Part shown: positions 1-64,000 of the stretch, in pieces
How the letters are laid out: the number at the start of each line of letters is the position of its first letter
Position numbering within the stretch: position 1 is the first letter of the stretch
NCBI GenBank assembly: GCA_022641835.1
Contig: CP048715.1
Span: 558,001 to 622,000, forward strand
Source: Petasospora fabianii
Lineage: Eukaryota; Ascomycota; Saccharomycetes; Phaffomycetales; Wickerhamomycetaceae
DNA length: 64,000 nt
Direction: 5' to 3'
Notes under the pieces: model-generated
The model's input: only the letters and a program-made list of their open reading frames with translations
What the model was told of the DNA's origin: nothing
The model's database searches: none
Program-made: the position numbers and the translations under genes

Positions 1-1689
1 TGAGACAGTGTGCTTTTCCTGGAATTCTGACATGTCAAACCTGATGACGTTGTTGGAGTTGTCAAACAAGAACTCAGCAAGTGCTTTGGTAAGCTCGGTC
101 TTACCAGTACCTGTCGGACCAAGGAACATGAAACTGGCAATGGGTCTCTTGTCAGAAGTCAAACCTGCTCTCTGAAGTCTGACAGCATCAGCAATCGAAT
201 GAATAGCCTCATCCTGACCGACAACTCTCTTCTTCAGTGACTCATCCATGTAAAGGAGACGATCCTTATCACCCTTGAGAACGGTGTCAATTGGAATACC
301 CGTCATCTTTGAAATGACCTTAGAAATGTCATCGGAAGTGACAGACTCATGCAGCAAACTCGATTCGGAGTTACCATCCTCCTGTTCACTTAGAGCCACC
401 TTCTTCTCCAGCTCTGGGATCTTGGCGTATCTCAACTCAGAAGCCTGACCATAGCTACCTTCTCTTTGGGCAATCTCGAGGTCCAACTTGGCTTGTTCAA
501 GGTCCTTCTTAGCATTCTTAATGGCATCAATCTCAGCCTTCTCTTGCTCCCAAACCTCAGTGAGTCTAGAGAGTTCATTCTGCTTGAGCTTCAAATCAGC
601 CTCCAGTTTATCACGTCTTTCAACGGATAATGGGTCCGTCTCTTTCTTTAGAGACTCGAGCTCAATCTGAATAGTCATGATAGATCTGTCAAGAATTTGG
701 ATGGAGTCTGGTTTAGACTCGTGCTGAAGTCTCAAGACAGCACATGCTTCATCAACAAGATCAATGGCCTTATCCGGGAGGAATCTGTCAGTGATGTAAC
801 GATTACTGAGTGTAGCAGCAGAAACAAGAGCTGCGTCAGTGATTCTGACACCATGGTGGACCTCGTAACGTTCTTTCAAACCTCTAAGGATAGAGATTGT
901 ATCTTCAACACTTGGCTCATTCAACAGAATTGGCTGGAATCTTCTGGCAAGTGCAGGATCTTTCTCTATGATCTTGAACTCATCCAATGTCGTAGCTGAA
1001 ATACATCTCAATCCTCTGGCGAGCTTTGGCTTCAAGATGTTGGATGCATCCATGGATCCATCACTCTTACCCAAACCAAGTAACATGTGGACTTCATCAA
1101 TGAAGACAATGATCTCACCATTGGCTTGATCAATCTCTTCCAGGACTTTTTTCAGTCTTTCCTCAAACTCACCTCTAAACTTGGCACCAGCAATCAAGGC
1201 ACCTAAGTCGAGGGCAACCAATTGCTTGTCCTTCAAACTCTCGGGGACCTCACCTTTAACGATACGTTGAGCAAGACCATCAATTAGAGACGTCTTACCA
1301 ACACCGGCGCTACCAATAAGCACTGGATTGTTCTTTGTTCTTCTGGACAAAATCTGGATGGCACGTTGTATTTCTTGATCACGGCCAATAACTGGGTCGA
1401 GCTTTCCCTCTGCGGCTAGCTTTGTGAGGTTGGTACCAAACTGTTCAAGTGCTGGCTTCTCTTCTTCTTGCTGGCCGTTCATGTTCATTCTAAATCCTTG
1501 AGGGCCATGACTTGCATATGTTCTGACGGGGATGCTGTAACGAGATGGCCCACCTAAGGTATTTAGGGTGTGGGGAAGTTGGCGAGCTGTAAAGGTGGCG
1601 ATGGCCGGAGGGAGATGTGTAAGTACCTGACCGGTTGCTCTGGCCCTGGCGAGCGCTCTCACTGAGTATGGGACTCTTTTCGATAGCAT
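1..1689 (-). CDS. HSP78: Mitochondrial AAA+ disaggregase Hsp78 (ClpB family), C-terminus cut off by the window
   Basis: Mitochondrial matrix ClpB-type disaggregase that works with mtHsp70 to re-solubilise aggregated proteins. The first 563 codons are present and the frame runs off the left edge, so the second AAA+ module is incomplete. An Arg-rich N-terminus ([20 protein letters not shown]) looks like a mitochondrial presequence. NBD1 Walker A (GSAGVGKTS) is near residue 126 and Walker B ([11 protein letters not shown]) follows. The ClpB middle coiled coil spans about residues 330-420. NBD2 Walker A (GPTGTGKTE) is near residue 525. As in Hsp78, and unlike Hsp104, the ClpB N-domain is missing. 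The start is the first ATG, preceded by a TATA box about 80 bp away and a heat-shock element about 115-135 bp away. No intron or break is visible in this part. Confidence 0.97.
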
Positions 1690-1764
1690 TGCAGTTAGGT
1701 CTTCAAGAAGGTTCAAAAGGAAGAAGGAATTCAAATGGTTGACAGGAAGGCTAATTGACAGTCT

Positions 1765-1771
1765 TTTTATA
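1765..1771 (-). promoter_or_regulatory. TATA box of HSP78
   Basis: TATAAAA on the minus strand about 80 bp upstream of the HSP78 ATG, between it and the heat-shock element. A TATA box is usual for stress-induced yeast genes. Confidence 0.55.
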
Positions 1772-1800
1772 TGGCTTTAGGAACAATCCCCTCCACAATT

Positions 1801-1823
1801 TTCCAGAACTTTCGCGAGCATTC
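1801..1823. promoter_or_regulatory. Five-unit heat-shock element (Hsf1 site)
   Basis: Five alternating inverted 3-bp units at exact 5-bp spacing: TTC 1801-1803, GAA 1806-1808, TTC 1811-1813, GAG 1816-1818 and TTC 1821-1823. Four of five are perfect; the fourth is GAG instead of GAA. This is the classic binding layout for an Hsf1 trimer. It lies about 112-134 bp upstream of the HSP78 ATG, just beyond the TATA box, so it very likely drives heat induction of HSP78. Confidence 0.8.
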
Positions 1824-2315
1824 GGGACTCGGCTTCCGGCGGTTATCTGCAACCACCATATTTCTCTGCTTTGGTTAGCGCAACAGAGCGTGGAGAGAGC
1901 TGCTATGACAGGAAGTCAATTATGATTGATGAGTTTTATGTTAAAAGGCCTGTGCCAGAAATTCCCAATAGGCTGTTCATAAAGAGATGATGTGTAGACT
2001 TCTATGATTTCTCCTGCTACAGTAAACGTTATTTCTTCAGAAAATGCGTTACATATTGGCTAGTAAGCTCTCTCTCCATAGCAAATCCAATAAATGCAAC
2101 CAATATTAAGGTTGAAAGCGAGAGCACTCTCAGGAAGATCACTCATTGTCCGATGCATGCCTTGTAAGTCCGTGACAAGTACTGCAGATGTTCTAGAGCA
2201 ACGAACAAAAAGAGTGGGTCTGTGCTATATATCCTGCTATTCGGAAAGCCAATGCTGCAGGGGAGGACGACGAAAAAGGCAATGCAAAAAGTAGCCATCA
2301 GCCACCTCAACCTAA
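1824..2315. other. Intergenic between HSP78 promoter and PBN1 3' end
   Basis: About 490 bp without a supportable gene. It should contain the distal HSP78 promoter and the 3' UTR and terminator of PBN1. A plus-strand frame of about 66 codons at 2094-2294 has no recognisable sequence and is taken as chance. Confidence 0.5.
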
Positions 2316-3807
2316 TTATTTCTCCTTCTTCTCCGTCCCATTCTTAGTCTCCAAGCTTATGAATGCTTTCCACAACTTCCAAAGTAGATAGAAAGTAGCA
2401 ATGAGAACAACAGCAGCTGTCCATTTCTGGATGATTGGGAAATCCTCCTTATCACCAGTTGGAATGGTATACTCCAGTTTACCCTGTGATTTCTTCAAGT
2501 GGTAAAACACTGTTGATGGCTCAAAGAAAGATTCGTAACCTAGTCCATATGACTCGAAAGGGTTCCCATCAATTCTATCACGATCCTCTTTCTCCATGTA
2601 ATCATCAGCATCACAAGCCCAGAACACCTCTGGAGTTAAAAGATCAAACGTTGATGATGCTGATGGGATGATGTATCTAGAGTGTAACTTGAGTTCAATA
2701 TCAGATGAGGTGTTGGTAATATGGAAGAGTTGTGCAGAGCCGTATCTGGCCACTTTCCACTCTGGCGCTTCCAGATCGTCTTCACCCCATGCACTGAGAA
2801 GCGAGAGGCGGGAGGTGTCGTATTGGTACTTGTCAAAGAAGAGTGTGTTTGGAAGGTCGGAATACATGAAAAGCTCACATTCTGGAAACGGCGGTGATGG
2901 TGTTGTGGTTGTGTTGAGGCCCTTGATCAAGAGGGTTGGGTGAAGACCGATCGGTTGGTCGAAAGTGTAGTTAAGAGTAGTTTTGGTATCCACTTGATGT
3001 CGTGGCTTAACGATAAGAAGGGTCTTGGTTGGAGGAATGTATTCCTCTTCAGAGATGACTGTGCGGATTCCTGAGAGCTCAAGATCATCAATAGAGAGTT
3101 GATTGGCTTGGAAGAGCGCCACCTCTTTGCGAATGTTTGATTTGCGGATGTTGGCCTCGTATGGTTCTGTGACCCATTCAATGATGAGTCGTTGCTCATC
3201 AAACCTTATGTCAAATGATTGCACAAATGAGATCCTATCCAGACGATCAGCAATGTTGTTGAGGAAGATCTGGAAGACGGATGACTTAATTTGTGCTGAG
3301 CTGTGGAAGGAGGCGGATGTTGCGGTCGAAATCATGTTGGTGTTGTTGAAGTTGACACCAAACTGTTTGTTGATAAAGGCACCCATTTGATCACTGCATA
3401 ATGTTAGTACCTCACTGTTACACATGGATTGAAAACATAGTTTGACTTACAAGACAGGTTCATATTCCACAGTGCGGGGGATCAGATGGACGGAAAAGCC
3501 GTCGACTCCAAAGTCCTGGAAGGCAGAGTGGCGTGGTGCACCAATACAAGACCACTGGATACGGAACATGTAGAGTTTTGAGAACAATTCAGCCATCTGG
3601 AAGATCTGTAAGTATGATGAACTAAACAATAAGATGAGGGGAAATGTGACGCACCTCTGCCGGAAGCTCGTCGAGCTCCACAGTGAGCCTGTCCTGTCTT
3701 GCGCGGAACAAGGACCCGGGAAGCTTGATGTGATCCTCTGAGAAGACGGCATTATCGGTATCAATTGCCTCGAGGGATAGTAGCAGAAACGTGGTTCTCT
3801 GCTTCAT
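2316..3807 (-). CDS. PBN1: PBN1/PIG-X: essential subunit of GPI mannosyltransferase I (three exons)
   Basis: Type I ER membrane protein that with Gpi14 adds the first mannose to GPI precursors. Three exons are inferred: 3655-3807, 3451-3605 and 2316-3393, joined in frame to 461 codons (S. cerevisiae Pbn1 is 416 aa). The last exon carries the family landmarks: DQPIGLHPTLLI, then GEDDLEAPEW, RYIIPSASSTFDLLTPEVFW followed by ACD, and NPFESYGLGYESFF. One C-terminal membrane segment (WTAAVVLIATFYLLWKLW) is followed by a short Lys-rich cytosolic tail. Exons 1-2 supply the N-terminus, with FRIQW matching the TRITW region of yeast Pbn1. Intron 2 has perfect GTAAGT, TACTAAC and CAG signals; intron 1 lacks a clear branch site, so that junction is less certain. 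Confidence 0.88.
3394..3450 (-). other. PBN1 intron 2 (57 bp)
   Basis: Minus-strand GTAAGT donor at 3450, TACTAAC branch site at 3403-3409 and ATGCAG acceptor ending at 3394. Removal joins ...EYEPV-F-DQMGAF in frame; without it exon 2 meets a stop at the donor. Confidence 0.88.
3606..3654 (-). other. PBN1 intron 1 (49 bp), weak branch site
   Basis: Minus-strand GTGCGT donor and TTACAG acceptor. It joins ELPAE to IFQMAELF in phase 0 and is needed because the exon 1 frame stops soon after the donor. No TACTAAC is visible (only CATACTTAC by the acceptor), so the exact ends could be off. Confidence 0.6.
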
Positions 3808-4288
3808 GGCGTTGTTACCCCTTGTAGCTTCTTTGTTGGGTGGCGAAGAGTGACCACGGAGTTCACATCAACAGAACGGGGATCTATCGACATCAAGGTG
3901 TTCGCGAAATAGTTAACCCCCCACAACGTCGATGGAGCCACTACTGTTTTAGGAGGAGAGCTTGGATACTTTCGTTCGGTGATGATCTTGGTAGACAGGC
4001 TTGCCTCTGTTCGCCCGGATAACACCAAGTTCCCAGCAGTGGATGGCCTCCGCATGAAGCGGCAGAATTGCGAGTGATAATATTGTTCGTACAGAACAGT
4101 AGTAAACGTGTGTCTCCACGCCAAGCGGTATTCCTGCTCGAATATAAACCTGATCAACAGGTGGAATAATATTGCTATCTTAGCATGGTGTCCCTACGTG
4201 TAGCCCTGTTACAACATCCAAGATCTCGGCTATTATTTTACCCTCTTCGGAGTGTACTGTATTCCAGGCAATTTTGGGTCCAGCAAGG

Positions 4289-4296
4289 CACGTGAC
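4289..4296. promoter_or_regulatory. CACGTGAC E-box (Cbf1-type site)
   Basis: CACGTGAC reads GTCACGTG on the minus strand, the full RTCACRTG Cbf1/CDEI consensus. It lies about 480 bp upstream of PBN1 at the edge of the gene desert. A single 8-mer is weak evidence of function. Confidence 0.35.
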
Positions 4297-4447
4297 TACC
4301 AGAGCCGAGAAGGCCCGCTAAAGCATATGCAGTATGCATTCCATTCCTTTTACCTTCAACTCCCGCTTTTCCAGAACCATCATCTCCCATATGTTTCGTA
4401 AAGCTATCAACATCTCAAAGTGGACAGATTGATTTCCCGATTAGGAA

Positions 4448-4517
4448 ACGCGTGCTGCTTGTCATTCCATCTATCGACGCGTTCAATTTCGAGACGCGTA
4501 GATGAGACGCGTCGCGT
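4448..4517. promoter_or_regulatory. Cluster of four ACGCGT (MCB) sites plus TCGCGT
   Basis: ACGCGT occurs at 4448-4453, 4477-4482, 4494-4499 and 4507-4512, followed at once by TCGCGT at 4512-4517. ACGCGT is the MluI cell-cycle box bound by MBF (Mbp1-Swi6) in G1/S promoters. Four copies in 70 bp are far above chance. The nearest recognised gene is PBN1, whose ATG lies about 640 bp away; no gene is recognised to the right for 3.6 kb. The site may therefore drive an unrecognised transcript. Confidence 0.65.
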
Positions 4518-7500
4518 GGAAGTGGGAAATAGGTAGGTACGTACTGTGGAGGCGGTAAACTTGCACATCTATACAGGACATGCGTAGAGAGAAAGCAAGG
4601 TTGAGTGCTTGCAGACCGTAGAGGGGTTACTCGATCCGAGTGATGAAACTGGATTTGGCCTGGTGTTCCCCATGACCGTTGGCGGCTCCAGGCCATGTTA
4701 TGCTGCGGTGTAGGACCGGGGCTTTGAGCCATAAGTAGTGCCACTAATGACAACTCCTAGCTACAGCCGACACAATGGATCAGACTCCATTCATAACTAC
4801 AGCCATCCGAAATCAGAAAAAGTTGCCTTTGACGCTACACAACCATGTGCTTCGTGCTATCATGCTATCTGGCGCGCAAGTGCACATTTTCTTCTGGGAC
4901 GTTCTGGAATAGTGATATGCTATTCCTATGGCTGATGCCCCTCACATTCTGCGTCATTGGACCATACCCTATCATAAGCCTCTTCCATGGTCAATTCAAT
5001 CCATTAAAGATTAGCAGTCTTCCATCCCACAACAGAAGATACGAAGCTGACTTGCGCTACAATAACTGAATCGCAAATCTAACGCTGATGCACAATCAGG
5101 GGCATATGATGTATTGGCTCCCTTTCAATCGGCGATCTATGTTGAAACACATCCACACCCTAACCGTTCGCATGAGTGTGATTATAGGGCAGGCTTCTCT
5201 ATAGAGCCCGTGTGATTCTTTGGTGCCCGATGATAAAAATGATGACGACTTTGGAACGAATGAAAGGACTGCAGCAACAGGTGTGTCTTGCCCTCATATT
5301 GTGATGGGGCCCATATTTTGTTAGCGGTTATATCATGACCAGTTCGTTTTGGTATGACCCATAGTATTATTCATACAAGCACCACAATTCAAAGTGGCGG
5401 TACAACTTAAAAGCCTCTGCCTCTCTCGCAGCTTTAGACTTGTCCCAACTTCTGCACTGCGGCACAAGCTTGTGTTGTATCGAGCCACATGTGTCGCAGA
5501 CATTGGCACCTCCATTAGAAGTCATGTACACACAACGATGGGGGACACTCGCACATCTTTCCCAATGCAGTGAAATTGGTGGAGCTTACGCGCCCGTTCC
5601 TGCGGGTTTAGCTGATCAATGCAGCGTCCACGGACAGGTTGGGTTTGGACTAGAAATCTTGAGCGTCACCAGAGATGTGCCAGGGGAGTGTTGTTGTGGT
5701 AGTCACTGTATTGCAGAAACCGCAGGCAATAGAGTAAAAAAGCTTAGATGTAATCCAGTCAACATTCGCCTCATCAGGAAGAAGGGAGTTGGTCGGGCGC
5801 ACCTATTATGGTGGAAGGGTCGTTGCCCTGACAATGCCATACCTCGCACGACGCTGTTCGCCTCGTTGTAGAAAAGGTGCCTGAGGTTGACGGCTCACGG
5901 TTAAAGGCGGAGACTAGTCTTCTTTAAGGCTGCAGTAATGGACAATGAGTGGATTCGCTCGAGAAGACACTGACCGTGAAGAGAGGGAATATTACAGAGG
6001 AGGAGAACCCATGACCATGCCAAGATGGTTGTTGTTGGGTACAGTGCCTAAATACGAGCCGGGGCACATCCAGCTTCGTGCCCGACAGTGATACTACGCT
6101 TGGGACGTCAACACTTCAAAATAAGGCGCCTTGACACACATTCGCCACCTTAAATGCTTTTCAATGTGTGGCCCTTCACCACCTTCGCCCACCCTGTTGT
6201 GGAAGCCTGTGTTGGTTGGATAGCTAAATGAGTTGCTGGTTTAAGCTGTAGCTGGTATCGCTGGGGTCGATTATATAATACAACGTTGGAAAAAGGCGGC
6301 CAGTGCGTGCTCAGAGTATCCCGCAGTATAAAGTTCTGCCGTTCAAAGCTAGCCCAAACCATAAATCCATATTATTGTGATGAAGCTTCTGCTATACCGC
6401 CATAGAGATGCTATTCTGTATTATACTGGTCCAGGATTCGATAAACTTCTGCGAAACTCCTACATGATCGATAAGCTTTTGCCGACATTGCCTACCCGCA
6501 GGAGTCATTCCATAACTAGTGACACACTACCTACGCGTGCGCAGACCAGTCGCCGTGTATAACTACAGCACAGACCTAGAATCTCTTCTTATCACCATCA
6601 CAATATCACCAATGTTATCACATAACAATTGATAGCGGGAACACATCTGCAGCAATAGGAGCAAGAACATCCCTTGATCCCTACCTAGCGGCAGAAACCA
6701 TGACATGTGTGTATTGAATCATGCGCGAGGTGATAAGATGGGCATGCACTCCATTAACCCCCCACGGCGCTGTTAGCCTCAAAACTACAGTGCTTGTATA
6801 TACCCATACACCCAGAACAAAGCAGGCCTTGCTCACCGCTTTGACTGAACACATGTGTCCTCGCCACCAAGAAAATACAAGGGTACGGGCTCGATGACAT
6901 ACGCATAGTCTCCCGTGTCAAGCACGGCGAGAGAAAGCAGGAGAGTGGGAAAGATATAAACAAGAAGTGGAGGCTCGCTCGCATTTCCTTCTCCATGCTT
7001 CACAGATACCAAAAGCAGGCAGACACAACAGCCCTAGGGCCACCCGCGATGTACTCATGTGTCTGATCGACAGCGTATGTCTCTTGGCCGCACTCGACCT
7101 CCTCACAATGCCCAACCGCATTGGGAGCTTCTCCACAGCGCAACACCAGACATCACAGACACACACCGCAGTAGGTTGGGGCCTGTCAGGCCTGTTATGA
7201 CACCATTCCCTATCAAACAAGTTTGTGGCCTGTAAATTTGTCGCCTGGCCTGCCATAGTTGGCCACATCCCAAACCTCTGCCAAAGAGACAAGGGGGCAA
7301 CGCCTGGGTTCTTGCACCACCATGCAGTAGGGCGCAGACGTAAGCAGAACATCCCATGGGTTCTGCATCGTGTTGCTATGCACGTCCGCCTGCCACCAGT
7401 AGACTTTCTGTAAAGCCGCAGCTACTGGCAGACGGCGGCCCCCCGTTTCAAACATTCGCGCGCCAGGCTTATTTTGGGCGCGTACATACAAAAACAAGAG

Positions 7501-8097
7501 AAAAAACTTCCACCCAACATGGGCCCTCTATCACTTTACGCCCTGAACACAACTACTCAAGCTTAGAGAATCCGTACTCAAGGTCTTTCCACACTAGCCG
7601 TTTTGTTAAGACCGAACAAACATACGATCTCGGCTTTCGTCCCGCTTTAACACCTCCCTCTGCAAACATCTACTTTTGGCACTCCTAGCCGTCCGTTCCC
7701 TCACGCTCAAGGCTTGCTGGTCCTTTTGAACCGGTGGCAATCCATACCGAACCCACACTCGCTCTTTGAAGACTTCTACTGCGTTTCACAACGTCCGTCG
7801 GTGGTCCAGTCACAACCAATCACATCAACAGTCACATTCAGCTTGTTTGAAACCAAAAATTTCCCCTCCAGCGGGTTTTATTTCGTTGTTGTCGCTGTTT
7901 TGTAATCTCGGCTTGTCAGCTTGATACCCTATCATCCTCATTGTGGTGCGACACCGTCCGGCTCAACAGCAATCACTCTCATCACTGACTAGTGCCATTA
8001 TCTAGTTCAGCTATATTTTGCTTCCCCTCTCCCCCTTTTCACTTTCCACGTGTCCACCCGCTCGCTGCATTCTCCACCCACACACCCCACATACAAC

Positions 8098-9738
8098 ATG
8101 CTTCAGGCCGCCCCAACTCAGATCCAACCACCGCCAGCGAGAAGAGGCCATGCCCATAAGAGATCCGCCGCCATTAGTGGAGATTTCGATTTCGATTTCT
8201 TTCAGAAGGGTCCTTCTATAAACGAGACACTCGCTGGTTCGACGCATTCGTCTTCTCTCCCAACTGAGTCATGTATGAGGAAACCAGTGAGCCCAACTCC
8301 AACACCAGCTGTCGTGGTCACTGCTCCAGAAGAGGAGAAACGCCTATCTCGTTCAATAGAGCGGACCCCTGTGGATAGAAGTTCCGCTACTACACCGTCT
8401 CCGAAGAAGAAGCACTCGAGATTTAATTCCTGGGCTCATTCTCTCATCAAGCCCAAGCCAACTAAAGAGACGCCTTCGAAGGAGTACAACTCGTCCTCAA
8501 GTGACACCACTCCAGAGAACAACAGAGTCATGGTATCCAACTACTCTTATACCTCTACGAAGCCACAGAATTACAAGATCCCTGAGGCTATCATCGACTT
8601 GGATTTGGCTTCAGGCGTTCATTATGACCCGGCAAACTCTGTCGTGCCTACCAAGACCAAGGCCGCCTTCCACAGAAGAACAGAGTCTGCTCCGGAGTTG
8701 GAGGACTTCTTCAAGTATAAGTCGTTCACTGCTTCATCAGACAAAAACTCGAGACGAAACTCTGCTATCTTTGAGGAAGAGGAAGACGATGAAGATGGCG
8801 CTATCAGCTCCACTTCTTCTACTCACCAGGTGCTTAACAAGAATCCATCCTTGAACAGCATCAACTCTGCCACATCAAGTAACAACGGCTCTTATGCTCG
8901 TGTTCAGTCACCAAACACCTACCAATCCATCACATCTACGCCGACTTCCACCAAGACCCGTCGTGGTGGTGCTTCTGCTGCCCGATACCAGAGCTACTAT
9001 AACAACAACTCCCTTCTGGCCAGTGCTCTCAAATCCAGTGAGAGCCTCTCCCAGGTGACCGGCACGACTGGCTCGTTGCATAAGCCATCCTACGGAAGCT
9101 TCCACAGTCAGAAGTCGACCCATGTCACCCCAACTTCTCTTCCACATTCCACTCCCTCATCTGTTTCGACTTCCTCTTCTGTATCATCACCTATGAACTC
9201 TCCATCAAGGTTCAAGTTTGAGTCCAGAGTCTACGATATTGCTCCGGGTCAGCACGCTGGTTATGCTGTTCCTAATTCCCCAGACCTATCGTCTACTCCA
9301 AAGGCCAAGATTGTGTCATCTTCGTCATCAACTTCCCCATCCAAGAGATCTGTTACCAAGTCCACCAAGTCCCACAAGAAGTCTAATTCTTTGTTGAACA
9401 CACTCTCCATGAAGATCAGGGGAGGCTCTTTCTCATCTACAAAGAGCAGTTCTAAGATTGACACGTCAACTCCAACTGTGGAGCAGGCTATTGACGATGA
9501 TGAAGAACTCGAAGGTGACAGTACCTTGACGCCTTTCAACTTTGGTGAGCCGGGCCCAGCCTTGGATCTCACCACGATGACTCCAAAGTTTTATAACGAT
9601 GATTACGACCACTTTGACCATGACACGTTCACCAACACCAACCAGAACCAGTCTTCCCCACATACCCGCTCGGTTGCCTCGACTGAGACTCCAAAGAAGT
9701 CCAAGAAGTCTGCCTTTTTGAACTGGATGAAGAAGTGA
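8098..9738 (+). CDS. Serine-rich, largely disordered fungal protein of unknown function
   Basis: A 546-aa protein from the ATG at 8098. The frame is open upstream to a GTG at 8050, but no earlier ATG exists. It is mostly low-complexity Ser/Thr/Asn/Lys sequence with many S/T-P sites, so it is probably disordered and phosphorylated. Two ordered-looking motifs stand out: GHAHKRSAAISGDFDFDFF at residues 17-35, and HRRTESAPELEDFFKYKSF near residue 195. Both look like short linear motifs of fungal signalling or bud-neck proteins. The C-terminus ends KSAFLNWMKK, a basic-hydrophobic tail that might touch membranes. I could not assign an orthologue. It sits just right of the gene desert, with a CACGTG at about 8047. 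Confidence 0.75.
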   Translation: MLQAAPTQIQPPPARRGHAHKRSAAISGDFDFDFFQKGPSINETLAGSTHSSSLPTESCMRKPVSPTPTPAVVVTAPEEEKRLSRSIERTPVDRSSATTPSPKKKHSRFNSWAHSLIKPKPTKETPSKEYNSSSSDTTPENNRVMVSNYSYTSTKPQNYKIPEAIIDLDLASGVHYDPANSVVPTKTKAAFHRRTESAPELEDFFKYKSFTASSDKNSRRNSAIFEEEEDDEDGAISSTSSTHQVLNKNPSLNSINSATSSNNGSYARVQSPNTYQSITSTPTSTKTRRGGASAARYQSYYNNNSLLASALKSSESLSQVTGTTGSLHKPSYGSFHSQKSTHVTPTSLPHSTPSSVSTSSSVSSPMNSPSRFKFESRVYDIAPGQHAGYAVPNSPDLSSTPKAKIVSSSSSTSPSKRSVTKSTKSHKKSNSLLNTLSMKIRGGSFSSTKSSSKIDTSTPTVEQAIDDDEELEGDSTLTPFNFGEPGPALDLTTMTPKFYNDDYDHFDHDTFTNTNQNQSSPHTRSVASTETPKKSKKSAFLNWMKK

Positions 9739-10575
9739 AGAACGTTATCGTTTCATCACTGATGTTGCACACACCTGTACACAGACACAGACACACACAC
9801 ACACTTTGATAATACTTTCGTCCTGTTCCCTCTCGTTTTGTTATGACTTGTTTGCCGCTGTGTCTCAAGCTCTTGCCTCCGAGCACAGCCCCGCGCCCCT
9901 GCTGTTTGTTGTTAATGACATTGTTTTCCCTTTTTGTCAATCCCCATTCCCCTGCATATGTTTTTTCGGTTTTTCCATTTTCGTTTTCTATCCCATTTAA
10001 TAGTTATGACAGCATACTTAATACTATTTATAACGCCTGAGTGTGTACCGACATGTAGTGTTCTTCGCCCTGTTAACTTCTGACATCAGAGGGTGCTAAC
10101 GCTTGATGCCATATCTAACAGATTACCGTTCCGCATCCGTTACAGCCCGCGACGTGGCTCTGTTGATGCGATTTCATACGCGTTCGAGGTAACAGTAGAA
10201 AAAGCTTCTGTTGCGTGTGATGGCGAGATCTCAGATTATCCTGCAGCGAGCGCATACGTCACCTTGACCAATTCTGGCTCCTAGGACCTGGGTGTCCGGG
10301 TGTTTTAATTTAGAGATTTTCTGAGACGGTAAGTAAGGGACACGCACTGGTAAGTGCAACATCACCCTGAACTAGTGCAGCTGCACAAAGACCTCTTTGA
10401 TCCCTAGTCTGTTGAATGGAGTTTGTGAGTTCTGTCTTCTGTTGCTGCCATTGAAGGCCGTAGCGCTTTGATCAAAAGGCTAGAGATTTCAATCTGTTGC
10501 ACATTTTCATTCGTTTAAAACCTTTCATCGCACACATTTGGTCCTTTCGCTTGTCCGGTCGAAATAGACTACGTC
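9739..10575. other. Intergenic, serine-rich gene to EXG2-like gene
   Basis: About 840 bp: 3' UTR of the left gene, including an (AC)n tract and T-rich runs, and the promoter of the glucanase. No gene or RNA recognised. Confidence 0.5.
9769..9804. repeat. (AC)n-rich microsatellite
   Basis: Interrupted CA/GA dinucleotide tract ending in seven uninterrupted AC units, just after the stop of the serine-rich gene and so within its 3' UTR. Confidence 0.8.
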
Positions 10576-12198
10576 ATGCACAAGCCACACTCATTTGTTG
10601 GCTTATTTCTTCCGTTGTTCTTTGGTCTTGCGCTGGCCTCGACTAAAGCCGACACATTGAATTCTATCTGGGACTATTCTGGTGACACGAAGATCCGTGG
10701 CGTGTCACTTGGTGGATGGTTTGTTCTTGAACCTTATATCACCCCTTCCTTGTTTCAACAGTTTGGTACAGACGAGTCAAAGATTCCCATCGATGAGTAC
10801 ACTTTTTCCAAGGTATTGGGGAAGGAGAAGGCCCTGGAGAAATTGGAGCGGCACTGGAGCACCTATTACACTGAAGATGATATCAAGGAAATTAAGAGCT
10901 ATGGTTTGAACTTGATCAGAATTCCAATCGGTTACTGGGCTTTTGAGTTATTATCGGATGATCCTTATGTTCAAGGACAGGAGAAGTACTTGGACCAGGC
11001 CATCCAATGGGCTAGAACCTATGACCTCAAGGTGTGGATCGACATGCATGGTGTTCCAGGCTCTCAAAATGGCTTTGACAACTCTGGTAAAAGGGGCCGT
11101 ATCGGCTGGCAAGACTCCAAGGAGAATATTGAGGTTTCGATTAAAGCTTTAGACTACATCTTCAAAAAGTATGGTGCAGAGAGCTATAAGGATACTGTCA
11201 TTGGAATTGAGGTAGTTAATGAACCAATGATGTCAGTCTTAAATGCCGATAAGGTTCTTAGCTTCACCTATGATAGATACTACGACTACAGAGCAAAGTA
11301 TAATTCAAACAACTACTTCTTGGTTCAAGAGGGCTTCATGCCTGTTGGTTATTGGAACGAGCAATTCAACAACAACTACCTCAACGTCTCGAAACCATTC
11401 ACCAAGAACGTGAGCTCAACTTTGATTAATGATGATTACTTCAATGGTGTTGTCATCGATCATCATCACTACGAGGTCTTTACCGACGATCAATTGTCCA
11501 AATCTGCTGGCGAGCGCAACCAAGGCATTGTAAACTACGCTAAGTCTCTTGGAGATGAGCAGAGATATCATAGGTCCTTGGTTGGTGAGTGGTCTGGTGC
11601 TATCACTGATTGTGCAAAGTGGTTAAATGGTGTGGGAACCGGAGCTCGTTATGATGGTACTTTCAGTGCACGCCAATTGAACACTTCAACATTGATTGAC
11701 TGGGGTGAAGAATCCGAGAAGGCCGTAAGTGGATACACTGGAGAGGTTTCAGATAATTACTCCGAAGAACTGGCTGATGACTACTATGATGAATCGGAGG
11801 AAATTGAGGAAGACAGTTTCGACCGCCGCAGACTGATTCGCCGCGATAATTCTTCATCTTCAAAGACCTGTGCCAATGTTCAAAACTACTCTGACTTTAG
11901 TGACATCCACAAGGCCAAGATAAGAAAGTTCATTGAGGTCCAGTTGGTTCAGTACGAGAAATACACTGCGGGTTGGATTTTCTGGAACTGGAAGACGGAA
12001 AACGCTATCGAGTGGGACTTCCAGAAGCTTGTAAAGAAAGAGTTATTCCCTATGCCTTTGACAGACTACCAGTACTTCTTCACCAATGGTACCGAGGTTC
12101 CAACCAGAGTGAGTGGTTCGAACCCTGGGCCGTCTGCTCGCTCGTCCAGCATGATTGCAGTCTTGATCGTTTTCATGGCAGCTATTTTCACTTACTGA
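10576..12198 (+). CDS. EXG2: GPI-anchored exo-1,3-beta-glucanase (GH5, EXG2-like)
   Basis: A 540-aa secreted beta-1,3-glucan exohydrolase for cell-wall remodelling. A signal peptide covers about residues 1-22. The GH5 domain opens with [20 protein letters not shown]. The acid/base Glu sits in VVNEP (about residue 216) and the nucleophile Glu in LVGEWSGA (about residue 338). Family motifs [11 protein letters not shown] and [20 protein letters not shown] are intact. The C-terminus has a Ser-rich spacer and a hydrophobic tail ([15 protein letters not shown]) typical of a GPI signal, which favours EXG2 over the soluble EXG1/SPR1 types. Unusual: before the conserved [12 protein letters not shown] segment there is an acidic, Tyr-rich insertion of about 60 residues ending in RRRLIRRD, a possible Kex2 site. 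It lies next to another GPI-protein gene, the DFG5 homologue. Confidence 0.9.
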
Positions 12199-12713
12199 GA
12201 GTTCACCCTTCGAAATGCCACGTTCGCATCCATATTATGATTCTATGTAGAGGTGTCAGAACCCATCTATAGAAATTTGTAGCCCCCTCAGATCGTAAAG
12301 GCTCGGCACAGAGGCACAGAGGACACAGAGGCGCAGATGTAAGGAGGTGCTGTCGGATCGCGAAACGGTTTTAAAAATAGCCGAACGCGATAAAATTGTG
12401 CACACCAGGGCTCAGCTTCTCCCATCAACAGACAGCTACAGACTTGATCCGTGCTTTTCCTCCAAGTCCTGCTGTCACATCTTTCGCAGTTATTCTAATC
12501 GACGCGTTAACACAACTCACATAACCTTGGCTGTTCTTTAACTCATCCGTTCTCTCTTTCTCTTCTTTGATATCAGACCCCCTGCATATCCGCATCAAAC
12601 ACCAAGACTGCCAAGTGTGCTAAGAGTGCCGTGTAAACACCACATCTCCACACATCCCTGTTCACCAAATTATCTCCACAGGAATATCATCCCTGTTATA
12701 CAAACTCACAGCG
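12199..12713. other. Intergenic, EXG2-like to DFG5-like
   Basis: About 515 bp containing the terminator of the glucanase and the promoter of the DFG5 homologue. The last 200 bp are pyrimidine-rich. No gene recognised. Confidence 0.5.
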
Positions 12714-14078
12714 ATGCAGTTGAAGCAAACGTTGTCCACGCTGACGGCTCTGCTGTCGTTCACCGCCACCACTACAAATGCCATCACAATCGATACGGCA
12801 GATTCGAGTTCGATCTGTGAAGCCGTTGCCCTCGTCCAAGACGGTGTGTTGGACTACTATGCAGGTACACAATATGGTGGTACCATTGGTATGTTCCAGA
12901 ATCCATACTATTGGTGGGAAGCTGGTGAGGCATTTGGTTCCTTACTTGGCGCCTGGTACTTCTGTAAGAACGATACATTTGAAGACCTCATCTTTGATGC
13001 TCTCATGGCACAGAGAGGTGACAATTATGACTACATCCCATCGAATCAGTCCCTTACAGAAGGTAATGATGACCAGGGATTCTGGGGTCTTGCCGTTATG
13101 GAGGCTGCTGAGCGTAACTTTACTAACCCAGGCGATGATGAACCAGGCTGGTTGGCCCTCACCCAAGCGGTGTTCAACACAATGTGGTCCCGTTGGGATG
13201 AGGACAATTGCGGTGGTGGTTTGAGATGGCAAATTTTCACCTGGAACTCTGGTTACTCTTACAAAAATACTATTTCCACCGCGTGTCTGTTCACACTCGC
13301 TGCAAGATTGGGTCGTTACACTGGCAACGAGACTTATATCGATATTGCTAACACTGCTTATGAATGGCTTGTTGATGTTGGTTTTGTTGTTGAAGGAGAC
13401 TCAGCCGCTGTGTACGATGGTGCTGAGATTGCTGACGATAACTGTACTGACATCACCAAGATTGAGTGGTCTTATAACATGGGCTTGTTGATGGCTGGTT
13501 CCGCTTATGCTTACAATGCTACTGAAGATGACACATGGTTGCAGAGAACAGAGATGTTTGTCAAAGGTGCTTCGATCTTCTTTGACAATGACATTATGTA
13601 CGAGCGTGCTTGTCAAAGTTCCAAGTCGTGTAACACCGATCAAAGATCCTTCAAGTCCATCTTCTCCCGTTGCTTGGGACAGACCGCCATGCTCGCACCA
13701 ACTACTCACGACACCATCTGGACATGGATCCAGGCTTCTGCTAAGGGTGCTGCTGCTTCCTGCGTTGGTGGTTATGATAAACACACTTGTGGTCTTGATT
13801 GGACAACGGGTTCCAACGATGGCAACTACGGTCTTGGTGAGCAGATCTCTGCCTTGGAGATCTTCAACGCTCTGTTGATTAATGACAGACCAGCACCATA
13901 CTCTAATGAGACTGGTGGTACATCTGAAGGTAATGCTGCTCTTGGTACTAACACCGAGGTTACTGCTCTCGAGACGAACGATCTCAACATCACAGGAAAG
14001 GACAGGGCAGGTAGTGGTATCTTGACCGCCGTTATCTTGGCTATCATGACGGGTGGTGCTATCTGGATGGTACTTTAA
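12714..14078 (+). CDS. DFG5: GPI-anchored GH76 protein, Dfg5/Dcw1 family
   Basis: A 454-aa cell-surface protein of the Dfg5/Dcw1 family, thought to cut the GPI glycan and transfer GPI-mannoproteins onto wall glucan; S. cerevisiae needs one of the two paralogues. The signal peptide is about residues 1-22. The GH76 domain includes MFQNPYYWWEAGEAFGSLLG, the paired catalytic Asp in EGNDDQGFWG (about residues 117-120), and GGLRWQIF followed by GYSYKNTIS. Several N-X-S/T sites are present. The hydrophobic C-terminus (ILTAVILAIMTGGAIWMVL) follows a small-residue region, as expected of a GPI signal. DFG5 and DCW1 cannot be told apart from sequence alone, so the symbol is family-level. The length matches the family (about 450 aa). 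Confidence 0.92.
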   Translation: MQLKQTLSTLTALLSFTATTTNAITIDTADSSSICEAVALVQDGVLDYYAGTQYGGTIGMFQNPYYWWEAGEAFGSLLGAWYFCKNDTFEDLIFDALMAQRGDNYDYIPSNQSLTEGNDDQGFWGLAVMEAAERNFTNPGDDEPGWLALTQAVFNTMWSRWDEDNCGGGLRWQIFTWNSGYSYKNTISTACLFTLAARLGRYTGNETYIDIANTAYEWLVDVGFVVEGDSAAVYDGAEIADDNCTDITKIEWSYNMGLLMAGSAYAYNATEDDTWLQRTEMFVKGASIFFDNDIMYERACQSSKSCNTDQRSFKSIFSRCLGQTAMLAPTTHDTIWTWIQASAKGAAASCVGGYDKHTCGLDWTTGSNDGNYGLGEQISALEIFNALLINDRPAPYSNETGGTSEGNAALGTNTEVTALETNDLNITGKDRAGSGILTAVILAIMTGGAIWMVL

Positions 14079-14294
14079 GCGATCAGTTATGAACTCTTCT
14101 ATTTTCGGCTATTTTGTGTTCTTATGTTGTACATTCCCATAAAAGGAAATGACTTATTGCTTGAATTCGGTCTAGTGTAGAGTAGAGTAGAGAATGAGAT
14201 CCAGGGTGTCTATGGTTTATGCTCCCCGCGATAAACTGGTCGCGAGGGCAAAAAGAAATCATAACGCATTATTAAAACCCTTTATTACACGAGC

Positions 14295-14435
14295 ATGACC
14301 TCTTCATCAAGGACAGTCCATGTCTCAGCTACTGACCCAACCCTACACTGCCGACACAGACGACATGGACAAGTACTACACGGACGTCCTAGGGGCGATG
14401 CAGCGAGCGTTGCCTGCGCTCGAGGGCCAGTTTGA
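14295..14435 (+). other. 46-codon frame overlapping the start of the pH-sensor gene
   Basis: ATG at 14295 opens a 46-aa frame ending TGA 14433-14435. It overlaps the first 116 nt of the pH-sensor gene in another frame. If the mRNA starts upstream of 14295 this is an overlapping uORF that would reduce initiation at 14320. Whether it is in the transcript cannot be seen here. Confidence 0.3.
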
Positions 14436-15825
14436 CATGTACGAACTGACTGCTGGTCTCATTGACGCGGAGGGCTCACCAAACAGAACACTCAAGTTTC
14501 CGGCGTACTATCTAACTAATATAACGAGTAACTTGAATATTACAACCGAAGAGGTGATGGCGAACGTGACACTACTGAGCATACACGATGATTTTCTGAA
14601 TAAGGAGCCATTTACGGGAGGCGTTGTTGCCATCAGTTTCGTGCTGGCAGGCATTGTCACAGCAGGGTGGATGTTTTTCCTCCTGCTTTTACTCTCTTCA
14701 AATTCCATTCCAAACTCTTTGATCTTGACAAATGCAGTCTTCTGTGCCGGTCACACGGCGATGCTCTCGAAGCTAACTGAAATATCACAAAATCAAGTGA
14801 TGCACAATTTCGCAGACACCACCATGATACATTATCTCATCACATTCTCAACAAAGTACATCGTGGTTAGAAACATCACATCTTTGCTGATATGGATCTC
14901 ATGGCTGGATCTGCTCGTCCAAATGAACAAGTGGAGTCGGCGGAACTACATTCTTTTGGGAGGACTCTGTCTCAGTCTTATATCCTTTGCATTTGCCATT
15001 GCATACAATTTTTTATACCAAAGGCAGGAGACATCCAATCACTTGCTCGGCGTCAAAGTGATGCATTACTTCATGGAATACCTGCTCATCACCATCTTCG
15101 CTATCCAGGTTGTACACTACACCTTCAAAAAGAAGAAATTTGCCTATCACAAACGAGCCATGGCGCTCGCAATCTTCGCCTTGGGAACTCTTCTCACACC
15201 ATATGCATTCACAACTATTAACTTGGTTTCTGGACCCCTCGGATCGTGGGCCACGTATGTGGCCATATTTACCAAGCTCTGTTGTACTATGGTGACATGG
15301 GAATGGCTTCACACTATTCGCTCGCTTGAGTTGAAATATGAGAAGAAGGCTGTGTTAGGGAGACGTATCTCCAACGAAAACTTTGCCCAGATAACTGGGA
15401 CTGACCCAGGAGATAACCGTCCACATGGGAACACATACATTTTGAGATCCTTGAACATTGTCCGCTTGCTCTCATCCTTGAATCCGATGCGGTGGACCTC
15501 GACCTTCAAGCCCGATAAGGGTACAGGACCTCAGCAAACTCAAGACGTTGAACGTATCTCACTACAGTACATGGGCGATGAGATCTCACCAAGCCAATCC
15601 AACCTCTCCGACAACACTGGAATTTCCATCGTGGCTGAGAATCCTCGGTTCGATGTTGACCACAGATACCTCAGAAACACTCCATCCACACTACACTCTA
15701 GAACCACACCCGTCAGTTACACGAATGCGACGCCAGACATCACCGAAGGGGTACGCTATACACATACTCCAAACATTACTGAAGATTCTGGAAATGACCA
15801 CACAAATGACAACTCACGAACTTAA
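14320..15825 (+). CDS. PalH/Rim21/Dfg16-type plasma-membrane pH sensor
   Basis: A 501-aa multi-spanning protein of the PalH/Rim21 family, the ambient-pH sensor complex upstream of Rim101 activation. A glycosylatable N-terminal ectodomain (NRT, NIT, NIT and NVT sites) is followed by seven hydrophobic segments from about residue 100 (GGVVAISFVLAGIVTAGWMF) to about 335. The family signature follows the last one: TWEWLHTIRSLELKYEKKAV, then LGRRI. The tail (about residues 355-501) is polar, Ser/Thr-rich and probably disordered, as in Rim21 and Dfg16. I cannot tell which of the two paralogues this is. Start choice: ATG 14320 is first in frame; ATG 14365 (MDKYYTDV) is an alternative that would escape the overlapping frame at 14295. 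Confidence 0.85.
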   Translation: MSQLLTQPYTADTDDMDKYYTDVLGAMQRALPALEGQFDMYELTAGLIDAEGSPNRTLKFPAYYLTNITSNLNITTEEVMANVTLLSIHDDFLNKEPFTGGVVAISFVLAGIVTAGWMFFLLLLLSSNSIPNSLILTNAVFCAGHTAMLSKLTEISQNQVMHNFADTTMIHYLITFSTKYIVVRNITSLLIWISWLDLLVQMNKWSRRNYILLGGLCLSLISFAFAIAYNFLYQRQETSNHLLGVKVMHYFMEYLLITIFAIQVVHYTFKKKKFAYHKRAMALAIFALGTLLTPYAFTTINLVSGPLGSWATYVAIFTKLCCTMVTWEWLHTIRSLELKYEKKAVLGRRISNENFAQITGTDPGDNRPHGNTYILRSLNIVRLLSSLNPMRWTSTFKPDKGTGPQQTQDVERISLQYMGDEISPSQSNLSDNTGISIVAENPRFDVDHRYLRNTPSTLHSRTTPVSYTNATPDITEGVRYTHTPNITEDSGNDHTNDNSRT

Positions 15826-16024
15826 CGATTTTAATGCCCTCATAATGCCTTTGACACGAATTTTGATCGTAGTGCACCGCCTAAAATGCAAATAATGTGG
15901 TTGTGAATAACCGCGATCCGGCCACAGCCTGTAGAAAACCAATTTGTCAGGTACGTTCTCCACCTCCACTTTTTGTAGACCAACAAACCCACTCCTAATA
16001 TAGCTAGAGCCTCCCTCTACCTCA

Positions 16025-16867
16025 ATGACACGACTCTCGACGGTCACTAAGCAGCTTCAACGTTTCATCGCAAGTGGGTCATCCCTCGAGGTTATCTACC
16101 ACACGCACACGCCCACAGTATCACCCGTCACGCAACGGTTATGCATCCTCGACTCTTCTTTCAATCCACCACATCTGGGACATTTCTCCCTTGTGGAGAA
16201 GAGCGTCAAGAATTCTTATCCAGTGACAGGTGTGCTTCCGTATGACGAAATTGGGGTTGTACTAATGTTCTCCGTGGAGAATTGCGACAAGAAGGTGCCA
16301 AAACCTGCAGCTTTCGAACACCGTTTAAGCATGGTGTGTTTGCTCGCTGATGAGATCAAGAAGAACTTGGATGTACCGGTATTCGTGACACTCACCAATA
16401 AGCCCATCTTTGCTGATAAGTCGCTATTGGTCCAGGACTGGATAAAGAACACGGTTGATGGTGTCCTTGAGAAGGTGAAGTTGACATTCCTCCTTGGGTA
16501 TGATACATTGATAAGGGTGTTTGATAACAAGTACTACAGACCGACACCGACGGTGGTAGCCCTGGACGAGTTTATGAGTAAGACTGACTTATTTGCACTG
16601 ACAAGGGATGATGATAGTCAGCATACAGCTGATGAACAGATGGAGTACCTGGCCAAGATCAAGAGGGGTGAAGATCCAGAGTGTAGGAAGGAGTGGGGAG
16701 AGCAAATCTTTCTGGTTGAAGGTGAACCTGACTTCCTGGACATTTCCTCGTCGAACATAAGGAAGAGTATTGAGATGGGGAGTCAGAAGTGGAGTGCCTT
16801 AACCTTTGAGAGCATCGCCGATTACATCAGGCAGTGCAAGCCTTACACGGAGGACTCGACCTCCTGA
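16025..16867 (+). CDS. POF1: POF1-like nicotinamide mononucleotide adenylyltransferase family protein
   Basis: A 280-aa nucleotidyltransferase of the NMNAT superfamily, closest to yeast Pof1 (258 aa). The Rossmann-fold signature DSSFNPPHLGHFSL near residue 41 holds the HxGH nucleotide-binding motif. Near the C-terminus, DISSSNIRKSI is the matching ISSTxxR-type motif. Between them FLLGYDTLIRVFDNKYY follows the usual fold. Family members make NAD from NMN and ATP; S. cerevisiae Pof1 was linked to NMN adenylylation and ER-stress or filamentation phenotypes, so substrate is inferred only. No membrane segment or presequence is obvious. It is convergent with THI20 (107 bp between stops). Confidence 0.88.
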   Translation: MTRLSTVTKQLQRFIASGSSLEVIYHTHTPTVSPVTQRLCILDSSFNPPHLGHFSLVEKSVKNSYPVTGVLPYDEIGVVLMFSVENCDKKVPKPAAFEHRLSMVCLLADEIKKNLDVPVFVTLTNKPIFADKSLLVQDWIKNTVDGVLEKVKLTFLLGYDTLIRVFDNKYYRPTPTVVALDEFMSKTDLFALTRDDDSQHTADEQMEYLAKIKRGEDPECRKEWGEQIFLVEGEPDFLDISSSNIRKSIEMGSQKWSALTFESIADYIRQCKPYTEDSTS

Positions 16868-16974
16868 GAGAACTTTTCTAGACACATACAATATTTATCT
16901 TATTTAAATGACGGTAGATCTCAAAGTGGCAACATAAGAGATCTTGAATGACACAAGGGTGGGTCATAGTATGT

Positions 16975-18546
16975 TCAGGCAGTCTCATGGAGCGCAGAAC
17001 TCCAGAAGTTCTCCTCCAAGAGACACACGTCAGCAAAGATCTTGACCAACTTTTGTGCCTTCTCATAAGAGATCCCCACAGAGTGTTTCTCCAGAGTTTG
17101 CTTACCTTTGTTAACAGCACCCAAATAGGACTCTGATGTGTAGGTATCCAACCACTCCTTATACTCTGATCTGATACCATCTTTAGCAGAAACGTTTTTA
17201 GCAGCCTGATAATAACCCAACAAACATGGAGACATTGCTACGTTGATCTCCAACCAATCACCACCTTTGGCCACTTCAGTCAGATAGTCACAGTAGGCCT
17301 TACACGTAGCATTCATCTGAAGAGATTCCAGCTCGACAACGCCCTTAGCGGCCAATCTCTTTGCGTGCTCACCAAGCTCATGCTTAATCTCAGTGAGGAT
17401 CGCAATCTCACGGTCGATACATGCCATATCCGGTGCCACGCTAGCTGCGATGGAATGAATTCTAGCATAGTTAACAAGGTATGGATAATCCTGAGAGACG
17501 AATTGGAGGAATGATGAGTATGGAAGTGTGCCCTCGGCAAGCTGAGCAACGAATGGATGGTTCACATAGCCATTCCACGCTGGTTTGACAGCTGGATGAG
17601 AGATGAGGTAGTCGACAAAGTGGCCCTCGATGAAAGGTGCGTTCGAGACTGAGAACGTGGATAAAGCTGGAGAAGAGATATGGAACACGTGGTTGAGAGG
17701 GCCATGTCCATGTCCAAGCTGTGGAGCAGAGAGGATGGCAGAGTGAACATATCTGATGGCTGATTCAATGGATCCAACAAGAGAGAGACCGGAGGCAAGA
17801 TTGGCACTGATAGCGGATGCCAGAGTGCATCCAGTTCCATGGGTGTTCTGTGAGTCAATGGCTGTAGATCTGAAGATACTGATAGTATCGTTTGCGGAAG
17901 TATATAGGACATCGGTCAAATACTTGGCATTGTCAGATTTTTCAAGGCAGTGTCCACCTTTGACAAGGACGTTCAAGCAGCCAGTCTTCTCATGAATGAT
18001 TCTGGCAGCCTTCGACATGGAATCAGGGCCGTCAATTTCGAATTCGTCGTCATACAAGCCGAGTAGCTTCTTGGTCTCCGGAACATTTGGGGTGATCAGA
18101 GTGGCCTTCTTGAACAGTTTCTCGACAGCCACTTTCAAGACATCCTCTCCACTCAGCTGAGCACCTGTTGATGCAACCATAACCGGATCAATAACCAATG
18201 GCTTTCCCACATGGTACTTAGATAGCGCAAGATCAAGAGCATCAACAGCATCGAGTGTCATCAAACCGGTCTTAACGACATCAACTTTAACATCCGTGAA
18301 GTTCTGTTCCAGGATGTTATCTAATGTTGCACGATCAGTGAATGAGATACTTTCAACACCAGTTGTGTTCTGAGCAGTCAAGGCTGTGATGCAAGTCAAT
18401 CCATAAGACCCATGGGCACTGATGGTCTTGAGATCAGCCTCGATGCCTGCTCCACCGGAGGAGTCTGAACCAGCAACGGTGAGGACAGTTGGGAGCTCAC
18501 TTGGAGTGAGGGCCGGGCCATGGATAACAATTTCCCTTGTCGACAT
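16975..18546 (-). CDS. THI20: HMP-P kinase / thiaminase II fusion (thiamine pathway)
   Basis: A 523-aa fusion of ThiD and TenA domains, as in S. cerevisiae Thi20/21 (about 551 aa). The N-terminal ThiD domain (about residues 15-290) phosphorylates hydroxymethylpyrimidine and its phosphate for thiamine synthesis; it shows TVAGSDSSGGAGIEADLKT and the glycine-rich STHGTGC-like motif (NTHGTGCTLASAI). The C-terminal TenA domain (about 310-523) is a thiaminase II for salvage, with FLQFVSQDYPYLVNYAR, CKAYCDYL and SPCLLGYYQ followed by the terminal LEENFWSSALHE. Both halves look intact. The promoter lies in 18547-19128. The single-domain alternative THI22 would lack activity, and nothing here suggests that. 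Confidence 0.95.
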   Translation of the reverse strand: MSTREIVIHGPALTPSELPTVLTVAGSDSSGGAGIEADLKTISAHGSYGLTCITALTAQNTTGVESISFTDRATLDNILEQNFTDVKVDVVKTGLMTLDAVDALDLALSKYHVGKPLVIDPVMVASTGAQLSGEDVLKVAVEKLFKKATLITPNVPETKKLLGLYDDEFEIDGPDSMSKAARIIHEKTGCLNVLVKGGHCLEKSDNAKYLTDVLYTSANDTISIFRSTAIDSQNTHGTGCTLASAISANLASGLSLVGSIESAIRYVHSAILSAPQLGHGHGPLNHVFHISSPALSTFSVSNAPFIEGHFVDYLISHPAVKPAWNGYVNHPFVAQLAEGTLPYSSFLQFVSQDYPYLVNYARIHSIAASVAPDMACIDREIAILTEIKHELGEHAKRLAAKGVVELESLQMNATCKAYCDYLTEVAKGGDWLEINVAMSPCLLGYYQAAKNVSAKDGIRSEYKEWLDTYTSESYLGAVNKGKQTLEKHSVGISYEKAQKLVKIFADVCLLEENFWSSALHETA

Positions 18547-19128
18547 GTCTTAATGAGAGGTATCTAGTGATCTATGAAGGGCATTTCTTTGGTATGGAGA
18601 GAAATTGGACGAGAAGAAAGCGGTCAGATGGTGGAGACTCGTCGCGTTTGGAGATGTATGCGCTTAGCAGGGTCCTCTACGCGAAGGATGCACTTTGAGT
18701 GGCCCCTCCACCGTTAAGCTCTGTAGAAAGGTGTTAGAGTACCTACCGACTCGGTATTCTTGAGGATGAAAGTAGATAAGGAGATGGACCCTGCGTCCAC
18801 GACAGACAAAGGCAGGTGTACACAAGGTTCGATTCATCGACTCCCAAGACCATAACCACGCTTAACTCGGCCACTGGTGTCCAAGATCACGGAGTTTGGA
18901 AGCTAACTCCGAGGATCCTATGCTCGTACTGGCAGTTTTGGGCCACGCGTAGCCATTATACCCGCCTCGAATTGTAACCATTGTAGGCAATGTGGAGAAG
19001 ATGGTGAAGAGCATTAGTTGTCATAGGTGCCTTCAGGGAAGTATAAAGTCGCTGGCAGTTTCCACCATAGATAACCTCACTACAAGGACTTAGTCGTTAT
19101 CAACATCACATTTTCCAATCTTTCAATA
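18547..19128. other. Divergent promoter region THI20 / SDR gene, with TATA box
   Basis: About 580 bp shared by two divergent genes. TATAAA at 19042-19047, 82 bp before the SDR ATG, is the only strong core element. A GGTTCGATTC at 18826-18835 resembles a tRNA B-box, but no cloverleaf or A-box accompanies it. No gene recognised. Confidence 0.5.
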
Positions 19129-19902
19129 ATGTCTCCCAACAAGGTCTACTTCATTACCGGTGCCAGCAGAGGGATTGGACTTGAGCTCACCAAGGCTCTT
19201 GCCTCAACTCCATCAAACACTGTGATCGCTACAGCTCGTAACCCAGCCAGGGCCCATGCTCTCCTGGCCCTCGCCACAGAGTTCTCCAATATCAAGCTGA
19301 CTACCCTCGATGTCTCATCCCAGGAGTCTATCGACACCCTGAACAAGACCCTTCCTGAGCTTTGCGAGTCCGGTATTGACTATTACATCTCCAACGCTGG
19401 AATTTCCAACCCTGCAACTGTTGCACCAGTTCTCAAGGTCACTGATCGTCAACTCTGGTTGGATCATTACGCTACCAACACCCTCGGCCCAATCTTCGTC
19501 GCTCAGAAGCTGTATCCATACTTGGCCAAGAGAGAAACCAAGGTGATGTTCATTGTCACATCTAAGGCCGGTTCCATCACCCAGTTCGTTCCATTCTCAT
19601 CCTCTTGTTACGGTAGTACCAAAGTCGCTACCAACTTCTCCGTCAAGCAGATGGCCAATGAGCTCAAGCCGGAGGGTTTCACCGTTGTTGCCGTTCACCC
19701 AGGTCTTGTCTTGACTGACATGGTCAAGGCTGCCACTGAAGGAGGGAACAAGAACGTTCCACCAGAGACGATTGAGATGATGATGAAAAAGGCAATCACC
19801 CCAGACGTGAGTGCCAAGTTGCAGGTTGAGTTGCTTCATAAACTCGCCAAGGAGGACACTGGAAAGTTTTTCAGCTACGACGGCTCTGAAGTTGCCTGGT
19901 GA
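19129..19902 (+). CDS. Short-chain dehydrogenase/reductase (C-factor/sniffer-like)
   Basis: A 257-aa classical SDR oxidoreductase. The NAD(P)-binding motif is FITGASRGIGLELT (residues 8-21) and ARNPAR suggests NADPH preference. The structural motif is ISNAG, with NTLGP as the usual active-site Asn region. Catalytic Ser is in FIVTSKAGS and the YxxxK pair in CYGSTKVATNFS; HPGLVLTDM follows. The length is typical. It resembles the C-factor/norsolorinic-ketoreductase-like branch more than yeast Irc24, but the substrate cannot be told. It is divergent from THI20 and convergent with HEM15 (89 bp). Confidence 0.85.
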   Translation: MSPNKVYFITGASRGIGLELTKALASTPSNTVIATARNPARAHALLALATEFSNIKLTTLDVSSQESIDTLNKTLPELCESGIDYYISNAGISNPATVAPVLKVTDRQLWLDHYATNTLGPIFVAQKLYPYLAKRETKVMFIVTSKAGSITQFVPFSSSCYGSTKVATNFSVKQMANELKPEGFTVVAVHPGLVLTDMVKAATEGGNKNVPPETIEMMMKKAITPDVSAKLQVELLHKLAKEDTGKFFSYDGSEVAW

Positions 19903-19991
19903 ATTGGGAATAAGATTCTTTTATGACACCACTGTTTCTACCTAATAACTTATATACAAGTCGTGGCCCTACTGAATGCAAAATGCGTGCT

Positions 19992-21531
<1,540 letters not shown>

Positions 21532-21915
21532 ATGCCAGCTACACACACTTCCATCGTCAAGGCCGGTGACTTCATTCTCCGTACCCCAGCCCTCGCCGCT
21601 GTTTTTGTCCCAGCTGCCAAGTTCTTCTGTGCCTACGCCGGCTACAGAGAGATGGGTCTTAAGTTCGACGACCTCATCCACGAGGAGAACCCACTCATGG
21701 AGAAGGCCCTCGCTAGATTGCCAAAGGAGGAGTCCTACGCCAGAAACTTCAGAATGCTCACTGCCGCTCAGTGTGCCATCACTCACCACCTTCTTCCAGC
21801 TTCCAAGGCTGTCAAGCCAGAGGAGGACACTCCATACCTCTTGCCATACATCCTCGAGGCTGAGGCCGAGGCTGCTGAGAGAGACCAGTTGGACAACATT
21901 CAGGTCTCCAAGTAA
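21532..21915 (+). CDS. QCR7: Cytochrome bc1 complex subunit 7
   Basis: A 127-aa matrix-side subunit of respiratory complex III that binds cytochrome b. Length equals S. cerevisiae Qcr7 (127 aa). Conserved features include AGYREMGLKFDDLIHEENP, the ALARLPKEESYARNFRM stretch, and DTPYLLPYILEAEAE near the C-terminus. Qcr7 enters mitochondria without a cleaved presequence, and none is seen. Divergent from HEM15. No intron needed. Confidence 0.97.
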   Translation: MPATHTSIVKAGDFILRTPALAAVFVPAAKFFCAYAGYREMGLKFDDLIHEENPLMEKALARLPKEESYARNFRMLTAAQCAITHHLLPASKAVKPEEDTPYLLPYILEAEAEAAERDQLDNIQVSK

Positions 21916-22411
21916 ATGCTCAACTACTGAGTTATCTACTTGACTTTGCATAATTTATTCATTTTAACGAGGAGTTTGTGTCGAATGATTACGGAGTTTG
22001 CCATGACATGCATGGCAAGTTTACATATCCAAATGGGGGGTTTGTTGAAGAAGAACACACTAGGAGTATGCTCCAATTTCAATGTGATACCACGGGAAAA
22101 GCTTTTGAATCCGCAAACTTGAGATGATGCATTCAAAAACGATACATCCAGGGGTGGAGGACAAACTGATCCTGGTACTCACAGGTCATGTCTATATTTT
22201 TCTGATTTTTGCAACTACGGACATACATGATGCATCTGTCCCAATTCAAATATATCTTATATGTTACGAAATCGTGTTATGTATTGTAGCGCTTTTGTTT
22301 CACACATGAGAAGGTATTCAACTAGGCAGCTGCGTCATCGACGACTATCAAGTATCCCACAGAACCTAGAGAAAACAGTCACTGTAATCATCTATTTGAG
22401 CGATATAACTA
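21916..22411. other. Convergent 3' region QCR7 / hydantoinase fusion
   Basis: About 500 bp between two stop codons on opposite strands. It is AT-richer and holds only 60-codon chance frames. No RNA or repeat recognised. Confidence 0.5.
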
Positions 22412-25276
22412 TCATTTGAACTCCTCAATTACACCTACCGTCTTGGCATATGTTCCAACAGACTCATACACCACATCATTAAAGCCAAAGGCTGAAGGAC
22501 CACCCACTTCGAGACCTCTTTCAGACGTCCAGTGGTCAGATGGCGCAATGGCGATGACACAGACCACAAGACCATACTTGTAGTCTGGTGTACCAACAGC
22601 TTCACCAGTTTCTGAGTCCAACACACAGATCAAGTCAGGAACAGACGCAACAACTTTATCATCAACCTTGGCCACCAAATTCTCGTTTTGAAAGGGAATA
22701 CGCATGATTCCCTTATCCAAAGACTCGATAACCACTTCTCCAAAGACATAACCCTTCTGCAGTTTCTTCTCGACACCCACAATCTTTCCCTCGAACAAGA
22801 GTTTGGCAGACGTAGGCTTCACAGAGTCAATGATGTACTGTGCAACATTCGAGATATTAGAGTGTTGCTTTGCAATACTGACAGCCTTTCCAATTCTCCA
22901 AGCCAATGAGATACTATTCTTGATGGCCATTCCCTGAATATCATCAATTGCAGATACCAATCCAACAAACATACCTAGTTCTGAGAGAGCAGCTCTAATG
23001 AGACTCTCAGCTGCCTTGTTGGTCTTTGTTTTCTTGACAAGAACGTCGTTACCGTTTCCATCACTGAAGGCACATGGTGAATAACATGGGTCATCACTCA
23101 TGACACAAGGTGTAATTTGCCAAATCATAGGGTATGCTCTACCCATCAAGTCACAATCAATAACTTTTTTTCCAAGTTCCGCACCAAGAAGGAGACCTTG
23201 GAAACCATTACCACCACCAATTTCAAGGGATACAATCGTCTCAATATCACCAGGATTCAAGAGATTATAGGCAGTCTGCAGTTCAGCACCCTGAATTCGT
23301 TCACTAGCCACTGTAGGTGTTCCAACAAATCCCGCAAATATTGACTGGTTTGTGTCTTTGAGGTCTTGTGGATCAATGACGGTGATTTTAGTGCCCTGCC
23401 TTACCAGATTTCTGGCAATAAGGTACTGGGGATATGGATCACCTCCTCCACCGCACCCCAAGATGTATGTACCAACTCTTAGGAACTCCAGGTCGGTCTC
23501 GGAAAGCACCCATTGACGATTAACCACGGTCGGTTGGTAGGTCTCATAGTCAACCACGTCTTCACCGTCTTGACGACCCAAAGAATCCTTGGAGATAGAC
23601 CCGTCAACACCATCAGCCAAATTAGAAATGTCATCGTGTTCAATCGTTTCAAGCTTGCTGTAGTCCATATCAGCAACAACCTTCACTTCGTACTTGTGCA
23701 TGTTGACGTATGGCAGCTCCTCAGAGGTAATGTCAACAACAGTTATGGAGTCAGCCTTAGCTCCAAGCTTAATCGCTTTCTCTTCAGCTTCAGCTCTGAG
23801 CTTTTCAACGAGTTTTTCTTTCTCGTCGGCTTTGCCAAAGGCTTGTGCGGATGCACTGATCTTACCTATGGCAGCACCGATGGCATTGGCAACTTGGAAG
23901 AACTCGGGTCTCCACACCTTGGAAGCACCTTTAATATCATCCGGTAAAATAAAAGACCCACCACCAACAAGCAGAACAGGGATGTCATCCGGCGATGTCT
24001 TCATGCGATCGACAACTGCTTCAATCATCTCAGACACCTTGGCCCTGTATGCTGGGATCATGGCAGCTTCAACTTGACCACGAACTAGTTCCTTGTCACC
24101 AACAGCATAGATCGGCTTATCCATCCTCTTATCACCCTCAAGTTCCATAAAAACAGCAATATCGGAGGTGGTCAACGTCTTACCACCACCAACAATGGAC
24201 TTGCTGAAATCATTGCCTACCGAGTCTGGTCCAATTGTGACATCTTCACCATCAAACCTGACAATGGATCCACCACCTAGGCCGATGCTCTCAACTTGAG
24301 GCATAGCTAGCCGTGTCTTTACACCACCAATGAATGAGAACGCAGAAGTCTTTCTTGGATAACCATTATCAAGCAACAAGCCAACATCAGTTGTAGTACC
24401 ACCTACATCAACAACAATGACACTCTGCCCAGCTAAGTTCGCTCCCGAGCTGCCATTCACCAGGAAGGCAGCACCTCTCATGGAGTTAGTTGTACCACTT
24501 GAAAAGGTCTTGATCGGCGTACTAAGTGCTTCAGAGATCGTTAGAACCGTTCCATCATTCTGAGTGAGCAAAATTGGGGCATTGATACCCGTGGATTTTA
24601 CGGCATCTGAGAATGTTCGGATGATGTTGTTAGCAAACTTCTTGACGGATGCGTTCAAGATGGCAATGTTTTCACGTTCGAGAATTCCAATTCCACTCAA
24701 ACCATGTGATTTCACAATGATGGTACTTTCTGGGAGTTCTTCGGCGAGGATTGCAGCGACACGCTCTTCTTGATCTGGAAACACTGGCGAGAATACACCA
24801 GAGACTGCGACTGCAGTCATGCCTAATGACTTGATCTTCTTGGCTTCAGCCCTGACCTGCTGCTCGTCCACTGGTGCGATTTCATTTCCGTCCACATGGA
24901 CTCCTCCGGAGAGGAAACCCGTGTAACCCTCTAACAAGGTCTTGAGATCTGTAGGGAAGTTGGAGAATGGCGGGATAGTGTGCGAGTATGGGCCACAAAT
25001 TCTAAGAACTGCCACTTTTTCCAAGCGAGCACGGTCTCTTTCCACAATAGCATTGATGAAATGTGTTGTACCAATAGTCACCGAAAGAACATTTTTCTTG
25101 TCGTGGTCTGCTGATGAGAAGAGCTGTTCAATCGAGTCTTTAATGCCCTTGGAGACATTTGGTGAAGTCAGCTGCTTGTTCCAGCTGACAACCGACACAT
25201 TATCATTGGCAGGTTCCAAAAGGACAGAGTCGGTGTTGGTGCCACCAACATCAATTCCAATGAGATATTTCGGCAT
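22412..25276 (-). CDS. Hydantoinase/oxoprolinase A fused to DUF917 (S-Me-THD-like) protein
   Basis: A 954-aa fusion. Residues 1-190 are a Hydantoinase/oxoprolinase N-terminal region beginning LIGIDVGGTNTDSVLLEP, an actin-fold ATP-binding motif. Residues about 200-520 form the hydantoinase A core, with VVDVGGTTTDVGLLLDNG, ESIGLGGGSIVRFDG and LLVGGGSFILP. Residues about 590-954 are a DUF917 domain, with YILGCGGGGDPYPQYLIAR, EIGGGNGFQGLLLGAELG and DCDLMGRAYPMIWQITPC. Hydantoinase A enzymes open cyclic amides such as hydantoins or 5-oxoproline with ATP. DUF917 has been linked to S-methyl-thiohydantoin desulfurase. The real substrate is unknown. Such fusions occur in fungi, but S. cerevisiae has only the longer Oxp1. 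It lies beside a Zn2Cys6 regulator, with an NCS1 permease about 6.6 kb away. Confidence 0.85.
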   Translation of the reverse strand: MPKYLIGIDVGGTNTDSVLLEPANDNVSVVSWNKQLTSPNVSKGIKDSIEQLFSSADHDKKNVLSVTIGTTHFINAIVERDRARLEKVAVLRICGPYSHTIPPFSNFPTDLKTLLEGYTGFLSGGVHVDGNEIAPVDEQQVRAEAKKIKSLGMTAVAVSGVFSPVFPDQEERVAAILAEELPESTIIVKSHGLSGIGILERENIAILNASVKKFANNIIRTFSDAVKSTGINAPILLTQNDGTVLTISEALSTPIKTFSSGTTNSMRGAAFLVNGSSGANLAGQSVIVVDVGGTTTDVGLLLDNGYPRKTSAFSFIGGVKTRLAMPQVESIGLGGGSIVRFDGEDVTIGPDSVGNDFSKSIVGGGKTLTTSDIAVFMELEGDKRMDKPIYAVGDKELVRGQVEAAMIPAYRAKVSEMIEAVVDRMKTSPDDIPVLLVGGGSFILPDDIKGASKVWRPEFFQVANAIGAAIGKISASAQAFGKADEKEKLVEKLRAEAEEKAIKLGAKADSITVVDITSEELPYVNMHKYEVKVVADMDYSKLETIEHDDISNLADGVDGSISKDSLGRQDGEDVVDYETYQPTVVNRQWVLSETDLEFLRVGTYILGCGGGGDPYPQYLIARNLVRQGTKITVIDPQDLKDTNQSIFAGFVGTPTVASERIQGAELQTAYNLLNPGDIETIVSLEIGGGNGFQGLLLGAELGKKVIDCDLMGRAYPMIWQITPCVMSDDPCYSPCAFSDGNGNDVLVKKTKTNKAAESLIRAALSELGMFVGLVSAIDDIQGMAIKNSISLAWRIGKAVSIAKQHSNISNVAQYIIDSVKPTSAKLLFEGKIVGVEKKLQKGYVFGEVVIESLDKGIMRIPFQNENLVAKVDDKVVASVPDLICVLDSETGEAVGTPDYKYGLVVCVIAIAPSDHWTSERGLEVGGPSAFGFNDVVYESVGTYAKTVGVIEEFK

Positions 25277-25526
25277 TCTTTGGATCTTTCAGAGACAAGG
25301 AATCATAGGGCGAGAAAAAGGTCAAGAAGGGTGCCTTTTAATCTGGCGTTCGCGGAGAATACCACATTCGGACAGTGTGCCGCATGCTGGACTTCAGAGC
25401 GTCATACCCCGGACTGCAGAGAGACATTGACAGCTGCATGGCTCGTCCTAGAGGTCTACGGGTCTTGGTTTGATACTAAACAACATCATTATTAACTCTA
25501 TGGGTGAATGTAAATATATAAAGAAC
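25277..25526. other. Short intergenic upstream of the hydantoinase fusion
   Basis: A 250-bp gap between tandem minus-strand genes: promoter of the hydantoinase fusion and terminator of the Zn2Cys6 gene. GTGTGCCGC at about 25376 and CCCCGGAC at about 25408 bring some CCG/CGG triplets, but no paired site was clear. Confidence 0.4.
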
Positions 25527-28457
25527 TCAACCAATCTTATAACCCGAGAACTCAGAGTAGTACATGTTGTTCAACTCATCAAGACCCTGCTGACTCATAT
25601 CACTCCAGAAAGTATCCACATTGTTGAAGTTCAAGTCGAACGGAGTCATGTGGCGAGTACGCTCATGTTCATCATTCAGAGACTGGAAGTCACCCATATT
25701 TGCAGCAGATGGAGAAGTATTCTGTGGGCTGTTGTGACCATTCGTCTGTCTCCCACTCTGAGGGCCAAACATCGGTGTTCCTGGGGGCCGGATAGACATT
25801 CTGCGGTCAGCGATGCTGGTACCAGCCTTATCCAAGTCCGCAAACTTGGCAACGGTCTTTTGAACCAAATCCTCATCAAGTAGGATACCAAGCTGGTTTG
25901 TATAATCGTAAGCCAAAAGCTCATCTGGCTGTTCCTGTTGGTCCTGCTTACCATCAATGATGAATGAAACCGTACACTTCTTCAAGTAACTTTCAGTCAT
26001 GTCCTTACCACCAAAAACGTTCGACACTATATCCTTCTGCTCTTTCTCCAGCTCGGTCAGATTCTCCTTGATGTTCTTTCTCAGGATGTTCAACACATTG
26101 AAACTCTCCTTCAATATCTCCGGCTTGAGGATGAACACATCCTTACCTAGAATTTCCAAGTCACGAAGCATCAAGTCAATATCAGCATACAATGCCGTCT
26201 GATCGCCCAGTGTCATCTTGTTCAACATGAGCATCATGGATTGGACAACGGAGCCTGTGAAAGACTGATGAATCTGTGGGAGGAACAGTGGGTTCTTCAA
26301 ATCATAGATGTCCCTAAGTCGTCTGTATACTTGGAACAAAGCTCTAGCTGTAGATCTTGCAACCTCCCAAGCAATAGGAATACCCTCTTGCAAGTAATTT
26401 TGGAAGATTCTGAACCTGTGGATACAGATACAGGTATGTAGCATATGATGTTGGAAATGAATTTTTGGATCAATGACATATGGCACAGAACCATCCTTAT
26501 CCAATTCAAAGAACCAGGACTTGTTAGTGTGTGCAAGCTCCATATCAATCTCCGTGAGACCTCTGAACACTGCGTCTGGGATCTCGGACAGTCCCTTCCA
26601 TTCCGAAGCCTTAACTTTGTGTTCCTTCTCAAAGATACCATTCATGATCTTCATCATCTGTGCACGATACATGTTGAACGAGTTGTCAGTTGGAACATTC
26701 TTCGAGCAAACCTTGATAGAATCTGCAGTGATATCAACGTCATTAGCATTAGACGGAAGTGGCACAAGAGAGTTGTATGATCTGATGATTGGCTTAACAC
26801 CGAGTGATAGAGATCTGAAAGTGTCACAACCGCAGATATCCCACCATAGTCTTCTCTTAAGTTCCACCTCGAGCAAGTTTGGATTTTGTGAATCATCCTT
26901 GTCAAGACCCATATCATGGGCATCTTTAATAGCCTTTGCCAAGTAGTCGTTCAATTCTTCGGCACGTCTCGTTGCGTAGAAGTAGAGCTGACAGAGCGAA
27001 AACCATTGAAGGATGTATTGATTGAACTCACTCGATGTCTTTCTCATTGAGTCTGCAATGGTGATACACTCCTTTGAACAATCAAACCAAATCTTATGAG
27101 AACGTTCAATCTCGGATGGATCAATGTTAATGAGCCCCTTCGGGAGATGGATTGCGGCAAGGCCCAAGACGAGTAAAAGTGTTGCGAGCCATCCAATGTC
27201 AACATCAATTTCATCCTTCCAAAACTTATCAAGAGAATCACGGAAGGAAGGATGATGAATTGGGTGGTAGATGTAATCAATATTTGTGAGATAGAACTCC
27301 ACCAGCAATTTTGTTTGAATCTTTGATGGGAGAAGCTTGATATACTTCCATTTGTATTCATTTCTGATCTTTCTACTCTCATGAGACACCGAGGAGACTC
27401 CAGAAACTGAAGTTCCAGGGTTGTCACTGCGTGAGTTGAGCTCATGTTGGAGGGAGTTGATGGTGGCACGATTCTCAGCGTTTTCGGATTCAAGCATTTG
27501 GATGCGCTGCATCTGTGCCTGGAGCTGTTGTTGGATGTTCATGTTGGCATCAACCGGTGGTACACTTGACGTACCGGGGCCACCAGAAGTCGCAGATGGT
27601 GATCCATATGCACTAGAGAGTCGATGCGGATGTTGCTGCTGTTGCTGCGGTGGTTGGTACTGTTGCTGTGACTGTTGCGTTGTGGATGTTGCTGGTGGAA
27701 GTGGGAGTGATGATTGGTATGACGGCAGAGATTGTTTCTGGGGAAGAGGAGCTGATGAGTGAGGTTGAATGAGGTGTGGTTGCCATTGTGGCGTCTGTTG
27801 GTGAAATGAAGGGATGCCTCCAAGGGAACCGGGTTGAGGTTGAGGAAGCATGTGTTGTGACTGATAGTTCATAGACATGTTGTTCATGTGTTGATTAACG
27901 GCACCGGTGCCGTTATCCATACCTGGCTGTTTCTGATGAGCGAGTGGACTCATGGGACTTCTATAATCATCACTCCTTGTCTCAAATTGACCAAAACTTG
28001 ACTTTCTTTCAATCTTTTGTCTTTTGGGTCCGACCTTGGGAGAATTATCAGATGATGATACTGGTGAATGAGTTGTTGAGTTACGATGTACACGGCCAAA
28101 TTTTTGATTTGGGGCAATGAGTTCTTGGATGTTGTTCAAAGGACGAGCCGGATTGGCAAGACATTCATCAACTCTTGTGTTTCGACCAGACTTACAAGTA
28201 CCACAGGGTATTTGAAGATCACACTTTCTCTTTAGTCTTCGACATGGACCACACGCATGAGATTTTTTACCTGCCTGAGGCATCTTTGACGTTGTAGTTG
28301 AGTTCTGTGTAGAGGAAACCTGTTGTTGTGTATCTTGATTCGTCGATGTTGTGGATGTCGAGTTGACTTCTTGCGACTGTTGTTGTTGTTGATGCTGCTG
28401 GTGCTGCTGCTGGTGCTCTGGCTGGTGCTCGAGCAACGGCACTGGCGTTGAGGTCAT
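25527..28457 (-). CDS. Large Zn(II)2Cys6 transcription factor with poly-Gln tracts
   Basis: A 976-aa fungal binuclear-cluster regulator. Residues 8-30 are Gln/His-rich. The zinc cluster uses C69, C72, C79, C85, C88 and C99 (start ACGPCRRLKRKC), with the basic RRLKRK recognition helix. The last inter-Cys loop has 10 residues (GRNTRVDE), longer than the usual 6-8. Residues about 125-330 are Pro/Gln/Ser-rich and probably activating, with a short coiled coil (QAQMQRIQMLESENAENRAT) near 310-340. The fungal-specific TF middle homology domain spans about 380-640, including RRLWWDICGCDTF. A Gln/Asn-rich, acidic C-terminus (DFNFNNVDTFWSDM-like) may be an activation region. I cannot assign an orthologue. 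Position suggests, without proof, control of the adjoining hydantoinase gene. Confidence 0.9.
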   Translation of the reverse strand: MTSTPVPLLEHQPEHQQQHQQHQQQQQSQEVNSTSTTSTNQDTQQQVSSTQNSTTTSKMPQAGKKSHACGPCRRLKRKCDLQIPCGTCKSGRNTRVDECLANPARPLNNIQELIAPNQKFGRVHRNSTTHSPVSSSDNSPKVGPKRQKIERKSSFGQFETRSDDYRSPMSPLAHQKQPGMDNGTGAVNQHMNNMSMNYQSQHMLPQPQPGSLGGIPSFHQQTPQWQPHLIQPHSSAPLPQKQSLPSYQSSLPLPPATSTTQQSQQQYQPPQQQQQHPHRLSSAYGSPSATSGGPGTSSVPPVDANMNIQQQLQAQMQRIQMLESENAENRATINSLQHELNSRSDNPGTSVSGVSSVSHESRKIRNEYKWKYIKLLPSKIQTKLLVEFYLTNIDYIYHPIHHPSFRDSLDKFWKDEIDVDIGWLATLLLVLGLAAIHLPKGLINIDPSEIERSHKIWFDCSKECITIADSMRKTSSEFNQYILQWFSLCQLYFYATRRAEELNDYLAKAIKDAHDMGLDKDDSQNPNLLEVELKRRLWWDICGCDTFRSLSLGVKPIIRSYNSLVPLPSNANDVDITADSIKVCSKNVPTDNSFNMYRAQMMKIMNGIFEKEHKVKASEWKGLSEIPDAVFRGLTEIDMELAHTNKSWFFELDKDGSVPYVIDPKIHFQHHMLHTCICIHRFRIFQNYLQEGIPIAWEVARSTARALFQVYRRLRDIYDLKNPLFLPQIHQSFTGSVVQSMMLMLNKMTLGDQTALYADIDLMLRDLEILGKDVFILKPEILKESFNVLNILRKNIKENLTELEKEQKDIVSNVFGGKDMTESYLKKCTVSFIIDGKQDQQEQPDELLAYDYTNQLGILLDEDLVQKTVAKFADLDKAGTSIADRRMSIRPPGTPMFGPQSGRQTNGHNSPQNTSPSAANMGDFQSLNDEHERTRHMTPFDLNFNNVDTFWSDMSQQGLDELNNMYYSEFSGYKIG

Positions 28458-29565
28458 TTACTTGGAGACAACGAGGGATTTTTAGCCCCAAGTGATATCA
28501 CCCAGTGCTTGCAGTATTCAAATTCTGATATTTCCTTGTTTTGCAAGCCGTGTATGGGGGGTCTTACGCGACACTTTCCGATTGTTCCTTTTGGATGCTT
28601 GGTGGACTTGAGGTTCGTCGTACAGGAAACACGGAAGATGTTGTGATGTGAGATGGCACTCTGCTTGTCTCACTACCTGTGTGATAGTTACTACTCTAAG
28701 TGGTGTGAGGGGTTATATAGATGATGTGTGTCTGGGAGTGAAGTATGATTGAAAGTTTAGAGCCAAGCACGAATGCAATGTTTTGTTCTTCTAACCTCAT
28801 TAAGTTCCACCCACCAAAAGGCATGTCAGGCTGAAAAGCCGGCAAAAGAAATGCTCATGTTACGCGCGATCGGCACAAGTTAAATTTCGAAGTGGAAAAA
28901 AACGCGCCGGTGAATATCTCCAAATCCGGTAATTCTCCCGATGCGGAGAGGGAATGGAGATGCAGGGTGTGCTATAGTGAGACTCCTACTCTTAAAATTT
29001 TTGTTTTGACAGGTTGACAAATGATCCCCCATACGTCCGAGGGAGGTGTCTTTTTGTCATGAAATAGGATATGAGCCTGTGAGATAGATCAGAACATGCC
29101 ATTGGATGGCTAGGTCAGCGTACGCTGCGGTAGTTGATGAACCGGATGCCGCTGATCGGGATAAGCTAACATCTGTACAACAGGTAAAGGTGGTTTAGGA
29201 TGCTGTAGATTACTGACGGGCTGGTGTGTCATTAGATATACATCAGACCAAGTCCACCAACAAGCTATTAATGGTCAGGCCTTGCCGGACTGGTCCTTGT
29301 CTGTCAACGGAGAAGGAGAAAAAAAAACAGTGCAAATGAAAATGGCATGATAATGATCAAAGTTGATGGCCGCGTGGGTGTGGGTACGCTTCAAGATGTG
29401 AAAATCTTTGTCCGTGTGTGCTGCACAGCGCTGCTTTGCAGCAAATGAATGTGGTTGTGTGTAGGAGTGGGTTGTTGGCCGGGTATAATTAGTTCGAAGT
29501 GAAGGTTAAATTGAATATGTCATGTTGAGTGTTCTTTGCGAAGTCGATTGTAGAGATTGCCGCTA
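28458..29565. other. 1.1-kb intergenic upstream of the Zn2Cys6 gene
   Basis: Long promoter-sized gap between two minus-strand genes. It includes an A9 tract near 29320 and CG-rich patches (GCGCGATCGG near 28864, CCGGTAATTCTCCCG near 28926). No reading frame, RNA or repeat could be supported. Regulatory genes often have long upstream regions. Confidence 0.45.
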
Positions 29566-29916
29566 TCACACGTAAACTTTTTGAAGTTCCTCTTCAAGCT
29601 CAGCGGTTGGGTACTGTTGTGGTGGGTTTGGGATCTTAACTCTCCAGACTTCCTTGCCATTGACGTAGATGACAAATGTAGGCCACCAAACAACGTTTAT
29701 GCTCTTCTGCACTTTGGCACCTTCATCTGAGAGGCCATTGATTTGGTAAAACTTTGCCTTAGAGTACTTGTCAGCGAGGGCACGGTATAGTGGGGCGACG
29801 ACGGTGCACGGTGGACACTGTGTTGAGTAGAAGTCGAGGACGACAATGCTGGCGGAGGAGATTGCCTGCTCGAATTCCTCGAGGTTGTTGATCTCAAGAA
29901 CTGGACCGGTGGTCAT
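29566..29916 (-). CDS. Thioredoxin-like protein with CPPC active site
   Basis: A 116-aa single-domain thioredoxin fold. The usual WCGPC is replaced by QCPPC (in DFYSTQCPPCTVVAPLY, about residues 29-45). The cis-Pro loop reads VWWPTFVIYVNGKEVW where thioredoxins have xMPTF, and the trailing FYQINGLSDEGAKVQKSINV matches the middle of the fold. Length fits a cytosolic thioredoxin plus a short tail; no presequence or membrane segment. Both active-site cysteines and the cis-Pro remain, so redox activity is likely, but the missing Trp and the first Pro of CPPC should alter the redox potential and partner choice. It sits between the Zn2Cys6 gene and the NCS1 permease, and a CCG/CGG cluster lies 210-290 bp upstream. 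Confidence 0.85.
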   Translation of the reverse strand: MTTGPVLEINNLEEFEQAISSASIVVLDFYSTQCPPCTVVAPLYRALADKYSKAKFYQINGLSDEGAKVQKSINVVWWPTFVIYVNGKEVWRVKIPNPPQQYPTAELEEELQKVYV

Positions 29917-31861
29917 TGTGTGTGAATGTGAGGGAGATAAAGAGATAGTGTAAGGAGATGGAGCAAGGTGCCAGGATAGAGTGGTATCCCAAAAAGGAAA
30001 AGAGAGATGAAACGATGGAATGGAGGTGTAAGGTTCTTGTGGTTGTGAGTAGTCTGTTAGCTAATGTGTGTCGGGATGTGCCTGAGTTATATACAAAACA
30101 GGGAAATCTTTGACACAACGCTCCTTTCCGCGGTGTTCCGTTGCGGAGGTGGTTGGCTCCTCCGAAACCTATGCGCGGAGGAACCCAACTGGCTCAACTC
30201 CGCTTCGGCTGTATTCGCTTTCCGAGCCGATGTGTTTAGCGTGAGTTCTGAAATGACCTTCAATCTTTAGCTTTTTCATTTGGAACTAGACGGCTCTGTA
30301 TATCTACACAATGCAACTCCTAATGCAAGAACAAGAGTCCATCCTCCCATTGGGAGGTATACTTGGAGCCACGCCTCAAACGGAGATTTTTACCTGGGCG
30401 TTTGGGTCGGTCCATTAAATGTAGCTCTCCCCAGGCGTTAGCATTGTGGAATCGCGCGTGGCGGTGGCCGCACCCGGCACTATTCTCCAATGCAGCCAAC
30501 TCCGCTATGCGGTGGCACATGCCACTTGTTGTACTGTATGTAGCGGAGAAACGAATAAGGTCCCCCGCCATCGTCGCGTGAGATTAGATGCGGCGCAGGG
30601 ATTGTAATTAGATACAACTTTATTCCATATTCTGTTTTTTATTATTCTAGCGACTATGTTCGATTGCGGACGTCCCTTTCCTCCCAACTGTGAACCACGA
30701 GGAGGACGTATCAAGTAGGGTACTATTCCAATTCTACACGGTCCCGTTATTCTCCGTCTCCGCACGACATGTCATCGACATTTGCTCTTTCGTTTGAATA
30801 TCCCATCAAGATCTTGCGGATCTTGAGTACACAGTAGTCCTACGTGAAGACCAACCCTATGCCGTCGTCTCTGACGAAGCTTCAATGGTTAGACTGTAGC
30901 ACTTGCTTTATATGATTGCTTCTCATTCTTCCAATTTCCCTTTAATTGGGGACAATCACCTGTTAAACAAAACAAATTTCAAAGACGAACAAACTGATGA
31001 ACTCACCTTGACCATCACCAGGTTCCATACACTTGTGATCTCGCAGCATCCAGAGCCACCAGGCCACCGCACGGAAGAATTACCTCCTAAGCAAACAATT
31101 TTCGACCCTACAGATTTTAAATTCTCTAAATGCATCTATACTTCAACAAAAGACGCACCCCAACAATATTACATAACGACTTATTGCCGTAGACCTCCCA
31201 GGGGGGACGAAGGCTGCAACAGCCGAAAATTATTCCCTTCAATCTCCGCTCCGCGGTTGCCAGGGCATAAGCCCAAAGCACAAAGCCATCGGCGCATGTA
31301 CATAATCTGACCATTCTGCCATTTAACATCTAGCAGCCACAGTATTACATTTATTACAGCTCTTCTCAATGAATCTACATCTCAAATTGCGCCTTTGACT
31401 CTAGCCAAAACCAATTGTGTGATCCTTGCCGCTATGCGAACCGCCTCGCACAACCTGTCTGGGAGAAGGTCTGCAGTCTAAGTCGAGTCTGGCCAATCGC
31501 TAACGTTCTACGCACAAGGAATTGATACCGATCCAACACAAGGGGGCATCTTACATGAGAACCAATAAATACCGGCCAACAGCTCGATTTTGCCCTCCTA
31601 GCAGCTACCCACTCATAGGTTTTTCCGTCCAGGATCAGTTCTCCCCTGTCTATCACACTGTTTCCTCCCTTTGACTGCTTAACTGTCCACCTGTCTAGTG
31701 CCTCATTCCCCAGCAACGGCCGGCATACGTCAAGCGCACGAAAAAGTTAAAACAGGAAAACCCAGTCAACGTGAGATTTGGACAAAAACCTTAGCACGCC
31801 ACTGAAGTACACTCAAATACAACTCAACCGCTGAGCACTCTACCTACTGCAGACACTAATC
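29917..31861. other. 1.9-kb intergenic between the thioredoxin and NCS1 permease genes
   Basis: The second longest gap in the window and a divergent promoter. The first part (30120-30560) is G+C-richer and crowded with CCG/CGG triplets. The rest is mixed. A plus-strand frame from ATG 30912 to 31310 (132 codons) is the longest; it has no recognisable domain and I do not call it a gene. Confidence 0.5.
30128..30208. promoter_or_regulatory. Cluster of everted CCG-Nx-CGG pairs (Zn2Cys6-type sites)
   Basis: Four everted pairs in 81 bp: CCGCGG at 30128-30133 (N0, flanked as TCCGCGGT, 7 of 8 of a pleiotropic drug-response element), CCGTTGCGG at 30138-30146 (N3), TCCTCCG 30158-30164 with CGGAGGA 30176-30182 (7-bp arms, CCG-N11-CGG), and CCGCTTCGG at 30200-30208 (N3). 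Dimeric Zn2Cys6 regulators read paired CGG triplets. The cluster lies 212-292 bp upstream of the thioredoxin-like gene and 1.7 kb from the NCS1 gene. Which factor binds is unknown; the neighbouring regulator is a candidate. Confidence 0.5.
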
Positions 31862-33571
31862 ATGGGTTTCCTCGACGTTCTCAAAGTCAAGGACTCCTCA
31901 ACCGTGCAGACAGACAACTGGAAGTCGCCAGATGTCATCTGTCTCCCACCATCAAGGCGCACATGGGGCCATATGGACTTCCTAGGCTTCTGGAATGTTA
32001 TTGCCCTTTCTATCTCTACCTGGCAATCATGTGGTACACTGCTGTCCCTCGGCCTCAACGTTTGGCAATCCATGGTTGTTGTCATCATCGCTAAAGCCAT
32101 CATCTTTGCCATCGCACTCTCCCACGGTTGGGGTGGTGCCGTTTGGCATATCGGTTATCCAATCTATGGACGTTTCACTTTTGGAATGTATGGCTCATTC
32201 CTGGCTTTGATCCAGCGTATCGTGCTCTGTATCGTTTGGTATGCTGTACAGTCGTACACCGGTGCTCAACTCATCGCCATCATGCTTTCTTGTATCTTTT
32301 CCTCTTACAACAATCTACACAACACATTCCCAGATTCACTTCCAATGACACTTAAACAGTTTGTCGGGTTTGTCATCTATCACGTCATCTCAATACCATT
32401 CCTCTATATCCCACCAGAGAGTTTCCATACACCATTCAAGGTCATCACCATCATCGCATTCCTTGCTGTTTTTGGTACCTCTATCGGATCCATGGTTCAC
32501 GCTCATGGTGCTGGTGAATTACTCCACTCCAAATCAACAGCAAAGCCTGGTGCAGACCTCGGTATGGCTTGGATGCACGGTATTAACGCTGTCATTAATA
32601 CATTTGCAGTTGGTCTTGCTAATCAACCAGATTTCTCAAGATTTGCATCCAAACCAGGTAAACAGATTTGGGGGCAAGCCGTTTCAATCTTGGTGTTTGG
32701 TACTATTGTTCCACTCTTTGGTATCCTTGGTACATCTGCTGCATCACACTCATATGGTGATGTCGGCGCTTTGAACTTGTGGAACCCACCAAACATCATT
32801 GAACAGTGGCTTCTTGAATCTTACACTCCAAGATCTCGTTGTGCTGCCTTCTTTGCCTCTTTTGGCTTCTTCATCTCCACACTCGGTCTCAACACTATCG
32901 ATAACGGTGTCTCTGGTGGTATCGACCTTGCCGCTATCGCACCAAAATGGATCAACATCCGTCGTGGTACCTACATCATTATGATCATCTCGATCGTGAT
33001 CCAACCATGGCAAATCCTCGCCAACGCCACCGTTTTCGTCTCAGTCCTCTCGTCTTATGGTTGCTTCCTTGGTCCAATGATTGGTACTTTCACCGCTGAT
33101 TACTTCATTGTTAGACATCAGAAACTTAAGCTAACAGATTTATACACTGCGGATTCTACCTCGATCTATTGGTTCTGGCATGGTATCAACTGGCGTGGTA
33201 TTGTATCTTGGGTATGTGGATTTGTTCCAGGTATCATTGGATTCCCATCCGTAAATCCGGCAAACACAAACGTTCCAACTGCAGCTATCAAGATGTTTTA
33301 CATCTCATTTATCATTGGATATCCAATCTCCTTCATTGTCCATGTCATTCTCAATACTTTGTTCCCACCGCCTGGTATTGGTGAGATTGATGAATATGAT
33401 CATTTCCAGACGTTCACTCCAGATGAGGCTAGGAAACTAGGTGTCACACCTCATGAGAGTGCCTCTGCTTATGTTGACGACTCCGAGGGGCATTGGAATA
33501 CGGATTCCATGGAGAAAGTGGAGACAGTTGGGTTGAGACATCGATTTAAGGATACTCTTCGTTCTGAATGA
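31862..33571 (+). CDS. NCS1 family permease (Fur-type nucleobase/allantoin/hydantoin class)
   Basis: A 569-aa plasma-membrane symporter of the NCS1 (Fur/Dal4/Thi7) group with about 12 membrane spans. The cytosolic N-terminus ends NWKSPDVICLPPSRRTWG, a position where NCS1 carriers have a P-x-x-x-R-x-W motif. TM3 has IVWYAVQSYTGAQLIA with the Trp and Gln typical of the purine-ring site. TM6 has VGLANQPDFSRFA, the family NxPDFxR motif. NWRGIVSWVCGFVPGIIGF marks TM10-11. The acidic tail (TFTPDEARKLG onward) may carry endocytic signals. Fur-type carriers take uracil, allantoin, uridine or related rings; bacterial relative Mhp1 takes hydantoins. Substrate is not decided here. Proximity to the hydantoinase gene makes a cyclic amide plausible. 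Confidence 0.92.
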   Translation: MGFLDVLKVKDSSTVQTDNWKSPDVICLPPSRRTWGHMDFLGFWNVIALSISTWQSCGTLLSLGLNVWQSMVVVIIAKAIIFAIALSHGWGGAVWHIGYPIYGRFTFGMYGSFLALIQRIVLCIVWYAVQSYTGAQLIAIMLSCIFSSYNNLHNTFPDSLPMTLKQFVGFVIYHVISIPFLYIPPESFHTPFKVITIIAFLAVFGTSIGSMVHAHGAGELLHSKSTAKPGADLGMAWMHGINAVINTFAVGLANQPDFSRFASKPGKQIWGQAVSILVFGTIVPLFGILGTSAASHSYGDVGALNLWNPPNIIEQWLLESYTPRSRCAAFFASFGFFISTLGLNTIDNGVSGGIDLAAIAPKWINIRRGTYIIMIISIVIQPWQILANATVFVSVLSSYGCFLGPMIGTFTADYFIVRHQKLKLTDLYTADSTSIYWFWHGINWRGIVSWVCGFVPGIIGFPSVNPANTNVPTAAIKMFYISFIIGYPISFIVHVILNTLFPPPGIGEIDEYDHFQTFTPDEARKLGVTPHESASAYVDDSEGHWNTDSMEKVETVGLRHRFKDTLRSE

Positions 33572-34517
33572 GTTATTGCCTGATGTTTTGACAAGTACTC
33601 TTTCCTTTTACTTTTCTTCACTATTCATTTTTTTTTCCTATTTTTCCTCCTTTATTTTTGTTCTTTCAGTTCGTTTTCTCACTTTACTCTTTTCTCTTTT
33701 TCTTGGTTGTCACTTTTTTGTTGCCTGTTGATCAGCTAGTATCTTTATAAGTCTGGCTCGTCTCTGCATATTTTCCCTGTTGGGGTATGAGTACAATAAT
33801 AGCATGAAGTGCTTATAAAAGTCCACCAATGTTCCATTGGATTGGACAAGCTACACTTCATTTTTCACTTGTATCAAAACTATTGTAGACAAACTACTTG
33901 TTTTGTATATCATAGTTAAACTGAAATATATACAGACCCTCCTGGTATAATTGTCAACTCTGTATTCTTGAAGAGCTTAAGGGATGTCCTTTCTCTAGAA
34001 ATATCATCCACAGAGAGGCGATATCATGATCTGGCTAACTTATTCGGCAGACATCTTAAGAACTTATTCAACGGTCGCTGGTGGTCCGTGATAAATCCCG
34101 AAGTGGCGAAGTACTGTCAGTGGAGTTAAGGGAGATGATTAAGGGTCCGTCATCGGTGTTTCCGTTTCGGCAGCGTTCTGGAACAAAAGGAAAAATAGAA
34201 CATAGAAATGTGGGGTACCAAATGTTTTTGGGCGTTGGCAAACTGGAATTGCGTGGTATATTTTTGTACTAATCATATATAACAGAGTCAATTAGAAGCC
34301 ATTAAAGCAAACTGTATAATTAGATTTCTCAAAAACCTCCAGATATGTTCTGATACACCACTCTTAAAGTTGAAAAGAGTCAATTACTATGCCCTACGCC
34401 GAAGAGCCGGAATTCGCGACCGCGAACGTTTTTAATATAAAAGCCGAGTCGCCACTTTAACTTCAACTTCAACCATTATTGTATGTATTCACATATTATA
34501 CCGTACACTAATTCATA
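33572..34517. other. Intergenic NCS1 / MIX17 with T-rich 3' region and TATA box
   Basis: About 950 bp. Positions 33596-33720 are strongly T/C-rich on the plus strand and probably act as the NCS1 3' UTR and terminator. TATAAAA at 34436-34442 lies 76 bp before the MIX17 ATG. No gene recognised between. Confidence 0.5.
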
Positions 34518-34958
34518 ATGGCTAGAAGATCCGGTGGCTCCCGCCCAACTTTTCAGCGTTCCGCTCCAACTCAGCAGAGATCTGCTCACACCGCCACTGC
34601 TCCAGCTCAGCACCCAACTGCTCACTCCCAACCACAGACCCAGTCATCTCAGCCAGGTCTCTTCGCTAACATGGCTTCCACCGCTGCCGGTGTCGCTGTT
34701 GGTTCTACTATTGGTCACACCCTCGGTGCCGGTATCACCTCCATGTTTGGTGGCTCCTCCGCCCCAGCTGCCCCAGTTGACAACGCTGCTCCAGCTCAGG
34801 TCCAGTCCCAGGCTTTCCAGCAGCAGGGTGGTGTTGCCTGTGATGTTGACGCCAGAAACTTCACTAGATGTCTTTCTGAGAACGACGGTAACATGCAGAT
34901 CTGTGGCTTCTACCTCCAGCAGTTGAAGGCTTGTCAGGAGGCTGCTCGTCAGTACTAA
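34518..34958 (+). CDS. MIX17: MIX17/CHCHD2-type twin CX9C mitochondrial protein
   Basis: A 146-aa intermembrane-space protein, orthologue of yeast Mix17 (156 aa) and human CHCHD2/10. The basic N-terminus (MARRSGGSRPTFQ) and Gln/Ala/Pro-rich stretch are followed by a glycine-rich hydrophobic segment (TAAGVAVGSTIGHTLGAGI) and the CHCH domain. Twin CX9C motifs are visible: C-DVDARNFTR-C and C-GFYLQQLKA-C, oxidised through Mia40. Members affect mitochondrial respiration and cristae. A TATA box lies 76 bp upstream. No intron needed. Confidence 0.95.
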   Translation: MARRSGGSRPTFQRSAPTQQRSAHTATAPAQHPTAHSQPQTQSSQPGLFANMASTAAGVAVGSTIGHTLGAGITSMFGGSSAPAAPVDNAAPAQVQSQAFQQQGGVACDVDARNFTRCLSENDGNMQICGFYLQQLKACQEAARQY

Positions 34959-35608
34959 TTTGGGTCTCTTGGTTTCGTTCATATCTTGGGGAGTTTTTTG
35001 ACATGCATTTTATTCATACACACACACACACATTCAAGCACAAAACACGTATACCACGCGCTGGTTCAGATAGAGAAGTATTTATTCGGTTGAGTCCTAT
35101 GTACATATCAAACATAAATCTATTTTGAAACCAAATCTTATTTAGTGTAGCCTCAAATCCTTTCTTCTCTACCTCTGCCTCCAATGGTCCTAGCCAGGGC
35201 CCGGCCTACAAATCGCGACTAGATCCAGCCAATCACAGGGCGCACGTGGTAATTGCTTACATCAGCGCTCAGTCAGCACAACCGGGCTCAAACCTCACGC
35301 GAAAGTGGAAATTGGTAAACAAAGAAATCGGGAGGACGGAGCAAAGTTGGGTTTCCTTCGCCTCAAGATTCTCAAACGTTTACATATTCTTGCGTGGCTT
35401 GCTGTGTTGCATCCATCACTATAGAAGCACCCATCAACGCCACTGGCTCTGCCCTATAGTTTTGCAAGAACAAGTCACAGATAAAGCAGAGAACTTTCCC
35501 CACGTTGTGTTTTGAAAGTACGATCGACGCAACCGGCATTCTCGTTCTCTTGACACCCGCATAAAATAGAACGCACATTCTCCAAACTATCCCTTCACCT
35601 TCAACAGC
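34959..35608. other. Intergenic MIX17 / AIM34
   Basis: About 650 bp, with an (AC)n tract at 35018-35032 in the likely MIX17 3' UTR and a CACGTG near 35242. No gene recognised. Confidence 0.5.
35018..35032. repeat. (AC)n microsatellite
   Basis: Seven to eight uninterrupted AC units about 60 bp after the MIX17 stop, the same unit and position as the tract after the serine-rich gene at 9769-9804. Confidence 0.8.
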
Positions 35609-36535
35609 ATGTTGAGAACCACAAGATCCATGCCATCGCTTAGAGTCCTTGGCTCTGTCGTCAAGCACGACATCCAGCAACAATCAAAGGCTTTCTCCTC
35701 TGCCGCCGTCTCTAAATATCACTTGGTTGTTCCAAACATTGCCGACAGTAAAAACGATGCATTGAAGTACCAAACATTCACAAGAAACGTCCATGAGACC
35801 AAGAAGAAGGATCAATCCCCTCTCTTGAGTAAGAAGTCAGAGTTTGCCCTCATGTCCCTTAACACACTCAAGACCGAATGCCGTAAGCGTGGTTTGAAAG
35901 TGAGTGGTCGTAAGGCTGATCTCGTCTCCAGAATCGCCACTTACGATTCATCATACTCTACAAAGGCTGCAAACTCCATCTCTACACAGATCAGAGCCAA
36001 GAAACCGCAAGCCACTCCAGTTGTTCAAGCTACTCAACAGACAATGAAACGTTTCTCACAGTCTACTAAGGCTGATGCGAAAGGTGACGTTTCACACATT
36101 GATTATATCAAGCCTGTGGACTTGTCTCCATCAAAGCTCGTGGAAGATGACTACATCGTCCAGATTCCATCATTGTCTACTGATGCCTCCAACAATGCGG
36201 TCACAGAGTTGGAGAAGCAGCTTTCTCAGGCTACAAATCCAAACGAGACTATTGTCTCCAAGGCTCCTGGTTCCGACACCAAAATCTTCGAGCAAGGTAG
36301 CGTTGACTCTGTGGATACACAGAACGTTGAGGCCCTGGAGGTTGAGGTCACTGACATTTTGGGCCAGGAGGCTGAAGAGTACAAGGATGAACCTTATGAG
36401 TACGACTATAGCGACGTTTCGGGTAATGACAAGAAGTTCCTTGCAGGTTTCCTTGCTGCCGCTGGTTTGTGGTGGTTCTTACCAACTGGTACAAAATCCA
36501 AGCAGTCAAAGGAGGAGAAGGAGGAAAAGCACTGA
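35609..36535 (+). CDS. AIM34: AIM34-like mitochondrial SAP-domain protein
   Basis: A 308-aa protein with an N-terminal presequence (MLRTTRSMPSLRVLGSVV). It has a SAP motif at about residues 83-120 (MSLNTLKTECRKRGLKVSGR, then KADLVSRIATY) and a single C-terminal membrane segment (FLAGFLAAAGLWWFLP, about 275-290) before a charged tail. S. cerevisiae Aim34 (198 aa) has the same order: presequence, SAP, one membrane span; its loss affects mitochondrial inheritance. SAP motifs bind nucleic acid, so it may tether mtDNA or RNA to the inner membrane, which is inference. The extra length lies in a Ser/Glu-rich linker (about 150-270). Confidence 0.82.
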   Translation: MLRTTRSMPSLRVLGSVVKHDIQQQSKAFSSAAVSKYHLVVPNIADSKNDALKYQTFTRNVHETKKKDQSPLLSKKSEFALMSLNTLKTECRKRGLKVSGRKADLVSRIATYDSSYSTKAANSISTQIRAKKPQATPVVQATQQTMKRFSQSTKADAKGDVSHIDYIKPVDLSPSKLVEDDYIVQIPSLSTDASNNAVTELEKQLSQATNPNETIVSKAPGSDTKIFEQGSVDSVDTQNVEALEVEVTDILGQEAEEYKDEPYEYDYSDVSGNDKKFLAGFLAAAGLWWFLPTGTKSKQSKEEKEEKH

Positions 36536-37293
36536 TTTATTGATCTGTCTGCTTCATTTTATTTATTGTCATGAAAACTTCGGTGGGTTAGTTTCTTTTT
36601 TCTATCATCAGTTGTTTGGTCGGTGTGTCGGTTTATGGTTGTGTTCCAGATGTGATTTACGGATCAGGTTTATACTTTCTTAACAAACAACAAACGTTCA
36701 TATGCTTTTAATAGCTCCAAGTAGATTAATTCATTGATATGAAGACTTTGACGAGCCATGACCAAGCTGTTGGCTTGCAAGAGGTATAGATGCCTACAGT
36801 ATATCTGCAAATAATGCAAAAGTCAATAAGTAACTGCACAATCCTGGACGAAATTCACTCTCATAACTAATTGTAGTATAATCGAAAAATCTTCGAAACA
36901 TTTTTGAAAATAGATGTAAAAGAGAGTAGTCATCCTATAAGTTATTTGATGAAATCTAAAAAACTGCTACCAAAAGTTTTCTGAAATTTAGAAAGATATT
37001 CAAAGAACCCAATTTGTATGCTGAACTCCTTGAGTTGAATTGAGACAGATGTTCATAGTAACTATCACAGAGCTGCTCAAAAAGTATGCCTTTCTAAGCG
37101 ATCACACTGAACTCTATCTAATCTTAAAAGGTTGCAATCCCACTGAGACGTTTGAAAAGGTGTCCGGGTGGGATGCGGGGAGAATCGAGTTGCGATATCT
37201 GACTGTGCCTCCACACATCAAGGCACCCGGTAACAAGTGGCTCGTGATTTTTCAATTAGAGACTTGGAGACCAGCTGACGTACACACAAAGTA
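36536..37293. other. AT-rich intergenic AIM34 / LAM gene
   Basis: About 760 bp, AT-rich between 36690 and 37020. A plus-strand frame from ATG 37049 to TAA 37294 (81 aa) ends overlapping the LAM start as TAATG. It has no recognisable domain and may be chance or a uORF. Confidence 0.45.
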
Positions 37294-40200
37294 ATGTCCA
37301 CAGCAACTGGAGCTCCTGTAGGGAGTAATGGCAACGACACAAATGGTACAGGGGAGAGGCGTAACCACCTAGAATTCGCCCCGAAGCGTTCCGAAATTAA
37401 GCTGATCTCTGTACGACTGAAAGAAGCCGCATTGGACTCACCAAGTTTCAGAACAAGCTGCAACTATCATGCTACACAAGCAGAGCAGGTGGAAATGTGG
37501 ATAGATGGGCTGTTGAAGTCACTGAAGAAGTATCCACAGCATTATACAGACTTCTCAGAGGTCAACAGTGTGCTTCTTAATCAACTCATACCAGACTTCC
37601 TGAAAAGCACAACTATTGACCAGGACAATACCTTGTCAGTGATGGATTGCACCAAGATGAATCTTAACAGTCTATGGTCCACGAGCTTGAAAGACCTTGC
37701 CCTCAACGAAGCCGAGATAACCGCTGTCCTCACCGAGTTCACCAAACGACACGTCAAGCCTTTCAAGGAAGCCAGAAAGAGCTTTGAATTTCTTCAAACC
37801 AAATATGATACCACATTGAGCAAGTTTTCAGCACTGTCCAAGCTAAAGGATCCGTCTGCGCTCAGAGAAGATTCGTTCCAGCTTCATGAAGTAAGAAAGG
37901 CATACATTGCAGCATCGCTCGAAATTTGTCAAGAGACAGCCAAGTTCCTTGAGACACTGGACTCCACTTTGATGCAATTGTCTGAAATTATGTTCAAAGG
38001 AAGATCAACATTTGATGAGCGCTATTACCTTCGGGTCCAATCTTGGTCTCAAGCACTTTCCAAGTCGATTGACCTCCTACTTGAAGACATGAAAAACTCC
38101 AGAGCCACAATTGAAAAATCCACTATTGCTCAATTCGAACCAAGCAGAGATATCAAGGATCACAATCCTGCAAACATCAATCCAGCAACCCTTACAAAGC
38201 CAGTTCCTGGTACCCCATCAAGTTTTGAGAAGCATGGCTGGCTGTACATGAAGACGACTGTTGGAAAGCCAGCCAGAACAATATGGGTCAGACGTTGGGT
38301 GTTTGTCAAGAGTGGCATTTTCGGAATGCTCGTCATCTCTCCGTCAAAGACATTTGTGCAAGAGACGGACAAGGTGGGTGTGCTTCTCGCAAATGTCAGA
38401 TATGCTGCGGATGAGGACAGACGCTTCTGTTTCGAGATCAAGACCATCGATTTCACTATCATGCTTCAAGCCGAGACACTTAAAGAGTTGAAAGAGTGGC
38501 TTTATGTGTTCTCCGAAGAAAAGAAGAGAGCCATTGAAAGCTCAAACAGTGAGTCTGGGAAGTATGCATTTGGAAGATACCCGCCCCTGCTATATGAGTT
38601 TGCATGTACCTCTTTGACATCAACAGACCAGGAGCTCACCACATCCAGAGCGGAGAACGCCAACAACGACGATGACACATACACTACTGTTACGTCCTCT
38701 CATCTGGCTACACTCGTGGGTCAGAAATCTGACGAGCACGACTTTAGCTTTGCCAACAGTGATTCCAGCGAGTTCCGGAATCCAGATCTCAACACACCGA
38801 TCGCTACTGCTCGCTCCAAACTTGCTCTGGTGTCACATGCCTTCCTTGACCCAACCGTGGTTCCAACAGCAGTGACAGCCAACATTTGGGGAAGTGTTAA
38901 CTGGGGAATGTACTACATGGATGAGACATTAATGAGCCGGGCCCGCTCCACCAAAAACACCAACAATATCACAAGTCTGGCCAAGAAGACACAATATCCA
39001 TCATACTACCCTCCACATCTCATCAATTACGACCTTCAGTTGAAGTCTCTCTTTGATGCTTCTGCTGAACCAGATGAACTTGTCGTTATTCACTTTGCAT
39101 GCCTCTGGACCCTGAATAATGTTCAAGAACTCGCTGGTTGTGCTTTCATCACTACCAAGAATGCCTACTTTTACATGAATAGTACTGGCTTCGTGTCACT
39201 ATTGAAGAGGCCACTTGAGTATTTTGTTGCAGTTGACGTGACCTCTGAGAAATTGTGGGACTGGATCAAAGTTTACAATATCAATGGTTTGAGTATGAAG
39301 GGCCGTATTTTCCTGACAGATGGTAAAATCATCCAGAAGAAGTTCGACATGCTGATAAATAACATGGCTGAAGCCAAACCATTGCCAGAGCATGAGTTGA
39401 TTCCATTGCTAGAGAGTATTGAGGCCAAGGAGACATTGTCTGGTGAGAAATTGGATAGACATCAGTCAAAGAGACACAAGGAGAAGTCTCCATCACCCAG
39501 AGTGGATGATGAGCTTTCGACTTTCCAGCCATTCTCTGGGTTTAACGTTGGTGGACACAGAATGAGAACTAACTTCAGGGACGAATACGACTTAAATGAG
39601 GTAGTGGAGTTTGATGCCCCTGCTAAAGCTGTCTTCCATATAATCTACGGTGAATACTCCACGCTGGCGAAGGATACAGTGTTCCTGGCGAGTGCCGATG
39701 AGTTTAAATCCTCACCTTGGCACCCTGATGGGAATGTGATCCGTAGAGATGTTGACTATAAGCTGAGTTTGTCGAATGGGGTTCTCAAAGGCGATGGTTA
39801 TATTCCTGGAAGACTTGTTCAGACTATTGAGGAGATGGTGGATTCCAAGTATTACCGCATCGAGGAGGAGAAAAAGATTCTCTTCTCTGGAGATAAATTC
39901 AGATGGCTGAGGAAGATTGTTATAATCGCTACCGATGCCAAGTCGTGCAAAGTGCTGTATTACAGCAAGGTTGCACACAAGAAGAAAAGAAGCAGCTTTT
40001 TCCTGAGACAAATTTTTGGAAAGTCTATACGTCATTTCCAAAGGGTGGAGACGCAGACTCAGATCAATATTGTGAAGAACAGGGTCAAGAAGCTTGGTAC
40101 TCATGGTCAGGTTCTTAAGGCTATTAGAACATATGGTCACTTGTCTCAATCAGATGAGCCATACAAGAACCAGGAGGAAGTGTTGTTCCATTTAACAATC

Positions 40201-40827
40201 ATCGTGTTGTTCAAGTATTACACTAAGACGGGGCTCTACTTACTCACTGGGTTCATCATGAACATCTTTGCATTGGTTGGTCATCTTCTAACTAAGTTAT
40301 TTGTGTCGCTTTCGATGAATTGGTTCCTGCTTCTCCTGTTGACTGGATCTGTTGGGTTCAACTTGTTCTTGGTGGGGAGATCGACCTTCTCTTATTGGAA
40401 GGAGAGAAGACACGAACATGTGGTGAAATCCTTGAGAAGTGAGTTGGAGCTAACACAGCTGCAACGTTCAATATCTCTTAGTGATATGGACGTGCTGACA
40501 CAGTTGAATTACAACACTACCACACCATGCTTTGGAAAATTTATGAGCTCCCAGGTGATTGACCAAAAGAGCTCAGCTGTTGATTCCAAGCTTAGGGAAA
40601 AGAGACATGAGATTGCTGTGAAGAGAAACGACCTCGTTGTGGAGCTTAAGATCTTGGAGCAGGTGGAGAAGGAACTGATTGTTGGAAACTTTAGAAACTT
40701 TGTTCTGGCGGAGATCAACATGTGCAAGATTTCACTGGATGAAATGGGTGTTGAGAATGATGAGTTGGAGATCTATTGCTCAAGCTGCATTGACGACTAT
40801 AAAAACATTGCTGCTGGATTATTTTGA
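37294..40827 (+). CDS. SIP3/YSP1-type LAM sterol-transfer protein at membrane contact sites
   Basis: A 1177-aa member of the Lam1 (Ysp1)/Lam3 (Sip3) branch (about 1210-1230 aa in S. cerevisiae), anchored in the ER at plasma-membrane contacts. The N-terminus (SVRLKEAALDSPSFR) starts a BAR-like helical region to about residue 290. A PH domain covers about 314-412 (WLYMKTTVGKPARTIWVRRW onward). A VASt (StART-like) domain spans about 755-950 (NFRDEYDLNEVVEFDAPAKA onward). Two hydrophobic segments follow (about 967-1000 and 1008-1028), then a coiled-coil C-terminus. Whether it is LAM1 or LAM3 cannot be settled. The ATG chosen is the first in frame before the conserved N-terminus. Confidence 0.9.
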   Translation: MSTATGAPVGSNGNDTNGTGERRNHLEFAPKRSEIKLISVRLKEAALDSPSFRTSCNYHATQAEQVEMWIDGLLKSLKKYPQHYTDFSEVNSVLLNQLIPDFLKSTTIDQDNTLSVMDCTKMNLNSLWSTSLKDLALNEAEITAVLTEFTKRHVKPFKEARKSFEFLQTKYDTTLSKFSALSKLKDPSALREDSFQLHEVRKAYIAASLEICQETAKFLETLDSTLMQLSEIMFKGRSTFDERYYLRVQSWSQALSKSIDLLLEDMKNSRATIEKSTIAQFEPSRDIKDHNPANINPATLTKPVPGTPSSFEKHGWLYMKTTVGKPARTIWVRRWVFVKSGIFGMLVISPSKTFVQETDKVGVLLANVRYAADEDRRFCFEIKTIDFTIMLQAETLKELKEWLYVFSEEKKRAIESSNSESGKYAFGRYPPLLYEFACTSLTSTDQELTTSRAENANNDDDTYTTVTSSHLATLVGQKSDEHDFSFANSDSSEFRNPDLNTPIATARSKLALVSHAFLDPTVVPTAVTANIWGSVNWGMYYMDETLMSRARSTKNTNNITSLAKKTQYPSYYPPHLINYDLQLKSLFDASAEPDELVVIHFACLWTLNNVQELAGCAFITTKNAYFYMNSTGFVSLLKRPLEYFVAVDVTSEKLWDWIKVYNINGLSMKGRIFLTDGKIIQKKFDMLINNMAEAKPLPEHELIPLLESIEAKETLSGEKLDRHQSKRHKEKSPSPRVDDELSTFQPFSGFNVGGHRMRTNFRDEYDLNEVVEFDAPAKAVFHIIYGEYSTLAKDTVFLASADEFKSSPWHPDGNVIRRDVDYKLSLSNGVLKGDGYIPGRLVQTIEEMVDSKYYRIEEEKKILFSGDKFRWLRKIVIIATDAKSCKVLYYSKVAHKKKRSSFFLRQIFGKSIRHFQRVETQTQINIVKNRVKKLGTHGQVLKAIRTYGHLSQSDEPYKNQEEVLFHLTIIVLFKYYTKTGLYLLTGFIMNIFALVGHLLTKLFVSLSMNWFLLLLLTGSVGFNLFLVGRSTFSYWKERRHEHVVKSLRSELELTQLQRSISLSDMDVLTQLNYNTTTPCFGKFMSSQVIDQKSSAVDSKLREKRHEIAVKRNDLVVELKILEQVEKELIVGNFRNFVLAEINMCKISLDEMGVENDELEIYCSSCIDDYKNIAAGLF

Positions 40828-40911
40828 GTGTGAGCATGTATATCACTGGATAGTTTCGACAATGGATCCTGCATTTTTTGAGCGTACGTACCAATAGCTA
40901 TTAGAAACATT

Positions 40912-41949
40912 TCAATTAAGAATTTTCTTGAGAAAGGTCTGGTTATCCGGGGTCGAAGGCTTCGTCTCTGAATTCCGAGACTTAGAAGAAAGATGCTCCT
41001 GAGCTTCTCTCTGCATGCTATCGATGACTGGGTCAACAAAGTGATCGGTTTTACGTTTCTTTGGACGGACAAGAGCCTCACTCTCGTCTCCGTTTTCATT
41101 TTCGGTGCCAGAGGGGTTAGGAGGTGGGGTGGGCGATGGTTTTTCTGGATCGTGGTTGAGGTGTGTGTATGTTAGCTTCAGTTTCTGTGTTGACCAATTG
41201 TATGTGACATGGATCTGGGATTTGCAGTCAACAGTCTTCTTACTGTTTTTCTTTCTCATGCCTGTAGATACTGACGGCCGTATCAAAGCCTTGTCCTCCG
41301 AGCAGTAAAGCGTCATGTATAGTGATCTCCCCGAGGTGCTGAGTCTGTAGACACACCATCTATATCCAACATCATCGCCAAGTTTGGCAGCGATGTTATC
41401 CCTCAAGAGCTTCTTGGCCTCGGTAATCACTTGGTTGGTGAGCTGTAAGTCCTTTTCACTCTCGGCTATAGTCAGAGATGGCATGTTAGCGGCCGTAACC
41501 TCCAGCTGGGCCGTCACAAGCTCACCATTGTGAACGGAACTTTTCCTCAGGTACTTGAACAATTTGTCTAATGAAGTGTATGTTTTGTCGGATTCTCGTC
41601 TGCGCTTGACCAGCTCCTCGAAGGCCGTCTCTGGAGTCTCCTCGACCTCAAGTGTGCCATCATTGGCCTTCCTGAGCTTCTCACGCCTACTGCGCATGTA
41701 TTTGTTCTTTGCCTCTCGGCAGGGGTGGCACATGGCTGCAAATCGACCAGATGAGAGAAATCTTGTGTACATTGTTATTGGGTGCATCTTGAAGCACTCG
41801 GAGCATCGTTTCTCCTCGTTCGGGTCTGTAGGTGGGAGGGCCTTTGATGGCTTGGACTGTTTGGGTGGCATAGGCGATTTGGGTGACTTCGGTGAATTTG
41901 ACGCTGTTGAAAGGTCCTCTGAGACGAGAGTGACGCTTGACGGTACCAT
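40912..41949 (-). CDS. Putative zinc-binding, DNA-binding-like protein of unknown function
   Basis: A 345-aa basic protein I cannot assign to a named gene. After a Ser/Pro/Lys linker, a C4 cluster spans about residues 49-78 (RCSECFKMHPITMYTRF to MCHPCREAKN, CX2C-X23-CX2C), followed by a very basic helix (KYMRSRREKLRK). The middle (about 200-275) has WCVYRLSTSGRSLYMTLYC, then VDCKSQIHVTYNWS and LTYTHLNHDP. The order Cys, Cys, HxxH over about 60 residues resembles WRKY-GCM1-type fingers (FAR1, FLYWCH, fungal Rbf1-like), a weak match made by eye. The C-terminus holds a nuclear-signal-like PKKRK. A nuclear regulator is likely; its targets are unknown. Convergent with the LAM gene (84 bp) and divergent from the PPIL4-like gene. 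Confidence 0.75.
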   Translation of the reverse strand: MVPSSVTLVSEDLSTASNSPKSPKSPMPPKQSKPSKALPPTDPNEEKRCSECFKMHPITMYTRFLSSGRFAAMCHPCREAKNKYMRSRREKLRKANDGTLEVEETPETAFEELVKRRRESDKTYTSLDKLFKYLRKSSVHNGELVTAQLEVTAANMPSLTIAESEKDLQLTNQVITEAKKLLRDNIAAKLGDDVGYRWCVYRLSTSGRSLYMTLYCSEDKALIRPSVSTGMRKKNSKKTVDCKSQIHVTYNWSTQKLKLTYTHLNHDPEKPSPTPPPNPSGTENENGDESEALVRPKKRKTDHFVDPVIDSMQREAQEHLSSKSRNSETKPSTPDNQTFLKKILN

Positions 41950-42146
41950 TTTCTAGATCTCCTCTAGGGAAGATTGTGCTAGAGTTGGGGTGGGGCGTTG
42001 TTGATTGTTTGATCGCAAAAAAAAATCGGCGACGGATATGGAACATGGGCGAAGGCGTGGTGGTAAATTTTGCCCCGTTGCGATTTAGCATTGAAACCAC
42101 CAACTCAGCAGGAGTAATCAGTATCAGTGGCTAAACAGAGCTGGAT

Positions 42147-43595
42147 ATGAGTGTTGTTTTACAGACTTCGAAAGGTGAGCTTATTGCTGCTCTCCTCATT
42201 GATCTCGTGAGATACTAACAACGGACAGGGAACATCGTCATCGACCTTCATACCGAAGAGGCGCCGACGGCGTGCAACAACTTTCTCAAACTGTGCAAGG
42301 CCAAGTACTACACATATGCACCATTCCACGACATCCAGCGTGGCTACACCGTGGAGTTCGGTGACCCAGAATGGCCATTGAGCAAAACTGGACGACACGT
42401 ATGGAACCTGGCAGACCCATCATCAGTTAAAGGTCTCAAAGTGGAGAGAAATAAGCTTCAGGGAAACAATAAGGGATCTGTTGGCTTTCTCACACAGAAA
42501 GACGCAACGGGACTAGAGTCATACATCACTTCCCTCATTACCATCACCACGGGAGATATCGACGAAAGGCGAGGAACACCTCAATGTGTTGTCTTTGGAC
42601 AAGTCGTTGATGGCCTCGATGTCCTTGACACGATCAACACTGCCATTGTCGACGAGACTAATAGACCCTACCAGGACATCAGAATCCACCACACGTACGT
42701 GCTCGAAGATCCTTTTGCCGAGGTGCCGGGTCTCGTTATCCCACCCTCTACACCAGAACCAACAGACCTACAACTCTCCACTGTGCGTCTTGATGATCTC
42801 ACGGGAATCAACATTGATGAGGACCAAAGCCCACTAACTGAAGAGCAAATCAAACTCAATCAACAGCGTGATGCAGAATCTAAGGCTCTTACATTAGAAC
42901 TTATTGGTGATCTACCATCTGCAGAAGTGAAACCAATGGAGAACGTTCTCTTCGTATGTAAATTGAACCCAGTGACGCAGGATGAGGATCTCGAGACCAT
43001 TTTCTCGAGATTTGGAAAAATCATATCGTGTGAAATCGCCAGGGATAAGGATACCAAGGAGTCGATGCAATATGCATTCATAGAATTCGAGGAAAAAAGA
43101 AGTTGTGAGAATGCTTATTTTAAGATGGATGGTGTGTTGATTGATGATCGCAGAATCCATGTGGACTTCAGTCAGAGTGTGTCCAAGTTGGCGGATGCAT
43201 GGAGGAATGGTACCAATGAAAAGAGAAGAGAGGTCCATGGAGGATTAAGTAAGAGTGTGAGAGAGGACCGAAGACCTTCAGACAGAAAAAGCTCAGGCCA
43301 AGACAGATACAGAGATCGAGGTTCGGACCGTTACAGAAGCTCGAGTGGGAGATCTCGTGATAATGACAGATACAGAGATCATCGCTCATCAAGTAACCGA
43401 GACCACCACAGAGATCACTATGGCTCATCAAGACACAAACATGATTCAAGTCACAGATCTAGATCTGATAGAGAAGACAGAGATAGAGACACATCGGACC
43501 GAGACAGAAGTCACAGATCATCTGCACACAGAGGCTCACATCACAGCCGACACAGGGACCATTCACCAAGCAGCAGATCAAGAGCATACTATTAA
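42147..43595 (+). CDS. PPIL4/Rct1-type cyclophilin-RRM protein with RS/RD tail (two exons)
   Basis: Exons 42147-42174 and 42229-43595 join to 464 aa. A cyclophilin-like domain (residues 1-165) begins MSVVLQTSKGNIVIDLHTEE. An RRM spans about 245-326, with RNP2 NVLFVCKL and RNP1-like MQYAFIEF. The tail is almost pure RD/RS/DH repeats, as in splicing factors. S. pombe Rct1 (Cyp6) and metazoan PPIL4 share this layout; Rct1 binds the Pol II CTD and affects transcription, splicing and heterochromatin. The cyclophilin active-site FHRI is FHDIQ here, so prolyl isomerase activity is probably lost. S. cerevisiae has no such gene. The short first exon is required for MSVVLQTSKG. Confidence 0.9.
42175..42228 (+). 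other. Intron of the PPIL4-like gene (54 bp)
   Basis: GTGAGC donor, TACTAAC at 42213-42219 and GGACAG acceptor. It joins exon 1 (10 codons, the last split as G|GG) to NIVIDLHTEE in frame. Confidence 0.92.
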
Positions 43596-44105
43596 TCCAA
43601 GAGATAACCCGTCACAATTTATCTGTATAAATCTATATCTATATATGGCGATTTGGACACCTGATAAAAGACTGAGGTGAGAAAGCTGTCTCTGTAGATT
43701 GTTGCCCTGGCAACAGGAACAAGGTACGCGCACGCAAGGAGAAAAAAAGCAACGAGGCGGGTGAAATCTCAACAAGCGAAAGGAATCATTAAAGACGTCT
43801 TGCAGGGAACCTTCTGGGGGAAAAAAAAACTTTTTCGATTGCGCATGTCTTTGCCTCGAGCAACAACTCGAGCAGCTTCTACAAAAATATACAGGCTTCC
43901 CTAGAGTTCAACATCTCTGGTCACAGACTCCTCAGCTTCTTCAACAGACACGGGGATTACCACGACTCGGCATTACCCGGTAATATCTGCATCCGAGCCC
44001 CGAAGACGTCATCTCGAACAAAGCAACTTCTTGACACAATTTTAAACACTCACACGACGCATAGAATACACACCACCGGCGCAGCATCGAGTCCACCACA
44101 ACGCA
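43596..44105. other. Intergenic PPIL4-like / TGL2-like, with A tract
   Basis: About 510 bp with an A9 run near 43821 and the Reb1-like site at 43973-43979. No gene recognised. Confidence 0.5.
43973..43979. promoter_or_regulatory. Reb1-like site TTACCCG
   Basis: TTACCCG (CGGGTAA on minus) inside TTACCCGGTAA, about 127 bp upstream of the lipase ATG. CGGGTAA is the Reb1 general-regulatory-factor consensus, usually at nucleosome-free promoters. Confidence 0.4.
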
Positions 44106-45320
44106 ATGATAAGCTCTGGTTTTCTGAACTACGCTAGGGCTGCACTCGGGGTCTTCACCACGGGATTCATCGCCTCAACTCTCTCGGGACCGACGCTCTT
44201 CTCCGACTCCACACAACAGGAAGAACACACGACCAAGCACGAGGATAATGAAGACGAGTCCACAATGAACAACACGTATCAACTAGTTGGACAGTGGCTG
44301 AAATGGACAGGGATTACCGATGGGCAAAGCGATATCGACCCAAAGAAGGAAACCACCGGTGTTTTCATCAATGAGGTGCGTATGAAAGAACACTACGATG
44401 CTCCGAAGTATCCAGTTGTTTTATGCCATGGTCTCTCCGGGTTCGATAAGCTCATGCTTGTACCATCACTACAGTATCTTGCTGGACTGGCAAAGGATGG
44501 TCAAGGTGCCAGAAGGGAGTTTCTTGCGCATGATAAAAACGGCGTTGCGTTGGAATACTGGTTCGGTATCAAAGAGGCTTTAGAAGAGAAGGGAACCACT
44601 GTTTTGGTAGCTAGAGTTCCAGGTTTTGGAAGTATTGAAGATCGTGCGACGCATTTGAACAGGTATATCACTCGGGAGGTTGATTTTCTAAGACGTCAGT
44701 CCGTTGATGACATTTATAATGAGGAAGGTCAGAGTAAGAAGAGTTTCAAGCAGAAGGATGAGAAAATGAAAGTGAACCTCATAGCTCACTCGATGGGCGG
44801 TCTTGATGCTCGTTACTTGATCTCTCAGATGGAGAAACAAAACTACGAGGTTGTCAGTCTCACAACAGTGACTACACCACATAGAGGGTCCGAGATTGCC
44901 GATTATGTGGTGAGCCTTTCCAAGAAACTTCCGCATAGGGTCAAACTCCCACCAAGCATGTACCAGCTGACCACCCGCTATATGGCAAAGTTTAACGATG
45001 AGGTGAAAGATGATCCAAAGGTAGAATACTTCAGTTATGGTGCTGCTTTCAAACCAAGCTGGTATAACGTATTTTATTATAGTTGGAGCATCATCAATGG
45101 TAAAGCGGGTGATAATGACGGTATGGTGAGTGTTGAGTCGGCAAAGTGGGGGAATTACCTTGGAACACTGAGAAATGTTGATCATTTGGACCTCATCAAC
45201 TGGACAAATGGATTCAAGAGAGTTGCAGGCACAGTTATGCCCGATTCTCACACTCCAGAGATCAACAGCATTGCATTTTACCTTGAGATTGCCGACAATT
45301 TGGCAAAAAGAGGACTTTAG
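44106..45320 (+). CDS. TGL2: TGL2-like mitochondrial lipase
   Basis: A 404-aa alpha/beta hydrolase resembling yeast Tgl2 (326 aa), a mitochondrial triacylglycerol/diacylglycerol lipase. A hydrophobic N-terminus (FLNYARAALGVFTTGFIAST) could be a presequence or membrane anchor. The oxyanion region is VVLCHGLSGFDKL, the nucleophile motif is AHSMGG (the Ser in LIAHSMGGLDARYL), and TVTTPHRGSEIADYV follows. Late Asp and His candidates lie in DNDGMVSVESAKWG and NVDHLDL. The charged linker at residues 37-55 is extra compared with Tgl2. Family-level assignment; a bacterial-type triacylglycerol lipase fold is clear. Confidence 0.85.
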   Translation: MISSGFLNYARAALGVFTTGFIASTLSGPTLFSDSTQQEEHTTKHEDNEDESTMNNTYQLVGQWLKWTGITDGQSDIDPKKETTGVFINEVRMKEHYDAPKYPVVLCHGLSGFDKLMLVPSLQYLAGLAKDGQGARREFLAHDKNGVALEYWFGIKEALEEKGTTVLVARVPGFGSIEDRATHLNRYITREVDFLRRQSVDDIYNEEGQSKKSFKQKDEKMKVNLIAHSMGGLDARYLISQMEKQNYEVVSLTTVTTPHRGSEIADYVVSLSKKLPHRVKLPPSMYQLTTRYMAKFNDEVKDDPKVEYFSYGAAFKPSWYNVFYYSWSIINGKAGDNDGMVSVESAKWGNYLGTLRNVDHLDLINWTNGFKRVAGTVMPDSHTPEINSIAFYLEIADNLAKRGL

Positions 45321-45437
45321 ACTAGACCTGTGATCATTGCATTTTATATATATACTAGAGAAGAACACACTAACGAATAATATCATGACATCATTGAATT
45401 TTTCGATATGTACAACGAGCCGTTTGAAGGGCCCTTT

Positions 45438-46853
45438 TTATTTACCAGACACCTGTTTGATCATAAAGTCCTTCAGGAAACCGAGCTGATTGATAGCGTT
45501 GAGACCAAAGGATCTGAGAGCCACAACTGGTTCAGCAGTAAGGGAGTAGAGCTTATGTAATTTGTCAACGACACCAAGGAGCATGTTGTTAACAGGGTAT
45601 CTATCAGCCCAATATGGCTCCAAAACCAATGGGTTACCCAGGTCCAAACCTCTCTCAAGACCCCTCTCCAAGTGGTGAACAAGAGACTGGACATCACCTT
45701 GACCCATATTCAATCCCTGACCGGCAAGCGGATGTGTCGTGTGAGCAGCATCACCAACGAGGGCGATTCTCTCTTCAACATAGGTGTCAGCGTGAGACAA
45801 TCTCAGAGGGAAACGTGCTCTAGAGCCTGTCTCGATGCCAACAACACGCACTGGGAACTTCTCATCAAGTTCATCCTCGGTGTACTTCTGAGTCGCATGC
45901 TCTATTCTCCAGTCCAGGTCTTCCAAGAGACCCTCGGTTTCACCAGCAAGAATCTTCTTATGGTAGTAAGACATATCAACATCTTCAAGCAGGAATGCAG
46001 CATTGACGAGCTTCACAAACAACTCTTCATCAATCTTGGTCAAGACATCGGAGAGTGGGACAGTAGTAGACCACACCATAGTTGCGCGATCCTCTGGCAT
46101 AGGAAGCATAGCAATTGGACCAGTTGGCAAGAATCTTTGATATGCTGTTCTCTGGAATGGCGGGTACTCCAATTTAAGTGTAGCAACGACACCAAAACGC
46201 TGGTAGAACCAACCACGGGATTCGATTCCGGCAAACTTACGCACTGGGGAGTTGAAGCCGTCAGCTCCGACAAGTAGACGTGTCTTGATTTGTTCACCGT
46301 TAGAAAGGTGCACGATTGGCCACTTGGAGATGGGACATTTGGTGATTTGGGTGACCTTTGTGTTGTCTATGATGTCGAGGCCAAAATCTTCCTTTGCCTC
46401 GGACTTGAGCTCTTCGATACGTTGGTATAACGAGGACTGAATGTTGACGTTCTCACACATAGTAGCAATCTCTGGATGGTCAAATCCGAGACGGGCATCA
46501 CTGAGACCCTCAGTGATGATCATGGAGTCGTATGGCTGGATTCTTTCTTGCTTGATCCATTTCCAAGCGCCAATGTGTTGGAGATAATCGACTGTCTGCG
46601 GTGTCAGCGATACCACACGATTAGTAAGGATCTCAGGTGTATTTTGATGGAAGTCTCTAACTGCTTGGAGGTTGAATCCCTCAATGAGCGAAACCTTGAG
46701 GTCTCTGGTGACCCTGGAGTTCTTCAATGCCGCCGAGAGCGTGAGGCCGGCAGGACCACCTCCGACGATGAGCACGTCTACCACCTTAGGCTCTGCCGCC
46801 TTGATCGCTGTCTCAGCAACGGTGGCCAGCGAACGTCTGAATAGAAGAGACAT
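45438..46853 (-). CDS. COQ6: Ubiquinone biosynthesis monooxygenase Coq6
   Basis: A 471-aa flavoprotein monooxygenase of the mitochondrial matrix side that hydroxylates the C5 position in coenzyme Q synthesis, in the CoQ synthome. A presequence (MSLLFRRSLATVAETAIKAA) precedes the FAD GxGxxG motif (LIVGGGPAGLTLSAAL), the DG motif (LVGADGFNSPVRK) and the GD motif (ALVGDAAHTTHPLAGQGLNM). Length agrees with S. cerevisiae (479 aa). It is divergent from RAD50 with 213 bp between starts. Confidence 0.97.
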   Translation of the reverse strand: MSLLFRRSLATVAETAIKAAEPKVVDVLIVGGGPAGLTLSAALKNSRVTRDLKVSLIEGFNLQAVRDFHQNTPEILTNRVVSLTPQTVDYLQHIGAWKWIKQERIQPYDSMIITEGLSDARLGFDHPEIATMCENVNIQSSLYQRIEELKSEAKEDFGLDIIDNTKVTQITKCPISKWPIVHLSNGEQIKTRLLVGADGFNSPVRKFAGIESRGWFYQRFGVVATLKLEYPPFQRTAYQRFLPTGPIAMLPMPEDRATMVWSTTVPLSDVLTKIDEELFVKLVNAAFLLEDVDMSYYHKKILAGETEGLLEDLDWRIEHATQKYTEDELDEKFPVRVVGIETGSRARFPLRLSHADTYVEERIALVGDAAHTTHPLAGQGLNMGQGDVQSLVHHLERGLERGLDLGNPLVLEPYWADRYPVNNMLLGVVDKLHKLYSLTAEPVVALRSFGLNAINQLGFLKDFMIKQVSGK

Positions 46854-47066
46854 TGGGGCAGCGTGGGTTTCAGAGCTAGACGATAGCAGAGCAAGAGAGA
46901 CGTGGAGTTGGTGGTGCCATACAAAATGTCAGGGCAGAGGACAGGGCGTGCTCGAACTCGTCTGATTCGCGGGTTATACGCACAGACAAGCTCTTCTTCG
47001 CTTTGTAGGAGCAGCGTGTGGCGTCTGTGGGGAAGCGGTGTCTTCACTACAGACTCATTTACCGAG

Positions 47067-50000
47067 ATGTATGTACTACTTCCTTATTACCTGTTCAGAT
47101 AGGCAAATACTAACATTCAATCAGGTCGGCAATTTACAAGGTATGCTCACAGTGACAACGTCATCAACGCCATCGATGATACTAACTCTAACGCAGCTCT
47201 CAATATCCGGTGTTAGATCATTTGACGCCCGCCAGGCAGAGACCATTGAGTTTGGTAAGCCTTTAACCCTGATTGTTGGGCCCAATGGTACTGGTAAGAC
47301 TGTGAGTTATGAACCCATTCGCGTATCTTTATATCTGTAACTAACACTTCCTGGACAGACTATTATTGAGTGCCTGAAGTATGCCACGACAGGTGATCTA
47401 CCACCCAACTCCAAGGGTGGTGCCTTTGTGCATGATCCAGGGATGTACGGTGAGAAGGAGGTGAAGGCTGAAGTCAAATTAGCTTTCCAAAGCATGTCTG
47501 GTAACTCGATGGTCTGTACCAGAAATATGCAGGTCATCTCCAAGAAGGGTGCGGCAAACAACACATTCAAGACGCTAGAAGGTCAGCTTCTCCAAATGAA
47601 CAGAGGAGAGAGAAGTACGATAAGTACTAAATGTGCAGAACTTGATGACCTTGTACCGAAGAATCTTGGTACACCGCGCCCCATCTTAGAGTACGTTGTG
47701 TTCTGTCATCAAGAAGACTCACTATGGCCACTTTCTGAGCCGTCCATTTTAAAGAAGAGATTTGATGAGATCTTCGAGGCATTGAAGTTCACGAAGGCAT
47801 TGGACACTCTTAAGGTTATCCGAAGGGATATGAGCACTGAAATTAAACTTTTGAATCAGGCTGTGACGCATCTCAAGCAGGACAAGGACCGTGCTCAGCG
47901 TACGAGGGAGAGACTCGAGAAAAACAGGGATGTCATTGAAAGATACCTCCAGGAAACTACCGTATTAGAAAATGAGATCAAGGAAGTTACAAGAGAAAGT
48001 GATGTCCTTTTCAAGTCGAACCAGGAATTCCAAGAAGTCCTCTCGAAGCTGGATAGCATGAGACACGAGGAGAGATCAGTCTCCGAGCAGATCACCAGAC
48101 TCACGTCTTCCTGCACACTACTAGCCGATGATGACAAGGACCTCCAGTACAGACTTGCAAACTTCCAAAGGCTAATGAATGAATCTTCAGATCGCGTAAC
48201 TGAACTCAAGACTGCACTGCATACTCACGAGGAGGAACTGAGAGAGGTCAGAAAGAACGAAGGCGTTTTGATCAGAGAAGAAGGTCAACTGAGATCTAAG
48301 GCCGATGATTATGAAACTAATCTTGTCACGAGAGATTCACTCCTTGAGAAGCTGGAAGAGTTTGTTTCCGTCTCTTTTGACTTTGAGGCGGTCCAAGCCG
48401 AGCTGCAATCGTTCCTCAAGTCACACCAATCCAAGCTTGAGGCGAAGGCGGACGAGATTGAAAAGCAACATCAACTCGCCCAGAAAGAGATTCAAGATAT
48501 CAGCGACTCAAGAATCAAAGAGCTTCAGCACAAGCAATACGCCACATCTGATATTGGGAGCTTGGATACTGAAAACAAGGACATCCAAAACAGAATCGAC
48601 AACATTAATTTCAACGAGGGAAACCTGGAGTATGAGAAACAGTCACTGGAAGCTATCGAGGAAAAACTCAAGGCTATGAAGAAGAATCGTGGTACTGACT
48701 CAATGTCCCAAGAGATAAGAGCCAAGAACAACGAGATAATGACATTGGAGAACGAGCTCGAGGCTGTGGCGCACGATATCACGCAGACTCACAAGCACTC
48801 TGATGTTCATGCTAAAATTTCCTTATTGTCAGATGAGCTCAAGTTCAAAGAGAAGGCAAAGGGCAAACTTATTGAGACACATCGCGAGACTTTCCAAAAC
48901 TTTGGGTTTGATACGTCGAACTTGCTAGCTGATTACAACAAGAATGTACAAGATTTGAAGTCGGATCTCGATGCTAAGGAGAAGGCCCTTCAGCTAGGTG
49001 AAAAGGAAGTTTCCAGGCTTCTAAACTCCATCGGCTACCGTGAGAGTAGTGTCAAGAAACAGGAGGCCACCATTAAGGATGCCACAGACGCTGTCATGAA
49101 GTGCCTTGAAGAAGGTGACGACGTTGATGACTACGTTGAACTTGTTTCATCCGCTGAAGATGATTATAAGACCGCTCTCGAGAACTTGAAAATGCATACT
49201 ACGACACTGCAGTTCAACAAGAAGGCATTAGAGGTTGCAGAGAACACCCATTGCTGCTACTTGTGCTCCAGAGAGTTCGAGAGTAACCCGGGCTTGGAGA
49301 GTTTCATTGTTGAGCTCAAGAAGAAGACTGACGACCAGCTCGACACCCAGTTGAGAACTCAGCTAGAAGAAGCCAAAAATTACTTACAGGAACTGCGGTC
49401 TGTGTCAGCCGATGTTGAGAATATCCACTCCGCCAAGAAGCAGATACAAGAGATCAAGGAGGCTATTGAGATGGACAGCATGGAGCTCGAAGAGGCCAAG
49501 GGCTCAGCTAAGGCTCTTGAAGATGAGGTTGCCACATTGAAGGACAAGGTTTCTAAGTTGGACTCGCTGAGAAACACTATTAACGATATTATGAGACTTG
49601 ACGAGGACTTGCAGACGGTTAAGAAGCAGCTCGATCAGAAGCAGCAAGAGCTCAGCGCTTACGGATTTTCCTCCAAGGGCCTCGATGAGCTACAGGCTGA
49701 TTCTGCTGAGAGGACAGAAAACTTGAAGAAGCTTCGTAAGGCTGTGAGTTCTCTACAGGAGAATAAGGAGAGCGTTCAAAGGGAGCTGACCATGCTCGAA
49801 GGTAATGTTAAAGACAAAAGACTCTTGATCAGCAACATGGAGAGAGCAGTCATTGAGAAGGAGAACCTGGCAAGATCCATTGACCAGAACAAAAAGAAAA
49901 TCTCTGACCTCAAGAAGTCTGTTGCGAAGGCGGATTCTCTCATTGCCGAACTTGATAAATCTATTGCTGAAAAGCAAAATGCATTCAACGAGGCTAAGGC

Positions 50001-51117
50001 ACGGGATGCAGAAGAGATCACGGAGCTACGGCAGTTCAATACTAAAATATCTAACTACTTCAACGAGCTTGCTGCTTTAAACAAACGGATCGCACATCAC
50101 GAACAAGTTGATGCTGCCCGTCTCAGGGAATGTGAATCCAAGATTGGCGAAGTCAAATCGACTATTTCGAATCTTGAAAAGACGATGAGAGAGACAAGTG
50201 ATTACGTTGTCGAGGAAGAGCTTCGTCTAGCTGACTCTGCTAATGAGGAGCGCAACATCCGTGCTAATCTTGAGCTCCGTGAACTCAATGTGCGCCTCGA
50301 GGATATTCAGAACAACATTGCTTCCATTGATGCTGAGAAGGCCGAGTCCGAACGTGATCGTTATCAGGAGAGGTCCAACGAACTCCACCAGAAGTATACA
50401 AACCTTAGAGCCGAGCTTGCAGGCAAACGTGGTGAGATTCGTCAGATTGAGGATCAAGCTGATCAGTTGTCGAAGGAGTTAAGCACTGAGTTCAAGGATG
50501 TTGAGCAGAAGTACAGGGAGGAGTGGACTAAGTTGCAAACCAGAACAGTCGTTGACAGTGACCTCCAGACATACTCTAAGGCTCTCGACAATGCGATCAT
50601 GAGCTATCACGGATTGAAGATGAGGGAAATCAACAGAATTATTGATGAATTATGGAAGACGACATATTCGGGCTCAGATGTGGATACAATTAAGATCAAG
50701 TCCGAGAAAAGTGGTACTGCTAACAAGTCATACAACTATCGTGTCGTCATGGTCAAGCAGGACGCAGAGCTTGACATGAGAGGTCGGTGCTCCGCTGGTC
50801 AGAAGGTCCTTGCTGCTATCATCATCAGATTGGCCCTTAGTGAGTGTTTCGGAACCAACTGTGGTGTGATTGCGCTGGATGAGCCGACAACGAACTTGGA
50901 CTCGGACAACATTGAGTCCCTCGCACACTCATTGGGAAGAATTATTGAGATGAGAAAGTCACAGAAGAACTTCCAACTGATTGTTATTACCCACGATGAG
51001 AAATTTTTGAACAGTATGGGTGCTTCGAAGTACACTGATCACTTCTTCCGCCTTAGAAGAGATGAGGCACAGAACTCACAGATTGAATGGGTGGATATTA
51101 CCAGGGTTATAGAGTAG
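47067..51117 (+). CDS. RAD50: RAD50 (MRN/MRX complex ATPase), four exons with a split start codon
   Basis: SMC-like ATPase of the Mre11-Rad50-Xrs2/Nbs1 complex for double-strand-break repair and telomeres. Exons 47067-47068 (just AT), 47125-47140, 47197-47301 and 47359-51117 join to 1293 aa (1312 in S. cerevisiae). Joined, the N-terminus is MSAIYKLSISGVRSFDA, nearly identical to yeast MSAIYKLSIQGIRSFDS, which strongly backs the first two introns. Walker A is GPNGTGKT (34-41). Long coiled coils surround the zinc hook CYLC (about residues 674-677). The ABC signature is SAGQKVLAAI, Walker B GVIALDEPTTNLD, and ITHDE follows. Unspliced RNA would encode only an 11-residue peptide from the genomic ATG. 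Confidence 0.95.
47069..47124 (+). other. RAD50 intron 1 (56 bp), splits the start ATG
   Basis: GTATGT donor at 47069-47074, TACTAAC at 47108-47114 and TCAG acceptor ending 47124. It joins AT with G of the next exon to make ATG. Confidence 0.88.
47141..47196 (+). other. RAD50 intron 2 (56 bp)
   Basis: GTATGC donor, TACTAAC at 47180-47186 and GCAG acceptor. It joins YK to LSISG in phase 0, leaving a 16-bp exon between introns 1 and 2. Confidence 0.9.
47302..47358 (+). other. RAD50 intron 3 (57 bp)
   Basis: GTGAGT donor, TAACTAAC branch ending at 47345 and GGACAG acceptor. It joins GPNGTGKT to TIIECLKY. Confidence 0.93.
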
Positions 51118-51296
51118 CTTAGATGGTGACTGCAGGTTACTGGTTGCTTATGAATTGTACATACGATCCTCTTTTTAGGTGCATACATTAAAAATTAGTA
51201 TAGTTCTGTCATTAGTAGTTTCATTATCAGAGTTAACTGCCAGCAAGGATCATACAGCGCAGGAGCAGCAGGAGCAGGAGCAGCGTTCATATATAC

Positions 51297-52082
51297 TCAC
51301 TGCTTGATTTCTGGGCGACGAGAGCTTTCATCTCGCTCCGAAGCTCTATTATCTCGATGGCTGTGATGGTAGCCATCACGACGATGATCATCAGTTCTGG
51401 ATGAGGTATGCCTCGATCTGGAATAATCATCATCTCTGTCTCTGTACCTGTCACGATCACTAGAACTTCTGTGCGATCTATCTCTGTCAAAGTCTCTATG
51501 TCTCTGGGAGGAGCTGTAGTGGTGCCTGTCATGATCACTGCTGGAGCGTTTGCTATGATGCGAGCGGTGTCTGTCCCTTCTATCTCTATCCTTCGAACTG
51601 TCATCTTGTAACCTCTTCTCCCGTAGTTCCTGCATTTTAGCCAGCTGCTGTTGTTTGATCTTCAATATCGGGTCATCTTTCATTTTGATCATTTCATCCC
51701 TTTGACTCAACAAGCTGCCTCCCTCAAGCTTCTCAAATCCATGCTTCTTTTCTGGAACTTTAGCCTTTACAATGAGGTCATCAACACGCTTATTACCGAG
51801 CAAGTACTCTTCAGAGTCATTGGGGGCAACAGCTTCATCATTACCAGCAGCACCAGCGGACTCATACATCCAGTCAACACGGTCTTTAACCTTCTTTCCA
51901 GTCTGCTTAAATTGTAGATCTCGGAGCTCCTTCAGCTCACGCTCCTTTCTGATCTCTTCTTGACGTTCTTGGATCTTCTTACGCTCCGAGAGCGCCTCCT
52001 GCTCCATCTCCCAAACCTTTTTACGGTTCTTCATGAGACCTGGATGCCAGGACTTCTTGAGGTTGAGATCTCCTGGTGCCAT
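51297..52082 (-). CDS. CWC25: Splicing factor Cwc25
   Basis: A 261-aa spliceosomal protein needed for the first transesterification, joining after Prp2 acts (S. cerevisiae Cwc25 is 179 aa). The N-terminal CIR_N-type region is clear: LNLKKSWHPGLMKNRKKVWE, then a charged helix. NKRVDDLIVKAK is a further conserved patch. Residues about 165-261 are RD/RS/DRH repeats, longer than in S. cerevisiae and fitting a yeast with more introns. It is convergent with RAD50 (179 bp between stops). Confidence 0.93.
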   Translation of the reverse strand: MAPGDLNLKKSWHPGLMKNRKKVWEMEQEALSERKKIQERQEEIRKERELKELRDLQFKQTGKKVKDRVDWMYESAGAAGNDEAVAPNDSEEYLLGNKRVDDLIVKAKVPEKKHGFEKLEGGSLLSQRDEMIKMKDDPILKIKQQQLAKMQELREKRLQDDSSKDRDRRDRHRSHHSKRSSSDHDRHHYSSSQRHRDFDRDRSHRSSSDRDRYRDRDDDYSRSRHTSSRTDDHRRDGYHHSHRDNRASERDESSRRPEIKQ

Positions 52083-52674
52083 TTTGTAGTGTTTAGATTA
52101 TTTGAAGGTGTGTATCAGCCAGGGCTATACTGAGAAATGTTGCAATTAGGTTGTTTGCCTAATGCTAAGGAAATGATTAAGAGAGCTCATCGGATTCCAT
52201 CAAAATTTCGCGCATCACAGGGCGGAGTGTGAGGACGATAAGGATATGATGGGAGTCGGCCAATGGTAAGGGTTTGCGGAGAAATCAAAGAAAACTACGA
52301 TATCATGCCATTGAGTTTATATATTTGTACAAGTTGAGGTATCTACATCAACTACTGAGAGCAATGTTCCGGCTAAGTTCGGTTTAGTCAATGCTAACCG
52401 GTTCTTGATGGCGGTGAGGGAAAACCGCCATAGAAAACACTGATTATCGTCAGTATTTCTACAAAGGAGCGGATCTGCAGTGTCATATCGATAACCAGGA
52501 CATTGACATGTCAGAATGAGCTCCAAGCAGCCACGGCAGAGTAGGGGATATGTGAGTGCACATACATTAAGTGAAGGTAGATAAAGACTGGAGCCTTTCA
52601 GGGTCGCCCGTATCACCATTCCTGAGGTGGAACTGGAATGACTCCTGATCAGCAGAGAAGAAACAACAGACAGT
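52083..52674. other. Intergenic CWC25 / SUI1
   Basis: About 590 bp between tandem minus-strand genes. A minus-strand frame of about 100 codons (52317-52619) has no recognisable features and is left uncalled. Confidence 0.45.
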
Positions 52675-53004
52675 TTAGAAACCGTGGATCTTGATGTTCT
52701 TCTTCTGCAAGGCCAACTGGGAGGTCAAGAATTCCATAACCTTGACTCTCTGGTCACCCTGCAACTGGATAACCTCACCGAGCTCATCGTCCTTGACAAT
52801 GTTACCGTTACAGGCAAAGTCTTTCTTCAACACACGGAGAATTCTCTTGAGGTCGTACTCATCTGGCAAACCCTGGACGGTGGTCAACGTCTTACGACCA
52901 TTTCTCTGCTGGATACGAATATGGATGTAGTTGGTTGGCTGTGTATCGTCGTCACCAGTGTCGGCGAATGGATCAAAAGTGTTCAAGTTCTGGATAGAGC
53001 TCAT
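52675..53004 (-). CDS. SUI1: Translation initiation factor eIF1
   Basis: A 109-aa eIF1 that binds the 40S P-site region and enforces AUG selection (108 aa in S. cerevisiae). NYIHIRIQQRNGRKTLTTVQ, then LKKDFACNGNIV and GDQRVKVMEFL are near-identical to yeast, ending KKNIKIHGF. The start is the ATG at 53004 (MSSIQNLNTFDPFADTGDDD), where yeast Sui1 begins. The frame stays open 80 codons further upstream, but that part has no family similarity and is treated as 5' UTR. Confidence 0.97.
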   Translation of the reverse strand: MSSIQNLNTFDPFADTGDDDTQPTNYIHIRIQQRNGRKTLTTVQGLPDEYDLKRILRVLKKDFACNGNIVKDDELGEVIQLQGDQRVKVMEFLTSQLALQKKNIKIHGF

Positions 53005-53504
53005 ATAAGAAGTTTCGATCAAGTAGCCTATGGAAGGGAGAGGGTAGGTTGTGTGCGTGAAGCGAAAACAGGCTCTGTTAAGGGAAACGGGAGTTATACA
53101 TCTTTGATGGCAATGATGATCTGCCACCGAAAAGAAGGGAAAAAAAGACATGAAGGACCTGGTACGGCCACTAATACAAGCATAACTCTCGTGCCGCATC
53201 TGGAGCTTATGCGAGGGGTTACCCTGGCGCGATGTCGTGCCCAAGATTTTTTTTTTTTTTTTGAGGACAGACTCGCCACTTCAACCAAACTTTCCCTCCT
53301 TAACATTGTTGAAGTATTATCAAAACATCATTGAACGAGCGCTTGTTCTCCTAGTCATCTGATTCGTTTTACCTAGAACCGTAATTGACACATACGTTTC
53401 ATCTGTCCCCAAAGACTGCCTTTTCTAGCACCTCAAATCCCAGCAGTTTCACACACATAGGTCCCGTCTCAAATCCCTCACTTAACACCTTGACATACAG
53501 CAAA
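53005..53504. promoter_or_regulatory. SUI1/NRD1 divergent promoter with T16 tract
   Basis: A 500-bp shared promoter. A T16 run at 53247-53262 (A16 on the SUI1 strand) is the typical poly(dA:dT) nucleosome-depleting element. No TATA box is obvious. Confidence 0.5.
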
Positions 53505-55550
53505 ATGAGCTCAAACGTGCTGGCACTGTTCTCTTCAACATTAGATGAGATAAAGGGTGTCAAGACCGGTATTTCGGGCTCTCGTATCAAGAAGCTCACA
53601 CAGATCGCTCTGGATAACGTTAACGTAAGTTTTTAATAACCCCATCAATCCCCTGTTCTCGTGATCTTGCACATCCGAGTCCCCCGACTGCTGGCACCGG
53701 CCCAGTCACTTTTAACTACATGATAGACCATCTGCACCATAGTGACTGCTGATGTTATTACTGGTAGTCGTTATCAAGTTAGATGCTATTCGACTTCTCC
53801 ACACTCCTCAAGCGAGTGGTGGCGGAGCTGGAATATGCTTGCACCCACCTGAACAGAAGAATGTCCTCTTAGTTGGTAACATTAATATTAACACTAGATC
53901 TAGATCTCTTCGCAAATCGTCGACAAGTGCTACCAAAACATCAAAGATGTTCCGGCTTCACACAAGCTTGGTGCTCTTTATGTGATTGACTCTATTGCTC
54001 GTCGCTACCAAGACTCCGCTGCTGCTAATGGTCAGGCTGTAAATGCCTCTGCCCCAGAGGGAACCTATGCCCATGCTCTCTATAAGTTTGATAGCGTGAT
54101 TGAGGACTGTCTTCGTATCACTTTTGATTATGCTCCTGAGGAGCACAAAGATAAGGCTAATAAGTTAGTTGATATCTGGCGTAAGGCTGGTACTTTTACA
54201 GAGTCTAAACTTACTAGCGCTGTGAACAACTACAGTGGCTCTACAACACCACCTTCTGCTCCACCTTCTACCAACTCTACTCAAGCTTCATCTCAGTATG
54301 CTGCGCCAGCTCAGGTCAACGCTAATGATCTCCTTAAGAATCTTGCAGCCCTTGGTGCTGCTTCTGCGGGCCCTGCTCCTGTCTCTGCTCCAGCAGGTCA
54401 ACCTACTAGCGGTTTCCCACCGGTTGCCCCACCACCGGCTGCTAACTCTGCCCCAGCTATTCGAGGACTCGCTGACCCACAGCAAGCTATTGCTCAGTTG
54501 TTGTCTCAGATGCAGAGCACCGGTCAGCTGCCTCCTTTCCCAACTCAGGGCGCTCCTTCCCAGTCACCTCCACATCAACATGAGCAGCATCAGCAACAAG
54601 TTGGTGGCCGCTCGCGTTTCGGTGACACAGCCTTGTCTCAGGAGGAGGCATTTCGCCGTGCTGGTGGTGAAGGTGGTAGAGAAAGAGAACGCGGCGGTAA
54701 TGCGTACTCTCGTCGTCAGCGTTCTCGTTCACCACGTCGCCAACGTGACCTTCCACCTCCGGGCCACGTTATTGGAGAGAAGAATCTCCCAGGAACCGCT
54801 CACTACAGAGAGCGTAATGTCCAACTGGATCCTAATCTCCCTTACAACTCTATTAAAGTTCTTAGTCGTACCATGTTTGTTGGTGGTATTCCAGGCTACA
54901 TGAGCCAAGATGATGTCAAGGCTGTTCTCAGACCATATGCTGAGGTTCAGAGTGTCATCTTGAACCCAGAGCGTAAGCATGCCTTCGTGAAGGCCTACTC
55001 TCGCCGCGAAGCCGAAGCCGTTTTGCAAAACTACAATAAGATTACTTCTGTGAACCTTCGTGTCCGTTGGGGTGTTGGTTTCGGTCCTCGTGACTGTTGT
55101 GATTACCAGCATGGTATGTCCATTATCCCAATCGACAGACTCACTGAGGCCGACAAGCGCTGGGTCCACAGTGCTGAATGGGGTGGTATCGGCTTTGAGC
55201 GTGAGTTAGTTCCAAACCTCGTGATGGAGGAACCGGATATTGAGATTGGTGAAGGTGTTTCTTCCAAGGCCATCTCCAAAAAGATGCCAACTGATGGTTC
55301 GAGAAACGGTCCTCGTTCTTCCAAGCCAGGTGAGGCTCCACCTCCAGAAGTTGCTCCTTCTGAGATGCCTGCCTTCATGCGTAACAACATGGGTGCCACT
55401 CAGCTTGCCAACTTGTTTAACAACGGTGGTGGTGTTCCTCCTGCCCCTCCAGCTGCCGCTGCTGCTCCTTCTGGTGGTGCTGCACCAGCTACTGATTCTG
55501 CTGCTCAGCTTGCTAGTCTTATGGCCATGCTTCAGAACCAGCAGAAATAA
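53505..55550 (+). CDS. NRD1: NRD1/Seb1 RNA-binding transcription-termination factor (two exons)
   Basis: Pol II CTD-binding and RNA-binding subunit of the Nrd1-Nab3-Sen1 type complex that ends short non-coding transcripts. Exons 53505-53624 and 53904-55550 join to 588 aa (575 in S. cerevisiae). The CTD-interaction domain (about residues 5-150) includes GISGSRIKKLTQIALDNVN across the junction to ISSQIVD, then ASHKLGALYVIDSIARRYQ. An Ala/Pro/Gln linker follows, then RRQRSRSPRRQR (about 310), and the RRM at about 362-426 (TMFVGGIPGYMSQDDV onward). The Nrd1-specific extension GFGPRDCCDYQHG and LTEADKRWVHSAEWGG is present. The tail is Pro/Ala-rich with QNQQK at the end. Confidence 0.95.
53625..53903 (+). 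other. NRD1 intron (279 bp, about five times the local norm)
   Basis: GTAAGT donor at 53625-53630, branch-like TATTAAC at 53887-53893 and ATCTAG acceptor ending 53903. The join VN-ISSQIVDKCYQNIKDV gives a gapless match in spacing to yeast Nrd1 (23 residues from the junction to SHKLG). Another AG lies six bases upstream (CACTAG), which would add two codons (ATC TAG) and a stop, so the downstream one is used. Confidence 0.88.
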
Positions 55551-55943
55551 TTTGTTTGATGAATCGATTGTTATAGGACAAAAAAAAAGCTAGGCCAATG
55601 TCTTGGCTCATGTAATGTATATTTGAGCACTTTAGTGCTAGTTGTTAGTATTAAAACGATTCCGTAGATTTAGAGAAGTCCCTAATCTTCCCCACACTGT
55701 CCGCGCGCGAGTCAGACTTTTTTTTTTTTTTTTCTTCCCAACTCGTTTTCTTCGATGGCTGTCGATGAGATCAACCTCATTTACACAACAGAATCTCTGT
55801 TACTCGATTAAAGACCCATTCTAATCATAGATTGCGGACTGTCCGAGTGAGAACCTTCCGTCACGTCGCTCATACGCTCCTCTATACCTTTCACCCGCAC
55901 ATCCCTATTGCGGGCCCCGATCCTAGATCTCTACCGCTTCGCC
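55551..55943. promoter_or_regulatory. NRD1 3' end and FOL1 promoter with T16 tract
   Basis: About 390 bp. An A9 run near 55580 lies in the NRD1 3' region. A T16 run at 55718-55733 runs straight into TTCCCA, about 210 bp upstream of the FOL1 ATG; the same TTCTTCCCA follows the T run upstream of GIS2 (59377-59391). Confidence 0.5.
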
Positions 55944-58343
55944 ATGCCTTTCTCCTCCTCCTCCATATCCACTTCAAAATCCAACCCGGATATTGTCCTC
56001 ATCGACACACTCTCCGCTCAAGCCATTACTGGTAGGGACTTCTGGAAGAGGCCCACCGTGCAGCCGCTTGATGTGTCCGTTGAGCTTCGTACTGACTTCA
56101 AAGCCTCGAGTGATACAGATGACTTGAGATACTCCCTCAATTACGCAGTTATCTCTCGTAACATTACTGAGTTCTTTGAGAAGAACAAAGGCAAGAATTT
56201 TAAGTCATTACAGAATGTCGCTAAGGGAGTTGCAGATGTTGTCCTTGACGAGAAGAAGGGCGGTGGTCAGAATGCAAGAGTCTCTGTATCGGGCCGTAAG
56301 ACGGAAATAAGAGCCCAGAAGATCGAAGTTGTATTGAACAGAGAGAAGACCGATGCTTCTGTTTCTAAGATTGATGGATTTAATGATACCTTCCTTATCC
56401 ACGGTATCAAATGCTCTACTTTGATTGGTGTCTTCACGTTCGAACGTCTTCAGAAGCAGTTTGTTTCCCTTGATCTAGAAATCACGGCTGAGGATTTTGA
56501 CAATGTTGATATCTATCAAATAATTGACGATGTTGCTACCTACGTGGATAACTCCAACTTCAAAACTGTGGAGGCATTGATTGAATGCGTTGCTCAAATT
56601 GTTTGTCAGTACCCAATTCTTGGGGTTGTTGCGAAAGTTGAGAAGCCAAATGCCATCACTTTTGCCGAAGGCGTTGGTGTCCAAGTCACAAGAACTCCAA
56701 AGGACTTCGAAGGAAAAGCTCCTATTTCCACTTCTGAGGAGATCCAGAAAAGAACAACTGAGAGCTTGTCTTCCTTCAATTTGCCATCAGCGCAGGAGAC
56801 TGCTGTGGCTGAAGGACGAGTGCACACAGCCTATATTGCGGTCGGTTCCAACGTTGGTTCTCCTGTTGAGAACATCATTAAGGCAATCGAGCAGCTAAAT
56901 CAAGTTACAGACACAAAGGTTGTACAGACGTCCTCTCTTTATGAGTCTGAACCAATGTATCACTTGGACCAGGACAAGTTCATTAATGGTGTTTTTGAGA
57001 TCACCACCAAACTTACTCCGCAGTCTCTTTTAAAAATTCTCAAGGAGATCGAGTACAATGTCCTCGGTCGTGTCAAACTGATTGAGAATGGACCAAGATC
57101 AATCGACCTCGATATCCTCTTGTACGATGACCTCGTGCTCAATGATACACAGGTCAATCTCACCATCCCACACATTAGCATGCTGGAGCGCACATTCGTT
57201 CTTCAGCCTCTCTGTGAACTAGTGCCACCAACCTATATCCATCCACTTTCAGCTGAGCCAATTCACAACCACTTGAAGCAACTTTACGTCTCCACAGGAG
57301 ACGCGTCGAAACAGAAATCCAACCGTCTGTTCACTCACGTTCCATTGTTTAATGCCCTATCCAATCATCATGATGCAAACGCTGCATTGACATTCGACCT
57401 GACACATCACACACATCGTACCAGACTCATGGGGATCCTCAACACAACGCCGGACTCATTCTCTGATGGTGGTCGCTCAGCATCCCTCCCACTTGCCATT
57501 GAGAATGCACTCAAGATGGTTCATGCCGGTGTTGATATTATTGATATTGGTGGTGTCTCCACACGTCCTGGATCGATTGCTCCTGACGCTGAGGAGGAAT
57601 GGCGCCGTGTTGTGCCTATTGTGAAGGGTATCAGAGAGCATGCTGATGAAAAGCTGAGAAATGTGATCATTAGTGTGGATACATATAGGGCTAAGATTGC
57701 AAGAGATGCCATTGAAGCTGGTGCTGATATCATCAATGACATCAGTGGTGGCCTCTTTGATGAGGATATGTTTAAGGTCGTTGCGGAAACTGGTGTTCCA
57801 TATGTGCTGAATCATACCAGAGGCACTCCAGATACCATGTCCAAGCTTAACCATTACGAAAATTCTAAGGATGCTGGCTTGGTTGAGTACTTCAAGTCTG
57901 AGGAGAACATTGATGAGTCCGAGGACAGTGTCTTACTCAAGGCTGTTTCCAGAGAGTTGTGTGTTCAGTACCGTAAGGCCATTGATGCTGGTGTCAAGAG
58001 ATGGCAAATCATCACAGATCCAGGTATTGGGTTCGCTAAGAACTTGAGACAGAACTTGGCCATTATCAGAGGTACACCGTTGATCAAGTCCTATTCCAAC
58101 TTCAACGAAGACACGGAGACTTTCAACTCTCTTGAAGGATTGCCGATTTTGCTTGGTCCATCTAGAAAGAAATTCATTGGTACATTGACCAATGAAAAGG
58201 TTCCGTCAGAAAGAGTGTTGACCACTGGTGCTGTTATAATGTCCTGTGTTGGCTATCAGTCGGACATTGTCAGAGTGCATGACGTTGAAGAGGTCAAGAA
58301 GGTTTTGCTAATTGGTGACGCACTTTATAGAGACGTCCTTTGA
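55944..58343 (+). CDS. FOL1: Trifunctional folate enzyme (DHNA, HPPK, DHPS)
   Basis: A 799-aa trifunctional enzyme making dihydropteroate, matching S. cerevisiae Fol1 (824 aa). The dihydroneopterin aldolase part, a tandem FolB pair, covers about residues 10-260. HPPK follows (about 290-440), with AYIAVGSNVGSPVENI and GPRSIDLDILLYDDL. DHPS is about 495-795, with LMGILNTTPDSFSDGG, IIDIGGVSTRPGS, IINDISGG and LLGPSRKKFIG. The frame extends to a TTG at 55908, but ATG 55944 (MPFSSSSISTSK) is the sensible start. The enzyme is mitochondrial in yeast; the Ser/Lys N-terminus is a weak presequence. DHPS is the sulfonamide target, and its motifs look normal. Confidence 0.96.
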   Translation: MPFSSSSISTSKSNPDIVLIDTLSAQAITGRDFWKRPTVQPLDVSVELRTDFKASSDTDDLRYSLNYAVISRNITEFFEKNKGKNFKSLQNVAKGVADVVLDEKKGGGQNARVSVSGRKTEIRAQKIEVVLNREKTDASVSKIDGFNDTFLIHGIKCSTLIGVFTFERLQKQFVSLDLEITAEDFDNVDIYQIIDDVATYVDNSNFKTVEALIECVAQIVCQYPILGVVAKVEKPNAITFAEGVGVQVTRTPKDFEGKAPISTSEEIQKRTTESLSSFNLPSAQETAVAEGRVHTAYIAVGSNVGSPVENIIKAIEQLNQVTDTKVVQTSSLYESEPMYHLDQDKFINGVFEITTKLTPQSLLKILKEIEYNVLGRVKLIENGPRSIDLDILLYDDLVLNDTQVNLTIPHISMLERTFVLQPLCELVPPTYIHPLSAEPIHNHLKQLYVSTGDASKQKSNRLFTHVPLFNALSNHHDANAALTFDLTHHTHRTRLMGILNTTPDSFSDGGRSASLPLAIENALKMVHAGVDIIDIGGVSTRPGSIAPDAEEEWRRVVPIVKGIREHADEKLRNVIISVDTYRAKIARDAIEAGADIINDISGGLFDEDMFKVVAETGVPYVLNHTRGTPDTMSKLNHYENSKDAGLVEYFKSEENIDESEDSVLLKAVSRELCVQYRKAIDAGVKRWQIITDPGIGFAKNLRQNLAIIRGTPLIKSYSNFNEDTETFNSLEGLPILLGPSRKKFIGTLTNEKVPSERVLTTGAVIMSCVGYQSDIVRVHDVEEVKKVLLIGDALYRDVL

Positions 58344-58717
58344 TAGGATTACACCAGTGCATGTCGATACTACGAGTAAATAAAGAACTGATCAATAACA
58401 AGCCGAGACAACGTATTAAGATGTCTCACATAACACAATTGAGTACAAATATATGGGTCGTTAAAAAGTTTTTAGCAGTAGCAACCCCCTCTTCGAAACA
58501 CCTTGCATACTTGAGAAATTTAAAACAGGCAAACAAAGCAGCAAAAAAGGAGAGACATAAGCCTTAAAAAGGTAATCTGAAAATAAGAGACAAAAATATG
58601 AGAGGAAATAAAGAGATCAGAAGAAAATTGGGGTCATAAGTAGATAGTCATTACATGCATCCACTCCTTCTCACCATTCACCTTCAACACTCCAACGCAT
58701 GAGCCAGAGGAGTAAGC
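58344..58717. other. Convergent 3' region FOL1 / GIS2
   Basis: About 370 bp between stops, AT-rich with A-rich runs near 58540-58620. A 75-codon plus-strand frame begins just after FOL1 and looks like chance. Confidence 0.45.
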
Positions 58718-59260
58718 TTAGTTCTCAGCAGACTTCTCAGCACAGTCACGAGAGATGTGACCAGTGGCACCACAGTTGTAGCAGGTCTTAGCGTTGGCAG
58801 CGTCACCACCGGCAGCGGAAGAACAGTCCTTAGAGATGTGACCGGTCTTACCGCAGGCGTAGCACTTGACAACACCAGCCTGGCAGTCACGGGCAAAGTG
58901 GTTTGGACCACCACACTTGTAACAGGTGGTCTTGGAACCGGCTCTGTTACCACCGAATGGCTTTGGTGGACGGGCACCGGCCTGCTGTGGCTGGGTACAG
59001 TTTCTGGAGATGTGACCGAACTGACCACAGTTGTAACAACGGGTACCGTTGCCCTGCTCAGTGCACTCGGATTGAACGTGACCGACACCACCGCAGTTGT
59101 AGCACTGCTTCTGAGTGTTCTGTCTTGGCTCTGGACAGTCAGTGGACTCGTGGCCTGGCTGGCGACAGTTGTAGCAGAGACGCTCCTCCTGAGTGCAGGT
59201 CTCGGCAAGGTGACCAACCTCACCACATTTGTAACAGGTTCTTGGGAAAACAGCAGCCAT
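58718..59260 (-). CDS. GIS2: GIS2/CNBP: seven CCHC zinc-knuckle RNA-binding protein
   Basis: A 180-aa cytoplasmic mRNA-binding protein, orthologue of yeast Gis2 (153 aa) and human CNBP, associated with translating ribosomes and stress granules. Seven CX2CX4HX4C knuckles are visible, for example CYKCGEVGHLAETC, CYNCRQPGHESTDC, CYNCGQFGHISRNC and CYNCGATGHISRDC. A glycine/arginine linker (GARPPKPFGGNRAG) after knuckle four accounts for most of the extra length. The start is ATG 59260 (MAAVFPRTCYKCG); the frame runs five codons further to a TTG. The promoter has poly-T. Confidence 0.96.
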   Translation of the reverse strand: MAAVFPRTCYKCGEVGHLAETCTQEERLCYNCRQPGHESTDCPEPRQNTQKQCYNCGGVGHVQSECTEQGNGTRCYNCGQFGHISRNCTQPQQAGARPPKPFGGNRAGSKTTCYKCGGPNHFARDCQAGVVKCYACGKTGHISKDCSSAAGGDAANAKTCYNCGATGHISRDCAEKSAEN

Positions 59261-59750
59261 TTCGTAAGACGACAAGGGAATTGTGTGGGGTCAGGACAGT
59301 GGTCAGTGGGGTTTTGCTCGGAAAAGTTTGCAAAAATTTTGATCACCGCAGAGCTCGACGTCGCGGCCGCGCTTTCTTTTTTTTTCTTCCCATCAGAGCT
59401 GCGGAGTGAGCTCCGGTGGCGTGCTGATGAGGTGTACTAGTTGTCCTGGTCTCCGGATCTACCTAATGCCAGTTTGACGTGTTTGTTGTGTTTAGGTTCT
59501 TCAACTCAGACCATGTGCTGCTCCGGTTGGGCTCAAATTGTAGATAATTAATGGCCTGGTATCGGCTAATCGACTCTTATCTGCAACCAAGAATGTTCAC
59601 TTATCGAGAAAATACACGTGACTGTACACCGGGTCTGACCGTATTGAGTGCACACCAACCCCCCATCGCCAGATCTACAGAAGCTTCACCTGCAGTTGTC
59701 ATCCTCTAATATTTACATCCTCGAATATACAAGACACATATACCACTATT
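59261..59750. other. Intergenic GIS2 promoter / CRS1 3' end
   Basis: About 490 bp. A T-rich run at 59377-59391 and a NotI-like CGCGGCCGCG just before it lie near the GIS2 start. CACGTGAC at 59615-59622 matches the Cbf1 consensus. No gene recognised. Confidence 0.5.
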
Positions 59751-62066
59751 TCAAGCAGCCTGCTTCTCCAAATACTCTTTGTGCAACTTTGTCTGAGCAT
59801 CAAACTGTTTCTGTAACTTCTTTCTGGCGCTCTTGGACACCTCCTTACCATCTTTGTCAATGGTTGGCATGCCACTCTCATCCCATGCCGAGTACTCAGC
59901 AGTCTTGAACATCTCAGATGGAGAGATCTTTGCCCTCTCCATTCTCTCACGCTCTTGTTGCTCCTTCAACTGAGCCTGTGCAGCCTTCTTAGCAGCCTTC
60001 TCCGCCTCACGCTTCACTTTCTCGGCCTGGATGGCAACAAGTTCCTCCTTCTCAGCAGGGCTGAGGAATTTGACAAGTGCAGGTTGGCCATCAGCTCTAT
60101 CATCAAGAGACACATTCAAATTAAGTAAGTCCTCGTTACGGATCTTATCAGTGGCATCAAGGAAGTCCTTGTATGGGGCCTTGGCGATGGCAGATGAACG
60201 AACAGTGTCTCTGAAAGTGGAAAGGGCCTTGACAAATGGCATGGCAATCTCCTCAACTGAACCACTTGTATCAGCAGAAGCAGATGAATCCTCCCATCCG
60301 AGTCTGTCTGAGCGGGCCGGGAATCCTAAGATGTCCAAGATTTTGGTGACAAAGTAAGTGACTTGAAGTACTTGGTCAATCTTGATCTCAGCACCAGATG
60401 CAACAATGTATGAGTTTGTCTTGGTGACAAGCTCTGAAAGGGCCTTGAGAACCTGTGGTGTGGCCAAGTTGTCACAGAAGGCAGTGTGAACAGCGTCCTC
60501 AGCATCTTCCAAGTCCTTCATCAACTGCTTCTCAGCTGACCCAACACGCTTACCAACAATAACCCCACGAGACACGCGGTCTCTCGTATCGTGATTCAAA
60601 GCTCTCACAGTCTGGAAGAACTTGCTCATAGAAGACTCAAATGCCTTAACCTCCTGTAACAAAGCCTCCTTGAAGTCTAACTGGTTGTTCCATTGAATAG
60701 TGGCAAATGCCAATCTGAGCTGTCTGGCAGAGTAACGCTCAAGGGCCTCCTGAATTGTGATGAAATTCTTCAAAGACTTACTCATCTTCTGACCTTCAAT
60801 GTGCAAATGACCAGTATGCAAGAAGTAGTTGACCCACTGTTCACAATCGAAGCATGCCTCGGACTGTGCCAACTCGTTGTCGTGATGTGGGAATGCAAGA
60901 TCAATACCACCAGAATGAATATCCATGGTAGAGCCCAAGATGTCAGAGGCCATTACAGAACACTCAATGTGCCAGCCTGGTCGACCTTTACCCCATGGTG
61001 ATTCCCATTCTGGCTCACCTGGCTTTGAGGCCTTCCAAAGAGCGAAATCATTAGGTGATTTTTTACCGGAACTGTTGACGGTCAATGAACCTTCACCTTC
61101 AGCAATAAGATCTGCCTGGCCCTTGTTCCATGGTTGAAGCTTGGCATAGTCGTGCTTAGAGGACTTGTCAAATGCAAATGTGTCAAAGTAGACCGAGCCA
61201 TCATCGGTAGCGTAGGCATAGCCATTAGAGATGATCTTCTCAACAAACTCGATAATCTCTGGAACGTACTCCGAGACTCTCGTTGTGACAGTTGGTGGGA
61301 GGACGTTGAGAGCAGCCATGTCATCATTAAACTTTTGCTCCCAAAAAGATGGAAGTGCACGGAAGACTTCTGGATCATTCACTGTGTTGCCTCTCTCAGA
61401 ATCAAGGAGTGGTACGAGAACGTCTTTAACACCTTCAAGGAACTCTTTCTTGGATAGAGACTTAACATCGTTGATTGCCTTGAGAGCGGTATTGGCAGAC
61501 TTGAAGTACATTGGGAACTTTGGGTTGGCAACCTGCTTTTCCTGGACATTGACACTGGAGGCCCATGTGGAGAATTCGGACTTGTCAACTGGGGCCTCCG
61601 AGAGGTTCTTCTTCACGAAAGCATCGAAGCCTTTCTCAGCCTTCTCAATGACAGCTGCAGAAATTTCCTTATCAGATGCAAGCTCGTTCTCGAACTCGTT
61701 AAAGAGATACTCGTGTCTGGCTCTGATAATGATCTTGTCATCAATGTCGGTAACGTTCTGGACAAACGTAACATTGTAACCAAAGTAGTTCTGGAGGATA
61801 CGTCTGTTGATGTCGGTGGAGACGTAGTTTCTTGCATGACCCATGTGTGAAGAGTCATACACGGTCGGACCACAGCAGTACCAGGACACCTTGCGATCTC
61901 TGGATGGAACAAATTCCGTCTTCGTCCTAGTGAGGGAGTTGTAGAGCTTCAACACTGGCTTCTCAACCTCCTGCGAAACAGGGGTGCGCCACTCGGGCTG
62001 AACGACTGCTGATTTTGTCTTGCTAACTGTGGCCATTGTTCTTCTGAGCAGGCAACGGATGGTCAT
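59751..62066 (-). CDS. CRS1: Cysteinyl-tRNA synthetase, two possible starts
   Basis: A 771-aa class I synthetase charging tRNA-Cys, orthologue of yeast YNL247W (767 aa). The HIGH-type motif is [11 protein letters not shown], with [10 protein letters not shown] before it. The zinc-site region includes [20 protein letters not shown], and the KMSKS motif is [12 protein letters not shown]. The C-terminus is Lys/Glu/Ala-rich and coiled, as in eukaryotic CysRS. Two in-frame ATGs lie close: 62066 gives [16 protein letters not shown] and 62036 gives [13 protein letters not shown]. The first 10 residues are basic and hydrophobic, like a mitochondrial presequence, so one gene probably serves both compartments. 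Confidence 0.96.
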
Positions 62067-62182
62067 AAACAAGCTGTGAGGGCAAGTGTATTAATATTGA
62101 AAGAGCTCAGAGAAGAGTCGAAAGTGCACAGTCATCGGACGGTCTTTTCGCGGCCAGAAACGAGACACCTAAAAACAACGAC

Positions 62183-62189
62183 CGGGTAA
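62183..62189 (+). promoter_or_regulatory. Reb1-like site CGGGTAA
   Basis: CGGGTAA, the full Reb1 consensus, in the 199-bp divergent promoter of CRS1 and the FGGY kinase, about 77 bp before the kinase ATG. It overlaps a GTAAGT that I considered as a splice donor and rejected, since no upstream ATG exists. Confidence 0.45.
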
Positions 62190-62265
62190 GTCTTTTATTC
62201 GTCAACTGGCCATCAATAGCTCATGACTAGAGACATGGTGCCGTATACCCGCATTGTCTGGTAAT

Positions 62266-63906
62266 ATGTTGCAGGACCTTTACATTGGAGCTGATGTGGG
62301 CTCGACGGCAGTGCGCGTGGGGCTCATGGACGCTACTGGTGCTCTGATTGTCTCCACGACCCGCCCGATCGACCACAAGGTGAGCTCCATCGATCACCGA
62401 TTCGTGACACAGAGCTCGGAGCAGATCCTCACAGCGCTCAAGAAGTGCATTGATGAGCTTACATTTCCCCAGGGAGTGAGGTCTTGTGTCAAAGGTCTCG
62501 CAATCGTGGCTACATGCTCCGTGGTGGTGACAAGGCGTTCTGGAGACAAGTTGATCCCATACCCAGCAGACTATGGGTTCCAGAACGCAGACCAGAATGT
62601 CATCTTTTGGATGGACACACGTCCACACAAAGAGACAAAGGAAATGAATCAAGTGCTTTCTGGTCATAGAGCTCTTGGGTATATGGGTGGGTGCTTTGTT
62701 GAAGAAATGGCGCTGCCTAAGGTGAAGTACATTGTCGATAACGCTCCTGCTGATGATGTGGCTGATCTTGTCTTCTTCGATCTTCATGACTACTTGAGTT
62801 TTATGATTGCGGAAACCGGGATCGACATTATTGAACTCTCAAATACCAGCAATCCTGTCGCCATAGATGGTGAAGTCAAGGGGTGGTCAGCGGACTTGCT
62901 AGATCGTATCGGCCTCTCACAGTTATCCAAAAACAACTTTGCTGGTATCGGCTGCCTTGAGAGACACACGTCTTCCATCTTGTCACCAATTCCATACGCA
63001 GGAAGACCTATCGGATATACCTGTGAGGGTATCCCGATCTGTCAGGGTGTTATTGACTCTTACGGTGGCTGGCTTGGATCCTGTGGTAAGGAAGTTGAAG
63101 GAACGTTGACCATGGTGGCAGGTACTTCAACGTGTTTTATCGTGGGCCACAAGATCCCAAAACCTGTCAAGGGTATATGGGGTCCATTCAATGGCTTCTT
63201 TCCCGACTTACTCGTGACTGAGGGTGGGCAAGCTACTACTGGAAAGCTGATTGAACACCTTTTCGAGACACATCCAGCATATCCCGAGCTGAAGACTCTA
63301 GGACCAAATGTATTCAGGTCGCTAGAATCATTGATAACCCGCTTAGAAGAAGAATCTTCTTGCAACATCCATGTACTCTCACGGCATATGTTCCTTTTTG
63401 GTGAACTCTCTGGTAATCGTACACCATATGCTGATGCTTCCATGAGGGGCGCCTTCTTTGGAGAGTCCACAGACATTACCATCAAAGATCTGGTGCTGAA
63501 ATATGTTTGCATTTTGGAGTGTCTGGCATTCCAGACAAAACAGGTTTTTAGTGTTCTTGATGGCTATGGAATTGCGAAAATCAGGATTTGTGGAAGTCAA
63601 GCGAAGAATTCACGACTTGTGACTTTGTTATCAAGAGTAACAGGGCTCCCAGTGGAGGTAAGTAACTCTAATCCAGACCTTTCAGGTGTCAAGGGTTCAG
63701 CTTATCTTGCATACTCTGGCGCTAACAATGTTCCACTGGTTGAAGTTCTCAGGATGTTCAATGATGAAACTACAGTCTGTTATGGTGACGGAATCGATGA
63801 TCCAAAGCTCACAGCCCTTCTCAATACCAAATACGAGGTCATGCTGGATATAGCTGAACGCCAGCTGAAGTACAAGAAGATGATAGATTCCTGCCATTGC
63901 ACTTAA
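62266..63906 (+). CDS. FGGY carbohydrate kinase (D-ribulokinase-like, YDR109C type)
   Basis: A 546-aa sugar kinase of the FGGY family, in the group of human FGGY and yeast YDR109C, which phosphorylates D-ribulose as metabolite repair. The first ATP-site motif is YIGADVGSTAVRVGLMD; VIFWMDTRPHKET holds the acidic residue region. GTLTMVAGTSTCFIVG and GELSGNRTPYADASMRGAFF are family hallmarks, and ICGSQAKNSRLVTLLSRVTG is the C-terminal FGGY signature region. Start is ATG 62266 (MLQDLYIG); the frame reaches a TTG four codons earlier. It is shorter than YDR109C (715 aa), which carries an N-terminal extension. Divergent from CRS1. Confidence 0.9.
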   Translation: MLQDLYIGADVGSTAVRVGLMDATGALIVSTTRPIDHKVSSIDHRFVTQSSEQILTALKKCIDELTFPQGVRSCVKGLAIVATCSVVVTRRSGDKLIPYPADYGFQNADQNVIFWMDTRPHKETKEMNQVLSGHRALGYMGGCFVEEMALPKVKYIVDNAPADDVADLVFFDLHDYLSFMIAETGIDIIELSNTSNPVAIDGEVKGWSADLLDRIGLSQLSKNNFAGIGCLERHTSSILSPIPYAGRPIGYTCEGIPICQGVIDSYGGWLGSCGKEVEGTLTMVAGTSTCFIVGHKIPKPVKGIWGPFNGFFPDLLVTEGGQATTGKLIEHLFETHPAYPELKTLGPNVFRSLESLITRLEEESSCNIHVLSRHMFLFGELSGNRTPYADASMRGAFFGESTDITIKDLVLKYVCILECLAFQTKQVFSVLDGYGIAKIRICGSQAKNSRLVTLLSRVTGLPVEVSNSNPDLSGVKGSAYLAYSGANNVPLVEVLRMFNDETTVCYGDGIDDPKLTALLNTKYEVMLDIAERQLKYKKMIDSCHCT

Positions 63907-64000
63907 GTGTATACATGTCAGCTGGTAACGACAGGTAGGATACATCTATTTATTGGTTTCACATATCGGTAACAATGTTATTAACAATTCGTAAATAGTA

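Follow-up and report, generated by a model that had tools for sequence, protein, structure and literature searches.

The locus described here is the 5' end of a RAD50 gene, which lies on the forward strand of the window, that is, of the whole 64-kb stretch of DNA that was analysed. The window has a G+C content of 46.5% and carries yeast-type genes and introns. When 20 of its long open frames were scanned against Pfam, 18 had a family at E <= 0.001, a count that includes the frame at 40915-41952, whose only match falls below the curated cut-off. The gene names given to the ferrochelatase, FOL1-like and THI20-like proteins were supported by their best solved chains (1l8x, 2bmb and 3rm5). No Rfam family was found in the window at gathering thresholds, and ARAGORN found no tRNA in it. 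The coding part of RAD50 opens with three short introns, of which the first splits the start codon itself and the third is an addition to the two that had been noted in the original prediction. The coordinates of the gene model, and of the other features discussed below, are collected in the following table.

Table. Features of the RAD50 5' region and introns read in other genes of the window (positions are those of the window)
Feature	Positions	Strand	Details
RAD50 exon 1, 3' end, AT of the start codon	47067-47068	+	Joined to G47125 gives ATG, MSAIYKLSI
RAD50 intron 1, 56 nt, phase 2 in codon 1	47069-47124	+	GTATGT...TACTAAC...ATCAG
RAD50 exon 2, 16 nt, last base of the start codon (G) and SAIYK	47125-47140	+	GTCGGCAATTTACAAG
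RAD50 intron 2, 56 nt, phase 0	47141-47196	+	GTATGC...TACTAAC...CGCAG
RAD50 exon 3, 105 nt, LSISGVRSFD to GPNGTGKT	47197-47301	+	Splice join and structure alignment
RAD50 intron 3, 57 nt, phase 0	47302-47358	+	GTGAGT...AACTAAC...ACAG; directly after GTGKT of the nucleotide-binding loop
RAD50 exon 4, rest of the gene including the stop codon	47359-51117	+	First part within the structure alignment
In-frame ATG with 47 open codons, candidate N-terminal extension	46926-47066	+	Open-frame reading; codon score low
Cyclophilin-RRM gene	42147-43595		Pfam; intron 42175-42228, 54 nt, after 28 coding bases
NRD1-like gene	53505-55550		Intron 53625-53903, 279 nt, 120 bases in; acceptor 53927 also keeps the frame
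PBN1-like gene, two introns	3394-3450; 3606-3654		57 nt and 49 nt; continuous frame

The structure of the gene, its splice signals and its reading frames can be read directly. A genomic ATG is present at 47067-47069, and a donor, a branch site and an acceptor, all of the type used by the host, delimit an intron that falls within codon 1. In these respects the original prediction was borne out: the AT of the start codon is separated from its G by a 56-nt intron, a 16-bp exon follows between two introns of 56 nt, and both of these introns are clean, with GTATGT and GTATGC donors, a TACTAAC in each and AG acceptors. Removal of the first intron does open the RAD50 frame, as had been claimed, and the complete join encodes 1293 amino acids without an internal stop, with the N-terminus MSAIYKLSISGVRSFD.

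The identity of this product is supported at its N-terminus. When its first 340 residues were compared with solved structures, Rad50 chain 9bi4_C and the product aligned over residues 1-329 and 1-330 with an E-value of 8e-122; the chain begins MSAIYKLSIQGIRSFD, and the first nine residues of the product are identical to it. The N-terminus and the Walker A region are thus collinear with known Rad50 over residues 1-330, and Protein Data Bank structures of Rad50 align to MSAIYK from residue 1. The structure search covered residues 1-340 only; the full translation also holds DEPTTNLD, which we take to be the Walker B type sequence of the C-terminal ATPase half, and CYLC, presumably the CxxC of the zinc hook. 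Residues 31 and 47, both encoded by CTG, stand opposite leucine in 9bi4_C, and residues 272 and 328, also encoded by CTG, opposite valine and isoleucine, a pattern that agrees with a predicted reading of CTG as leucine in this host. Searches with the first 197 residues gave seven pattern matches in viral contigs and 49 in bacterial and archaeal contigs, with no relatives in either set, as expected for a yeast gene.

How far the splice signals could have arisen by chance, and how many other splice routes lead to the same N-terminus, can both be stated in numbers. The pattern GTATGT-N25..50-TACTAAC-N3..20-AG has a single match on both strands of the 64-kb window, at 47069, and the full-consensus pattern of intron 1 appeared in 0 of 100 shuffles. 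All routes with zero to two introns of 35-330 nt were then enumerated, allowing any GT and any AG, starting at 46853 and always ending on the acceptor at 47196. Exon 3 is reached in frame by 625 routes, of which seven end in SAIYK, and three intron pairs give exactly MSAIYK. The earlier statement that the split start codon offers the only route to this N-terminus is therefore too strong, since three GT-AG intron pairs arrive there; what stands is that GTATGT at 47069 is the sole consensus donor among them, and the AT/G route through it is the best of the three. That the 5' gene model is wrong, with another donor or start in use, draws on the two additional pairs that also yield MSAIYK, but we consider it extremely unlikely, as their donors (GTCAGG at 46928 and GTACTA at 47073) are both poor compared with GTATGT.

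The interval from the divergent COQ6 start (minus strand, 46853) to 47067 contains a single further ATG, at 46926, which would provide a different start. If this were the true start, always or in some transcripts, intron 1 would split an internal codon and Rad50 would carry a basic extension of 47 residues, perhaps serving in mitochondrial targeting. The ATG is in frame and is followed by 47 open codons; simulating the upstream stretch with a first-order Markov model gave a chance of 0.020 for any such opening. The predicted peptide contains seven arginines, no lysine, one aspartate and one glutamate, and is rich in arginine and serine with few acidic residues; mitochondrial leaders are rich in arginine and serine and poor in acidic residues. 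In addition, AAA directly precedes the upstream ATG, as it does at 3 of 20 other starts in the window, several of which are merely the first Met of their frame. The AUG at 47067 is preceded by GAG, and since G is common at position -3 (7 of the 20 starts, with A at 9) its context is unremarkable. These 20 starts were taken from 21 frames, minus those of the PBN1-like gene, the SUI1-like gene and the frame at 58687 (first Met unusable), plus the starts of the cyclophilin and NRD1-like genes.

Codon use in the stretch stands against an upstream start. Its codon score is lower than that of every one of 200 coding segments matched in length. It was also compared with 416 other open stretches led by an ATG, a set whose members overlap and may contain genes that went unrecognised; 365 of them equal or exceed it. 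The result is similar when amino acid content is removed and synonymous choice only is scored: the stretch falls below each of 203 coding segments, and 337 of 416 other stretches equal or exceed it. The alignments of solved Rad50 chains begin at residue 1 with MSAIYK. Since only 72 bp separate 46926 from the divergent COQ6 start codon, the stretch is probably promoter, and we regard 46926-47066 as probably non-coding promoter or leader sequence and a start at 46926 as unlikely. Highly improbable, in our view, is a combination of two in-frame starts, in which 46926 would give a basic leader form with 47 additional residues, perhaps mitochondrial, and 47067 a nuclear form, with the splicing of intron 1 gating both.

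Because introns begin with GU, an AT/G split always keeps an AUG in the unspliced RNA. The AUG is thus present both before and after splicing, and splicing does not create the RAD50 start codon; rather, splicing of intron 1 swaps the reading frame behind the AUG at 47067. Unspliced RNA translated from this ATG reads MYVLLPYYLFR and then stops, precisely the peptide originally described. Retention of intron 2 gives MSAIYKVCSQ followed by a stop, retention of intron 3 brings a stop inside the intron, and skipping of exon 2 leaves a junction with no AUG, so that the next AUG opens 11 residues only (MVLVRLLLLSA). All four mis-spliced forms that were tested thus meet an early stop and are null. Loss of the product upon retention is therefore a property common to all three RAD50 introns, and these null forms fit constitutive splicing with decay of the errors, a pattern that is usual in yeast. 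In Yarrowia, up to 93% of introns by one account (PMC2911113) and 82.0% of introns in open reading frames by another (PMC13309789) bring a premature stop.

Taken together, these observations favour, with a probability that we put at roughly 85%, an ordinary RAD50 gene of a yeast, whose 5' end carries three short introns that are spliced constitutively; the first of these happens to lie between bases 2 and 3 of the start codon. From the structure of the gene we infer the splicing itself, its constancy, the use of the AUG at 47067 and the decay of unspliced RNA. The spliceosome would pair donor and acceptor across each short intron, and for this reason the split codon and the 16-nt exon should be irrelevant to it. 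The ribosome would scan the spliced RNA to the AUG at the junction of exons 1 and 2 and would proceed to make Rad50, while unspliced or exon-skipped RNA would meet an early stop and would probably be destroyed by nonsense-mediated decay. Such an ordinary reading is supported by the presence of introns of the same sort in three other genes of the window. In a non-exhaustive reading, seven introns were found in these genes and RAD50 together; six are of 49-57 nt, and the first intron of RAD50 is the earliest among those read.

It had also been proposed that intron 1 might act as an on/off switch for this DNA-repair ATPase. Such a switch would require intron 1 to be held back and then released by DNA damage or meiosis, with splicing setting the output of Rad50. 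Retention of intron 1 leaves only a peptide of 11 residues, so regulation would be effective if it were present. Regulated meiotic splicing is known in yeast, at AMA1, HFM1, REC107 and SPO22, the named targets of Mer1 (PMC8567612). In H. polymorpha and P. pastoris, alternative splicing mostly takes the form of intron retention (PMC3866509); 94 retained-intron events are known from H. polymorpha, where 457 intron-containing genes make up 8.5% of all genes. In Yarrowia, alternative splicing affects 33.6% of intron-containing genes (PMC13309789). As retention is a common kind of alternative splicing in yeasts, constant splicing of RAD50 is not assured.

The features of intron 1 nevertheless argue against regulation. 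The AUG pre-exists splicing, and the loss of product upon retention is shared by all three introns and usual in yeast. Both the donor and the branch site of intron 1 are full consensus. No fold stronger than that of shuffled sequence was found in 47000-47140 (z 0.78), in intron 1 (z 0.52) or in intron 2 (z 0.12), and the folding of both introns is ordinary. The Mer1 enhancer motif is AYACCCTY, and introns of the Mer1 type have a weak or non-consensus donor. An exact motif is absent from introns 1, 2 and 3 of RAD50, whose best matches reach 6, 6 and 5 of the 8 positions, and the donor of intron 1 is GTATGT, neither weak nor non-consensus. RAD50 does resemble the Mer1-dependent meiotic introns of Saccharomyces cerevisiae in that the intron interrupts a recombination gene and must be spliced for the product to be made, but RAD50 is not among the four targets named in PMC8567612. 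In Yarrowia, introns in the start codon region show high splicing efficiency, and the genes that carry them show low variability (PMC13309789). The sequence gave no hint of a special on/off switch in RAD50; that part of the original prediction is not supported, and regulation of this kind appears very unlikely. If splicing of RAD50 were regulated after all, the dosage of Rad50 would gain a new control point.

With constitutive splicing as the preferred reading, intron 1 looks like an ordinary member of an already described kind, in its AT/G form. In Yarrowia, 47 genes have a first coding exon of one base, A/TG (PMC2911113), and the donors of 42 introns come straight after one of the three start-codon bases, A, T or G (PMC13309789). 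The A/TG genes of Yarrowia lipolytica share with RAD50 a spliceosomal intron inside the start codon, a crowding of introns at the 5' end and retained introns that mostly lead to premature stops (PMC2911113). The A/TG split, however, removes that AUG from the unspliced RNA, whereas the AT/G split in RAD50 never does so, and Yarrowia introns are longer, with a median of 196 nt (PMC13309789) compared to 56-57 nt in RAD50. Across eukaryotes, start-codon introns share with RAD50 their position at codon 1, but the common class is phase 0, directly after the ATG, while intron 1 of RAD50 is phase 2; introns that disrupt the start codon, those of phases 1 and 2 at position 1, are relatively rare (PMC1626468). 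No start-codon intron in RAD50 was found among titles and abstract openings, in a literature that excludes most subscription journals. Start codon terms were not found in the text of PMC4202332, and PMC4022394 provides background on intron numbers. The arrangement at RAD50 is a clear trap for automatic annotation, which could easily misplace the start: the genomic ATG is real, the genomic sequence behind it reads in the wrong frame, and a coding piece of only 16 nt comes next.

Several other features of the window may be mentioned. The 279-nt intron of the NRD1-like gene is far longer than the others read, and no TACTAAC lies near its acceptor. Converging on RAD50 from the minus strand, at 51297-52097, is a gene for a CWC25-type splicing factor (Pfam CWC25 and Cir_N), a proximity that is probably coincidence. 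Finally, a frame of 958 residues on the minus strand, at 22412-25288, combines hydantoinase/oxoprolinase domains with an S-Me-THD-like domain pair.
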